Positions 1 through 39,057 of a DNA stretch of 39,057 nucleotides are shown here, one piece after another; the first letter of the stretch is position 1, and every line of letters begins with the position of its first letter. The position numbers and the translations under genes are program-made. The stretch spans positions 1 through 39,057 of the forward strand of contig JAJZKQ010000004.1 of NCBI GenBank assembly GCA_021804095.1. The letters are read 5' to 3'. The notes beneath the pieces were generated by a model, which was not told where the DNA came from, made no database searches, and saw only the letters and a list, made by a program, of their open reading frames with translations. Source of the stretch: Microcaldota archaeon. Lineage in GTDB: Archaea > Micrarchaeota > Micrarchaeia > Micrarchaeales > CABMGC01.

Positions 1-166
1 TAAACTCCTCAGCGACATCAGCATCATCTTTCATGAACAATAACTTACCACAATCTATTATAGCATTCTGGTAAATCAAGCTTCCAGGTTGGGACTTTTC
101 CAGAACTCCAACAACATCCAAAAAAGCCAAAGGATATAAATATGAAATTTTCCATAATCTAATCAT
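1..166 (-). pseudogene. Possible C-terminal fragment of an MNT-type nucleotidyltransferase, cut by the window edge
   Basis: Read leftward, one frame stays open from about 166 to the edge and gives about 55 residues. They resemble the C-terminal part of minimal nucleotidyltransferases (MntA-like): a beta-strand read as LDVVGVL, then a helix ending in IIDCGKLLFMKDD, which recalls the family's 'GxLLYxRDE' ending. The catalytic N-terminal part (GSxARGxxxxxSDxD) cannot lie upstream because the divergent AAA+ gene starts there, and the only ATG overlaps that gene's start codon. I read this as a relic or a 5'-truncated copy, or a chance open frame. The family call rests on a short pattern and is weak. 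Confidence 0.28.
132..141 (+). promoter_or_regulatory. TATA box of the TPR-AAA+ gene
   Basis: GATATAAATA lies about 25-33 bases before the ATG at 165, and there is no Shine-Dalgarno site between them. This spacing is typical of a leaderless archaeal transcript and supports the chosen start. Confidence 0.5.
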
Positions 167-1721
167 GGCCGACAAGCAGACAGGGACAGAACAGCAAGAA
201 TCAAGTCCTGGCAATAAACCAAAAGCTGAAGGTACAAAGAATCCCAAGGCAAAAGAATTCTATACTCAGGGAGGCAAAGCATTCGAAGAAAACAAGTTCG
301 AAGAAGCCATAATGATGTATTCCAGGGCCATAAACGAAGATCCTGACTACGCAAGCGCATACTTCAACAGGGCACTATCGTATGCAATATTAAACAACTA
401 TACTGACGCTACAAGAGATGCCGAGCATGTGCTTGACATGGAGCCTGACAGCTACGATGCACCATATGTTATGGGCATAATAGCAGAATATCAGAATGAC
501 CTCCAAGGCGCAAAGGAATGGTATGAAAAGTCATTGAGCAAGAATCCAGACTATGAACAGGCAAAGACCAGGCTCGACCAGGTAAACGCAAGATTGGCCT
601 CCCCTCCAGCAGGCGCAGCATCGCCACAACAGCAGGTCCAGATATCTTCCACATCTACAAACAATGGCGCCATATCTTCCGATAAGACGGAGATTCAGGA
701 AGGCCAGATAAAGAAGGTACGTTTCCACAAATCTAAGATAACCTTCAATGATGTAGTCGGAATGGAAGAACAGAAAAAGCTTATCTATGAAAATATAATA
801 TTGGCTATAAGAAAGCCAGAACTCCTGAAAGTCTACGGAAAGAAATTAGGCCTGGGCGTAATATTCTACGGCCCGCCTGGAAATGGGAAAACATATCTTG
901 TAAATGCAATAGCCGGAGAGACTAAATCTAATGTCATAATAGCAAGAATAAACGAGATAGTTGACATGTATGCTGGAAATACTGAAAAAAACATGCATGC
1001 CATATTCGAGCAGGCAAGAGCAAATACGCCTGTAATAATCTTCTTCGACGAGATAGATGCCTTGGGAATGAAAAGGAGCGGCGGCGGAGGCGGAGGCGAG
1101 CAATCAAGCACAATGAGAATGGCTGTAAACCAATTCCTTCAGGAACTTGACGGTGTAGAAAAAAATCCTGAAGGCATATTCGTTATAGGTGCAACAAACC
1201 AGCCTTGGGATATAGACTCAGCGTTAAAGAGGAGCAAACGTTTCGGCGAGTCAATATATGTTCCACCACCAGATTTCAAATCAAGAAGGCAGGCATTCAT
1301 ATACAATACCAGGAAGATGCCGATAAAAAACATAAATTTCGGCAGGCTCGCAAGGGCAACAGCCGGATTCTCGCAGGCAGACATTGAAGAAATATGCGAC
1401 AAGGCAGCTCTGATTCCGGCAGCAGAGGAAGACCGTACCGGGAAGAGAAGAAGCATAGTAATGAAAGACTTCTTAAGAATGATAAAAAAACACGGTAACA
1501 GCCTTGACGAATGGTACGCACAGATGAAGAAAGAAGTCATAAGCAAAACAGAGACAAGCATAGTGGATGGAAAGAAGCAGACTGTAGTAAAAGAGGGCAA
1601 GCTTACAGCAGAGGAAAAGGCAAGATATAAACCAATGATAAAAGACGTCAAGAGGAATACTAACTCTTTCTTCATACGCACAAAAAAATTTATCAGATGG
1701 ACTGCACTCAATATAATGTAG
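165..1721 (+). CDS. TPR-domain AAA+ ATPase fusion
   Basis: The 518-residue protein combines a TPR region with one AAA+ module. Residues 1-30 are polar and disordered. Residues about 30-135 form roughly three tetratricopeptide repeats (the first contains FEEAIMMYSRAI). A low-complexity linker follows (about 145-185), then the ATPase: Walker A GPPGNGKT at 236-243, Walker B IIFFDEID with D295 and E296, sensor 1 N345 in GATN, and candidate arginine fingers R356/R359. A glycine run sits at 305-312 in the pore-loop/helix region. The sequence is closest in style to the classical FtsH/p97/VPS4 clade, so it probably remodels or unfolds proteins recruited through the TPRs. No protease or transmembrane segment is visible. 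The basic C-terminal tail (about 480-518) is unlike VPS4. Substrate unknown. Confidence 0.85.
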   Translation: MADKQTGTEQQESSPGNKPKAEGTKNPKAKEFYTQGGKAFEENKFEEAIMMYSRAINEDPDYASAYFNRALSYAILNNYTDATRDAEHVLDMEPDSYDAPYVMGIIAEYQNDLQGAKEWYEKSLSKNPDYEQAKTRLDQVNARLASPPAGAASPQQQVQISSTSTNNGAISSDKTEIQEGQIKKVRFHKSKITFNDVVGMEEQKKLIYENIILAIRKPELLKVYGKKLGLGVIFYGPPGNGKTYLVNAIAGETKSNVIIARINEIVDMYAGNTEKNMHAIFEQARANTPVIIFFDEIDALGMKRSGGGGGGEQSSTMRMAVNQFLQELDGVEKNPEGIFVIGATNQPWDIDSALKRSKRFGESIYVPPPDFKSRRQAFIYNTRKMPIKNINFGRLARATAGFSQADIEEICDKAALIPAAEEDRTGKRRSIVMKDFLRMIKKHGNSLDEWYAQMKKEVISKTETSIVDGKKQTVVKEGKLTAEEKARYKPMIKDVKRNTNSFFIRTKKFIRWTALNIM

Positions 1722-1903
1722 TATGGCAGCAGTTCAGGATTATTCACAAAAGATTCATACAAAATAAAAAGAAAGGCGCATACCTAAAAATAAGCAATGT
1801 TAAGATATATGCAATATATTAGAACTAACATTTCCGAATATACTACTTCGGACATGCGTCTTTCTCTTCTATAAAACAAAATAAAGAATAAAATCAGAAA
1901 CGA

Positions 1904-2020
1904 CTACTCATCACTGTCCATGTCTTCGTCCCAATCCTCTTCATCATCCATATCTTCATCGAAGTCTTCGTCATCTTCCTCTTCTTCATCTTCTTCTTTA
2001 TTCTCTTCTTTTTTTGCCAT
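1904..2020 (-). CDS. 38-residue ultra-acidic small protein
   Basis: A short gene encodes 38 residues, of which 27 are Asp or Glu. It begins MAKKEENKEE and carries a single Trp (residue 30) in an otherwise acidic tail. It is credible because AGGTGA lies 4-9 bases before the ATG (plus-strand 2025-2030) and an AT-rich TATA-like element lies further upstream. No family is recognisable. Extreme acidity with a short basic start suggests an intrinsically disordered partner of a basic protein or nucleic-acid-binding complex, possibly a histone-chaperone-like or ribosome-associated role, but this is inference. The gene points away from tRNA-Ala and toward the AAA+ gene's 3' end. Confidence 0.6.
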   Translation of the reverse strand: MAKKEENKEEDEEEEDDEDFDEDMDDEEDWDEDMDSDE

Positions 2021-2063
2021 TCTTTCACCTTCTTGTTTTACCAATTACCTATATAGGATAACT

Positions 2064-2072
2064 ATTTAAATA
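2064..2072 (-). promoter_or_regulatory. TATA-like element for the acidic small gene
   Basis: TATTTAAAT on the minus strand lies about 45 bases before the ATG, leaving room for a short leader that carries the AGGTGA ribosome-binding site. Confidence 0.35.
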
Positions 2073-2143
2073 TATCTAAGAATTAAGGCAAACTCAAGGT
2101 ATAACTGGATTTCAAGCCAGGATGCCCTTCAGGAAAGGTGAGC

Positions 2144-2248
2144 ATGCCTTCAAACAAAGACTATTTTATACTTTATCTGTATATAACTCTAATCACAGTG
2201 TACATAATCTACAGCATCAGATGTAAAACTGTATTAATGGGCTTGTAG
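2144..2248 (+). CDS. Possible 34-residue single-pass membrane peptide overlapping tRNA-Ala
   Basis: An ATG preceded by AAAGGTGAGC opens a 34-residue frame with a hydrophobic core of about 19 residues (YFILYLYITLITVYIIY) and a short basic tail. The frame ends with a TAG inside the first bases of tRNA-Ala, so the last three codons overlap the tRNA gene. The good ribosome-binding site is the main argument for it. The overlap and lack of any family argue against it. It could be a small membrane protein or chance. Confidence 0.28.
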   Translation: MPSNKDYFILYLYITLITVYIIYSIRCKTVLMGL

Positions 2249-2310
2249 CGCAACGGCAGCGCGCCCGCTTTGCATGCGGAAGGTTGCGGGTTCAAATCCC
2301 GCCAAGTCCA
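2239..2310 (+). tRNA. tRNA-Ala (UGC)
   Basis: The 72-base gene folds as a standard cloverleaf. Acceptor GGGCTTG pairs with CAAGTCC and includes the G3-U70 pair that marks alanine tRNAs. The D-arm is GCGC/GCGC. The anticodon loop TTTGCAT carries TGC at positions 34-36. The T-arm is GCGGG-TTCAAAT-CCCGC, and the discriminator is A. No intron, and CCA is not encoded. A C-A mismatch closes the anticodon stem at 27-43. Confidence 0.96.
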
Positions 2311-2318
2311 CATTTTTT
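2311..2318 (+). terminator. T-run after tRNA-Ala
   Basis: A run of six T directly follows the tRNA 3' end, which fits archaeal oligo-T termination. Confidence 0.45.
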
Positions 2319-2329
2319 CCAAGCAGGGA

Positions 2330-2533
2330 TTACGGCGGCAAAAAGATGATAAAGTTTCTGGACACCAGTAACATATGTGGGATTATATGGGAATTCTGAA
2401 TAATATCCAGCTCTATTAATTTTTCGAACAATTTGTTTTTCTGAAATGTGCCAATTAACTCGTAGTGTTTGCTCAGGTTCGTGAATATGCTTGCGCCTAC
2501 ATACCCGCTTGCTCCTGTAACTAAAATCTTCAT
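2330..2533 (-). pseudogene. Truncated NAD-dependent epimerase/dehydratase (RmlD-like SDR) fragment
   Basis: The 67-residue frame starts with the Rossmann nucleotide-binding loop of extended short-chain dehydrogenases (ILVTGASGYVGASIF) and continues through beta-2 and alpha-2 for about 50 residues before family resemblance is lost. Functional members are about 280-320 residues, so over 80 percent of the enzyme is missing. The rest would lie where tRNA-Ala now sits. Its ATG begins one base after the xthA stop codon, so both were probably once co-transcribed. It is most likely a remnant left when sequence was inserted or deleted next to the tRNA. Confidence 0.6.
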
Positions 2534-2534
2534 T

Positions 2535-3395
2535 TTAAAACTTTGTTTGATTTATATCTATGACAATCGGTGCGTGGTCACTCGGAGGCTCAAGACTTTC
2601 TATAGGGATACGTTCTTCTTTGTCTACCCATATTCGATTCACCAGACCCAGAGTATCTTTATCCCCTAAGACTAAATCAAAACGCAGACCTTCGTCACGG
2701 TTAAATCCACCTCGCATGTAAGGCCACCACGTGAAAACGCGTTCTTGAGTTTTCGTTCGGAGTATGTCCTGAAGCCGTTTTCCTTGAAGTTTCTTTAGCC
2801 AGGCCCTTTCTTCAGGTGTACAATGGATTCGGTCCTTAAGTCCTTTCGGATCCCACACATCACAATCATCCGGAGCAACATTAAAATCACCCACAACAAG
2901 AAGAGGAGGAGTTTGCGGGAGGTTTTGCAGCCAGTTCCCAAAAGCCTCCATCCAACGACCTTTAAGCAGGAATTTATCACTAATTCTGCTCTCTCCATTT
3001 ATCACATAAGCATTAACCAATCGCAGTCCTCCAATACGCGCTGATATTACCCTGGCTTCATTAGACGAAGGATCTTTTGGAAAACCATGCAAAACTTCAG
3101 AAAATCCTAGATTGTTTTTCATTTCGGCCATTATGGAAATCTTGTTTTTAGGAAAAGTCATTAAATTGCGTTGTTTCGCTTGACCACGAATCAGGATTGC
3201 CACACCATTATAGCTAGTTTGGCCGTAAAGTATTGAATAGTAACCTGCAGTGCTCAATTGGGCTTCAGGAAAATCTTTGTTGGCTACCTTAGTTTCTTGC
3301 AGGCACACTACGTCAGGTCTATGGCGTTTGACTAATGCCAAAAGTCGAGGTAGTCGTGCTCGGATAGAATTTATGTTCCAAGAGATAATACGCAT
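2535..3395 (-). CDS. xthA: Exodeoxyribonuclease III / AP endonuclease
   Basis: The 286-residue protein of the exonuclease III/APE1 family cuts DNA at abasic sites and removes 3' blocks in base-excision repair. It spans the whole domain: IISWNINSIRARL at the start (metal-binding Asn7), LQETK (catalytic Glu), GDFNVAPDD (Asp and Asn of the active site) and PPSDHAPIVIDI at the end (catalytic Asp-His). Length matches bacterial ExoIII (about 260-290). It uses many CGN arginine codons where neighbours use AGA/AGG, which suggests acquisition from bacteria. The minus-strand TTTAAATAAAT near 3412-3424, about 25 bases upstream of the ATG, shows it has an archaeal promoter. Confidence 0.93.
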   Translation of the reverse strand: MRIISWNINSIRARLPRLLALVKRHRPDVVCLQETKVANKDFPEAQLSTAGYYSILYGQTSYNGVAILIRGQAKQRNLMTFPKNKISIMAEMKNNLGFSEVLHGFPKDPSSNEARVISARIGGLRLVNAYVINGESRISDKFLLKGRWMEAFGNWLQNLPQTPPLLVVGDFNVAPDDCDVWDPKGLKDRIHCTPEERAWLKKLQGKRLQDILRTKTQERVFTWWPYMRGGFNRDEGLRFDLVLGDKDTLGLVNRIWVDKEERIPIESLEPPSDHAPIVIDINQTKF

Positions 3396-3643
3396 AAGTA
3401 GTACCTGCAGTAATTATTTATTTAAAGGTTGATTGCTGAATCTCGCGTCTTCGTGCTTATGGATGGGACATGCCAACTCTCACCCATTTTTCTTCCGATT
3501 CCCTTACTGATGTATCCAAACAATTTATTTTACAAATTTGAACAGGCCTTATAAAGAAGCCGAATACTGAAGGCTTGATTTTGGCTCAAAACCCCCCATC
3601 CAGCAATAACTATAAACCTTTACTTGTTAATGTAGACGGTTGT

Positions 3644-4405
3644 ATGGCTAAGACAAATGCGAATGTTCAGAAGAAAGGGAAGGGATCGCGCAGTCGGATT
3701 ATATTGGCACTGTTTGCACTGATCATCATCGCAGGCGCATACCTGTTCTTCACGTATGGTTCGCTGCCTTACGCAGTTATTACAGCAAAAAACCTCAATT
3801 CAAGCACACTTATCCAAATAATGGCACAGAAAATCAATTCCACAGCCATTGTAAACCTTTCATATTCGGGATCTATAATGATAAATAATACCGATCCGCA
3901 GCTTAGCTTCTTTTACAACAAGAATGGCAGTCAGTCGTGGTCCAGCCTTGAATTGACTGGAATACCAAATGTCGGGGATATCCAAGCAAAGACGCATCTG
4001 AACCAGACTTATGGATCGGGGTACGGCTGTGTGATATACAACTTCACAAGCCAGAACTCCATTGCCACTCCTTGCGGGAATATGGCTTATCCATACTCAA
4101 TTTACACAAATGTCCTCGGTTACCTATTTAATCTGACAAGCATTGGCAATGTAAGCACGGAATCCTACGGGTTGGCGGCTGTTGGCGGTCAGCCTTGTTA
4201 TTCGGTATCCGGATCCGGAACCGTTATGGTTAACGAGGACCTATTTAACAAGACTGGATACGCTCCGGCAAAATTTACTTTCGATACATGCCTTTCAGCC
4301 AAATACAATGTGCCGCTCAATGTAGAGGTGCATGCCATGCTGAATAATGGGGCTTCCATCAGCTTTAACGTAAAGAATTATGGCATGGTATGGTATAGCA
4401 CCTGA
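3644..4405 (+). CDS. Membrane-anchored extracellular protein, unknown function
   Basis: The 253-residue protein has a basic N-terminus, one hydrophobic segment at about 19-37 and an extracytoplasmic domain for the rest. About ten N-glycosylation sequons (for example NSS, NLS, NQT, NFT, NLT, NVS, NKT) and four cysteines (about 129, 144, 185, 215) support an exported, disulfide-stabilised, glycosylated domain. I chose the ATG at 3644 over an upstream TTG because a TATA-like TATAAACC lies about 30 bases before it. I do not recognise the fold. Similar DPANN proteins are usually surface proteins of unknown role. Confidence 0.7.
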   Translation: MAKTNANVQKKGKGSRSRIILALFALIIIAGAYLFFTYGSLPYAVITAKNLNSSTLIQIMAQKINSTAIVNLSYSGSIMINNTDPQLSFFYNKNGSQSWSSLELTGIPNVGDIQAKTHLNQTYGSGYGCVIYNFTSQNSIATPCGNMAYPYSIYTNVLGYLFNLTSIGNVSTESYGLAAVGGQPCYSVSGSGTVMVNEDLFNKTGYAPAKFTFDTCLSAKYNVPLNVEVHAMLNNGASISFNVKNYGMVWYST

Positions 4406-4432
4406 AAAGTGCAGGCATCTCTAACCCCGCCA

Positions 4433-4541
4433 CTTTAAACCTTAAAAGGTAGGAGGTCACGACTTCTTCTGCCTGTTCGCAACGGCGAGGCCTCCGATGC
4501 GTTTATTGCCAATTCCATTAAACTTCATAGAAGAAGTTTAA
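4433..4541 (+). ncRNA. Candidate structured RNA upstream of the ABC exporter
   Basis: This noncoding stretch carries nested pairing. GGAGGTC (4452-4458) pairs with GGCCTCC (4489-4495) with one G-U, enclosing a second hairpin GCC-T-GTT / AAC-GGC (4471-4486) with loop CGC. A perfect 9-bp inverted repeat, TTAAACTTC-ATAGAA-GAAGTTTAA, follows at 4518-4541. An AT-rich element at 4433-4446 could be its promoter. The ABC gene has its own TATA-like element near 4641-4655, so this segment is not obviously its leader. It could be a small RNA, a double terminator of the upstream gene, or an insertion relic. Confidence 0.35.
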
Positions 4542-4686
4542 CCAGGAAACCATATCCAATACTAAAACAAAGACAGGAATGAATACAAAGGCAATGCAGA
4601 TGCAAAAATACCGGCAGTCTTTCCATTCCGAATAATCTCTCTAGCATTATTAAACATTGTTTACCAATAGATTCTGAGATATTCTA

Positions 4687-5610
4687 ATGGAAGGGCTAAA
4701 GATAAGAAAAATATCAAAGACCTACGACGGCAAAAAGTATGTCCTAAAAAATGTAAGCATGGACTTCATGCAGAAAGGGATACTTGCAATAATAGGCAGG
4801 AACGGCGCGGGAAAGACCACGCTGATCCGCATATTGGCAACAGAGCTCATGCCAACTAAAGGATCTGCATATGTTGAAGGAATAGACATAGTAAAGGAGC
4901 CCACGCGTGCAAGGGAACTGATGGCCATAGTTCCTCAGGAGGCACGAACTATACCCTGGATGAATCCAAAGCAGCAGATACTCTCCTATCTACTATATCG
5001 AGGATTTTCATATAAAGAAGCATCATCACTTGCATTATCCTCTATAAAAAAATTAAATCTGGAGCAGTATGCCAATAAACTAAGCAGAACTCTCTCCGGA
5101 GGAACAAAAAGGAAGGTAATGGTGGCAACTGTTCTAGCTTCAGAAGCAAGAATCATATTTCTTGATGAACCTACAACAGGCCTAGATCCTATCTCAAGAA
5201 GAGAGCTCTGGGTTCTTCTGGAAAAGTTAAAAAAAGATTACCTTATTGTATTAACAACGCATTATCTTGAAGAAGCAGAATATCTGGCAGACAAAATAGC
5301 AATAATAGATAACGGCAGGTTGATAATCTCAGGCAGCATAGGTGAACTAAGAAAGAAAGCAGGTCATGAATACAGTATAAGGATAGAAGGCGACAAGGAA
5401 TTGAAGATGCCAAAAGTAGCCAACATCTCAAAAATAGAAAAAGGTTACCAGATACTCACAAGCCAGAAAGAGGCATTTGCCATATCCGAAAAGTTAATGG
5501 CACAGAAAATAAAATTTTCAACAAATCCAGTCTCCCTTGAAGATCTATTCTACTATTTTGCAAAACGCTCAATAAATGACGAAGAGGAAAGTGACGAGGG
5601 GGAATGGTGA
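4687..5610 (+). CDS. ABC-2 type exporter, ATP-binding subunit
   Basis: The 307-residue ABC ATPase has every diagnostic motif: Walker A GRNGAGKTT (Lys43), Q-loop Gln84, signature LSGGT at 136-140, Walker B FLDEP with Asp160/Glu161, D-loop GLDP and switch His192. The C-terminal 80 residues match the accessory region of DrrA/NatA-type ATPases. It energises the permease encoded immediately downstream, with the stop and start codons overlapping, so the two form one exporter. The substrate (drug, lipid, peptide or ion) cannot be told from sequence. A TATA-like ATTATTAAACA lies about 35-45 bases upstream of the ATG. Confidence 0.9.
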   Translation: MEGLKIRKISKTYDGKKYVLKNVSMDFMQKGILAIIGRNGAGKTTLIRILATELMPTKGSAYVEGIDIVKEPTRARELMAIVPQEARTIPWMNPKQQILSYLLYRGFSYKEASSLALSSIKKLNLEQYANKLSRTLSGGTKRKVMVATVLASEARIIFLDEPTTGLDPISRRELWVLLEKLKKDYLIVLTTHYLEEAEYLADKIAIIDNGRLIISGSIGELRKKAGHEYSIRIEGDKELKMPKVANISKIEKGYQILTSQKEAFAISEKLMAQKIKFSTNPVSLEDLFYYFAKRSINDEEESDEGEW

Positions 5611-6356
5611 TGAAACACAGAAGCATTATAAGCCAGGTGCTGGCTTCAATTCTCATAAATGCAATATACGCCATGCAGAACTATCCTATAATGTTCATCA
5701 ATACCCTGCTTGCTCCAATCTCAATACTTGTGGTTATAACCTTCGTAAGCCATGGTGCCCTTGTAGGGATGGGCATAGAAGGAGCCCTGATAATGACTGC
5801 AGTAATGTCAGGCGTAAGTATGCAGGGCGACATATCGCATCTTAAGAATGACCTGAAGCTTCAGGATATGGTAGTTACCTCTCCCACAGGACCAATGGCA
5901 TATGTCGCAGGAATGGGTATATCAGAAGTAGTATTCTCTATACCTGTGCTAATACTGCTCATAATCCTGGCTTCCATATATCTACATCCCACGCTTCTCC
6001 AATCCCTTACAATAATTGCCATAATGGCGGTTATGTTCGTCTTCTCAGTCTCACTGGGCTTCTTCCTTTCCACACTTACAACCGATATAATACAGAGCTG
6101 GGGCTTCTCCGGCATAGTCACAGTATTATTAAGCACAATACCTCCGGTATACTATCCATTAAGCTACATACCCCTGCCTTTCAGATACATAGCCTATATC
6201 TCTCCTACAACATACGCTGCGCAGATAGCACAGGCAGCAATGGGCTATGTCAATATAAATATGACCAGCCTTGCAATAGACTGGAGTGTAATAATTGCAG
6301 TATGCATTGCACTCTTTATAATAGGATACAAAAAAGCCAGGTGGAGAGAACCATAA
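5610..6356 (+). CDS. ABC-2 type exporter, permease subunit
   Basis: The 248-residue membrane protein has about six hydrophobic segments arranged as in ABC-2 permeases of the DrrB/NodJ group, including the amphipathic N-terminal stretch and the conserved region before the last two helices (GFSGIVTVLLSTIPPVYYPLSYIP). I prefer the ATG at 5610, which overlaps the ATPase TGA and has GAGGGGG about 7 bases before it; an ATG six bases upstream is also in frame. It ends with a basic tail. Both subunits are probably translated together and assemble as a 2+2 complex. Confidence 0.85.
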   Translation: MKHRSIISQVLASILINAIYAMQNYPIMFINTLLAPISILVVITFVSHGALVGMGIEGALIMTAVMSGVSMQGDISHLKNDLKLQDMVVTSPTGPMAYVAGMGISEVVFSIPVLILLIILASIYLHPTLLQSLTIIAIMAVMFVFSVSLGFFLSTLTTDIIQSWGFSGIVTVLLSTIPPVYYPLSYIPLPFRYIAYISPTTYAAQIAQAAMGYVNINMTSLAIDWSVIIAVCIALFIIGYKKARWREP

Positions 6357-6398
6357 ATCCAATGCTTTTCTCTTCAAATCCTATATAAAACAGAAACG

Positions 6399-6821
6399 CT
6401 AATGCAGCTCCAGCCTGCGCTTGTAGTGTTCTTTAAACATGCATCTGTTCATTACGAAAAGAAGGCCGTTATCCTCTGCTATTTTTCTTGCATCTTCGCT
6501 GACTATTCCCTCCTGTAGCCAGAGAGCCTTCGCATGTACTGAAACTGCCTCCCTCGCTATCTCAGCAGCTTCAGCAGAAGGCCTGAAAACATCTACAACA
6601 TCTATCTCTTCCTTCACATCAGTAAGCTTCGCATACGCCTTCTCTCCAAGAATCTCATTAGCAAAAGGGTTTATCGGTATTATTCTGTATCCTACTTTCT
6701 GCAGATACATGGGTATATTATGGCTATCCTTTCCTTCTTCCCTGGAACAGCCTACTACTGCTATTGTCTTAGACTCGCGGAGTATTTTCCATATTATCGA
6801 ATCTTCTTCACTTCCATCCAT
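6399..6821 (-). CDS. CoA-binding domain protein (YccU family)
   Basis: The 140-residue Rossmann-fold protein belongs to the stand-alone CoA-binding family. Visible hallmarks are IAVVGCSR (nucleotide loop), IIPINP, DVVDVFRPS, LWLQEGI and the C-terminal MNRCM. Members resemble the N-terminal domain of succinyl-CoA synthetase alpha, but their cellular role is not established. Longer in-frame starts exist; I chose MDGSEEDS because it matches family length and because ATATAAA on this strand lies about 25-30 bases upstream. The gene diverges from the CDGSH gene across one TATA element. Confidence 0.87.
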   Translation of the reverse strand: MDGSEEDSIIWKILRESKTIAVVGCSREEGKDSHNIPMYLQKVGYRIIPINPFANEILGEKAYAKLTDVKEEIDVVDVFRPSAEAAEIAREAVSVHAKALWLQEGIVSEDARKIAEDNGLLFVMNRCMFKEHYKRRLELH

Positions 6822-6843
6822 GCTTAATAAATGACTGAAAAAG

Positions 6844-6850
6844 TTTATAT
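6844..6850. promoter_or_regulatory. Single TATA element shared by two divergent genes
   Basis: TTTATAT reads as a TATA box on both strands. It lies 30 bases before the CDGSH ATG (6874) and about 29 bases before the CoA-binding ATG (6821). No other TATA-like element is visible in the 52-base gap. Confidence 0.5.
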
Positions 6851-6873
6851 TCACGCTCAAGGAAGAAGGATAA

Positions 6874-7107
6874 ATGAATAAACCAGATAAGGATAAAAAA
6901 GATATAATCAAATTAAATCCAGGTAATATAATGGAGAAAATAGAATTCGAGTTTGCAAAGGATGGACCTATACTGGTAAAGAAAGACGCCAAGGTAGAGT
7001 ATGCACTATGCAGATGCGGTCATTCAACAAAGAAGCCATTCTGCAGCGGAGCCCACATGAGTTCAGGATTCAAAGCCGATTCCTCCACCCTTGAACTAAA
7101 AGGTTAA
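6874..7107 (+). CDS. CDGSH-type iron-sulfur protein
   Basis: The 77-residue protein carries one CDGSH iron-sulfur motif near its C-terminus: C46-x-C48 ... C57-S-G-A-H61, the three-Cys one-His ligand set that binds a 2Fe-2S cluster. The usual Asp after the third Cys is Ser here, a seen variant. No membrane anchor is present, so it is soluble, unlike mitoNEET. Likely roles are electron transfer or cluster transfer, both inferred. It shares a promoter element with the divergent CoA-binding gene and is followed by a clear hairpin plus T-run. Confidence 0.9.
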   Translation: MNKPDKDKKDIIKLNPGNIMEKIEFEFAKDGPILVKKDAKVEYALCRCGHSTKKPFCSGAHMSSGFKADSSTLELKG

Positions 7108-7123
7108 TTATTCCTTATAAAAA

Positions 7124-7158
7124 GCATGGCTTTTATTGCCATGCCTTTAATTTTTTTT
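7124..7158 (+). terminator. Hairpin and T8 terminator between convergent genes
   Basis: GCATGGC (7124-7130) and GCCATGC (7138-7144) form a perfect 7-bp stem with a TTTTATT loop, followed by eight T at 7151-7158. It sits between the CDGSH stop and the convergent methyltransferase stop. Confidence 0.6.
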
Positions 7159-7174
7159 ATTCTATTCTGCGACC

Positions 7175-7783
7175 TTACAAAATCCTGCACACAAGCCCAT
7201 AATGATGTGGGCCGGCGTATATCTCCCGCTCTGTCCTGAAACCTTTTCTTTCAAGAAAATCTTTCGCTTCGTTTTTGCTTATTATTATGCTGTCAGGAGG
7301 CCCTCTTCTCGGTTTCCCATCTGATTTCTCCCAGTCAACATCGACAAAAACAGCATCCTTTCTCCCTATTCTCTTTATCTCTTCAAAGAACAAATCCTTA
7401 TCTTCTATATCATGAAGGACATTTGCGAAGAAGACAAGATCTACGGAGTCATCCGGAATGCCTGTATCCGATACATCAGAGTTAACTGCCTTTATGATTT
7501 TTCTCAAGCGCCTATCCGCTCCGATTCTGCCTTTAAGGTATTCAATGGCCTTTTTTTCCATATCTACCGCATATACCACTCCATCTTCTCCAGTAAGCCT
7601 TGCCATCTCAAGAGTAAAGAAACCCGGGCCACATCCCAGGTCAGCTATCTTCATGCCTTTAGAGATCCCAATGCTCTTCAATATCTCTTCAGGATTCTGC
7701 CATTCCTTACGTGACTCCGAAGCCAGATTTGAGAGCCACTCATCAATGTTCTGCCTTGATTCATTTTTCCTATTTTCATGCAT
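7175..7783 (-). CDS. Class I SAM-dependent methyltransferase
   Basis: The 202-residue protein has the class I methyltransferase fold: motif I ADLGCGPGFF (about 47-56), the acidic end of beta-2 (VYAVDME), motif II region DLVFFANVLHDI, and the later strand AVFVDVDWE. It is similar in layout to UbiE/ArsM-like small-molecule methyltransferases. The substrate is unknown. The 3' end converges on the CDGSH gene. A TATA-like TTATAAAAA on this strand lies about 25 bases upstream of its ATG. Confidence 0.85.
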   Translation of the reverse strand: MHENRKNESRQNIDEWLSNLASESRKEWQNPEEILKSIGISKGMKIADLGCGPGFFTLEMARLTGEDGVVYAVDMEKKAIEYLKGRIGADRRLRKIIKAVNSDVSDTGIPDDSVDLVFFANVLHDIEDKDLFFEEIKRIGRKDAVFVDVDWEKSDGKPRRGPPDSIIISKNEAKDFLERKGFRTEREIYAGPHHYGLVCRIL

Positions 7784-7890
7784 TCAAATCACTATCCAAA
7801 ATTTTTATAACATAGCTGTTTTTATCATTATCGAAGGTAATCTAGATAGTTATTTATAGATACCAATTTTATTAAAGTCAGGTAAATCCG

Positions 7891-10710
7891 ATGAAAGCCG
7901 TAGTATTCACGATAGATGCCATATTCGCAATGATAATTGCAGGAGTGGCAATTACTATGCTTATATATTTTTCATATACCCCTCAAACACCTTTCCTAGC
8001 TTCGTATTCCGATACGCACTCAATACTTAATATTCTATCTTCAACGACAGTGGCTCAAATAGCAGTTACTAATAACAATACTGCAAGCCAGATGGTTAAT
8101 CAATATAATTCAAAAAGCAATTCTTGGCAAGAATACGCAGACAATTCAGAAAGAAGCAGTTACTCCGGATCGGGTCCCCAATCACAATCGATATCCTTCA
8201 TATACAATCTGCCTTCACAGCAAAACGCGCAGCCTGTAGCTGGTCATGGAAACATTTATCTCGCTTCCGGAAACTACCTGATAGCACTAAATGCAAGCTC
8301 AGGGGTAACATCATGGAAAACGGAAATGCCTACCCAAGCGGAGAGTCTAGCGCTTTACAACAACATGCTAATATACTGGAACGCCTCTTCATGGATAGTT
8401 GCACGATCCGCAGTAACAGGAACAACGCTATGGCAAACGCATTCAGATTCCAACTTCATATCCCAAATACTTATCAATGGGAAGTATGGGGTTGTCGGAA
8501 CATCTTCAAACTCTATAAATTTCTACAACCTGGATAACGGCAGCCTTGCGAATCCATACGCCGCTTCAGAAAGCCAGAACTCAATATCCCTGGCAGTTAT
8601 CTACGGCTCAATAGCATCAAGGACTTCATACAACGGAATCCAGATCTCAGGGATTTCAGTAGAGGGGAAGTCAGCAGGATTGCCAATACTTATAGAGCCA
8701 TCGCCTATCCATCTTCCTGCGACTACAAACATCACTGTCTCACAAGGCTTAATAGCATTCGGCAGCAATAATCAAGAGTGCGCAACATACTCGAATACCA
8801 TGGAAGCATTCTGTTTTTCTACGGGACTCGGCAGCGTCTCTTCAGTATCCTCATCAGGAAGCATGTTCATATACCAGACGTCAAACTCAATAATAGGCGT
8901 ATCAACTTCAGGTTCACTTATATGGCAGGTTCCTTTTGATCTAAAGTCTTCTCCGAATTTAGCCCCAGTTGTCTCTTCAGGTGTTGTCTATTCGGGATGG
9001 TCTAATGGTGAGATAATAGCACAGCGAATATCTACAGGAAGTCCAATATGGATGACACAATCCATATATGGCCCTATAACCGAGATGATACTTGCTTATG
9101 GAAGGCTCTATGCAATTTCTGGGGAAAAGCTTATAGCATATGGAAGCTGCCAGGGAGACAGCCAATCCTCGATACTTCTCAACGCAGCGAATCTATATGC
9201 AAATGGGGATGGCTCATGTGCGGCATATCTCTTAAACAGCGTATACCAGCTATCAAACTATACCTTAACCTTAAACAATACCCTGCAGGGAGCTGAACGG
9301 ATTCCTTACTTTAACGGCACAAACAGCTACATGATAGGTAACATAACCTCCCTTCCTACGGAGCCCCAGCTTACCATAACTGCATGGGTAGATCCATCCG
9401 GATACCAGCCATCAGGTTGCGGTTCAGAGTGCGGAATAGTCGCATTTGGAAACAGGGAATGTCCTGGCCTCGGAAGAATGTTAGGCCTAAATGACCCAAA
9501 TCCAAGCCCTACTGCAAGCAATGACATGATGTATGTAAGCATGAGTGCATGGTGCCAGAATTATGCACCTGAACCAGGACCGACAGTCAATGACAACCAA
9601 TGGAATTTCATAGCAATGGTAATGAATGGAGCTTCTATCACCCTGTATGCAAACAGCAACAGCATATCCGGAAATATTATAACAATGCCAGGAAGCATCA
9701 ATTCTGAAAACCTCTCCATAGGAATGGAGGGATACCCCGGATCCTTATTTCCCTCAAACACATTCAACGGAAGCATAGCGAATGTGCAGATATACAATAC
9801 ACCATTCCAGCCAAACCAAATCTCCGAATTATATGAGGAAGGGCTTAACGGAGGACCCGTATCAGGCCTTGGGATTGTATCATGGTATCCTCTTGATGGA
9901 AATACAAACGATTACGGGCCTTACAATAACACTCTATATCCTGTGAATATAATATACCAAGATTCTGGTTATAGGCCTTCAAGCTATCTCAATTCTTTCT
10001 CAACTTCCAAATCATCAGTGGTCGTTCCGGTTTCTTCGTATGTCGCAGATTTCAACGGCACAACCAGTTATATCTCCACAAATGCCTTGGGCCTGCCTCT
10101 GGGCAGCTCTGGAAGATCTGTTTTCGCATGGGTATATTTCAGAGGTCCGAGCGGATCATGCACTACAACATCACCAAAATACTCCATATATGGATTTGGA
10201 ACTCCAGCAACAACCAACCAGTTCTCAGGGCTTTTGCTATGTGGCAGCCAGCTTTATTTTGCAGGATGGAACAATGATGCAAAAAGCACTTTTTCGTTAA
10301 CTCCAGACACATGGAATTTTGTAGGATATGCTTATACAAAAGGCTCATCATCTGTAACTCTATATCTGAACGGATCTTTCCAGATACTTCCTCTTTCCTC
10401 CTCTCTCAATACTCAGCCTTATGTATCTGACATCGGCGGCATAATCAGTCCAGGATTCCAGGGATATTATTTCAACGGAAGCATAGCGAATGTCCAGGTA
10501 TACAATCTTACCGTGTCTTCCCCATCTGCAGCTGATCTCTATTCCGAGGGTGTCTCCGGACTTCCTCTAAACGGATACAACCTAGTGGGATGGTGGCCTC
10601 TCAATGGACATTCGACAGGATATGCCATCGCGCCCCAAGCTGTTTCAAACGATATTAATTATTCTTATGTTCCAAATCTATACAATGTGGGAATAGTATC
10701 ATGGAGATAA
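7891..10710 (+). CDS. Giant exported protein: N-terminal anchor, PQQ-like beta-propeller, two LamG domains
   Basis: The 939-residue protein starts MKAVVFTIDAIFAMIIAG, a pilin-like hydrophobic helix (about 5-27) that anchors it. Residues about 95-430 contain short repeats of the type 'G..YLI.ALNASSG...W', typical of PQQ-like beta-propellers. Two concanavalin/LamG-like jelly-roll domains follow (about 475-650 and 690-890), each opening with F-NGT-x-SY and closing with FNGSIANVQxYN plus a linker ending in W-x-PL. Many N-glycosylation sequons are present. The family is used for glycan or protein binding at cell surfaces. No C-terminal anchor is visible. It overlaps the next gene by 10 bases, so both are one operon. 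AGGT lies just before the ATG, with TTTATAGAT further upstream. Confidence 0.85.
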   Translation: MKAVVFTIDAIFAMIIAGVAITMLIYFSYTPQTPFLASYSDTHSILNILSSTTVAQIAVTNNNTASQMVNQYNSKSNSWQEYADNSERSSYSGSGPQSQSISFIYNLPSQQNAQPVAGHGNIYLASGNYLIALNASSGVTSWKTEMPTQAESLALYNNMLIYWNASSWIVARSAVTGTTLWQTHSDSNFISQILINGKYGVVGTSSNSINFYNLDNGSLANPYAASESQNSISLAVIYGSIASRTSYNGIQISGISVEGKSAGLPILIEPSPIHLPATTNITVSQGLIAFGSNNQECATYSNTMEAFCFSTGLGSVSSVSSSGSMFIYQTSNSIIGVSTSGSLIWQVPFDLKSSPNLAPVVSSGVVYSGWSNGEIIAQRISTGSPIWMTQSIYGPITEMILAYGRLYAISGEKLIAYGSCQGDSQSSILLNAANLYANGDGSCAAYLLNSVYQLSNYTLTLNNTLQGAERIPYFNGTNSYMIGNITSLPTEPQLTITAWVDPSGYQPSGCGSECGIVAFGNRECPGLGRMLGLNDPNPSPTASNDMMYVSMSAWCQNYAPEPGPTVNDNQWNFIAMVMNGASITLYANSNSISGNIITMPGSINSENLSIGMEGYPGSLFPSNTFNGSIANVQIYNTPFQPNQISELYEEGLNGGPVSGLGIVSWYPLDGNTNDYGPYNNTLYPVNIIYQDSGYRPSSYLNSFSTSKSSVVVPVSSYVADFNGTTSYISTNALGLPLGSSGRSVFAWVYFRGPSGSCTTTSPKYSIYGFGTPATTNQFSGLLLCGSQLYFAGWNNDAKSTFSLTPDTWNFVGYAYTKGSSSVTLYLNGSFQILPLSSSLNTQPYVSDIGGIISPGFQGYYFNGSIANVQVYNLTVSSPSAADLYSEGVSGLPLNGYNLVGWWPLNGHSTGYAIAPQAVSNDINYSYVPNLYNVGIVSWR

Positions 10711-13700
10711 AAAATTTTCTCAAGACAAAGAAGGCACAGATGATGTCAACCGCTGTGCTCCTGATGTTCATGCTTATGCTTGCAGAGCTCTTCGCATTCC
10801 TGATAATGAGTTCAAACTACAGCCAACTTTCCACTTCAAGGATTATATCTACGGGATCCGAGTCAATAGGCTCCTCATTAGCATCAAGCTCAGGCCAGTT
10901 TGCAAAATCAAGCCTCAAAGCCGCAATACTAACCCTGTCCGAATATGAATATAATCCCTCTTTGAGAAAGGGAAATTTCATAACTAACTTCTCATATGAT
11001 GTATCCAATCTAATGATATCGGGGACGATCCCAAATGCCACCTCTTATGCGCAGAACTCAATATCACAAGATATGGAAGGGCTAACCCTCTCTTCATATA
11101 ACCAGAGCGTATTTAAGACATTTGATCTGGGAGAGAGTGTCAAATTAAATGAGAGCAGGCCACACATCTACCAGTCAAGCCCATATTCAATATCTGTAAG
11201 TTATATAGAAAATGTAAAACTAAATACCTCAACAGGCGAATATTCCTTCGGGATTCCCGTAAATGCAACTCTAAACCTCACAGGCCTGCCTGATCCTTAC
11301 TATGCAGAGTCAGGCATCTGGAAGGATGTTAAATTTGGGAACATATTCAATCAGGTTCAAAGGATAGGCGGCATTCAGGCAGACCTTGCAAACCAATACT
11401 CCTTCTCATATGGCACAGTATACTATCTGGGTTCTGGATCTTCATGCCCTGCAAACATGAATCCTCTTCTCGCAAATTCAACTATACTTGTAACTGAGAA
11501 TGCAATGCCCATAATCACTTCAAGCTGTGAAAACAATTTCGGAGGCCTTATAACCGAGTCAAACACCATACCAACAAATTCCAAAATAATGGTACCTTAC
11601 CTGGGTTATACTCCTGGCATACTTCTCTCAAAACTCTTCCAAACCGGGCAGGGAGTGCTTATTTATGGGCCTAGCTACTCCGCATATAACATACAGAATC
11701 TCCAAAAATCAGTTGCAGGCGGATATTATTTTGCATCTCCTGCTACAGCCTCATATATCGACAGGGCAAATGGAAATCCCGGAACAAGCTCCACGCAAGG
11801 CATATTCACATTCTCAGGATATAACAGGCAGTCAGTTCTATTCAATGGAGTTTCAAGTTATTTAATTGCAGGAAATCCGGCCTCTAACTCGCTTCTAAGC
11901 CCCTTTGCAAATAATCAGATAACACTTTCTGCTTGGGTATTCCCAGAAGAAGGCCCCTACCAGCAACAGACAGTACTCGATTTTGGCACTACAGGCAACT
12001 CATACTGCCATGCAGCAAGGCTGGTAGTTCTAGACGGAAATCAATGGTATGGCACAGTCCAAAACCTCAACAACGGCCAATCATCCTTTACGGCAAGCGG
12101 GCTAATTCCATTCTCATGGAATTATATAACAATGACATTCTCCGATTCCGGAAGCCTAAATCTGTATCTAAACGGCCAGCTTGAAGGGAGTGCACCGGCA
12201 ACTGTCCCACTCAATAATCCAAACCAGGTAAACAATCTGGTGATCGGTTCAAATCTAGGCACAGCCACATCAGGCACGTCAATATGCGGAGGAAGCCCAA
12301 AACCATTCAACGGAAGCATAGCGAATGTGCAGGTATACAACTCTACGCTTACCTCATCACAGATATACTCAATTTACCAGCAGGGTTATTCTGGAAGGCC
12401 GATTTCAGGCAACAGCCTTGTTGCTTGGTATCCTCTAAATGGGAACGCTAACGACTACAGCGGCAACGGCAATAATGCAAATACAGTCAACACCATCTTT
12501 ACAGATGCACCTTCAGGCGTTCCTTCCAGATACGCATCAACATTCAATGGCACTTCATACATAGATTCCAACATCACTTCCTATTTTGGCACAAACAATG
12601 CATTCACCGCAGCAGTCTGGGCGTACATCACTCCAAAAACAACAGGCCCGGTATTCGGAATAACCGGAGCACAATACTTCGGAGTATCATATCCTACCTA
12701 CAACAGCATGCCCCTGCTCTTTCCTGTAGGGCTTACACTATATAACTTTATAACTGGTAATGGGCCTACAAATCCTCCATGCTATGGTGGGTGGTGCCAA
12801 GCAAGTTATACTCTTCCCGCTTCTGGATGGTATTCACTAGCAGTCACATACGTCCCATCCGGTTCAGGCGGAACAGAGACATTATATATAGACGGAAAAG
12901 CGACAAACCAGCTAATTCTGTCCGAGTATAATCCCGCGAACTCGGTAATAGGTCCAACCGACTTTTTCACTACCGATGTACAGACAATATTACCTGGTTA
13001 TTCTCCATATCATAATCTCACCGGAAGCATAGCGAATGTCCAGGCATACAATACCTCGCTCTCTCCAAGCCAGATAATGAAGATATATACTGAAGGTATA
13101 TCTGGAGCGCCAGTCCAAGACAAGAATCTTGTGACGTGGCTTCCGCTTGGTGGGAATGCTAATGACTATAGTGGAAACACACATCCTGGAATACCTACAG
13201 GAGGAGTTCCACAGAAGACCTCTCTTGGCCAGAATGACTACGTCTTCGGACCTAATCATGGCATAGAGTATCCTCTTCCAGGAATAGGCGATTGTGTAAA
13301 TATCTCCTCCTGCTCCAATGCCTCCTCACATAACATATACGCAAGCAGCTTTCCAATACTTCCCATGGGTTCCCTGCAGGCTGCCTCATTCTCAGGAACT
13401 ACAGATTTATACGAGAACATTTCCTCGTACTTATATACTGACAATTCATTTTCAATTTCGATGTGGGCATATATAAAACCTGATACAAACGGCCCCTTGT
13501 TCGGTGTCACTGACTCATATCCTCTTGAAATCGGTCCTGGGAACGGATATAACGGAATTCCATGGGATGATCCAATTCTCAGCACTGCAGATACGAATGT
13601 ATATGCATCGGTATCCGGAGTGGATCAAAACAATCCTATAGTAGCGGATATTGGGCAATCAGGATGGCAGTATATAACTCTCACATACAACTCATTAAAC

Positions 13701-13924
13701 GGCGGACAGACATATCTATACATAAACGGACAGCCTACTACAACAACTCCTGCGACAGGCGAATATACCGGAGCAACACCTCCGTCTTCAGGCTCCAGTG
13801 CCCTCCCCGCATCACTACCTGTCTACTGGACTACAAACATATCAGTCTATTCAGGAGTGCCTCTGCCACAAGGAGTAAATGGCTTACTTCAAGGAGAAAT
13901 ATCCAATGTGCAGTTATACAATAC
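9763..13924 (+). repeat. Five copies of a conserved LamG closing cassette across two genes
   Basis: A stretch of about 35 bases encoding F-NGSIANVQ-x-YN recurs at 9763-9799, 10471-10508, 12306-12342, 13021-13054 and (diverged) 13894-13924. The core CGGAAGCATAGCGAATGT or close variants is identical at DNA level in four copies, although the domains around it have diverged. Each copy marks the end of one LamG domain. This points to internal duplication kept similar by gene conversion or by strong codon constraint. Confidence 0.75.
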
Positions 13925-14159
13925 TTCATTGTCACAGAATCAGATAACCTCAATGTATAAGGGCGGAATTTACAGTGTGCCTATAAGCTACTCAAACCTA
14001 ATTGGCTGGTGGCCCCTTCAAGGGAACGCAAACGATTACAGCGGCAACGGATACACAACAATAACAGACCAGAATGTAACATTTCCATACATCTCGCAGA
14101 ATACCTCTGTCACTGCGAGCATATGGCAGGCGCTAGGTTTTGAAGTCCCCCCTAAATAA
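10701..14159 (+). CDS. Giant exported protein with three LamG domains
   Basis: The 1152-residue protein has a basic start, KKAQMMSTAVLLMFMLMLAELFAFLIM (hydrophobic helix about 14-34), then a region of about 320 residues with no recognised domain. Three LamG-like domains follow (about 380-560, 595-800, 870-1090), each ending with the GSIANVQ-type motif and a linker W-x-PL-x-GNANDYSGN. Cysteines are few and sequons are abundant. The start lies inside the last codons of the preceding gene, which has the same domain type, so the two are probably co-expressed partners of one surface complex. Possible roles are attachment to host or neighbour cells, or S-layer decoration. The C-terminus (ending FEVPPK) has no anchor. 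Confidence 0.83.
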   Translation: MEIKNFLKTKKAQMMSTAVLLMFMLMLAELFAFLIMSSNYSQLSTSRIISTGSESIGSSLASSSGQFAKSSLKAAILTLSEYEYNPSLRKGNFITNFSYDVSNLMISGTIPNATSYAQNSISQDMEGLTLSSYNQSVFKTFDLGESVKLNESRPHIYQSSPYSISVSYIENVKLNTSTGEYSFGIPVNATLNLTGLPDPYYAESGIWKDVKFGNIFNQVQRIGGIQADLANQYSFSYGTVYYLGSGSSCPANMNPLLANSTILVTENAMPIITSSCENNFGGLITESNTIPTNSKIMVPYLGYTPGILLSKLFQTGQGVLIYGPSYSAYNIQNLQKSVAGGYYFASPATASYIDRANGNPGTSSTQGIFTFSGYNRQSVLFNGVSSYLIAGNPASNSLLSPFANNQITLSAWVFPEEGPYQQQTVLDFGTTGNSYCHAARLVVLDGNQWYGTVQNLNNGQSSFTASGLIPFSWNYITMTFSDSGSLNLYLNGQLEGSAPATVPLNNPNQVNNLVIGSNLGTATSGTSICGGSPKPFNGSIANVQVYNSTLTSSQIYSIYQQGYSGRPISGNSLVAWYPLNGNANDYSGNGNNANTVNTIFTDAPSGVPSRYASTFNGTSYIDSNITSYFGTNNAFTAAVWAYITPKTTGPVFGITGAQYFGVSYPTYNSMPLLFPVGLTLYNFITGNGPTNPPCYGGWCQASYTLPASGWYSLAVTYVPSGSGGTETLYIDGKATNQLILSEYNPANSVIGPTDFFTTDVQTILPGYSPYHNLTGSIANVQAYNTSLSPSQIMKIYTEGISGAPVQDKNLVTWLPLGGNANDYSGNTHPGIPTGGVPQKTSLGQNDYVFGPNHGIEYPLPGIGDCVNISSCSNASSHNIYASSFPILPMGSLQAASFSGTTDLYENISSYLYTDNSFSISMWAYIKPDTNGPLFGVTDSYPLEIGPGNGYNGIPWDDPILSTADTNVYASVSGVDQNNPIVADIGQSGWQYITLTYNSLNGGQTYLYINGQPTTTTPATGEYTGATPPSSGSSALPASLPVYWTTNISVYSGVPLPQGVNGLLQGEISNVQLYNTSLSQNQITSMYKGGIYSVPISYSNLIGWWPLQGNANDYSGNGYTTITDQNVTFPYISQNTSVTASIWQALGFEVPPK

Positions 14160-14332
14160 TATGATCCGATCTAATCTAATCTTAAAAGGGGGAATGTCAC
14201 TAAGACCAAATAAAAATCATCCAAGAAGATAAAAGGCAAAACAGGAAAAAATGACCGCGCAGAGATATCCGCGCAGATTCAATTCCCGATAGGTTTTTGT
14301 AAACCAACTACTAAAAATAAAGAGTGCAGAAA

Positions 14333-15214
14333 ATGGATAATCAAAGATTGCCATCCTGGATGACTATAAAACCTTCAAGCTCCTCCAAATACTCAGAGAT
14401 AAAATCCGAGATACTTTCAAGAGGATTGCATACTGTATGTGCAGAAGCACACTGCCCAAACATAACAGAATGCTGGAGTGGCGGCACTGCAACTTTCATG
14501 GTCTTAGGAGACCTCTGCACAAGAGGATGCAGGTTCTGTTCTGTGCAAAAAAGTGCAAAGGGAAGAATTCCAAATCCCAAGGAGCCTGAAAACCTCTCTG
14601 AAGTTGTAAGGAAATGGGGGCTTAAATATGTGGTAATCACCTCCGTATGCAGGGATGACTTAGAAGACCAGGGGTCAGAGCATTTTGCAAGATGCGTAGA
14701 GGAGATAAGGAAGCGATCTCCAGACACAACTATCGAGCTCCTAATACCTGATTTTAGAAATGAAGACTCATGCATAGAACGCATAATCAAATCAAAGCCA
14801 GATGTGATAGGGCATAATCTTGAAACTGTAGAAAGCATAACCCCAAAGATAAGAGATAAGCGCGCAACATACTACCAATCCCTTGAAATTCTCTCAAAAA
14901 TAAAGAAAGCTGAAAAGGGCATATATACAAAATCTGCAATTATGCTCGGATTAGGGGAAAGAGAGGCAGAGATCGAAAGAGCAATGGATGATCTTCGCCA
15001 TGCCGGCGTGGATTTTCTTGCAATGGGGCAGTATCTAAGACCAAGCAACCTTCATGCAGAGGTAAAAGAATTCATAGCCCCTGAGAAGTTTTCAGATCTA
15101 AAGGAAAGGGCAATCAGAAAGGGATTCATGTATGTTGCGTCAGGTCCTTTTGTAAGAAGCTCCTATCGTGCCGACGAAGTGAATAATCTCATAAAGAGAA
15201 CTGTTATCTGCTGA
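14333..15214 (+). CDS. lipA: Lipoyl synthase
   Basis: The 293-residue radical-SAM enzyme inserts two sulfurs into octanoyl groups on carrier proteins to make lipoyl cofactor. Both clusters are intact: auxiliary C36-x4-C41-x5-C47 and radical-SAM C62-x3-C66-x2-C69. The conserved RSSY near the C-terminus, whose serine ligates the auxiliary cluster, is also present. Length matches the family. A GTG nine bases upstream is also in frame; I chose ATG. The gene converges on, and overlaps by 11 bases, the lipoate ligase gene, so a lipoate assembly module is grouped here. Confidence 0.95.
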   Translation: MDNQRLPSWMTIKPSSSSKYSEIKSEILSRGLHTVCAEAHCPNITECWSGGTATFMVLGDLCTRGCRFCSVQKSAKGRIPNPKEPENLSEVVRKWGLKYVVITSVCRDDLEDQGSEHFARCVEEIRKRSPDTTIELLIPDFRNEDSCIERIIKSKPDVIGHNLETVESITPKIRDKRATYYQSLEILSKIKKAEKGIYTKSAIMLGLGEREAEIERAMDDLRHAGVDFLAMGQYLRPSNLHAEVKEFIAPEKFSDLKERAIRKGFMYVASGPFVRSSYRADEVNNLIKRTVIC

Positions 15215-15950
15215 AATTCCATTTTCTTGTACCGTATACACCTATCCTCAATTTTTCTGCGGCTTCTATCTCTTCCCTGCTCCACATTCCAAAATCGTAT
15301 TCTCTCCCTTCTGTAAAACCTTCAAGCAACGCACCATACAGGTCATTAAGTGAGAAATTTCCAAAAGCAGATACCGAAGTAACCCTTTCCTCTACGTTTT
15401 TTATCATCTTGTCTGATATCTTCTCCTTGCTCACATTCAAAAGGGAAAACATGCGTTTTATATCAAGGGAATAGAGTATTGTGCCATGCTGTAGGAGTAC
15501 GCCTTTTCTTCTTGTCTGCGCATTCCCAGATATCTTTTTCCCATTTGCAACTATATCATTGACTGGCATGAATTCTGTCTTTATACCGAGAAGAGCAAGC
15601 CCTGAGATTATGGACCTGCAGATGTCCTTATAGCTCTCCCCGATTCCCGAAGGAAATTCAGCCTCAGGAGCCACAAGGCTATACGTTATCTCTCCACCAT
15701 TATCATGGTAGACAGCACCTCCTCCGGTTATCCTTCTCACATAATCCACCCCGGTTTCCCTGCATCTTTCGACATTGACTTCTTCTTCCATAGACTGGAA
15801 CCTTCCTATTGAGACAGCACTCGGAGACCATCTATAAAACCTTATTGTAGGAGGCGAGAGCTTCTCAGAGACCCTTTCGAGCAATACTTCATCTATGGCC
15901 ATATTGAAATACGCATCATGGGTTTCCAAACCTACAATTCGCCATCTCAT
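15204..15950 (-). CDS. lplA: Lipoate-protein ligase, catalytic subunit
   Basis: The 248-residue protein of the biotin/lipoate transferase fold activates lipoate (or octanoate) with ATP and transfers it to carrier proteins. RRITGGGAVYHD at 72-83 is the lipoate-binding loop, and K139 in NGKKISGNAQ is the conserved catalytic lysine. It lacks the C-terminal accessory domain found in bacterial LplA, and the missing domain is encoded by the gene just upstream (start overlaps its stop by four bases). This is the bipartite arrangement known from Thermoplasma. Confidence 0.92.
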   Translation of the reverse strand: MRWRIVGLETHDAYFNMAIDEVLLERVSEKLSPPTIRFYRWSPSAVSIGRFQSMEEEVNVERCRETGVDYVRRITGGGAVYHDNGGEITYSLVAPEAEFPSGIGESYKDICRSIISGLALLGIKTEFMPVNDIVANGKKISGNAQTRRKGVLLQHGTILYSLDIKRMFSLLNVSKEKISDKMIKNVEERVTSVSAFGNFSLNDLYGALLEGFTEGREYDFGMWSREEIEAAEKLRIGVYGTRKWNFSR

Positions 15951-16234
15951 GAATTCACCGCCATCTTAACTGCCTTTGCTATTGATGCAGGATCTATTCC
16001 TACCATCTCGATTTTTTCTTTAGAAACCACTTCGGCTATGTTAGAAGCAATATCTTTCTCATCAGCGTCTATCTTGAAGCCTTCAACAGATCTCTCAATC
16101 AGGCCCAGTTTTTCCTCAGGCAGCAAGAAAAAATCACCTATTATCTCCAACGATTCTATGGTTCCGTTCTTATGTACCAAACGTATCTCTATGAGTTTTC
16201 CCCCCGGCACCTTGTACTTTGAATGACATTCCAT
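15947..16234 (-). CDS. lplB: Lipoate-protein ligase, C-terminal accessory subunit
   Basis: The 95-residue protein matches the separate accessory domain of archaeal bipartite lipoate ligases: a basic start with KVPGGKLIEIRL, then IIGDFFLLPEEKL, then a helical C-terminus. In Thermoplasma this subunit is needed for the ligase to form lipoyl-AMP. I chose the ATG at 16234 instead of a TTG 18 bases upstream because AAAATATAAAT on this strand lies about 25-32 bases before it. It diverges from the NAC gene across the same AT element. Confidence 0.87.
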   Translation of the reverse strand: MECHSKYKVPGGKLIEIRLVHKNGTIESLEIIGDFFLLPEEKLGLIERSVEGFKIDADEKDIASNIAEVVSKEKIEMVGIDPASIAKAVKMAVNS

Positions 16235-16257
16235 GAAAGAGATATGCTGCAAATCGT

Positions 16258-16268
16258 ATTTATATTTT
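16258..16268. promoter_or_regulatory. TATA element between lplB and nac
   Basis: ATTTATATTTT at this place can serve the rightward nac gene (ATG at 16295, about 36 bases away) and, read as AAAATATAAAT, the leftward lplB gene (ATG at 16234). No second element is apparent in the 60-base gap. Confidence 0.45.
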
Positions 16269-16294
16269 GGGCAGGAAATACTTATTGTGTTTAC

Positions 16295-16645
16295 ATGATG
16301 CCAAATATGGATCCCAGATCGCTAAAGCGAATGATGGACAGTATGGGGATGAAGACAATGGAGATACCCGCACTCAGGGTCATAATAGAAGGAAAGAACA
16401 AAAGCTTCATAATCGATGAGCCGAATGTTACTATGATAGAGATGCAGGGCAATAAAAGTTTTCAGATAACCGGAAGGATATCTGAAGCTGAACGTGATCT
16501 GCCTCCTCCGGAGATAACCGAAGATGACATATCTATGGTAAAGGAGAAAACAGGAGCTACAGAAGAAGCGGCGAAGAAAGCCTTGGAAGAAACCAATGGA
16601 AACATAGCAGAGGCTATAATGAAGCTGAACGGAAATCCATCTTAA
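16295..16645 (+). CDS. nac: Nascent polypeptide-associated complex protein
   Basis: The 116-residue protein is the archaeal homodimeric NAC that binds nascent chains at the ribosome exit. A basic Met-rich start (MDPRSLKRMM) matches the ribosome-binding N-terminus. The NAC beta-barrel follows (RVIIEGKNKSFIIDEPNV ... FQITG), and residues about 77-113 form a UBA domain (ISMVKEKTGATEEAAKKALEE...). The length is standard. I chose the first of two adjacent ATGs. The 3' end overlaps the convergent DUF424 gene by 32 bases. Confidence 0.93.
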   Translation: MMPNMDPRSLKRMMDSMGMKTMEIPALRVIIEGKNKSFIIDEPNVTMIEMQGNKSFQITGRISEAERDLPPPEITEDDISMVKEKTGATEEAAKKALEETNGNIAEAIMKLNGNPS

Positions 16646-16997
16646 AGAGGTGAAGGCAGGGAACTCTTCCTATCTTCCTAATATCTGAAGCCTCTGCCAT
16701 CTTCCTTTCTATGAATATTCCTACAGATGCCTCCCCAACTATATTGGCAGTATAAAAATCAATCTCGCCGACTAATGCACCGGCGTCCTCAGGCTTCATA
16801 AGATCTCCAATATAAAAACCAGCGTAGCTCTCAAGATCCAACTCACTCTTTCCTTCACTGTGCTTGCTCCCTATGAGTTCTCCATCACACATTGCTATTA
16901 TGCTGCCTTCCGGAGTATCATGTATCTTTACATATATCCTGCCAGCAAGTTCAGCCTTGCCATCTTCCTTACTATTGTCTGCCTGAAGGCCAGCCAT
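16614..16997 (-). CDS. DUF424 family protein
   Basis: The 127-residue protein matches the archaeal DUF424 family: a start rich in acidic residues, then RIYVKIHDTPEGSIIAMCDGELIG, the middle LDLESYAGFYIGDL, TANIVGE and a C-terminal RKIGRVPCLHLF. Function is not established. Family members are widely conserved in archaea and often lie near translation genes, as here next to NAC. The last ten residues (after HLF) extend past the usual family end and lie in the overlap with nac. Confidence 0.82.
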   Translation of the reverse strand: MAGLQADNSKEDGKAELAGRIYVKIHDTPEGSIIAMCDGELIGSKHSEGKSELDLESYAGFYIGDLMKPEDAGALVGEIDFYTANIVGEASVGIFIERKMAEASDIRKIGRVPCLHLFKMDFRSASL

Positions 16998-17002
16998 CTA
17001 AT

Positions 17003-18553
17003 CTACCTGTATCTATAAAACATGTATGCTGTCGAGATGTAGAAGATTCCGTATCCTATAAGCCAGAGACCACCATACAGGTTATTTATCATCACTGCAA
17101 CAATTCCCAAGAGAAAGAGTATGCCTGAAAAGGCGGTTTCTACAATTGAGTTCTTAAGCGCAAATATTATGTTCTTTTCAGATTTAAGGAAAGATATTCC
17201 TGTCCACGAATTCTTCACTGTCTTGCTGAATACCGCAAAAAGAGCAGCCTTGGCCCTTATAAACGCAAGCGCAAAATTAAGAAGCAGCATCATAAACCCT
17301 TTCTTCAGTGATCCGAAATAAAGTTTTGTTACTATAACTGGTGCCATAAGGGATAACACGAAAGCAAGAACCCCAAGCGTCTCGAATATCATCTCAGGGC
17401 TGCCCAGAAGGAAGCCGCCAGGTATGATCATGTTTGGTACTACAGTAAGGCCCGAGAAGACTATTGCAACAGAAACAATAGTGAAAATTATCAATACTAC
17501 CGATATGTAATTCAGTCCGAAGCCGTGTGTGACATAATCAACAAGGAGCCATTTTGATTTAGGCTTCTTGTTACTCTTTCCAAGCAACTTCCCTACAAAA
17601 TATCCTAGAAACTGTGTATCTCCATAGTTGTATCTCCACTGCTGCTTTGCAAGATGGCTGAATTTAGTTATAGGCGCTCCAAGAGCATAATGCCTTGGTA
17701 TGTAAATGCTCTCGTATCCATTTGCATCCGACTCAAAGCTGAAGAAAGTATCTTCAGTGACATATTCCGGAAAGCCTCCTATCTTCTTCAGGTATGATGT
17801 CCTTATAATGCCACATGACCCTGCGAATATTCCTGTATTATTCAGGGCTCTAGAAGGCTGTATGAACTTGAAGAAAAACCCATGGAATATGTCTACCGTG
17901 TCAGAAAAGAAGGTCCCCTTCTGGAATCTCTTTTCTGTCTGTGCATAAGATAATTTTTTGTTGTTGAAATATGGGAGCAGGTCCAGAATGAATCTGGTAT
18001 CGACAAGATACTCGTCGTAATCAAAGATGGCAAGGAATTCCTCCTTAGCATTCATTGCAAAATTGTTAAGCGCGCCTGCCTTGAAATTCCTTCTGTCATC
18101 CCTATGTATGTATCTCACATTGTGCTTTCTCGAGAACCTCTCAAGTTCTTTCCTTATTGCAGGATCTGTAGAATCATCCAGAAGGTAGAAGTTGACCCTG
18201 TCCTTGGGATAGTCAACCTCCATCAACCTGAGAAAGTTCCTCTCGGTCATTGCTGTGTCTTCATTGTATACTGGCACCGCTACCGCTACAAGAGGAAATC
18301 CTTTCATAGGCTTAAGTTTTTTCTGTATCTTCTCAAGATGCTTGTCATAAAGATATGATCTGTAGTAACTGTACGATGTGAATGTGTTGAAGAACCCTGA
18401 TACCGCGGAAAGTATAAGGAAGGCTAAGGCAACAACTCTGCCGAGAATAGTATTTGTTGCTACTATCAAGTATACCGAAAATCCTATCCCAAGTATTGTA
18501 AGAACCGAAAACAGAAAGATCGAAATTCCTCTCATTGCAAGATTCTTATCCAT
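17003..18553 (-). CDS. GT2 family glycosyltransferase, multi-pass, cellulose-synthase-like
   Basis: The 516-residue protein has two N-terminal hydrophobic helices, a cytoplasmic GT2 domain and about four to five C-terminal helices. Catalytic features are PVYNE (94-98), DDS (126-128), DYDE at 178-181 (an Asp-Tyr-Asp-Glu variant of the usual DAD/DxD), TED (266-268, catalytic base) and QQWRY (304-308), the Q-x-x-R-W-like motif of processive enzymes. This set suggests synthesis of a polysaccharide or glycolipid head group and its passage through the membrane. The frame stays open upstream through the antisense of tRNA-Ser, so that part is excluded. I chose this ATG because TTTATAATG on this strand lies about 30 bases upstream. 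Confidence 0.86.
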   Translation of the reverse strand: MDKNLAMRGISIFLFSVLTILGIGFSVYLIVATNTILGRVVALAFLILSAVSGFFNTFTSYSYYRSYLYDKHLEKIQKKLKPMKGFPLVAVAVPVYNEDTAMTERNFLRLMEVDYPKDRVNFYLLDDSTDPAIRKELERFSRKHNVRYIHRDDRRNFKAGALNNFAMNAKEEFLAIFDYDEYLVDTRFILDLLPYFNNKKLSYAQTEKRFQKGTFFSDTVDIFHGFFFKFIQPSRALNNTGIFAGSCGIIRTSYLKKIGGFPEYVTEDTFFSFESDANGYESIYIPRHYALGAPITKFSHLAKQQWRYNYGDTQFLGYFVGKLLGKSNKKPKSKWLLVDYVTHGFGLNYISVVLIIFTIVSVAIVFSGLTVVPNMIIPGGFLLGSPEMIFETLGVLAFVLSLMAPVIVTKLYFGSLKKGFMMLLLNFALAFIRAKAALFAVFSKTVKNSWTGISFLKSEKNIIFALKNSIVETAFSGILFLLGIVAVMINNLYGGLWLIGYGIFYISTAYMFYRYR

Positions 18554-18638
18554 TTTAAACATCATTCTACTTTGTAATACATTATAAATGAAAGACGAAT
18601 AAGAATATAACCTTACATATTTAAATAAACAAGCATGT

Positions 18639-18766
18639 GCCGGGATGGCAGAATCCGGTATCGCGCCAGAACAAATAGGCGAAACTCGAGATCTGGTGGC
18701 CTTCGGGCTTTTTGGGTTCAAAAACAGCTCCCTCTGGCAGGAGCAATGAAAATCCCAATCCCGGCG
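18639..18766 (+). tRNA. tRNA-Ser (CGA) with two introns, one in the T-loop
   Basis: The acceptor arms GCCGGGA (18639-18645) and TCCCGGC (18759-18765) pair perfectly, and the discriminator is G. Anticodon stem CCAGA/TCTGG encloses 21 bases; removing 14 (about 18670-18683) leaves loop CTCGAGA with anticodon CGA. The long variable arm GGCC-TTCG-GGCT confirms class II. T-stem TTGGG (18712-18716) pairs with CCCAA (18754-18758), but 37 bases lie between; removing 18723-18752 (30 bases) leaves loop TTCAAAT. TTCA (18717-18720) pairs with TGAA (18747-18750) between two 3-base bulges, exactly the bulge-helix-bulge expected. In the first intron CGCC (18664-18667) pairs with GGCG (18678-18681). Mature length would be 84. 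One A-C mismatch is seen in the D-stem. ATATTTAAATA near 18617-18627 is its likely TATA box. Confidence 0.9.
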
Positions 18767-18769
18767 CAT

Positions 18770-19852
18770 CTATCTTGTCACAAGATAGCTCTTCACAGCC
18801 TCGTAAAGCTCCCTAGCTTTCCTATTTTCCTCAAAATGCTTCCTTATAGGCATTATCTTTTCTTCAAGCTTTCCTGAAACAAACGACTTGATGTCCATCG
18901 GGTGTATCTTTCCGTCTATGTAAAGCCTTCTCAATTCATTATAATTCTCTGCAACTATATCTCCTCCGAATTTCTGGGACCTGGCTATGGTTATAGGGCT
19001 CTCCCTATTCTCTATTATTATCTTATCTATATAATCAAAGACAGGATTGCCATCACATATCCTCTCAGGGCAGTATGCAGAGTTTATCTTTTTGGCTATA
19101 TCTTCACTGCTATCATGTATGGTTATGGAATTTTTCGGATCCGATTTAGACATCTTAAATTCCATAAGCTTACTTTCATCATCTGTTTTGAGGTCCGGAG
19201 GTGCACCCTTAAGCCCCAGAAGAAGCGGATGGCTTACAACTATCGGTATCTTCCATCCAAATTTCTGCGCAGCTTCCCTTGCAAGTATGTTTGCTTTCCT
19301 CTGGTCTATCCCCAGTTGGCATATGTCTATATCCATCTCGAAGATATCCGTAGCCTGCATTATTGGATAAAATATCTGCGCCGATGAAAGCGATTCTCCC
19401 TCTTTTCTTCCCATTATGGTTATGGCCCTCCTTACTCTATCAAGCGATGTTATCCTGCCTATCTTAAGGAACCTCTCCCAGTAATCGAAGCTATGCATAA
19501 GGTCCTTGTTCCATATTATCTCGACCTTCTCTGTATTCACCCCTGCCGCTTTCCATACCTCAACAAAATACATCCCCGCAGTATGTATATGCTCAAGATC
19601 TCCACCAAGCTTGTTGTTTATATAAGCAAAATAATCTGCAAGATAGAGTTTGAAGTTTATTCCTATATCCATGAGCCTCTTAATGTTCTTTGAGCGCATA
19701 AGCCCAAAATGTATGCCCGCCAGTCCGGAAGGCTCAAACCCATCATATGCAACCGGATGTTCGTTACTCTCAAACAGCATCTTCAGTTCTTCTTCTGTAA
19801 CTATCTCAGCGGCAAACTCCTTTATTACAGCTATCTTGCCTTCAGTATCCAT
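18770..19852 (-). CDS. tyrS: Tyrosyl-tRNA synthetase
   Basis: The 360-residue class I synthetase is of the archaeal/eukaryal TyrRS type. It shows a HIGH-like GIHFG (46-50), a Tyr-pocket block (IFYPIMQATDIFEMDIDICQ), GIDQRKANILARE and a full KMSKS at 233-237. The length fits archaeal TyrRS, and no bacterial S4-like C-terminal domain is present. The stop codon lies four bases from the end of the convergent tRNA-Ser gene. TrpRS is the nearest alternative family, but the QLGIDQRK block is that of TyrRS. Confidence 0.92.
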   Translation of the reverse strand: MDTEGKIAVIKEFAAEIVTEEELKMLFESNEHPVAYDGFEPSGLAGIHFGLMRSKNIKRLMDIGINFKLYLADYFAYINNKLGGDLEHIHTAGMYFVEVWKAAGVNTEKVEIIWNKDLMHSFDYWERFLKIGRITSLDRVRRAITIMGRKEGESLSSAQIFYPIMQATDIFEMDIDICQLGIDQRKANILAREAAQKFGWKIPIVVSHPLLLGLKGAPPDLKTDDESKLMEFKMSKSDPKNSITIHDSSEDIAKKINSAYCPERICDGNPVFDYIDKIIIENRESPITIARSQKFGGDIVAENYNELRRLYIDGKIHPMDIKSFVSGKLEEKIMPIRKHFEENRKARELYEAVKSYLVTR

Positions 19853-19873
19853 TTAACCCATTATACTATTGCC

Positions 19874-19987
19874 ATGCAAGTTTATAACGATTATTCTTCA
19901 GCCCGGCCAATTGCAAAGACTCCGCAACCTGGAAAACAGAAAAACCGTACAAGTTCTCCTATCAGATACCAGCCACCTAAAACCTGA
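19874..19987 (+). CDS. Possible 37-residue basic, Pro-rich small protein
   Basis: A 37-codon frame between tyrS and ftsZ has a strongly basic, Pro/Ser/Gln-rich composition (ending SSPIRYQPPKT). No ribosome-binding site is obvious, and the nearest TATA-like sequence lies too close to its ATG. It shows no recognisable family and may be chance in a promoter region. Confidence 0.18.
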   Translation: MQVYNDYSSARPIAKTPQPGKQKNRTSSPIRYQPPKT

Positions 19988-20050
19988 AGATACGTGATTT
20001 TCCTACAAATCTTTTTATGTTTTAACATCTATCTACTACTCGGCGACTTA

Positions 20051-21136
20051 ATGACGGACAATGCACCAATGCTATCACCTGACGATGAAGAATTGCTGAA
20101 ATTCATAGAGGCGGCAAAGCCAAAAATCTACATTATAGGTGCCGGAGGCAGCGGCTCAAACACGGTGGCAAGAATCTCCGAAGTGAATATAGACGGGGTT
20201 ACCCTCGTAGCAGCAAACACCGACGCATCGCATCTTGCAAAGATAAGATCCAACAGAAAGATACTCATAGGCAAAAAAATTACCAGGGGCCTGGGAGCAG
20301 GAAGCGATCCTAAGATAGGGGAAGAATCAGCCATAGAGAGCAAGGAGGAGATAAAGAACATAATAAACGATGCACAACTAGTATTCATAACCTGTGGGAT
20401 GGGCGGAGGAACAGGCACAGGCTCAGCACCAGTAATAGCACACCAGGCAAAGGAATCCGGAGCTCTTACTATAGGCATAGTAACACTCCCATTCACAAGC
20501 GAGGGAAGGATAAGAATGAGAAATGCCCTTGAAGGGCTCTCAAAGCTGAAACGGTCAACCGATACCACCATAATAATACCAAACGACAAGCTCCTCTCAG
20601 TAGCGCCTGACCTGCCGCTCAATATGGCATTCAGGATAAGCGACGAGGTACTATCAAATGCAACAAAGGGAATCATAGAGATGGTAACTAAACCCGGAAT
20701 GGTAAACCTAGACTTCGCAGACCTGAGAAGCGTATTAAAGGATTCCGGCTATGCTGTAATAGGCATAGGCGAGGCTAATTCCTCGAATTCAAAAGACAGG
20801 GCAATGATAGCAGTTGAGAATACTCTCAAAAGCCCTCTCCTAGATGTCAATCTATCAAGTGCAAAGAAAGCCCTAGTCAATATAGTTGGAGGCGAGGACC
20901 TTACTCTCCGCGAAGCCGAAAGGATATTCCAGGAGGTATCAGGAAGAATAAGCCCAGATGCAATGCTAAAATGGGGAGCGCGCATAGATCCCAACCTTCA
21001 GAAAAGCGAAGTAAAGATAATGGTAGTGATGGGCGGCGTCGAATTCGCAGAGTATACTGAAACAGGAATAAAGAACAAGATAGATGCAAACAGCGATCTT
21101 GACCTTGACATGATATTCGATGACGAAAATTCCTGA
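20051..21136 (+). CDS. ftsZ: Cell division protein FtsZ
   Basis: The 361-residue tubulin-like GTPase forms the division ring. The GTP-binding N-terminal domain shows GAGGSGSNTV (30-39), GGGTGTGSAP (118-127, tubulin signature) and NTDAS. The T7-loop NLDFADLRSVL (about 199-209) supplies the catalytic Asp residues to the neighbouring subunit. The protein ends in an acidic tail. An in-frame upstream extension is hydrophobic and unlike FtsZ; MTDNAPM is preferred, with a TTTTTATGT element about 35 bases before it. It is followed by secE, the neighbour seen in many archaea. Confidence 0.95.
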   Translation: MTDNAPMLSPDDEELLKFIEAAKPKIYIIGAGGSGSNTVARISEVNIDGVTLVAANTDASHLAKIRSNRKILIGKKITRGLGAGSDPKIGEESAIESKEEIKNIINDAQLVFITCGMGGGTGTGSAPVIAHQAKESGALTIGIVTLPFTSEGRIRMRNALEGLSKLKRSTDTTIIIPNDKLLSVAPDLPLNMAFRISDEVLSNATKGIIEMVTKPGMVNLDFADLRSVLKDSGYAVIGIGEANSSNSKDRAMIAVENTLKSPLLDVNLSSAKKALVNIVGGEDLTLREAERIFQEVSGRISPDAMLKWGARIDPNLQKSEVKIMVVMGGVEFAEYTETGIKNKIDANSDLDLDMIFDDENS

Positions 21137-21212
21137 ATACTATCTTTGGAAAGATGCAGAACTGGTGTATCTAAAGTTATTTATCTTTTAATGCTCAATT
21201 CTGGATGATTAA

Positions 21213-21389
21213 TTGGATATAATAAAGAGCCTTAAGAACTTCATAGCCGACTCGAAAAGAGTGCTATCAATAAGCTACAAGCCTGACAGGGCTTCTTTCA
21301 ACAGAACTTTCAAAATAGTGCTTATTGCAACCCTGATAGTAGGCATACTCGGTTTTATAGTTGTCACTATCATAGGATTTGTTACCTGA
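21213..21389 (+). CDS. secE: Preprotein translocase subunit SecE (Sec61-gamma)
   Basis: The 58-residue protein begins at TTG; an in-frame TAA lies directly before it, so this is the only plausible start. Residues 1-30 form the amphipathic cytoplasmic helix (KNFIADSKRVLSISYKPDRASFNRT), with the conserved basic/Lys-Pro turn, and residues 33-57 a single transmembrane helix. This is the short archaeal Sec61-gamma form. GTTATTTATC near 21176-21185, about 30 bases upstream, supports a leaderless TTG start. It follows ftsZ as in Euryarchaeota, but nusG/spt5 and rpl11 do not follow here. Confidence 0.88.
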   Translation: MDIIKSLKNFIADSKRVLSISYKPDRASFNRTFKIVLIATLIVGILGFIVVTIIGFVT

Positions 21390-21488
21390 CCTGTCTTCAT
21401 CTGCCGTGTTTGGGCCATTCAGAATGGAGGATAGCAAAACCAGACTAGACAAAAAACAATGAGGCCCAAGGCAGAATTAGGCATATGC

Positions 21489-22268
21489 ATGGAAATCGAA
21501 ATAGACTTCAACAAATCCGCACAGAAAAATGCAGAAGATTACTTTGAGAAGAGCAAAAAATCCAGAAGAAAGGCGGCAGGAGCTGAAAAAGCAGTTTCAG
21601 ACCTTGAAGCATCTCTTGCAAAGATAGGCTACAACACAACAGAGAAAAAACAATTCCGCGAGATAGAGAAAAAAGAATGGTATGAAAAATTCAACTGGTT
21701 CTTCACAAGTGAGAAGGATCTTGCCATAGGAGGCAGAAGCGCAGATCAGAACGAAGAAATATACTCGAAATATCTGGAAAAGAATGACCTATTCTTTCAC
21801 TCTGACATATTCGGCGCTTCGGTGGTTGTGCTTAAGAACGGAACCTCGGCATCTGCAAAATCAAGGGAGGAAGCTGCGCAGTTCGCCGGATGCTTTTCAA
21901 GCGCATGGGAGAACCTGCAGACAACTGTGGATGTATACTCATTGAGAAAGGAACAGGTCTCAAAGTCAAAAAACGAGGGTTCCATAAGCAAGGGCAGCTT
22001 CACACTCAGCGGCGAACGAGAATGGTACAAGAACATGCCCCTAGAGATGGGAGCATTCCTAAATGAAGAGATAAACAAGGCAGAGATCGCGCCCATGAAG
22101 ACCATTTCGGAGACAAAGCCTAAGAAAGCAATCCTGATAAAGGTCGGCAAGACAAAAAAATCAGATGCAGCCAAATATATAAGCAAAGAATTAGGATACC
22201 CGAATATAGACTACATAATGCAGCATCTGCCTACCGGCCCATTCTCCATATCCGAATACAAATCATGA
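21489..22268 (+). CDS. NFACT-R (DUF814) protein lacking the N-terminal NFACT half, RqcH-related
   Basis: The 259-residue protein starts EIEIDFNKSAQKNAEDYFEKSKKSRRK, which matches the coiled-coil junction of RqcH/Rqc2 proteins, and continues into the NFACT-R domain: WFFTSEKDLAIGGRSADQNEEIYSKYL, then DLFFHSDIFGASVVVLKNG, then the GEREWYKNMPLEMGAF block. RqcH binds stalled 60S/50S-peptidyl-tRNA complexes and recruits Ala-tRNA for tail addition. Usual archaeal members are about 650 residues. The N-terminal NFACT-N domain is absent here, and no other open frame upstream encodes it. An alternative start 30 bases upstream would add ten residues. Confidence 0.82.
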   Translation: MEIEIDFNKSAQKNAEDYFEKSKKSRRKAAGAEKAVSDLEASLAKIGYNTTEKKQFREIEKKEWYEKFNWFFTSEKDLAIGGRSADQNEEIYSKYLEKNDLFFHSDIFGASVVVLKNGTSASAKSREEAAQFAGCFSSAWENLQTTVDVYSLRKEQVSKSKNEGSISKGSFTLSGEREWYKNMPLEMGAFLNEEINKAEIAPMKTISETKPKKAILIKVGKTKKSDAAKYISKELGYPNIDYIMQHLPTGPFSISEYKS

Positions 22269-22381
22269 ATCCGCATATGCCCGCATTCAGGCAGAGGCAT
22301 GCAGGTCCTAACTTATGGCTTGTATCTTTGAATAGTTTTTATTGCATATTATTTTTTAATGGTTTTTATTAAATACTCTTC

Positions 22382-24001
22382 ATGCAAACGAAATACATTG
22401 TTGTTCTGGGTTCAATGATGAGCGGCCTGGGCAAGGGAGTCGTGACCTCATCCCTCCTCAAGATGCTCGATTTCTACGACTATAAAGCACTGCCAATTAA
22501 ATTCGACGGATATCTAAATTATGATTGCGGGACAATGAATCCATACAGGCACGGAGAGGTCTTCGTGCTTGACGACAAAAGCGAAGTCGACATGGATTTC
22601 GGAATATACGAACGCTTCAGCAATCTAAATCTCACCGGAGATCTCTCCATAACAGGAGGAAAACTCTTCGGATCTGTAATATCAAAGGAACGCAGGGGCG
22701 AATATCTGGGCGAGGACGTACAGATAATTCCCCATCTCACAAACGAGGCTATCTCCATGATAGAGAATGTCGAGAAAAAGAGAAAGCCCGATGTGATAAT
22801 AATAGAGGTAGGGGGCACAGTGGGCGATATAGAAAACAGCTATTTCATAGAGGCAGTAAGGCAGCTTGCATTGAAGCACCCGACATTATTCATAAACCTG
22901 ACCTATGCACCATCACTCGAAGTTGTAGGAGAGCAAAAGACAAAGCCGGCACAAGTTGGGTACAGGCTCCTCCTCCAGGCAGGCATAAGGCCGGATTTCG
23001 TGATATGCAGGAGCAGGGATCCCCTGAACGGCAAGGCACGATCAAAGCTGGCAATGTTTGCAAACATAAGCGAAGATAAAGTAATAGACGATTCTGACAC
23101 AGATACCATCTATGAACTGCCTCTTCATTTCATGCAGCAGAATTTCGATAAGAAATTACTTAAGGCACTCGGTTTTTCCAAGAGGTTGAACCGCAGGAAA
23201 TACAACTCATGGAAGAGCAGTGTAGGCAGGATAAAGAACCCTAAGAACTCGGTAGACATAGGCATACTTGGCAAGTATACTGACCTGAAAGATTCATACG
23301 CGAGCGTAAAAGAGGCATTGGTCCATGCTGGCGCATCACTCGACACAGGAGTAAAGATACACTGGATAGAATCTTCAGATCTAGAGCGGGAGAGTTCAAA
23401 GAATCAATTTGAAGGATTGAACGGAATACTTGTTCCCGGAGGCTTCGGAAACCGCGGCACCGAAGGCATGATAAGGGGGATAGAGCAAGCAAGGGAGAAT
23501 CAAATTCCTTACCTGGGGTTATGCTTGGGAATGCAGCTGATGGCAGTGGAGTATGCCAGAAACGTGGCGAATCTTAATGGGGCAAATTCCACAGAGTTTG
23601 ACCCTAAGACAAAATACGATATAATCCACCTGCTTCTTTCGCAGAAGGGAATCGAGAGCAAGGGAGGCACAATGAGGCTCGGCCTCTGGAAGTGCAGGCT
23701 CTCAAATAATTCAAGATCCAGAACCTTATACGGTTCAAATATCGCAAGCGAGAGGCATAGGCATAGATATGAATTCAACAACAAATACAGGAAAAAGCTT
23801 GAAGCCAAGGGACTTCTCGTTGCAGGCACAACGCTGGACGGAAAGCTTGTAGAATTCATAGAATGGAAGGATTCCTTCGGAATAGCAACCCAGTCTCATC
23901 CGGAGCTGCGGTCAAGGCTTGAAGTTCCCGCACCTCTATTCAAAGGTTTCATCGAAGCTGCGCTTTCATATAAACGCTCTCAGAGAAAGATCTCCGCATA
24001 G
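22382..24001 (+). CDS. pyrG: CTP synthase
   Basis: The 539-residue enzyme converts UTP to CTP with glutamine and ATP. The synthase half has GSMMSGLGKGV (10-20, ATP loop), FDGYLNYDCGTMNPYRHGEVFVLDD and GEQKTKPAQ; the glutaminase half has GLCLGMQ with Cys381 and SHPE with His506. All are intact and the length is normal. The ATP-loop residues are somewhat divergent (SMMSG where TGGVVSG is common). A TTTTTATTAAAT element lies close upstream of the ATG. The gene overlaps the convergent flippase gene by 22 bases. Confidence 0.95.
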   Translation: MQTKYIVVLGSMMSGLGKGVVTSSLLKMLDFYDYKALPIKFDGYLNYDCGTMNPYRHGEVFVLDDKSEVDMDFGIYERFSNLNLTGDLSITGGKLFGSVISKERRGEYLGEDVQIIPHLTNEAISMIENVEKKRKPDVIIIEVGGTVGDIENSYFIEAVRQLALKHPTLFINLTYAPSLEVVGEQKTKPAQVGYRLLLQAGIRPDFVICRSRDPLNGKARSKLAMFANISEDKVIDDSDTDTIYELPLHFMQQNFDKKLLKALGFSKRLNRRKYNSWKSSVGRIKNPKNSVDIGILGKYTDLKDSYASVKEALVHAGASLDTGVKIHWIESSDLERESSKNQFEGLNGILVPGGFGNRGTEGMIRGIEQARENQIPYLGLCLGMQLMAVEYARNVANLNGANSTEFDPKTKYDIIHLLLSQKGIESKGGTMRLGLWKCRLSNNSRSRTLYGSNIASERHRHRYEFNNKYRKKLEAKGLLVAGTTLDGKLVEFIEWKDSFGIATQSHPELRSRLEVPAPLFKGFIEAALSYKRSQRKISA

Positions 24002-25611
24002 CCTATTATCATATTCAGGATTCTCCCTACAAGAGGAACGCCGCCGCCTATCTTTCTAAGAAGTTTCATCTCTTCATCAGCAACAGCGCCTATCTTTACA
24101 AGTATTGGTGGATACGCTACCAATATCACGAGTATCCCTGCAGCAAGCATTATCTCCGGATTTCCTACCAAAAAGAGAAGCGCAAGAAAAACTCCCAGTA
24201 TTATATTGGCAAGAAGTATTCTGAGGTCTTTGCCAAAACTTATCCTTATTCCCTTCTTCTTAAGGTATCGCATGAAAAGTATGTCTGTAGCCAAGCCTCC
24301 TACGTAGAGCATAGCGGCAATCAATCCTACCACATGGAATATCGGCACAAGAACCAGAAGCGCAAGGAATTCTACTATTCCCACATAGAGCGAGTATTTG
24401 AAGACAACCTTTGTCTCGCGTGTGCTTATAACCAGTTGAGTGGCAAAGCTCCCCAATATCCCTATGAGCATTCCTATCCCCACCAGCTGCATGTAGAATG
24501 TAGAACCATTATAATACGAAGAAAATAATGTATTCATGAGCGCATGTGCAAAGACCGTAACATAGAGGACCATAGGCGTAGTAAAGAGCAGACCGAAATA
24601 TACCGAGTAATAAAAGAACCTGTCTATCTTTCCAGATATGCCTTTGCTGTTTATAGCTTCAGCAAACATAGGTATCAGGACAGTCGCCATGGTTCCTGCA
24701 ACTACATCTATGAGGGTGCCTATCCTGGATGCCACTCCATAATATCCTACAAAAGAGGGCAAGACAAAAATCCCCAGAAATATGACTGAGAAATTAGTCA
24801 CTATGGTCCCTATTATGTTTGAGTATGTCAGGGGCATTGAGAATCTAAGCATTTCTCCTATCCTTTTTCTCATGCCTTTTATCTCAAATGATATGCCGTA
24901 AGGTTTAGAAGATGCAAATATCTGGAAGAGAGACGCAGCAAAGAGTGCAATTATATATCCTGCGATGGCTCCCTCTATCTTTCCCTGCAGTGTTCCTGCA
25001 AGATATACCAGAAGTATGCTGAATACAGCCTGCACAACAGAATAGAGTATCATGCCTATTCCGCTGCTCTTCCCATCATGGAATCCTACAAGGATAAGGT
25101 TGAATGAGTTGTAGATGAAACTAAAGGCTATTGTAGCCATTGCTATTATTATTACCGGATAAAGCGCAACAGAATGAAGCACATATTCTGCTATGGGAAC
25201 ACTAAGCGCTATGCCGATTAATGAGAGCGCCACACCCGGGAGTACTATCGCAATAGCAGCATCACCGAGGGCATTTTTTATCTGGTGGGTTTTTTTCTTG
25301 GCTATGAGGAAAGGTATTCTTTCATTAAGGTATGTCCCTATGTTGAGGCTTCCGACAGCGCTGGCAAATCCGGCAGTGCTCAATGCAAGCGTATAAATTC
25401 CATATCCTTTAGGGAGGAGGAGCCTTGCTACGACCACAAACATGAATACCTGGATAAGCATTGAGACTACTTTTCCAGATACCAGGAAAGATGCCGATTT
25501 TGCCGTCTTCCTGGCAAGTTCTGCTGTTGTTTTGTAATTGCCTTCTTCATTAATATCCAGATGTATCACCTTCGCACGTTTGAAGTGAAACTTCAGTTTC
25601 ACATAATGCAA
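23980..25611 (-). CDS. MOP-superfamily flippase (polysaccharide/Wzx-like), downstream copy
   Basis: The up-to-543-residue membrane protein has about 14 hydrophobic segments. The first helix is followed by VVVARLLLPKGYGIYTLALSTAGF, the signature of polysaccharide biosynthesis flippases. It should move lipid-linked sugars across the membrane. It lies 27 bases after the stop of a similar flippase, so both form one operon. Its start is uncertain: the first 33 residues are polar and carry a GTGAAAC-TTCA-GTTTCAC hairpin, so a start further inside is possible. The two proteins are clearly related in layout but diverged. Confidence 0.85.
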   Translation of the reverse strand: MHYVKLKFHFKRAKVIHLDINEEGNYKTTAELARKTAKSASFLVSGKVVSMLIQVFMFVVVARLLLPKGYGIYTLALSTAGFASAVGSLNIGTYLNERIPFLIAKKKTHQIKNALGDAAIAIVLPGVALSLIGIALSVPIAEYVLHSVALYPVIIIAMATIAFSFIYNSFNLILVGFHDGKSSGIGMILYSVVQAVFSILLVYLAGTLQGKIEGAIAGYIIALFAASLFQIFASSKPYGISFEIKGMRKRIGEMLRFSMPLTYSNIIGTIVTNFSVIFLGIFVLPSFVGYYGVASRIGTLIDVVAGTMATVLIPMFAEAINSKGISGKIDRFFYYSVYFGLLFTTPMVLYVTVFAHALMNTLFSSYYNGSTFYMQLVGIGMLIGILGSFATQLVISTRETKVVFKYSLYVGIVEFLALLVLVPIFHVVGLIAAMLYVGGLATDILFMRYLKKKGIRISFGKDLRILLANIILGVFLALLFLVGNPEIMLAAGILVILVAYPPILVKIGAVADEEMKLLRKIGGGVPLVGRILNMIIGYAEIFL

Positions 25612-25638
25612 TTATGCGAACGCATCTCAATACTTCCA

Positions 25639-27216
25639 TCAGAATACCTCCCTGACATTAATCAGGAATGCCATATATTTAGATAGCAGCTCCGCCGGTT
25701 TTTTTATTATGGGTATTTTCTTGTATATGCCTTCCGCCATATCGAGATCACCGCGTTGCACGAGTCCAAAGAAGACCGCAAGAGCCGGATACGCCACAAG
25801 AAGTATCACAACACCAGCAATCATCGATTCGATAGAGCTACTCAAGAGGAGCGAACCTGAGAGAGGAAGCATCAATACTATATTGCATGCAAATACAATT
25901 CCTATCCTTTCCGAGTCTATCCTGAAGTCTATAATTCTTCTGGCCATTCTCACAAAAAGTATGCTTTCAACTGCCGGCCCTACAAAGAACAGCCCAATTA
26001 TGGCGCCTATGGCTCCAAACTTCGGAACAAGCAGCAATACGACAGCAAGCTGAACTATGTTAGAGAAGAGAAGCACCTTCACCAGAGGCATTGTAACTCC
26101 TCTCGATATCAGAAGGTTTGAGATATAATACTGGAAGGCCTCTATCATGCTGCCCAATGCTATCAATGTTAGGTATTCTCCAGCCTGAGAGTAACCCGAA
26201 GAGAGAAGGAGCTCCACTCCGGGCTTTGCAAGCACAGCCACGAAAGCTATGAAAGGAAGTGTCAGCATAAGCGAGTAAAAGAATATCCTGTTGTACGTGG
26301 CATTAATCTCCTCATTCTTTTTAGAGGCCATCGCCTTTGAAAAGAGCGGAAGTAGCGCAGTGCTCATTGTACTGTAAAAGACAGCTATGAAATTAAGCCC
26401 TTTCAGAGAAGCTCCGTAATTTCCAAGGACAGCCTTCAAGACAAAGAGACTCATATACAGAGTTGCAAAATTAGCCATGGTTATATTGAAGATATTGGTA
26501 AGGCTCATAGGCACAACATATCTAAGTGCATCAAACATTCTCTTCCTGTCAGGCAGGCGCGCCTTGAACTTATTCCCCTTTCCTATCAGCTTTACAAGGA
26601 ATGCGAATGCAAGCACTGCACCTACCGCATATCCTATCAGCATGCCTCCTATGGCTCCATTGACCCCGTATCCTGCGAGAAGAAGCGCTATAGCGGCTAT
26701 CATCTGCACCGTATCCACTACCACATTTGAAATAGAGGCCAGCTTTCCCTTTGTAAATCCTACCAGGGCATGCACTGCCGTGCTCTCAGAGGTCGAGAAG
26801 AAGATTATGCATGATACAAGCATCAATGTCAAAGGAGAGATATCAAGTTTTGCAAAAAGCACATTAGCCACATAAGGGCTGATGGCTATTCCCAAAAGCG
26901 TAAGCCCCGCGCCTACAGGCATTATTATTGAAAACCCGGTCATCAGGGTATCCAGAACCTTCTGGCCATTCTTCTCATTAAGATATTTGGAGACATTCCT
27001 TCCGAAATATGTGCCTATTCCAAAATTTCCTGCAAAGTCTACAAGCATCATGAATCCAAATGCGAATGTATAGATTCCATATCCGCTTGGGCCGAGAAGC
27101 CTAGCTACAGTTATGAACGTCACTATTGTTATTATAACTCCGACAAACTGCCCCGCATAAAGGGACGATAGCAGCCTAGCCGAAGCCATGCCAAGTGACT
27201 CCTCTTCTGCCTTCAT
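25639..27216 (-). CDS. MOP-superfamily flippase (polysaccharide/Wzx-like), upstream copy
   Basis: The 525-residue membrane protein has about 14 helices, with VARLLGPSGYGIYTFAFGFMMLVDF after the first helix as in Wzx-type flippases. I chose MKAEEESLG as start because a TATA-like CATTATAAATC on this strand lies about 40 bases upstream; a TTG 30 bases further up would overlap that element. It is first in a two-flippase operon and diverges from a GT-C-like protein gene, which links lipid-linked glycan transport with glycan transfer. Confidence 0.86.
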   Translation of the reverse strand: MKAEEESLGMASARLLSSLYAGQFVGVIITIVTFITVARLLGPSGYGIYTFAFGFMMLVDFAGNFGIGTYFGRNVSKYLNEKNGQKVLDTLMTGFSIIMPVGAGLTLLGIAISPYVANVLFAKLDISPLTLMLVSCIIFFSTSESTAVHALVGFTKGKLASISNVVVDTVQMIAAIALLLAGYGVNGAIGGMLIGYAVGAVLAFAFLVKLIGKGNKFKARLPDRKRMFDALRYVVPMSLTNIFNITMANFATLYMSLFVLKAVLGNYGASLKGLNFIAVFYSTMSTALLPLFSKAMASKKNEEINATYNRIFFYSLMLTLPFIAFVAVLAKPGVELLLSSGYSQAGEYLTLIALGSMIEAFQYYISNLLISRGVTMPLVKVLLFSNIVQLAVVLLLVPKFGAIGAIIGLFFVGPAVESILFVRMARRIIDFRIDSERIGIVFACNIVLMLPLSGSLLLSSSIESMIAGVVILLVAYPALAVFFGLVQRGDLDMAEGIYKKIPIIKKPAELLSKYMAFLINVREVF

Positions 27217-27248
27217 TGATTCAGCCAAGTATACGTTCCAACTCAAGA

Positions 27249-27255
27249 TTTATAA
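27249..27255. promoter_or_regulatory. TATA element between divergent flippase and GT-C-like genes
   Basis: TTTATAA sits about 37 bases from the rightward ATG (27286) and about 39 bases from the leftward ATG (27216). It is the only clear TATA-like element in the gap and could serve both genes. Confidence 0.4.
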
Positions 27256-27285
27256 TGCTTAGAGTAGAATAGGATATGTAATTCG

Positions 27286-29526
27286 ATGCAGTTTGACTTG
27301 GAGTCCTTTAAAAAATACAGATTACACCTTATCGTATTCATCATATACCTTGCAATATCGCTTGTGATGTTCTGGAATATCACTACAGGGTTCTCCACAA
27401 GGGTTCCAAACGGCGGCGGGGATGTATACCAGAGCATGTGGGGCCTCTGGTGGGTTCCATACTCTATATTTACGCTGCACCAATCTCCTTATTATACAAA
27501 TTATCTCTTCTATCCGATGGGCGCAAACCTTGTTTCGGAAACCATGAGCCCGCTGGCAGGAATACTTACCGCACCAATACAGGCATTCGCAGGCATCGCA
27601 TCGACATACAACTTCCTCTTCTTCCTGAGTTTCGCTCTCGGCGGCCTATTCATGTTCATGCTCTCCAGATATCTGGTAAAGAATGACTATGCAGCATTCA
27701 TAGCTGGGCTCATATTCGCATTCAGCCCTATGCATATAGCACAATCATACTCACACCTGCAGTGGACCACAATGGAATTCATGCCTTTATTTGTGCTATT
27801 CTTCCTTATGATGTTGCGCGAAAAGAAAGCTCTGTATTCTATATGCGCTGCCATTTCCTTCGTATTGCTGACATTCGCAGGGGACATAGAACAGGGCATA
27901 ATGATGGCAGCATTCGCAACTGTCTCAATACTCATATTCCTTGTCATAGAAAAGAAAGATATCCTGAACAAGAGATTCATCACAAACCTCGGAATCTTTG
28001 CAGTGGCGGTGCTTCTGATAGGGTCTCCATTCTTCGTGCCGATAGTGATAGGAGCAGGATCCTCTATAAGCTCAGCAAGCCAGTTGTCAAATATCGCCCA
28101 CAACATGCTTTACAGCGACAATCTTGCCTCATTCTTCCTGCCAAGCTACTACAACGGTATATTTCACAATCTGTCATTGGGATATCTCAACTCGGTATAT
28201 GGAACCAGCTATCAGGGGGTATCATACAGCCCCGACATAACCGAGAAGGTCTCGTATATAGGATACAGTGTCCTCTTCCTTATTGCATTTGCATTATACC
28301 ACGAGCACAGGAAGAACCGCCTACGCGATGTCTCCTATTGGATAGCCATAGGCGTAGTCTTCTTCCTTCTCGCAATAGGCCCCAACATACAGATAGGGAG
28401 CCTCTCAACAGGCATACCTACCTTATACTCTCTATACAGAATAATCCCGGGCTTCAAGTTTGTTAGGGAACCTGGCAGATTCGATGCGGTTATAACCATA
28501 GCACTGGCGGTTCTCGCGGCAATAGGCTTTGACCATCTATCAAAATCAAAATATAACCTGGGAAGCAGTCTGGCACTGGCAGTTGTCTTTACCATACTTA
28601 TCTTAATAGAGTACAACGGAATGCCGCTGTCAGCATCTTTTGCAAAGTCTCTAACTACCTCAGCAACAATTCCATCACAATACAGCCAGATAAGCGGCAT
28701 AGCAGGGAATCTCTCCGTATTGGAGCTTCCAGCCCTTCCAAATCTCACTACCGGCTCATTTCTATATCCCGGAATATCCATGTATTACCAGACGGCATTC
28801 AAGAAACCTATAGTAGGCGGATACACGACCAGAACCAATTCCACACAGGAGCAGCTGGTACAAAACATACCTCTTGCTGTCTCCGCATCATATCTGGAGA
28901 ACGGCGAAGGCCTCATATACCCATACCCTATAACAGAGGACTATTCAAATCTAACCCTCTTCTGGCTTGCTTCTTATAAGGTAGGTGCAGTCTCAGTGAT
29001 AAACAACGCATATACGCCTGCCGAGCTTTCAGACCTGCAGAGCTATCTATACACCCTGTTCGGCAATCCTGTTTATGTAAATGCCAATGTAACCATATAC
29101 TCGACATCCGGGATAGAGAGCATTGTAGGAGGAAGATCCATGGTATCCTATATCTCTGGATCATGGGTCCCCGGATATGCATTCTGCGACTACTCATTCC
29201 CCTGCAATTCTAACTTCAGTGCTTCATGGTGGGGAGGCAATGTAAGGGCCGTATCCATCTATCTTCCAAACAAGTCAAGCCTGAATGTGAGCTTCAAAGC
29301 ATATTCTTACTACAGTCCCCGCAAGCTTTACCTATTCCTAGGCTCAAATGCCACTCCTTTCTCTACAATGAACCTCTCGACAAAGATCTCACAGGAAAGC
29401 CTAAATATAACCCTGCCAGGAGGCTTCAGCCAGATAGTCCTCTACTCACCAAACTCAACATTCGTATCCAATGAGGATCCATACCTTAATTTCGGGATAA
29501 GCAACCTTTCAATCACTCCGAGATAA
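27286..29526 (+). CDS. Multi-pass GT-C-like membrane protein
   Basis: The 746-residue protein has about eleven transmembrane helices in residues 1-470 and then a large extracytoplasmic domain rich in N-glycosylation sequons. The first extracytoplasmic loop contains GGGDVYQSMWG with Asp46, the position where GT-C glycosyltransferases (PMT/Alg/arabinosyltransferase type) carry the catalytic acidic residue. Such enzymes use lipid-phosphate sugars on the outer face. Reading it as a glycosyltransferase is therefore likely but not proven; YfhO-like membrane proteins have a similar layout. Location opposite two flippases supports a surface glycan role. Confidence 0.68.
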   Translation: MQFDLESFKKYRLHLIVFIIYLAISLVMFWNITTGFSTRVPNGGGDVYQSMWGLWWVPYSIFTLHQSPYYTNYLFYPMGANLVSETMSPLAGILTAPIQAFAGIASTYNFLFFLSFALGGLFMFMLSRYLVKNDYAAFIAGLIFAFSPMHIAQSYSHLQWTTMEFMPLFVLFFLMMLREKKALYSICAAISFVLLTFAGDIEQGIMMAAFATVSILIFLVIEKKDILNKRFITNLGIFAVAVLLIGSPFFVPIVIGAGSSISSASQLSNIAHNMLYSDNLASFFLPSYYNGIFHNLSLGYLNSVYGTSYQGVSYSPDITEKVSYIGYSVLFLIAFALYHEHRKNRLRDVSYWIAIGVVFFLLAIGPNIQIGSLSTGIPTLYSLYRIIPGFKFVREPGRFDAVITIALAVLAAIGFDHLSKSKYNLGSSLALAVVFTILILIEYNGMPLSASFAKSLTTSATIPSQYSQISGIAGNLSVLELPALPNLTTGSFLYPGISMYYQTAFKKPIVGGYTTRTNSTQEQLVQNIPLAVSASYLENGEGLIYPYPITEDYSNLTLFWLASYKVGAVSVINNAYTPAELSDLQSYLYTLFGNPVYVNANVTIYSTSGIESIVGGRSMVSYISGSWVPGYAFCDYSFPCNSNFSASWWGGNVRAVSIYLPNKSSLNVSFKAYSYYSPRKLYLFLGSNATPFSTMNLSTKISQESLNITLPGGFSQIVLYSPNSTFVSNEDPYLNFGISNLSITPR

Positions 29527-29542
29527 AAATATACCAGGGCAC

Positions 29543-29573
29543 ATTTCCAATATTACCCAAAATTATTGGAAAT
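29543..29573 (+). terminator. 10-bp inverted repeat after the GT-C-like gene
   Basis: ATTTCCAATA (29543-29552) and TATTGGAAAT (29564-29573) pair perfectly across 11 bases, starting 17 bases after the stop codon. No long T-run follows, so it may be a processing or terminator hairpin, or an operator. TCCAAAAATTGGA further on repeats the same TCCAA/TTGGA theme. Confidence 0.35.
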
Positions 29574-29671
29574 TAACCAAATTATCTGAAATTATATATA
29601 TAATATCCAAAAATTGGACATAATCTTTATATGTCTTTTCCTTCTTAATACTTCTGGGGAAAAGAAAAGTG

Positions 29672-29689
29672 TAAGCCTTTAATGGCTTA
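29672..29689 (+). promoter_or_regulatory. Leader hairpin upstream of TRAM gene
   Basis: TAAGCC-TTTAAT-GGCTTA forms a perfect 6-bp hairpin about 20-37 bases before the TRAM start. A TATA-like CTTTATATG near 29629-29637 lies far enough upstream to give a leader of about 50 bases that includes the hairpin and the GGGTGGG site before the ATG. Confidence 0.35.
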
Positions 29690-29708
29690 AAAAATTTGGG
29701 TGGGAAAA

Positions 29709-29954
29709 ATGGTAACCGAGAATCTTGTAGAAGGTGAAACCTACGAGATGCGACTGAGTGCAAGGAGTCCGAAAGGGGAAGGCATAGGAAGGATAAACGA
29801 CGTTGTCGTTTTTGTAAAGAATGCCAAGGCCCGCATAGGAAAAATCCACAAGGTAAAGATAACAAAGCTCCATAGGACATTTGCCTATGGTGAATTGGTG
29901 GGTTTCACTGATAATAGCAAGTATTTTATAGGTAATGGTAGCTTAATAGTATAA
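29709..29954 (+). CDS. Single-domain TRAM protein
   Basis: The 81-residue protein consists of one TRAM domain: GETYEMRLSARSPKGEGIGRINDVVVFVKNA, then IGKIHKVKITKLHRTFAYGELVGF. This small beta-barrel binds RNA, and stand-alone archaeal TRAM proteins act as RNA chaperones and are cold-induced in some methanogens. The ATG chosen has GGGTGGG just upstream. A GTG nine bases earlier is in frame. Unusually for this window it has a leader with a hairpin. Confidence 0.88.
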   Translation: MVTENLVEGETYEMRLSARSPKGEGIGRINDVVVFVKNAKARIGKIHKVKITKLHRTFAYGELVGFTDNSKYFIGNGSLIV

Positions 29955-30156
29955 GTTTCTATTAACAATATATTATTTGTTGTTTGTTTATTTTTATTTT
30001 ATAATTTTTAACGAAATCTGAATGTGTAATATAATAATTATAACATATAACTAACATATAACATCAAATGGGATATCTCTGCTCTACCGGCTTGAAGGTC
30101 TGACCGCCTCCCTGCCTGATGCTTTGATAGATTGTGTTTAACTAGGGATTGATTTT
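29955..30156 (+). other. AT-rich intergenic stretch with a GC-richer block before psmB
   Basis: Bases 29960-30066 are extremely AT-rich, with no open frame of note. Bases about 30068-30130 are suddenly GC-richer (GGGATATC ... CTGCCTGATGC) and follow TATA-like ATAACATATAAC. In an AT-rich genome such a block may be a small RNA or a structured psmB leader. An 11-codon frame at its start is not convincing. I see no tRNA fold and no clear C/D boxes. Confidence 0.3.
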
Positions 30157-30795
30157 ATGGAATACAAAAATATTGCTGAGAATATAAGGCATGGAACAAC
30201 TACAATCGGAATAGTATGTTCAGACGGAGTTGTAATGGGCGCAGACGTAAGGGCGACATACGGCACATATATCTCAAGCGGAGAGGCAATAAAGATCCAC
30301 AGGATAGATGAGAATCTAGCAATGACAATAGCGGGAGGAGTAGGCGACGCCGAATACCTGGTCAAATTGATAAAGATGCAGAATGATCTTTATAGGATGA
30401 CAGAGTCAAAACCAATGACTCCAAAATCTGCAACAGCAGTTCTCTCACTGGTTCTTCAGGAGAACAAGATGTATCCATACATGGTAGAGCTCATACTCGG
30501 GGGAATGAACAAGGATAACCCTGAAATATATGACATAGATCCTGTAGGCGGATATATAAAAGAGTCAAGATACTCTGCAACAGGCAGCGGATCGATAGCG
30601 GCTTCAGGATATCTGGAAAGCATATATGACCCTGGGCTCTCTACACAGGAAGCTGTAAAGCATGTAGCAAAGGCATTGAAGATAGCAATGAAAAAAGACT
30701 CAGCTACTGGAGACGGCATGAAGATAATAACAATAACTAAAAAAGGCTACAAAGAGCACCAGAAGGAAGAGATAGAGAAACTCATGTTCAAGTAA
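30157..30795 (+). CDS. psmB: Proteasome beta subunit
   Basis: The 212-residue precursor of the 20S core peptidase subunit has a 13-residue propeptide ending at Gly13. Thr14 becomes the catalytic N-terminal Thr1, and Asp30 and Lys46 match catalytic Asp17 and Lys33 of the mature enzyme. TTTIGIVCSDGVVMGADVRAT is diagnostic. Later conserved blocks include GGVGDAEYL and TGSGSIAASGYLES. It degrades unfolded proteins with alpha subunits encoded elsewhere. Confidence 0.96.
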   Translation: MEYKNIAENIRHGTTTIGIVCSDGVVMGADVRATYGTYISSGEAIKIHRIDENLAMTIAGGVGDAEYLVKLIKMQNDLYRMTESKPMTPKSATAVLSLVLQENKMYPYMVELILGGMNKDNPEIYDIDPVGGYIKESRYSATGSGSIAASGYLESIYDPGLSTQEAVKHVAKALKIAMKKDSATGDGMKIITITKKGYKEHQKEEIEKLMFK

Positions 30796-30920
30796 AGCAA
30801 AGCAAAGTTTACAGAAGAACAGAAGCGCATATAGCATAAAAGGCAAGGGAATGCCTAGAAATTTACATATATGATATTATACGGTCTAATTCTGGCCGGC
30901 AACGTGATTTTTTGACTAAC

Positions 30921-32864
30921 ATGGAGATAAAGGAGAATAAGGAGCTTCTCGAGAAGGTAAAGGGGCTCCTGCCTGAGAGCGCAGGTGTAACTGAAGTTGA
31001 ATTCGAAGGTCCTGACATAGCTGTCTATGTAAAGAATGTCGCAGAGGTATACAATGATGAGAATATAATAAAGAACATCTCATCAACAATAAAGAAGAGA
31101 ATAATAGTAAGGGCAACACAGTCAAGCCTGATGAATGACGAAGAGGCACTTAAGAAAATACTCGAGATAATACCTAAAGATGCCGGAGTAAACGAAGAGC
31201 GCATGCGCTTCGACAAGGAATTTTCACAGGTATACATAGAGGCAATGAAGCCCGGGCTTGTCATAGGCAAGGGCGGCACAACATTAATCCAGATAATAAA
31301 CGAGACAGGATGGATGCCGAAGGTACTTAGGACACCCACAATAAACAGCGATGTCATAAATGGGGTAAGAAACCTGATATTCCGCGAGGCCGAGTTCCGC
31401 AAGAAATTCCTTCGGACCACAGGCATAAAAATAAATAGGGTAGTGCTCAAAAGCGAGTGGCTCAAAGCAACTGCGCTAGGCGGATTCCGTGAGGTAGGAA
31501 GAAGCTGCCTTCTTCTAGAGACTAATCACTCAAAGATACTGATAGACTGTGGAATAAGCCCGGAGCCAGGCATAAAAGGCCTTGAGGCGAATGCGGGTTC
31601 CGGAGACCAGAATAAGGCCTTCCCATATCTCGACAGCGCCAATATAACGATAAATGACATAGATGCAATAATACTTACACATGCGCATATGGACCACATG
31701 GGTTTTGTGCCATATCTATTCAAGTTCGGATATCGTGGCCCTGTATATTGCACTCCACCATCAAGGGATTTCGCAGCTCTTCTACTTTATGATTATGTAA
31801 AGCTTGTCCAAAAATCCGGAGGCACACCCCTATACGGTGAGAAGGATATAAAGACAATGCTTATGCACATGATAACCCGGGATTACGGAGAGGTTACAAA
31901 TGTTACAGAAGAGATAAAGCTTACATACCACAACGCAGGGCACATACTCGGCAGCGGCATAGTCCATCTTCACATAGGCGAAGGTCTCTATAACATTGTC
32001 CACACCGGAGATATGAAATATGGTTATACCCGCCTCCTGGACCAGGCAGATACCAGGTACCCGAGGATAGATGCCCTCTTCATGGAGAGCACCTATGGCG
32101 GTTCCAGGGACATAACAAAGGACAGGGGACAGATGGAACTTGCATTGATGGATGCCATAAAGTCAACAGTGACAAACGGCGGGAAGGTCCTAATACCTCT
32201 ATTCGCAGTAGGCAGAAGTCAGGAATTGTCACTGGTGCTTGAAAACTATATAACCAACAACCCCAACTACAAGCTTGACGTACCCATATTCTTAGACGGC
32301 ATGATCCTTGAGGCAAGCGCAATACATACGGCATACCCCGAGTATCTGAAGATGAGCCTCAGAAAGAGGATACTCAGCAATAACTCACCATTCGAGAGCG
32401 AGATATTCGAGATTGCAAAGGGCGAGAGGCGCGAGATCCTCGAAAGAGGGCCGGCAGTAGTGCTAGCAAGCGGAGGCATGCTTAACGGCGGCGCAAGCCT
32501 CGAATACTTCAAGGCTATGGCAGAAGATCCAAAGAACCTAATCCTATTTGTAGGCTTCAATGCGGCTAGTTCTCTAGGGCGCAGGGTCCAGAACGGCCTC
32601 CCTGAAGTTGCGCTTCCAAACGAAGAGGGCAAGCTGGAGCCAATAAAGATAAACATGCAGGTAAGGACAATGGAGGGCTTCTCAGGCCACAGCGACAGGA
32701 GCCAGCTCATGCGATTTGTAGAGAAGCTCAAGCCTATGCCGAAGAAGATCTTTACCATGCACGGTGAAGAGAGCAAATGCGATGACCTCGCAAGGTCACT
32801 AAACCAGAGATTCAAAATTGAGACAAGATCACCAATGAACCTCGACTCCATGAGATTCAGGTAA
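30921..32864 (+). CDS. aCPSF1: KH-domain beta-CASP ribonuclease
   Basis: The 647-residue archaeal CPSF73-like nuclease cuts RNA and promotes 3'-end formation/transcription termination at U-rich sites. Two N-terminal KH domains (about 1-140; the second has GLVIGKGGTTLIQI) precede the metallo-beta-lactamase core with HAHMDH (His254, His256, Asp258, His259), then HTGDMKYG and the beta-CASP domain with late FSGHSDR and MHGE motifs. Length matches the family. A TTG nine bases upstream is also in frame, following GTGAT; I chose the ATG. Confidence 0.95.
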   Translation: MEIKENKELLEKVKGLLPESAGVTEVEFEGPDIAVYVKNVAEVYNDENIIKNISSTIKKRIIVRATQSSLMNDEEALKKILEIIPKDAGVNEERMRFDKEFSQVYIEAMKPGLVIGKGGTTLIQIINETGWMPKVLRTPTINSDVINGVRNLIFREAEFRKKFLRTTGIKINRVVLKSEWLKATALGGFREVGRSCLLLETNHSKILIDCGISPEPGIKGLEANAGSGDQNKAFPYLDSANITINDIDAIILTHAHMDHMGFVPYLFKFGYRGPVYCTPPSRDFAALLLYDYVKLVQKSGGTPLYGEKDIKTMLMHMITRDYGEVTNVTEEIKLTYHNAGHILGSGIVHLHIGEGLYNIVHTGDMKYGYTRLLDQADTRYPRIDALFMESTYGGSRDITKDRGQMELALMDAIKSTVTNGGKVLIPLFAVGRSQELSLVLENYITNNPNYKLDVPIFLDGMILEASAIHTAYPEYLKMSLRKRILSNNSPFESEIFEIAKGERREILERGPAVVLASGGMLNGGASLEYFKAMAEDPKNLILFVGFNAASSLGRRVQNGLPEVALPNEEGKLEPIKINMQVRTMEGFSGHSDRSQLMRFVEKLKPMPKKIFTMHGEESKCDDLARSLNQRFKIETRSPMNLDSMRFR

Positions 32865-32986
32865 GCTTCATCATCAGCCTTCTCAGTATCCGCATAACTC
32901 CATGCTCTTGCAGAAGGAAGTTTCTGCCACAAGGCTCCTCCAAAAAGTTCTTTAAACAGTTTATGCCTAAGATTAATGGTGTTAGC

Positions 32987-33466
32987 ATGGTAGAAATTGG
33001 AAAAAAAATACCTTCAGTCAAGCTTGTGGATACTGAGCTGAAGGAGGTAGACCTTAGGAAAGCAACGAAAGGAAAAGCGGCGATAATTGCCTTCTTCCCT
33101 GGCGCGTTTACCGGAGTATGCACCACGGAGATGTGCAAGTTCAGGGATAGCATGTCGGAGTTCAATAGCCTCAACGGTGACGTCTATGGCATAAGTGTCG
33201 ACGGCCCATTTCCTAACAAGGAATTCAAGGAGAAAAACCGCCTTAACTTTACTATACTCAGCGACTACAGGCGCAAAGCCTCAAAGAAATTCAACGTAAT
33301 TCTAGAGAACTTTGCAAACATGGAAGGATATACTGCATCAAAACGTGCAGTCTTCGTGACAGACTCAAAAGGCATAATAAGATACAAATGGGTATCAGAC
33401 GACCCAACAGTAGAGCCTAACTACTCCGAGATAAAACAGGCCCTCTCGGATATCTCCAAACAATGA
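32987..33466 (+). CDS. Peroxiredoxin, BCP/PrxQ-like
   Basis: The 159-residue thiol peroxidase reduces H2O2 and organic peroxides. The active-site motif FFPGAFTGVCTTEMC carries peroxidatic Cys45 and a second Cys50 five residues on, the spacing of PrxQ/BCP-type atypical 2-Cys enzymes. ISVDGPFPNKEF is the next family block. An ATG 24 bases upstream would add eight residues; I chose MVEIGKKIPS because it matches family starts and TTTAAACAG lies about 30 bases before it. Confidence 0.9.
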   Translation: MVEIGKKIPSVKLVDTELKEVDLRKATKGKAAIIAFFPGAFTGVCTTEMCKFRDSMSEFNSLNGDVYGISVDGPFPNKEFKEKNRLNFTILSDYRRKASKKFNVILENFANMEGYTASKRAVFVTDSKGIIRYKWVSDDPTVEPNYSEIKQALSDISKQ

Positions 33467-33482
33467 ACTCTGGTTAAACCTC

Positions 33483-33510
33483 CTTTTGTTTCTTTTATTT
33501 TTTTGTTTTT
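33483..33510 (+). terminator. T-rich tract after peroxiredoxin gene
   Basis: Several T-runs (TTTTGTTTCTTTTATTTTTTTG) follow the stop by about 15 bases, in keeping with U-rich termination, which in archaea aCPSF1 promotes. Confidence 0.5.
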
Positions 33511-33692
33511 CACATGTTTTCTATTATTCACAGATCTTGTGCAGAATTTCATATCTCCCGAAAGAAATCCTTTCAAGCAGTATCTTCCGCATGAACTTCC
33601 CAGGCTTCCCAGATAATCCAATGCTTGGGAAAGAGTAATAAATAGCTTATCCTAAAAGAAATCAAGGATAACAATTCCGAAGTGCCTGATTC

Positions 33693-34988
33693 ATGGAAGG
33701 GAAGATAATTGCCGAATGGGACAAGCTCAGAAAGGTTGTAGTTCACAGGCCCGGAATAGAGCTCTTCTTCGGGCTTCTTGATCCGTCAGGATCTCTATAT
33801 GAAAGGGCATTCAGCCAGAACCTCGCATTAAAAGAACATGAACAGCTTGTAAACCTGCTCTCAAATGATTGCGGTGTAAAGGTGGAAATGCTCTATGATG
33901 GCATAGCAAAGCGGGCCAAAGGCGGCAGAAAGAGGAAGATGCTGGAGAGTGCAGCATTCTCATCCATTGACTTCGTAGGCACAGAATCCGAAGTAAAAAA
34001 AGCAAGAAAGGAATTTATACAGAATCTCTCTTCCTATGATGAAGACTATCTCATAAACATTCTGCTTCTCATGCCCAGGCTGATCCTGAAGAAATCCAGA
34101 GGGATAGGTTCCATACATCTAAGCGTGACAGAACGGGATCCCCTCTCTAACCTTTATTTTATGAGAGATCAGCAATTGGTTACCGACAAAGGACTCTTCA
34201 TATCCAGGATGGCAAAACAGCAACGGAGAAATGAAACCAGGATTACCTCAATGTTATGGGATATGATGGGGCTTCCGGTATCATACAAGGCCAAGCCTCC
34301 TGCAACCATAGAAGGAGGCGACTTCTTCCCCATGGGCGATTTTGCTCTAATCGGAATGGGCGACCGGACAAACAAAAACGGCATCCTTCAACTTATGGAA
34401 TATGGAATATCCACACCTGAAATAGCGGTTGTGAGTCAGCCCGCGAATCCGCTGATACCAAGCAGCTATAGGGATCCGATGTTTGACATGCATCTGGACA
34501 CCTATTTCAACGTCGCAGGGAAGGAATTGGCAGTAGGCTCCGAAACACTCCTTAAACTTGCAGAGGTAGAGATATACGAAAAAAAAGAAGGAAGATATGG
34601 GAAAAAGAGGGAAAAGACAAACCTCTCGGATTACCTCAAGTCCAAAGGCGTGGAGGTAATAAATCTATCAGTTCTAGAACAGATGTCCTACGCTTCAAAT
34701 TTTCTCTGCATAAGCGATAGAAAGATACTTGCGGTAGATAGCAGTGCGGTAATAAAAAAGACAGCAGCAAGGATCTCAAAGCTTGCAGACGAAGAGCCGA
34801 AGCATTATGGACCATTAAACCTGCAGATACGCAGAGACTACGCACTACTTTCACAAAGAGGGACCACATTCCCAAACAGGAAAAAACTCTCCGAATATGG
34901 GATAGACGGCATATCCATCGACCTGAGCAATCTTACCGGAGGATATGGCGGTGCACATTGCATGACAGCGGCAATATACCGTAACTAA
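33693..34988 (+). CDS. Arginine-deiminase-like enzyme (guanidino-group modifying)
   Basis: The 431-residue protein has the complete catalytic set of the arginine deiminase/amidinotransferase superfamily: Asp159 in LYFMRDQ, Glu207 in EGGD, His267 and Asp269 in MHLDTYF, and Cys423 in GGAHCMT near the end. Length and motif order fit arginine deiminase (arginine to citrulline plus ammonia), but no carbamate kinase or ornithine carbamoyltransferase lies near, so energy generation by the full pathway is not supported here. It may act on another guanidino compound. It is followed by two hairpins, then GCS2-type ligase genes. Confidence 0.85.
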   Translation: MEGKIIAEWDKLRKVVVHRPGIELFFGLLDPSGSLYERAFSQNLALKEHEQLVNLLSNDCGVKVEMLYDGIAKRAKGGRKRKMLESAAFSSIDFVGTESEVKKARKEFIQNLSSYDEDYLINILLLMPRLILKKSRGIGSIHLSVTERDPLSNLYFMRDQQLVTDKGLFISRMAKQQRRNETRITSMLWDMMGLPVSYKAKPPATIEGGDFFPMGDFALIGMGDRTNKNGILQLMEYGISTPEIAVVSQPANPLIPSSYRDPMFDMHLDTYFNVAGKELAVGSETLLKLAEVEIYEKKEGRYGKKREKTNLSDYLKSKGVEVINLSVLEQMSYASNFLCISDRKILAVDSSAVIKKTAARISKLADEEPKHYGPLNLQIRRDYALLSQRGTTFPNRKKLSEYGIDGISIDLSNLTGGYGGAHCMTAAIYRN

Positions 34989-35052
34989 AAGCGGAATACT
35001 TATAGGCTATATATTTTACAAAGGTTTTTCTTACAGAAGTCATAGCAGAAAG

Positions 35053-35073
35053 CCCACCTCTTTTAAAGGTGGG
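35053..35073 (+). repeat. Perfect 7-bp hairpin downstream of deiminase gene
   Basis: CCCACCT (35053-35059) and AGGTGGG (35067-35073) pair perfectly around a 7-base AT-rich loop. It lies 65 bases after the deiminase stop and could be a terminator or processing hairpin. Confidence 0.4.
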
Positions 35074-35111
35074 TAGAAAGTTGACAGCCAATCATTTATT
35101 TATATCTAAAC

Positions 35112-35129
35112 CTGCAATCATTATTGCAG
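35112..35129 (+). repeat. Perfect 7-bp hairpin upstream of first GCS2-like gene
   Basis: CTGCAAT (35112-35118) and ATTGCAG (35123-35129) pair perfectly around CATT. It lies upstream of the likely promoter (TACATAAACTAAAA near 35177-35190), so it is either an operator-like site or an insertion relic. Confidence 0.35.
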
Positions 35130-35205
35130 CATTTCGAAATATATAGTAGCTCCAGATGCAACTGCCCGCTAATCATACATAAACTAAAAACTCCTGCCGG
35201 TACAA

Positions 35206-36615
35206 ATGGAAAACCTTGAGACCATCTTTCAAAACAGATTTGGAATTGTCAATCCTAATGAGAGGAAGATAGGCCCTGAAATAGAAGGAATATTATTCAG
35301 CCCAAAAACTCCCAACAATATACCAAGCGTCGAAGAGATCTCCGAACTGTTCGAAAATATAGCATCAGGTCTAAATGGAGCGGCGGATCTATACAACGAA
35401 AGGATCCAGATAAACGGAGAAACCACATATGCATACTCTACAAAGGTAAAATTCGAGGTGAATGACTACTTCGTAGAAATAACAACCGGCATCTCAAGAT
35501 GCACTTTCGAGATGACTGTTCCACCGAGCAGAAGCCTCTCTGAAAATGAAAGAAATCTGAAGTACATATTTGAAAAATTGCTGAAAGGCGCAGAAAATTC
35601 ACGGCTGGAAATACTTGGGCTGGGCGCGCATCCCTTTGCAGAACATAGCAACGAAAGCATAATGCCTAAATTGATAAATGTCTACCTAAGCGAGAGGCTC
35701 GACGGAAACGAGCTGAAAAGACTCATCACAAATGCCTCCTCACAGTTCCATGTTGAACTCTCCAGAAATGAGACCGAATCTCTCCCTAACATGCTTATGC
35801 GGTTTATACCGCCAATAGTGGCTTTAACCTGCAATTCTGCAATAATAGAAGGTGAATTTTCAGGATATAAAGAATACAGAAGCTATGCTCTAGAAAGAGA
35901 AAAAGACCATCATATGGAAGAGAGCAGGGCAGGACTCCCTCCAAATTTCTTCAGTGCGGATAATAATTACTTCAGGTATCTCATAAGTCATTCTCCGATA
36001 ATATCAAGGAGAAGAGATATGATAAATGGATTTTATATAACGTTTGATGACAAGGCAAAAACCTTCTCAGACTTTATCAATAAAGGCACTACCGAAGCGC
36101 GAAGAACTGACAGCGGCAATAAAATCACCGTCACTCCAGAACTTGTCGACCTGGTCTTCCTCGAAGGAACCGTATGGCCCGAAGTACGACTAAGATCCAC
36201 ATTCGGCACGGCAGAATTCAGGCCTTGTTCATTCCAGCCTTCAGCAGACGAGATTCTTGCAATCGGAGCTGTCGTAAAAGGTCTTGTAAACAACTACATA
36301 GAAGCCTCGCGCCTTGTGGAAAAATATGACATAAAAACAATAAGGGAAGCACACAGAAGCGCAATGAGATACGGGCCCGATGCCCATATAGGTGGAGAAA
36401 GCCTCCTGGAGCTAAGCAAAAGAATGCTATATGTTGCAGCCAGAGGGCTTGATGGCAATGAGAAACAATTCCTAAGACCAATGGAAAAGAATGCAGAAAG
36501 CGGAAAGAGCCCTGCAGACAGAAGCATAGCATACTTTACAGAACTGCTCAAAAGGCAGCCAAGGAATAGCGATTTTACACAAAACTTTGTTGAAAAGCAC
36601 AGGTTTAAAATCTAG
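35206..36615 (+). CDS. GCS2-family carboxylate-amine ligase, copy A
   Basis: The 469-residue protein shows the glutamate-cysteine ligase type 2 (YbdK/EgtA) fold features: GPEIEG near residue 23 (metal/ATP acid), FEMTVPP, LGLGAHPF, SQFHVEL (metal-binding His region) and TAEFRPCSFQP near residue 345. Members join a carboxylate, usually gamma-carboxyl of glutamate, to an amine with ATP. Substrates here are unknown. Copy B (37371-38753) is a distant paralog with the same motif order. The amidohydrolase starts 30 bases downstream and is probably co-transcribed. Confidence 0.8.
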   Translation: MENLETIFQNRFGIVNPNERKIGPEIEGILFSPKTPNNIPSVEEISELFENIASGLNGAADLYNERIQINGETTYAYSTKVKFEVNDYFVEITTGISRCTFEMTVPPSRSLSENERNLKYIFEKLLKGAENSRLEILGLGAHPFAEHSNESIMPKLINVYLSERLDGNELKRLITNASSQFHVELSRNETESLPNMLMRFIPPIVALTCNSAIIEGEFSGYKEYRSYALEREKDHHMEESRAGLPPNFFSADNNYFRYLISHSPIISRRRDMINGFYITFDDKAKTFSDFINKGTTEARRTDSGNKITVTPELVDLVFLEGTVWPEVRLRSTFGTAEFRPCSFQPSADEILAIGAVVKGLVNNYIEASRLVEKYDIKTIREAHRSAMRYGPDAHIGGESLLELSKRMLYVAARGLDGNEKQFLRPMEKNAESGKSPADRSIAYFTELLKRQPRNSDFTQNFVEKHRFKI

Positions 36616-36645
36616 AAAACAGATAATCGATCAACTAACAACACG

Positions 36646-37374
36646 GTGTATACTCTGATAATAGATGCGCATGCGCACATAGGCATAGACAAAGACGGAA
36701 GTAGCCAGACTATCGATGAACTAAAAGAGAGCATGGCCAAGTATGGCATTGATGCATCGGTGGTATTCCCATTTGACATCAAAGGAGACCTGATAGAAGC
36801 AAGCAGAGAACTCCTAAAATATAAATCAGACTCAATATTCCCATTTCTAAGGTTTGATCCCAATACGTCAAGCCCGGAAGAGATCGGAAGCCTGCTAGGA
36901 AATGATGATTTTCTTGGAGTGAAGCTCCACCCACGCTCACAAAACTTTGATCCTCTAGACAAGAGATTCAGACCATTCTTTCACGAGATAGAATATTCAG
37001 GAAAGCCTCTGCTCATACATACAAGAAAAGAAGCCACTCCATACTCGGATCCAGACAGGGTAGTCTGCCTTGCGGACGACTTTCCAAAAATGAATATAAT
37101 AATAGGACATTTTGCCTTCGCCTCGCAGGTTGCAATAGAAAAAATAAAGACACATGAAAATCTCTTTTTAGAAACATCTGTGGTATCAAGCAATGTAGTA
37201 ATAAGGCTTATCGCACAGAAGATAGGCGCAAGCAAAATACTCTTCGGTTCAGATGTACCTATGTCCGATCAGGAAATAGAAATGCTAAAGATAAAAAAAT
37301 CAGGACTAAGCGAAAAGGAAAAGGAGATGATATTTTCCGGCAATCTTCTCTCTCTCATAAAACCGAATTTTTAG
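36646..37374 (+). CDS. Amidohydrolase-2 family metal hydrolase
   Basis: The 242-residue protein begins at GTG with LIIDAHAHIG, the HxH metal-binding strand of TIM-barrel amidohydrolases. Later blocks are VKLHPR, LLIHTRKE, IIGHFA and LFGSDVPM (final Asp). Such enzymes hydrolyse or decarboxylate small carboxylic acids and amides. It lies between two GCS2-like ligases and overlaps copy B by four bases on the opposite strand, which suggests the hydrolase trims or recycles a product of those ligases. The substrate is not deducible. Confidence 0.83.
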   Translation: MYTLIIDAHAHIGIDKDGSSQTIDELKESMAKYGIDASVVFPFDIKGDLIEASRELLKYKSDSIFPFLRFDPNTSSPEEIGSLLGNDDFLGVKLHPRSQNFDPLDKRFRPFFHEIEYSGKPLLIHTRKEATPYSDPDRVVCLADDFPKMNIIIGHFAFASQVAIEKIKTHENLFLETSVVSSNVVIRLIAQKIGASKILFGSDVPMSDQEIEMLKIKKSGLSEKEKEMIFSGNLLSLIKPNF

Positions 37375-38753
37375 GAACTGTCAAATCTGTGTGCATTTAT
37401 AAAAGCACTCAAGAACTCCTCTCCGCTTAAGTTCATACCTTTTAATTCCAAAAACCTTTTTCTTGACTTAACCGCATGATTCATGCCCTCTTCCAATATA
37501 TTATGCATAGGCTGGAGATAACGGCGATGTTCCTCACTCTCAAGCCCTCGTGCCGCTATCTTAAGCATATTATCTGAGAATTCCTTTATGGAAATATCTC
37601 CTATGCTGGAATCAAGCCCATTGTATATTGCGTCAATCCTTGCTTTCTTTATATCTGAGTCAAAAAATCTCCTAAGATAATCTTCAGCTTCATAACTATT
37701 GTTTCGCAGGCCGAGTACCAACGCATTTATAGCCATCAAATCCTTAACTGAAGGTTGGCATGGTGGAGATCTCATTTCCACAGTTCCATATCTTGTAAGC
37801 CTCGCATCTGTCCAAATGCTTCCCAAGAGTATCATAAAATCTTCGATTCTCGGATTTACTATGGCTTGGTTATCGCTTCCTACTGTTGAAACAACAGTCT
37901 CTTCCCTGCTCATAAAACTTGAAAATGAATCAGGATTATTCTTTCCAAAATGAAGGTAATCATTGTTACGAGCTATCAGTATTGGTTTAAAGCCAACTAT
38001 CCTAACAAACCAATCTTCAATTGAAGCAAACCGGGTAGGAGTTCCTACCCTCTCCTCTTCTATAATCTTATTTCTTGTCATTATACTCCAAGCAGTTCCC
38101 CTAAATTCCTGCCTTTCATCTATACTGCCTTCCAAAATGGTTGAATTTGCGGTTAGTGCTATTATGGCAGGAGAAAACCCTATCATTGTATTAAGCGTAC
38201 TTACAGCACTCTCCCTCGACACATCAACATGAACCTGGGCTGCCGCTGTTACTGTCATGTCTATAAGGTCATCCCCGAAATACTCTAACAGGTAAAGATA
38301 TCTTGATTTAGGCATTACATTATCAAAACCTCTTCTTTGAAATGGCTGTATGCCAAGTCCAAGAGCCTCAATGCCTGTCCTCTCCTCAGCTTCCATGATC
38401 ACCGAAAATCTCCTTTTCAATTTTTCTTCATTAGCGTATAAATCCTTCTCGGGGCCTAGTACAAGTTCCATAATCCCTATAGCCATATCTGTAGTCACTT
38501 CATCTGCAAACCCATCAGCCTTTCTTACTACCGAAGTGCAGTGCTCTGTACTCTTTCTTCCGTTTATTATTAATGGTTCAAATTTAGGCTCCCAACCATT
38601 CTCAATTTTCTGTATGGCAAGAAGCATAGAAGAAACATCTTCAAGCTTAGGCTGCAATCCTGTCTTCTTCATGACAAGCGGCATTTCTACCTCGTATCCC
38701 GTCATTCTTCCAGGCTTCAGTCTAGCCTCATACTGCTTATATATTCTATCCAT
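37371..38753 (-). CDS. GCS2-family carboxylate-amine ligase, copy B
   Basis: The 460-residue paralog of copy A has matching landmarks: GYEVEMP, ELVLGP, LGLGIQPF, AAAQVHVDVSRES, NSTILEG and GTVEMRSPPCQPS. Identity with copy A by eye is clear only around the motifs, so the duplication is old and each copy likely has its own substrate. It is transcribed leftward and converges on the amidohydrolase. Reading it as a classical glutamate-cysteine ligase would need evidence for glutathione-like thiols, not present here. Confidence 0.78.
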   Translation of the reverse strand: MDRIYKQYEARLKPGRMTGYEVEMPLVMKKTGLQPKLEDVSSMLLAIQKIENGWEPKFEPLIINGRKSTEHCTSVVRKADGFADEVTTDMAIGIMELVLGPEKDLYANEEKLKRRFSVIMEAEERTGIEALGLGIQPFQRRGFDNVMPKSRYLYLLEYFGDDLIDMTVTAAAQVHVDVSRESAVSTLNTMIGFSPAIIALTANSTILEGSIDERQEFRGTAWSIMTRNKIIEEERVGTPTRFASIEDWFVRIVGFKPILIARNNDYLHFGKNNPDSFSSFMSREETVVSTVGSDNQAIVNPRIEDFMILLGSIWTDARLTRYGTVEMRSPPCQPSVKDLMAINALVLGLRNNSYEAEDYLRRFFDSDIKKARIDAIYNGLDSSIGDISIKEFSDNMLKIAARGLESEEHRRYLQPMHNILEEGMNHAVKSRKRFLELKGMNLSGEEFLSAFINAHRFDSS

Positions 38754-39057
38754 GCAATCTTCAAATTAAATCCAAATTAGCTTAATACAAAATATTTACT
38801 TGAATAATTATGCCCCACATCTTCAAAATGTACAATATATCAAAGACCAAGAATGGCAGATATTCAAAACAGAATAAAAGAACCCTTCCCAAGTTCTAAC
38901 TCCATTCTTAATGCAAACACCAGAACTATTTCTAATTTCAGTAGATATATATGTGTTTTCTGGGAATTCTTCAGCTGCCTATGTCTATAATGCAATCCAA
39001 AAGCAACTGCAAAGCAGATCCTCTCGTCATTTTAAATCTTCCCTCGTTATATATTAC
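38754..39057 (+). other. Right-edge intergenic region, no supported gene
   Basis: This AT-rich stretch contains the promoter region of copy B and a 45-codon rightward frame (38853-38990) with no ribosome-binding site, ending in a Cys/Phe-rich tail; I do not regard it as a gene. A short leftward frame near 39030 reads ALQLLLDCIIDIG, which faintly recalls HEPN/HepT proteins but is broken by a stop. Confidence 0.4.

Follow-up and report, generated by a model that had tools for sequence, protein, structure and literature searches.

The window, a stretch of 39,057 nucleotides, almost certainly carries a functional, single-copy tRNA-Ser(CGA) gene whose predicted transcript holds two archaeal-type splicing-endonuclease introns, at positions 30/31 and 59/60. 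It is contig C32 of an 811-kb, 41-contig, 83%-complete assembly from a Micrarchaeota MAG related to ARMAN-2. The gene, its intron boundaries and the presence of an endonuclease gene are evident from the letters and from comparison with relatives, and we infer that the transcript is made, cut and ligated.

The gene and its mature form

Removal of 18670-18683 and 18723-18752 from the locus (Table 1) leaves an 84-nt class II tRNA with a 7-bp acceptor stem (GCCGGGA/UCCCGGC), a 5-bp anticodon stem (CCAGA-CUCGAGA-UCUGG), a 4-bp variable arm (GGCC-UUCG-GGCU) and a 5-bp T-stem (UUGGG-UUCAAAU-CCCAA). This spliced cloverleaf, with its long variable arm, anticodon CGA and G73, bears out the Ser(CGA) identity given in the initial annotation, as does the comparison with orthologues. 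Both intron intervals and the 84-nt mature length proposed there are likewise upheld by pairing and by intronless alleles in relatives. The 3' CCA is not encoded.

Table 1. Coordinates of the tRNA-Ser(CGA) gene, its parts, the antisense reading frame and other T-loop-intron tRNAs of the genome
Feature	Position	Strand	Basis
tRNA-Ser(CGA) gene	18639-18766	+	128-nt locus read directly from sequence
Exon 1, nucleotides 1-30: acceptor 5' strand, D arm, start of anticodon stem; 3' end GCGCCAG	18639..18669	+	layout same in 72 orthologues
Intron 1, 14 nt, position 30/31, AACAAATAGGCGAA	18670..18683	+	carried by 68/72 orthologues
Exon 2, nucleotides 31-59: anticodon arm, variable arm, T-stem 5' strand, TTCAAA	18684..18722	+	sequence, pairing
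Anticodon CGA, decodes UCG (serine)	18687..18689	+	loop CUCGAGA between CCAGA/UCUGG after removal of intron 1; invariant in orthologues
Intron 2, 30 nt, position 59/60, T-loop, AACAGCTCCCTCTGGCAGGAGCAATGAAAA	18723..18752	+	presence/absence in relatives, inner-helix statistics
Exon 3, nucleotides 60-73: U60, T-stem 3' strand, acceptor 3' strand, discriminator G73	18753..18766	+	sequence
Antisense ORF, family 2 glycosyltransferase	17003..18769	-	longest form covers the tRNA; PF00535 match from residue 163
tRNA-Arg(UCU), T-loop intron	G000:C33:37817-37910		
tRNA-Arg(CCU), T-loop intron	G000:C4:17180-17300		
tRNA-Ala(GGC), T-loop intron	G000:C3:55435-55560		
tRNA-Leu(CAA), T-loop intron	G000:C19:10749-10848		

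Among 19 distinct spliced orthologues, cloverleaf positions are paired in 97.8% of cells, against 90.2% when shuffled and 21-52% when slid; eight pairs have changed on both sides, with a covariation score that no shuffle matched. The window gene has an A.C mismatch at D-stem pair 12-23, where several relatives have G-C or A-U. When the 84-nt sequence is folded by itself, an alternative structure is favoured over the cloverleaf by 5.9 kcal/mol.

It is very improbable that the locus is a decaying pseudogene with random insertions, UCG being decoded by another tRNA. Two insertions are indeed present, and a tRNA-Ser(UGA) in the same genome (L034) could in principle read UCG by wobble. However, apart from 12-23 the stems are fully paired and are kept across 72 genomes with compensatory changes, the intron ends are conserved, and no other Ser(CGA) copy was found. 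The initial annotation had held that another intact tRNA-Ser(CGA) would make this one a relic; none was detected in the 83%-complete genome, so the gene looks no relic, and, because of that degree of completeness, another copy could be missing from the assembly.

The neighbouring gene encodes a class I (Trp/Tyr-type) tRNA synthetase whose closest named relatives are found in Candidatus Micrarchaeota MAGs; its nearest relative overall (93%) lies in another MAG. The same tRNA adjoins the synthetase gene in that nearest MAG and in one Micrarchaeota MAG.

Automated calling was expected to miss a gene of this kind, and neither ARAGORN, intron options included, nor the Rfam tRNA model at its gathering threshold detected it; a tRNA-Ala at 2239 was detected by both. 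The expectation that an antisense protein start had been extended over the gene also fits what was found. The longest form of a glycosyltransferase reading frame on the opposite strand starts with an ATG at 18769 and covers the tRNA. It appears mis-started, since the next in-frame Met is at 18565 and the PF00535 match begins only at residue 163. No support was found for the first 68 residues of the longest form; they are probably not real, and the true start is likely 18565, 18562 or 18553.

Two introns compared across orthologues

DNA and covariance-model searches of relatives, with the regions fetched, yielded 73 tRNA-Ser(CGA) genes, of which 72 were parsed and one (L135) could not be parsed and was excluded. 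The sample is non-random, consisting of genes recognisable to the searches, and the intron proportions given below are therefore not population frequencies. The genomes are drafts with kinship labels taken from the search tool, and absence in a single MAG may reflect a missing contig. Across this set the introns diverge while the exons stay fixed. Two genomes without either intron (G034 and G151) have 84-nt genes of the same sequence, and the G034 gene equals, letter for letter, the spliced exons of the intron-bearing congeners G010 and G153.

The 30/31 intron is present in 68 of the 72 genes, with a length of 11-15 nt in 66, 18 nt in one and 45 nt in one, and is cleanly absent in the other four (G034, G151, G053 and G048). 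It ends in GGCGAA in 67 of 68 cases and in GGCGAG in the remaining one. The 45-nt example (L178, G056:C38, sister family) is AT-rich and keeps the GGCGAA end. In 21 introns the first base directly after CCAG is T or C, which places the site at 30/31 in the anticodon stem and assigns A31 to the 3' exon. The 14-base interval of the initial annotation thus stands, but its placement in the anticodon loop gives way to one in the stem, as the CCAG-T and CCAG-C junctions of relatives reveal.

In the window gene, GGCG of intron 1 can pair with exon CGCC (18664-18667). This central helix is all that the intron offers: the outer helix has at most 1 bp and there is no inner helix, so that the strict motif of outer, central and inner helices with two 3-nt bulges is not attained. 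For this reason the intron is filed under the published relaxed class (BHL/HBh'-like) and not as strict BHB. A short inner helix is possible in some relatives, e.g., CAC/GUG in L070.

Could the 14-nt element instead be an extension of the anticodon arm retained in the mature tRNA? That almost every sampled orthologue has it, and that its GGCGAA end is fixed, would suit such a role. However, it is missing without any other change from G034 and G151 while the congeners G010 and G153 carry it (spliced exons identical to G034 at 84/84 positions), it ranges from 11 to 45 nt with otherwise free sequence, and it would break the anticodon stem. Retention can be given hardly any credence, and the element is best read as an intron with precise presence or absence and unchanged exons.

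The T-loop intron has a narrower distribution. It is 14-45 nt long and of divergent sequence, and occurs in 37 of 47 genes from the same family and on one contig binned to the sister family; the other 24 of the 25 sister-family genes are without it. Every gene that lacks it reads exactly TTC[AG]AAT, so the proposed site at 59/60 is confirmed, its presence or absence in relatives being precise and the T-loop exon sequence unchanged. The single exception (L154, G195:C18:17419-17558, labelled sister family) is a tRNA-Ser(CGA) with the introns of the other family, and its 30/31 intron is the same as that of family member G017; it is possibly a misbinned contig or a transfer. In genus g24, four genes (L159, L160, L175 and L176) differ in the variable arm, the T-stem and the presence of the T-loop intron, differences that could represent gene replacement rather than simple intron loss.

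Pairing within the T-loop introns was compared in 31 distinct sequences, leaving out G195 and also G015 and G167, whose closely similar introns end in CGGACAA. Exon UUCA is fixed, and the matching four intron bases are UGRR in 30 of the 31. In 18 of the 31, an inner helix of 3 bp or more sits flush on the 3-nt bulge, where 3.2 would be expected and none of 5000 reshuffles gave more than 9. In the window gene the inner hairpin is GCTCC/GGAGC, and a helix between exon TTCA (18717-18720) and intron TGAA (18747-18750) is possible. The initial annotation had described an exact bulge-helix-bulge here. Its 4-bp TTCA/TGAA helix and 3-nt 3' bulge (AAT) are possible, but the 3-base bulge on the 5' side is not borne out: AAAACA lies opposite AA, forming a 6x2 internal loop. 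RNAfold leaves the central helix unpaired in the minimum-energy structure, with the motif 0.6 kcal/mol above that minimum. The strict form occurs in many relatives.

The looser 5' side and the absence of the central helix from the minimum-energy fold are what would favour a T-loop insertion kept in the mature tRNA. Against this, the element is exactly absent in other members, many relatives have the strict motif, 59/60 is a published intron site (PMC4090602), and four further tRNAs of the same genome have T-loop introns. The chance that the 30 bases are retained is accordingly minute, and excision as an intron is the preferred reading. The pseudogene, retained-extension and retained-insert readings were all rejected on the comparative data.

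The four further tRNAs, Arg(UCU), Arg(CCU), Ala(GGC) and Leu(CAA), have T-loop introns of about 15-36 nt, and tRNA-Ser(CGA) is thus one case of a genome-wide habit; the Rfam model gave no match at the Arg(CCU) gene. Introns at 59/60 had been taken to be rare outside some Thermoproteales; in this archaeal order such introns are normal and not exceptional. A tRNA-Leu(UAA) of the same genome (L038, G000:C36:14980-15085) has an apparent D-loop intron of roughly 20-25 nt.

Splicing endonuclease and relation to known systems

A broad-specificity endonuclease would be needed to remove such introns and was looked for, as the initial annotation had advised. The genome encodes one PF01974 protein, of 386 aa, the only splicing endonuclease found, which can be aligned over almost its full length with 4FZ2, the epsilon2 enzyme of ARMAN-2 (E=1e-143). 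Counting along this alignment shows conservation of Y236, H251 and K282, the catalytic residues published for the epsilon2 enzyme, and of its ASL lysine K161 (PMC6379350). An epsilon2 endonuclease is expected to be one three-unit chain of about 390 aa that has the catalytic Tyr, His and Lys and the ASL Lys, and the 386-aa protein agrees on each point. Epsilon2-type endonucleases are reported to cut both BHB and relaxed BHL introns (PMC12397907; PMC6379350).

This enzyme would cut both introns of the transcript. At 30/31, cleavage would follow CGCC-AG and GGCG-AA; the motif there is relaxed, being built on the pairing of exon CGCC with intron GGCG and having hardly any outer helix, if one at all. 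At 59/60, cleavage would follow TTCA-AA and TGAA-AA. A ligase would then join the exons into the 84-nt tRNA.

Both 30/31 and 59/60 are among the listed noncanonical sites of archaeal tRNA introns, which range from 11 to 129 nt (PMC4090602), and ARMAN-1 and ARMAN-2 are among the organisms listed with multiple-intron tRNAs (PMC4033280). The multi-intron tRNAs of ARMAN-1 and ARMAN-2, cleaved by epsilon2 enzymes (4FZ2, 9W2K), share with the present case the phylum, the endonuclease type and its catalytic and ASL residues, as well as several introns at noncanonical positions with relaxed motifs (PMC4033280; PMC6379350; PMC12397907), although these are other species than the window host. Thermoproteales such as Pyrobaculum also have tRNA genes with as many as three introns each, spread over numerous noncanonical sites (PMC4090602; PMC4033280), but Pyrobaculum has an (alpha beta)2 endonuclease (PMC6379350), whereas the window host has the epsilon2 type and belongs to another phylum. 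A literature search for Micrarchaeota with noncanonical introns gave no match under that wording. As the two positions, introns as short as 11 nt and the ARMAN multi-intron tRNAs are all published, the gene belongs to a known class; judged from sequence, it is a new and very well supported example of that class.

Possible intron turnover in a single tRNA gene

The balance tips slightly towards this one gene documenting intron turnover in its Micrarchaeota order, with a widespread 30/31 intron that has a fixed GGCGAA end and is missing cleanly from some species, and a T-loop intron mainly of one family, almost free in length and sequence but with its splicing helix kept. If this is correct, the identical exons of intron-bearing and intronless congeners would make the gene an exceptionally clear natural record of introns gained and lost. 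From the 72-orthologue set, with the intronless alleles serving as controls, one can read the minimal sequence that an epsilon2 endonuclease requires. The gene is also a tRNA that escaped both searches, ARAGORN and Rfam, and over which an antisense reading frame extends. The order-wide intron series of this gene, in which the splice determinants are fixed and some congeners have no intron, may merit a specialist's note.

Follow-up and report, generated by a model that had tools for sequence, protein, structure and literature searches.

A conserved GCS2 ligase-amidohydrolase module beside a probably separate arginine-deiminase-family gene in an archaeal genome

Background

Do a deiminase, two GCS2-type carboxylate-amine ligases and an amidohydrolase that lie side by side in an archaeal genome belong to one pathway, or do separate units share a neighbourhood here? 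The question is raised by contig C32 (39 kb; all 39,057 nucleotides are referred to as the window) of an 811-kb, 41-contig archaeal bin that is 83% complete. Genome size, archaeal-type genes and the reported distribution of arginine deiminase suggest a DPANN archaeon, probably one of the Micrarchaeota; the bin contains no archaeal 16S. An initial annotation of the window had read the four genes as a single block that could make or recycle a gamma-glutamyl or citrulline-containing metabolite. We instead favour, with a probability of roughly 0.6, a reading in which the block consists of two side-by-side units and not of a single pathway: the ligases GCS2-A and GCS2-B together with the amidohydrolase (AMH) would form a module that makes and breaks an amide, and the deiminase beside it would belong to a separate arginine dihydrolase system. 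Setting the deiminase apart from the GCS2 and AMH genes keeps four enzymes from being wrongly assigned to one pathway. In archaea with small genomes, genes for biosynthesis are few, but one family of these archaea retains, duplicates and shuffles this ligase-hydrolase pair, whose intact active sites and good structural models could reveal peptide or thiol chemistry of these archaea.

Results and discussion

Organization of the locus

The four enzyme genes named in the initial annotation were recovered as reading frames with identical boundaries, and all four Pfam matches exceed their curated cut-offs. The deiminase gene (33693-34988, + strand) encodes a divergent member of the arginine-deiminase family of 431 aa (PF02274, E=1.5e-46). 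It is followed by an intergenic gap of 217 bp (34989-35205, no strand) and then by GCS2-A (35206-36615, + strand), a GCS2-family carboxylate-amine ligase of 469 aa (PF04107, E=3e-16). AMH, a PF04909 amidohydrolase-2 TIM barrel of 242 aa (36646-37374, + strand; Amidohydro_2, E=1.3e-23), starts 30 bp downstream of GCS2-A on the same strand. The second GCS2-family ligase, GCS2-B (37371-38753, - strand; 460 aa; PF04107, E=1.1e-16), is convergent with AMH, and the stop codons of the two genes overlap by 4 bases. Because GCS2-B is on the opposite strand and convergent with AMH, the block comprises at least two transcription units, and probably three. The initial annotation had also noted that neither an arginine-deiminase pathway partner nor a glutathione synthetase adjoins these genes, and this holds: ornithine carbamoyltransferase (OTC), carbamate kinase (CK) and glutathione synthetase are all absent alongside. 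A peroxiredoxin gene is located upstream of the deiminase (32963-33466).

The gap between the deiminase and GCS2-A contains an IS200/IS605-like hairpin remnant (at about 35035-35085) and an A/T-rich promoter-like stretch (at about 35098-35108), the latter conserved with the sister species G003. In G003 the deiminase contig breaks off inside the 5' portion of a TnpB gene of the IS605 type, and the GCS2-A contig opens with an end hairpin and the 3' part of a gene from the family of a TnpB-like protein of another relative, G002. The bases of the window gap match both G003 contig sides. From these matching ends, the simplest order for G003 is deiminase - IS605 element - GCS2-A - AMH - GCS2-B, and most simply the four genes are retained in order only in this closest species. 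The hairpin insert of the window gap itself (~45-50 bp) is absent from G003 and resembles one that precedes another TnpB gene of G002, a genome in which the order is TnpB - AMH - GCS2-B, with no GCS2-A and with a GCS2-B homologue of 61% identity adjoining AMH. In G003, the loss of a single base splits GCS2-B; the contig has ~3x coverage, and this frameshift is either genuine or an assembly error. As the order of deiminase and GCS2-A is retained in the sister species, a looser link between these two genes may exist.

The deiminase and its neighbourhoods

The deiminase scores 159.6 bits against PF02274 (cut-off 22.8). Its catalytic set is complete (Asp159, EGGD207-210 with Glu207, His267-x-Asp269 and Cys423), the substrate-side residues Asn153, Arg178 and Arg225 are kept, and most of these positions are invariant in an alignment of 9 homologues; the roles of the residues are those of their counterparts in ArcA. 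Although these catalytic residues are the same as in ArcA, the protein reaches only 93.3 bits against the ArcA equivalog TIGR01078, far under the cut-off of 489.1, and we therefore refer to it as a divergent arginine-deiminase-family enzyme from a divergent archaeal branch. Its Cys loop, GGYGGAHC, also has a Tyr at a position where ArcA usually has an Arg.

Deiminase matches were found in 12 of 60 related genomes, nine of which, the window's genome included, carry a full-length gene. Leaving aside the window's genome and G003, no GCS2 or AMH gene was found near the deiminase in the seven other genomes with a full-length copy. One relative (G035) has the genes for OTC, CK and the deiminase in that order on one strand, which corresponds to an OTC-CK-ADI operon of the arginine dihydrolase pathway, and in another (G041) CK is about 600 bp from the deiminase. 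The window's genome has candidates for both partners on other contigs: an OTC (C40) of 339.8 bits, over the cut-off of 280.85, and a CK-like protein (C15) whose 224.6 bits are below the curated cut-off of 358.25. Arginine deiminase has been reported in 28.6% of Micrarchaeota genomes and has been described as laterally acquired (PMC8407392).

These residues and neighbourhoods make it fairly probable that the deiminase belongs to the arginine dihydrolase pathway, known already from Micrarchaeota, and that it is a neighbour of the GCS2/AMH module and not a member of it. It would convert arginine to citrulline and ammonia, and citrulline would then be passed to OTC and the putative CK, encoded elsewhere in the genome, in acid and energy metabolism.

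Adjacency of GCS2 and AMH genes across the order

When the 164 genomes that make up the order were all searched with an AMH profile, 34 close members were obtained, and we counted a member as linked when a GCS2 gene was located within two genes of it. Half of the loci (17 of 34, in 14 genomes) are linked in this sense. GCS2 is upstream on the same strand at 11 of them, at one of which (G021) an ATP-grasp gene is inserted between GCS2 and AMH; five loci are tail-to-tail only and one is divergent. The window and G003 have the same-strand and the tail-to-tail arrangements both around one AMH. Apart from G021, same-strand gaps range from -80 to 58 bp, the value of -80 reflecting start-codon choice, and tail-to-tail gaps range from -4 to 24; over the linked loci most gaps are between -20 and 58 bp. 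Random placement would give less than 1% per locus, and the corresponding chance of at least 17 linked loci out of 34 is about 3e-26, a value that overstates independence given that the loci are related. The linked AMHs occupy several well-separated branches of the AMH tree, and the link label needs about 6 changes on it. Since same-strand and tail-to-tail orders both recur, the link is not merely inherited synteny. GCS2-A, AMH and GCS2-B are a conserved module.

The remaining 17 AMH genes are not accompanied by GCS2, and 11 GCS2-family genes lack an AMH neighbour, which suggests that either enzyme can work alone. No transporter or product gene consistently adjoins the GCS2 and AMH genes. The GCS2 family is patchy: among the 301 genomes searched in the phylum, 25 have it at the threshold used, and G029 carries as many as five copies. 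The GCS2 tree unites A, B and a third copy from G003 in a supported eight-member clade (100/99), in which A and B branch separately. In the papers searched, no description of GCS2 paired with PF04909 in archaea was found.

The claim that the four genes form one pathway can now be divided. It is supported for the GCS2 ligases and AMH, which are associated at 17 loci in 14 genomes and have intact active sites, and it lacks support for the deiminase, which adjoins only 2 of these 17 loci. A single four-enzyme pathway that produces or recycles a gamma-glutamyl compound derived from citrulline or arginine would account for the gene order of G003, as far as this is given by matching contig ends. However, the occurrence of the deiminase away from GCS2 and AMH in seven other genomes, its place inside an operon with OTC and CK in G035, the 217-bp gap with its IS remnants and the opposite strand of GCS2-B all argue against such a pathway. 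We rejected it on account of the separate neighbourhoods of the deiminase in other genomes and consider it very unlikely.

The two GCS2 ligases

Against PF04107 the two window copies score 60.1 and 61.5 bits (cut-off 21). Their strong divergence with a common motif order, pointed out in the initial annotation, is confirmed by an identity of 33% and an equal order of motifs. Both keep the ExE metal motif, the second-strand Glu (E102), LGxGxxP, the His of QxHV (H182) and NS, and both conserve R328 and the ExR at 337-339 of the R...GTxExR segment, so that the metal and ATP residues required in the GCS2 superfamily (ExE, second-strand Glu and ExR) are present in each. A motif table indicates that these catalytic motifs are largely common to glutamate-cysteine ligase (GCL) and YbdK. 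One further motif, MPKxRY, reads MPKGRY in plant GCL, MPKSRY in GCS2-B and MPKLIN, with RY changed, in GCS2-A. We take its Arg, by our own offset, to be Arg220 of Brassica juncea GCL, presumably a substrate-binding residue, and use this as a lead only.

In the profile search the best match, which spans the full length, was plant GCL (6gmo, 2gwc, E 8e-38), followed by YbdK. The AlphaFold model of GCS2-A is confident (pLDDT 91.7) and has plant GCL 2gwc as its top Foldseek match (TM 0.77-0.83); compared to YbdK, TM is about 0.62 (query) and about 0.8 (target). Scores for A and B are below the cut-offs of the plant-type GCL equivalog TIGR01436 (33.9 and 60.7 bits against 463), YbdK TIGR02050 (73.3 and 58 bits against 176.4) and EgtA TIGR03444 (no match for A and 27.6 bits for B against 370.8). 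With plant and alphaproteobacterial GCL (TIGR01436; 2gwc, 6gmo) the window ligases have in common the full-length GCS2 fold, ExE, NS and ExR, and in GCS2-B also MPKxRY; they differ in sequence (18% identity), in the YbdK-like QxHV His and GTxE segment, in having AMH as a partner and, for GCS2-A, in the loss of RY. With E. coli YbdK (TIGR02050; 1r8g) the fold, the His of the HxH strand and the GTxExR elements are common, whereas identity is 15% and the window ligases exceed it in length by about 90 residues. The haloarchaeal GshA, described as an archaeal glutamate-cysteine ligase that makes gamma-glutamylcysteine, is comparable to them by its described function, and the part of its description used here mentions no AMH partner (PMC7278568).

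It is possible, though unlikely, that GCS2-B, and perhaps GCS2-A, is an archaeal GCL with gamma-glutamylcysteine as the low-molecular-weight thiol, as in haloarchaea, and with AMH acting in its turnover. This would fit with plant GCL being the best structural and profile relative, with the MPKxRY motif of GCS2-B, with the peroxiredoxin gene upstream of the deiminase and with the product of haloarchaeal GshA. On the other hand, the scores are far under every curated GCL, YbdK and EgtA cut-off, the distribution over the phylum is patchy, and the divergence of the paralogues together with up to five copies per genome suggests several substrates.

The amidohydrolase

AMH scores 84.6 bits against PF04909 (cut-off 26.4), and its metal ligands (HxH, H125, H155 and D203) are intact and kept in every homologue in which the region is read. 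Its AlphaFold model (pLDDT 93.9) gave Foldseek matches to 2dvt, 3cjp and 3ij6, with amidohydrolase-2 decarboxylases on top in addition to uncharacterised hydrolases. Hydrolysis by AMH is not assured, since the PF04909 fold includes decarboxylases and these are the top structural matches. AMH may be a decarboxylase of the ACMSD or gamma-resorcylate type, or a lactonase, instead of an amidase, with ligase and AMH acting in series and not as forward and reverse steps; the HxH/H/H/D ligand pattern fits ACMSD-type decarboxylases as well. However, AMH is much shorter than these enzymes (242 aa compared to 325-350), and the profile search places it nearest to 3cjp, a dihydroorotase-like amidohydrolase that is uncharacterised; we consider this alternative rather unlikely. 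In most members of the largest GCS2-free branch of the AMH tree, the loop that follows H125 carries an insertion of at most ten residues, which is absent from the GCS2-linked AMHs and suggests a different substrate in that branch.

ATP-grasp partners in relatives

No glutathione-type second-step ATP-grasp synthetase adjoins the window genes, and such neighbours are confined to a subset of the relatives. In three genomes (G021, G070 and G074) GCS2 and AMH are clustered with a YheC/D ATP-grasp ligase (PF14398), which is one small ORF away from the cluster in G079 and adjoins AMH in G099. The AMHs of the YheC/D-associated clusters form one clade (99/99) and their GCS2s another (100/100). G063 has a RimK/GSH-S-like ATP-grasp located after a different GCS2. 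GCS2-type and ATP-grasp ligases have reportedly been seen together in small clusters in a study from 2009 (cited in PMC8976061), as in the clusters of these relatives.

RimK-kind ATP-grasp enzymes can glutamylate proteins, and their presence near GCS2 in relatives, together with PafA and Dop of the common ligase fold among the fold matches, brings up a module that reversibly modifies a protein or polymer in the manner of PafA and Dop, with the amidoligase adding glutamate or another amino acid and AMH removing it. PafA and Dop are distant, however (TM about 0.43), and none of the short ORFs beside the genes recurs as a candidate tag would. We regard such a role as highly improbable.

Proposed function of the module

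Under the favoured reading of an amide-making and amide-breaking module, each GCS2 ligase would use ATP and Mg2+ to phosphorylate a carboxylate, most likely the gamma-carboxylate of glutamate, which is the default carboxylate in the GCS2 fold. The resulting acyl phosphate would be captured by an amine to give an amide, and the diverged pockets of A and B suggest probably different partners. AMH, a metal-dependent TIM barrel, may then hydrolyse or otherwise process the ligase amide or a derivative of it. In the relatives that have one, the YheC/D-type ATP-grasp presumably attaches a second residue, in analogy to glutathione synthetase acting after glutamate-cysteine ligase. The amide is probably gamma-glutamyl. 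Of the two products proposed initially, a gamma-glutamyl metabolite is plausible, and nothing supports one containing citrulline.

More tentatively, the genes may belong to an archaeal pathway not previously described, in which paralogous GCS2s that differ in specificity, in some cases joined by a YheC/D ATP-grasp, build short gamma-glutamyl or similar amides that the dedicated short amidohydrolase-2 dismantles or matures, so that small-genome archaea would have a low-molecular-weight peptide, thiol or protective group that is new.

Two other candidate assignments were rejected: a defence system, as none of the proteins had a PADLOC match, and a ribosomal-peptide (graspetide-like) cluster, as no short ORF recurs upstream of the ligases. 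No relative of AMH was found on viral contigs, and the plasmid relatives of GCS2 were only distant bacterial GCLs of 22-26% identity. The source genome also carries archaeal-type genes, namely FttA, proteasome and NAC.

Neighbours of the ligase genes in related genomes

Genes for the carboxylate-amine ligase family GCS2 also adjoin other enzyme genes in related genomes. One copy (G063, L161:6123-8466) is immediately followed by a RimK/GSH-S-like ATP-grasp gene, the two forming a glutathione-style ligase pair, and another (G096, L164:7609-11441) is convergent with genes for an M20 peptidase and a lyase of the argininosuccinate-lyase superfamily. A presenilin-type signal-peptide peptidase homologue adjoins GCS2 at L059, L060 and L165 (genomes G006, G032 and G090); of these loci, its identity was tested in L059. 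Since the ExE metal motif is missing from the peptidase-adjoining GCS2 copies of G006 and G032, both may be inactive or repurposed. In the sister species G003, a one-base deletion splits GCS2-B (L052:2543-3954) on a low-coverage contig.

Other amidohydrolase neighbourhoods

The window's own genome (G000) carries a second amidohydrolase of the AMH family (C20:31382-32116, corresponding to L107:8371-9120). It has a longer active-site loop, its neighbours encode a replication factor C subunit and a LamG-domain protein, and no GCS2 lies beside it. A separate AMH branch forms a second conserved neighbourhood in five genomes (L055, L125, L127, L128 and L129), where a weakly GNAT-like gene, f9, precedes AMH; in several genomes the next gene after AMH is one whose L129 copy matches class I tRNA synthetases (W/Y type).

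Other genes in the window

The peroxiredoxin (AhpC/TSA) gene at 32963-33466, upstream of the deiminase, keeps its position in G003. Convergent genes for a lipoyl ligase and a lipoyl-synthase-like radical SAM protein (14324-15950) would provide a lipoate pathway in an archaeon whose genome is small. The stretch 7891-14159 encodes two large proteins (939 aa and 1152 aa) that carry LamG/concanavalin-like domains and are likely surface proteins.
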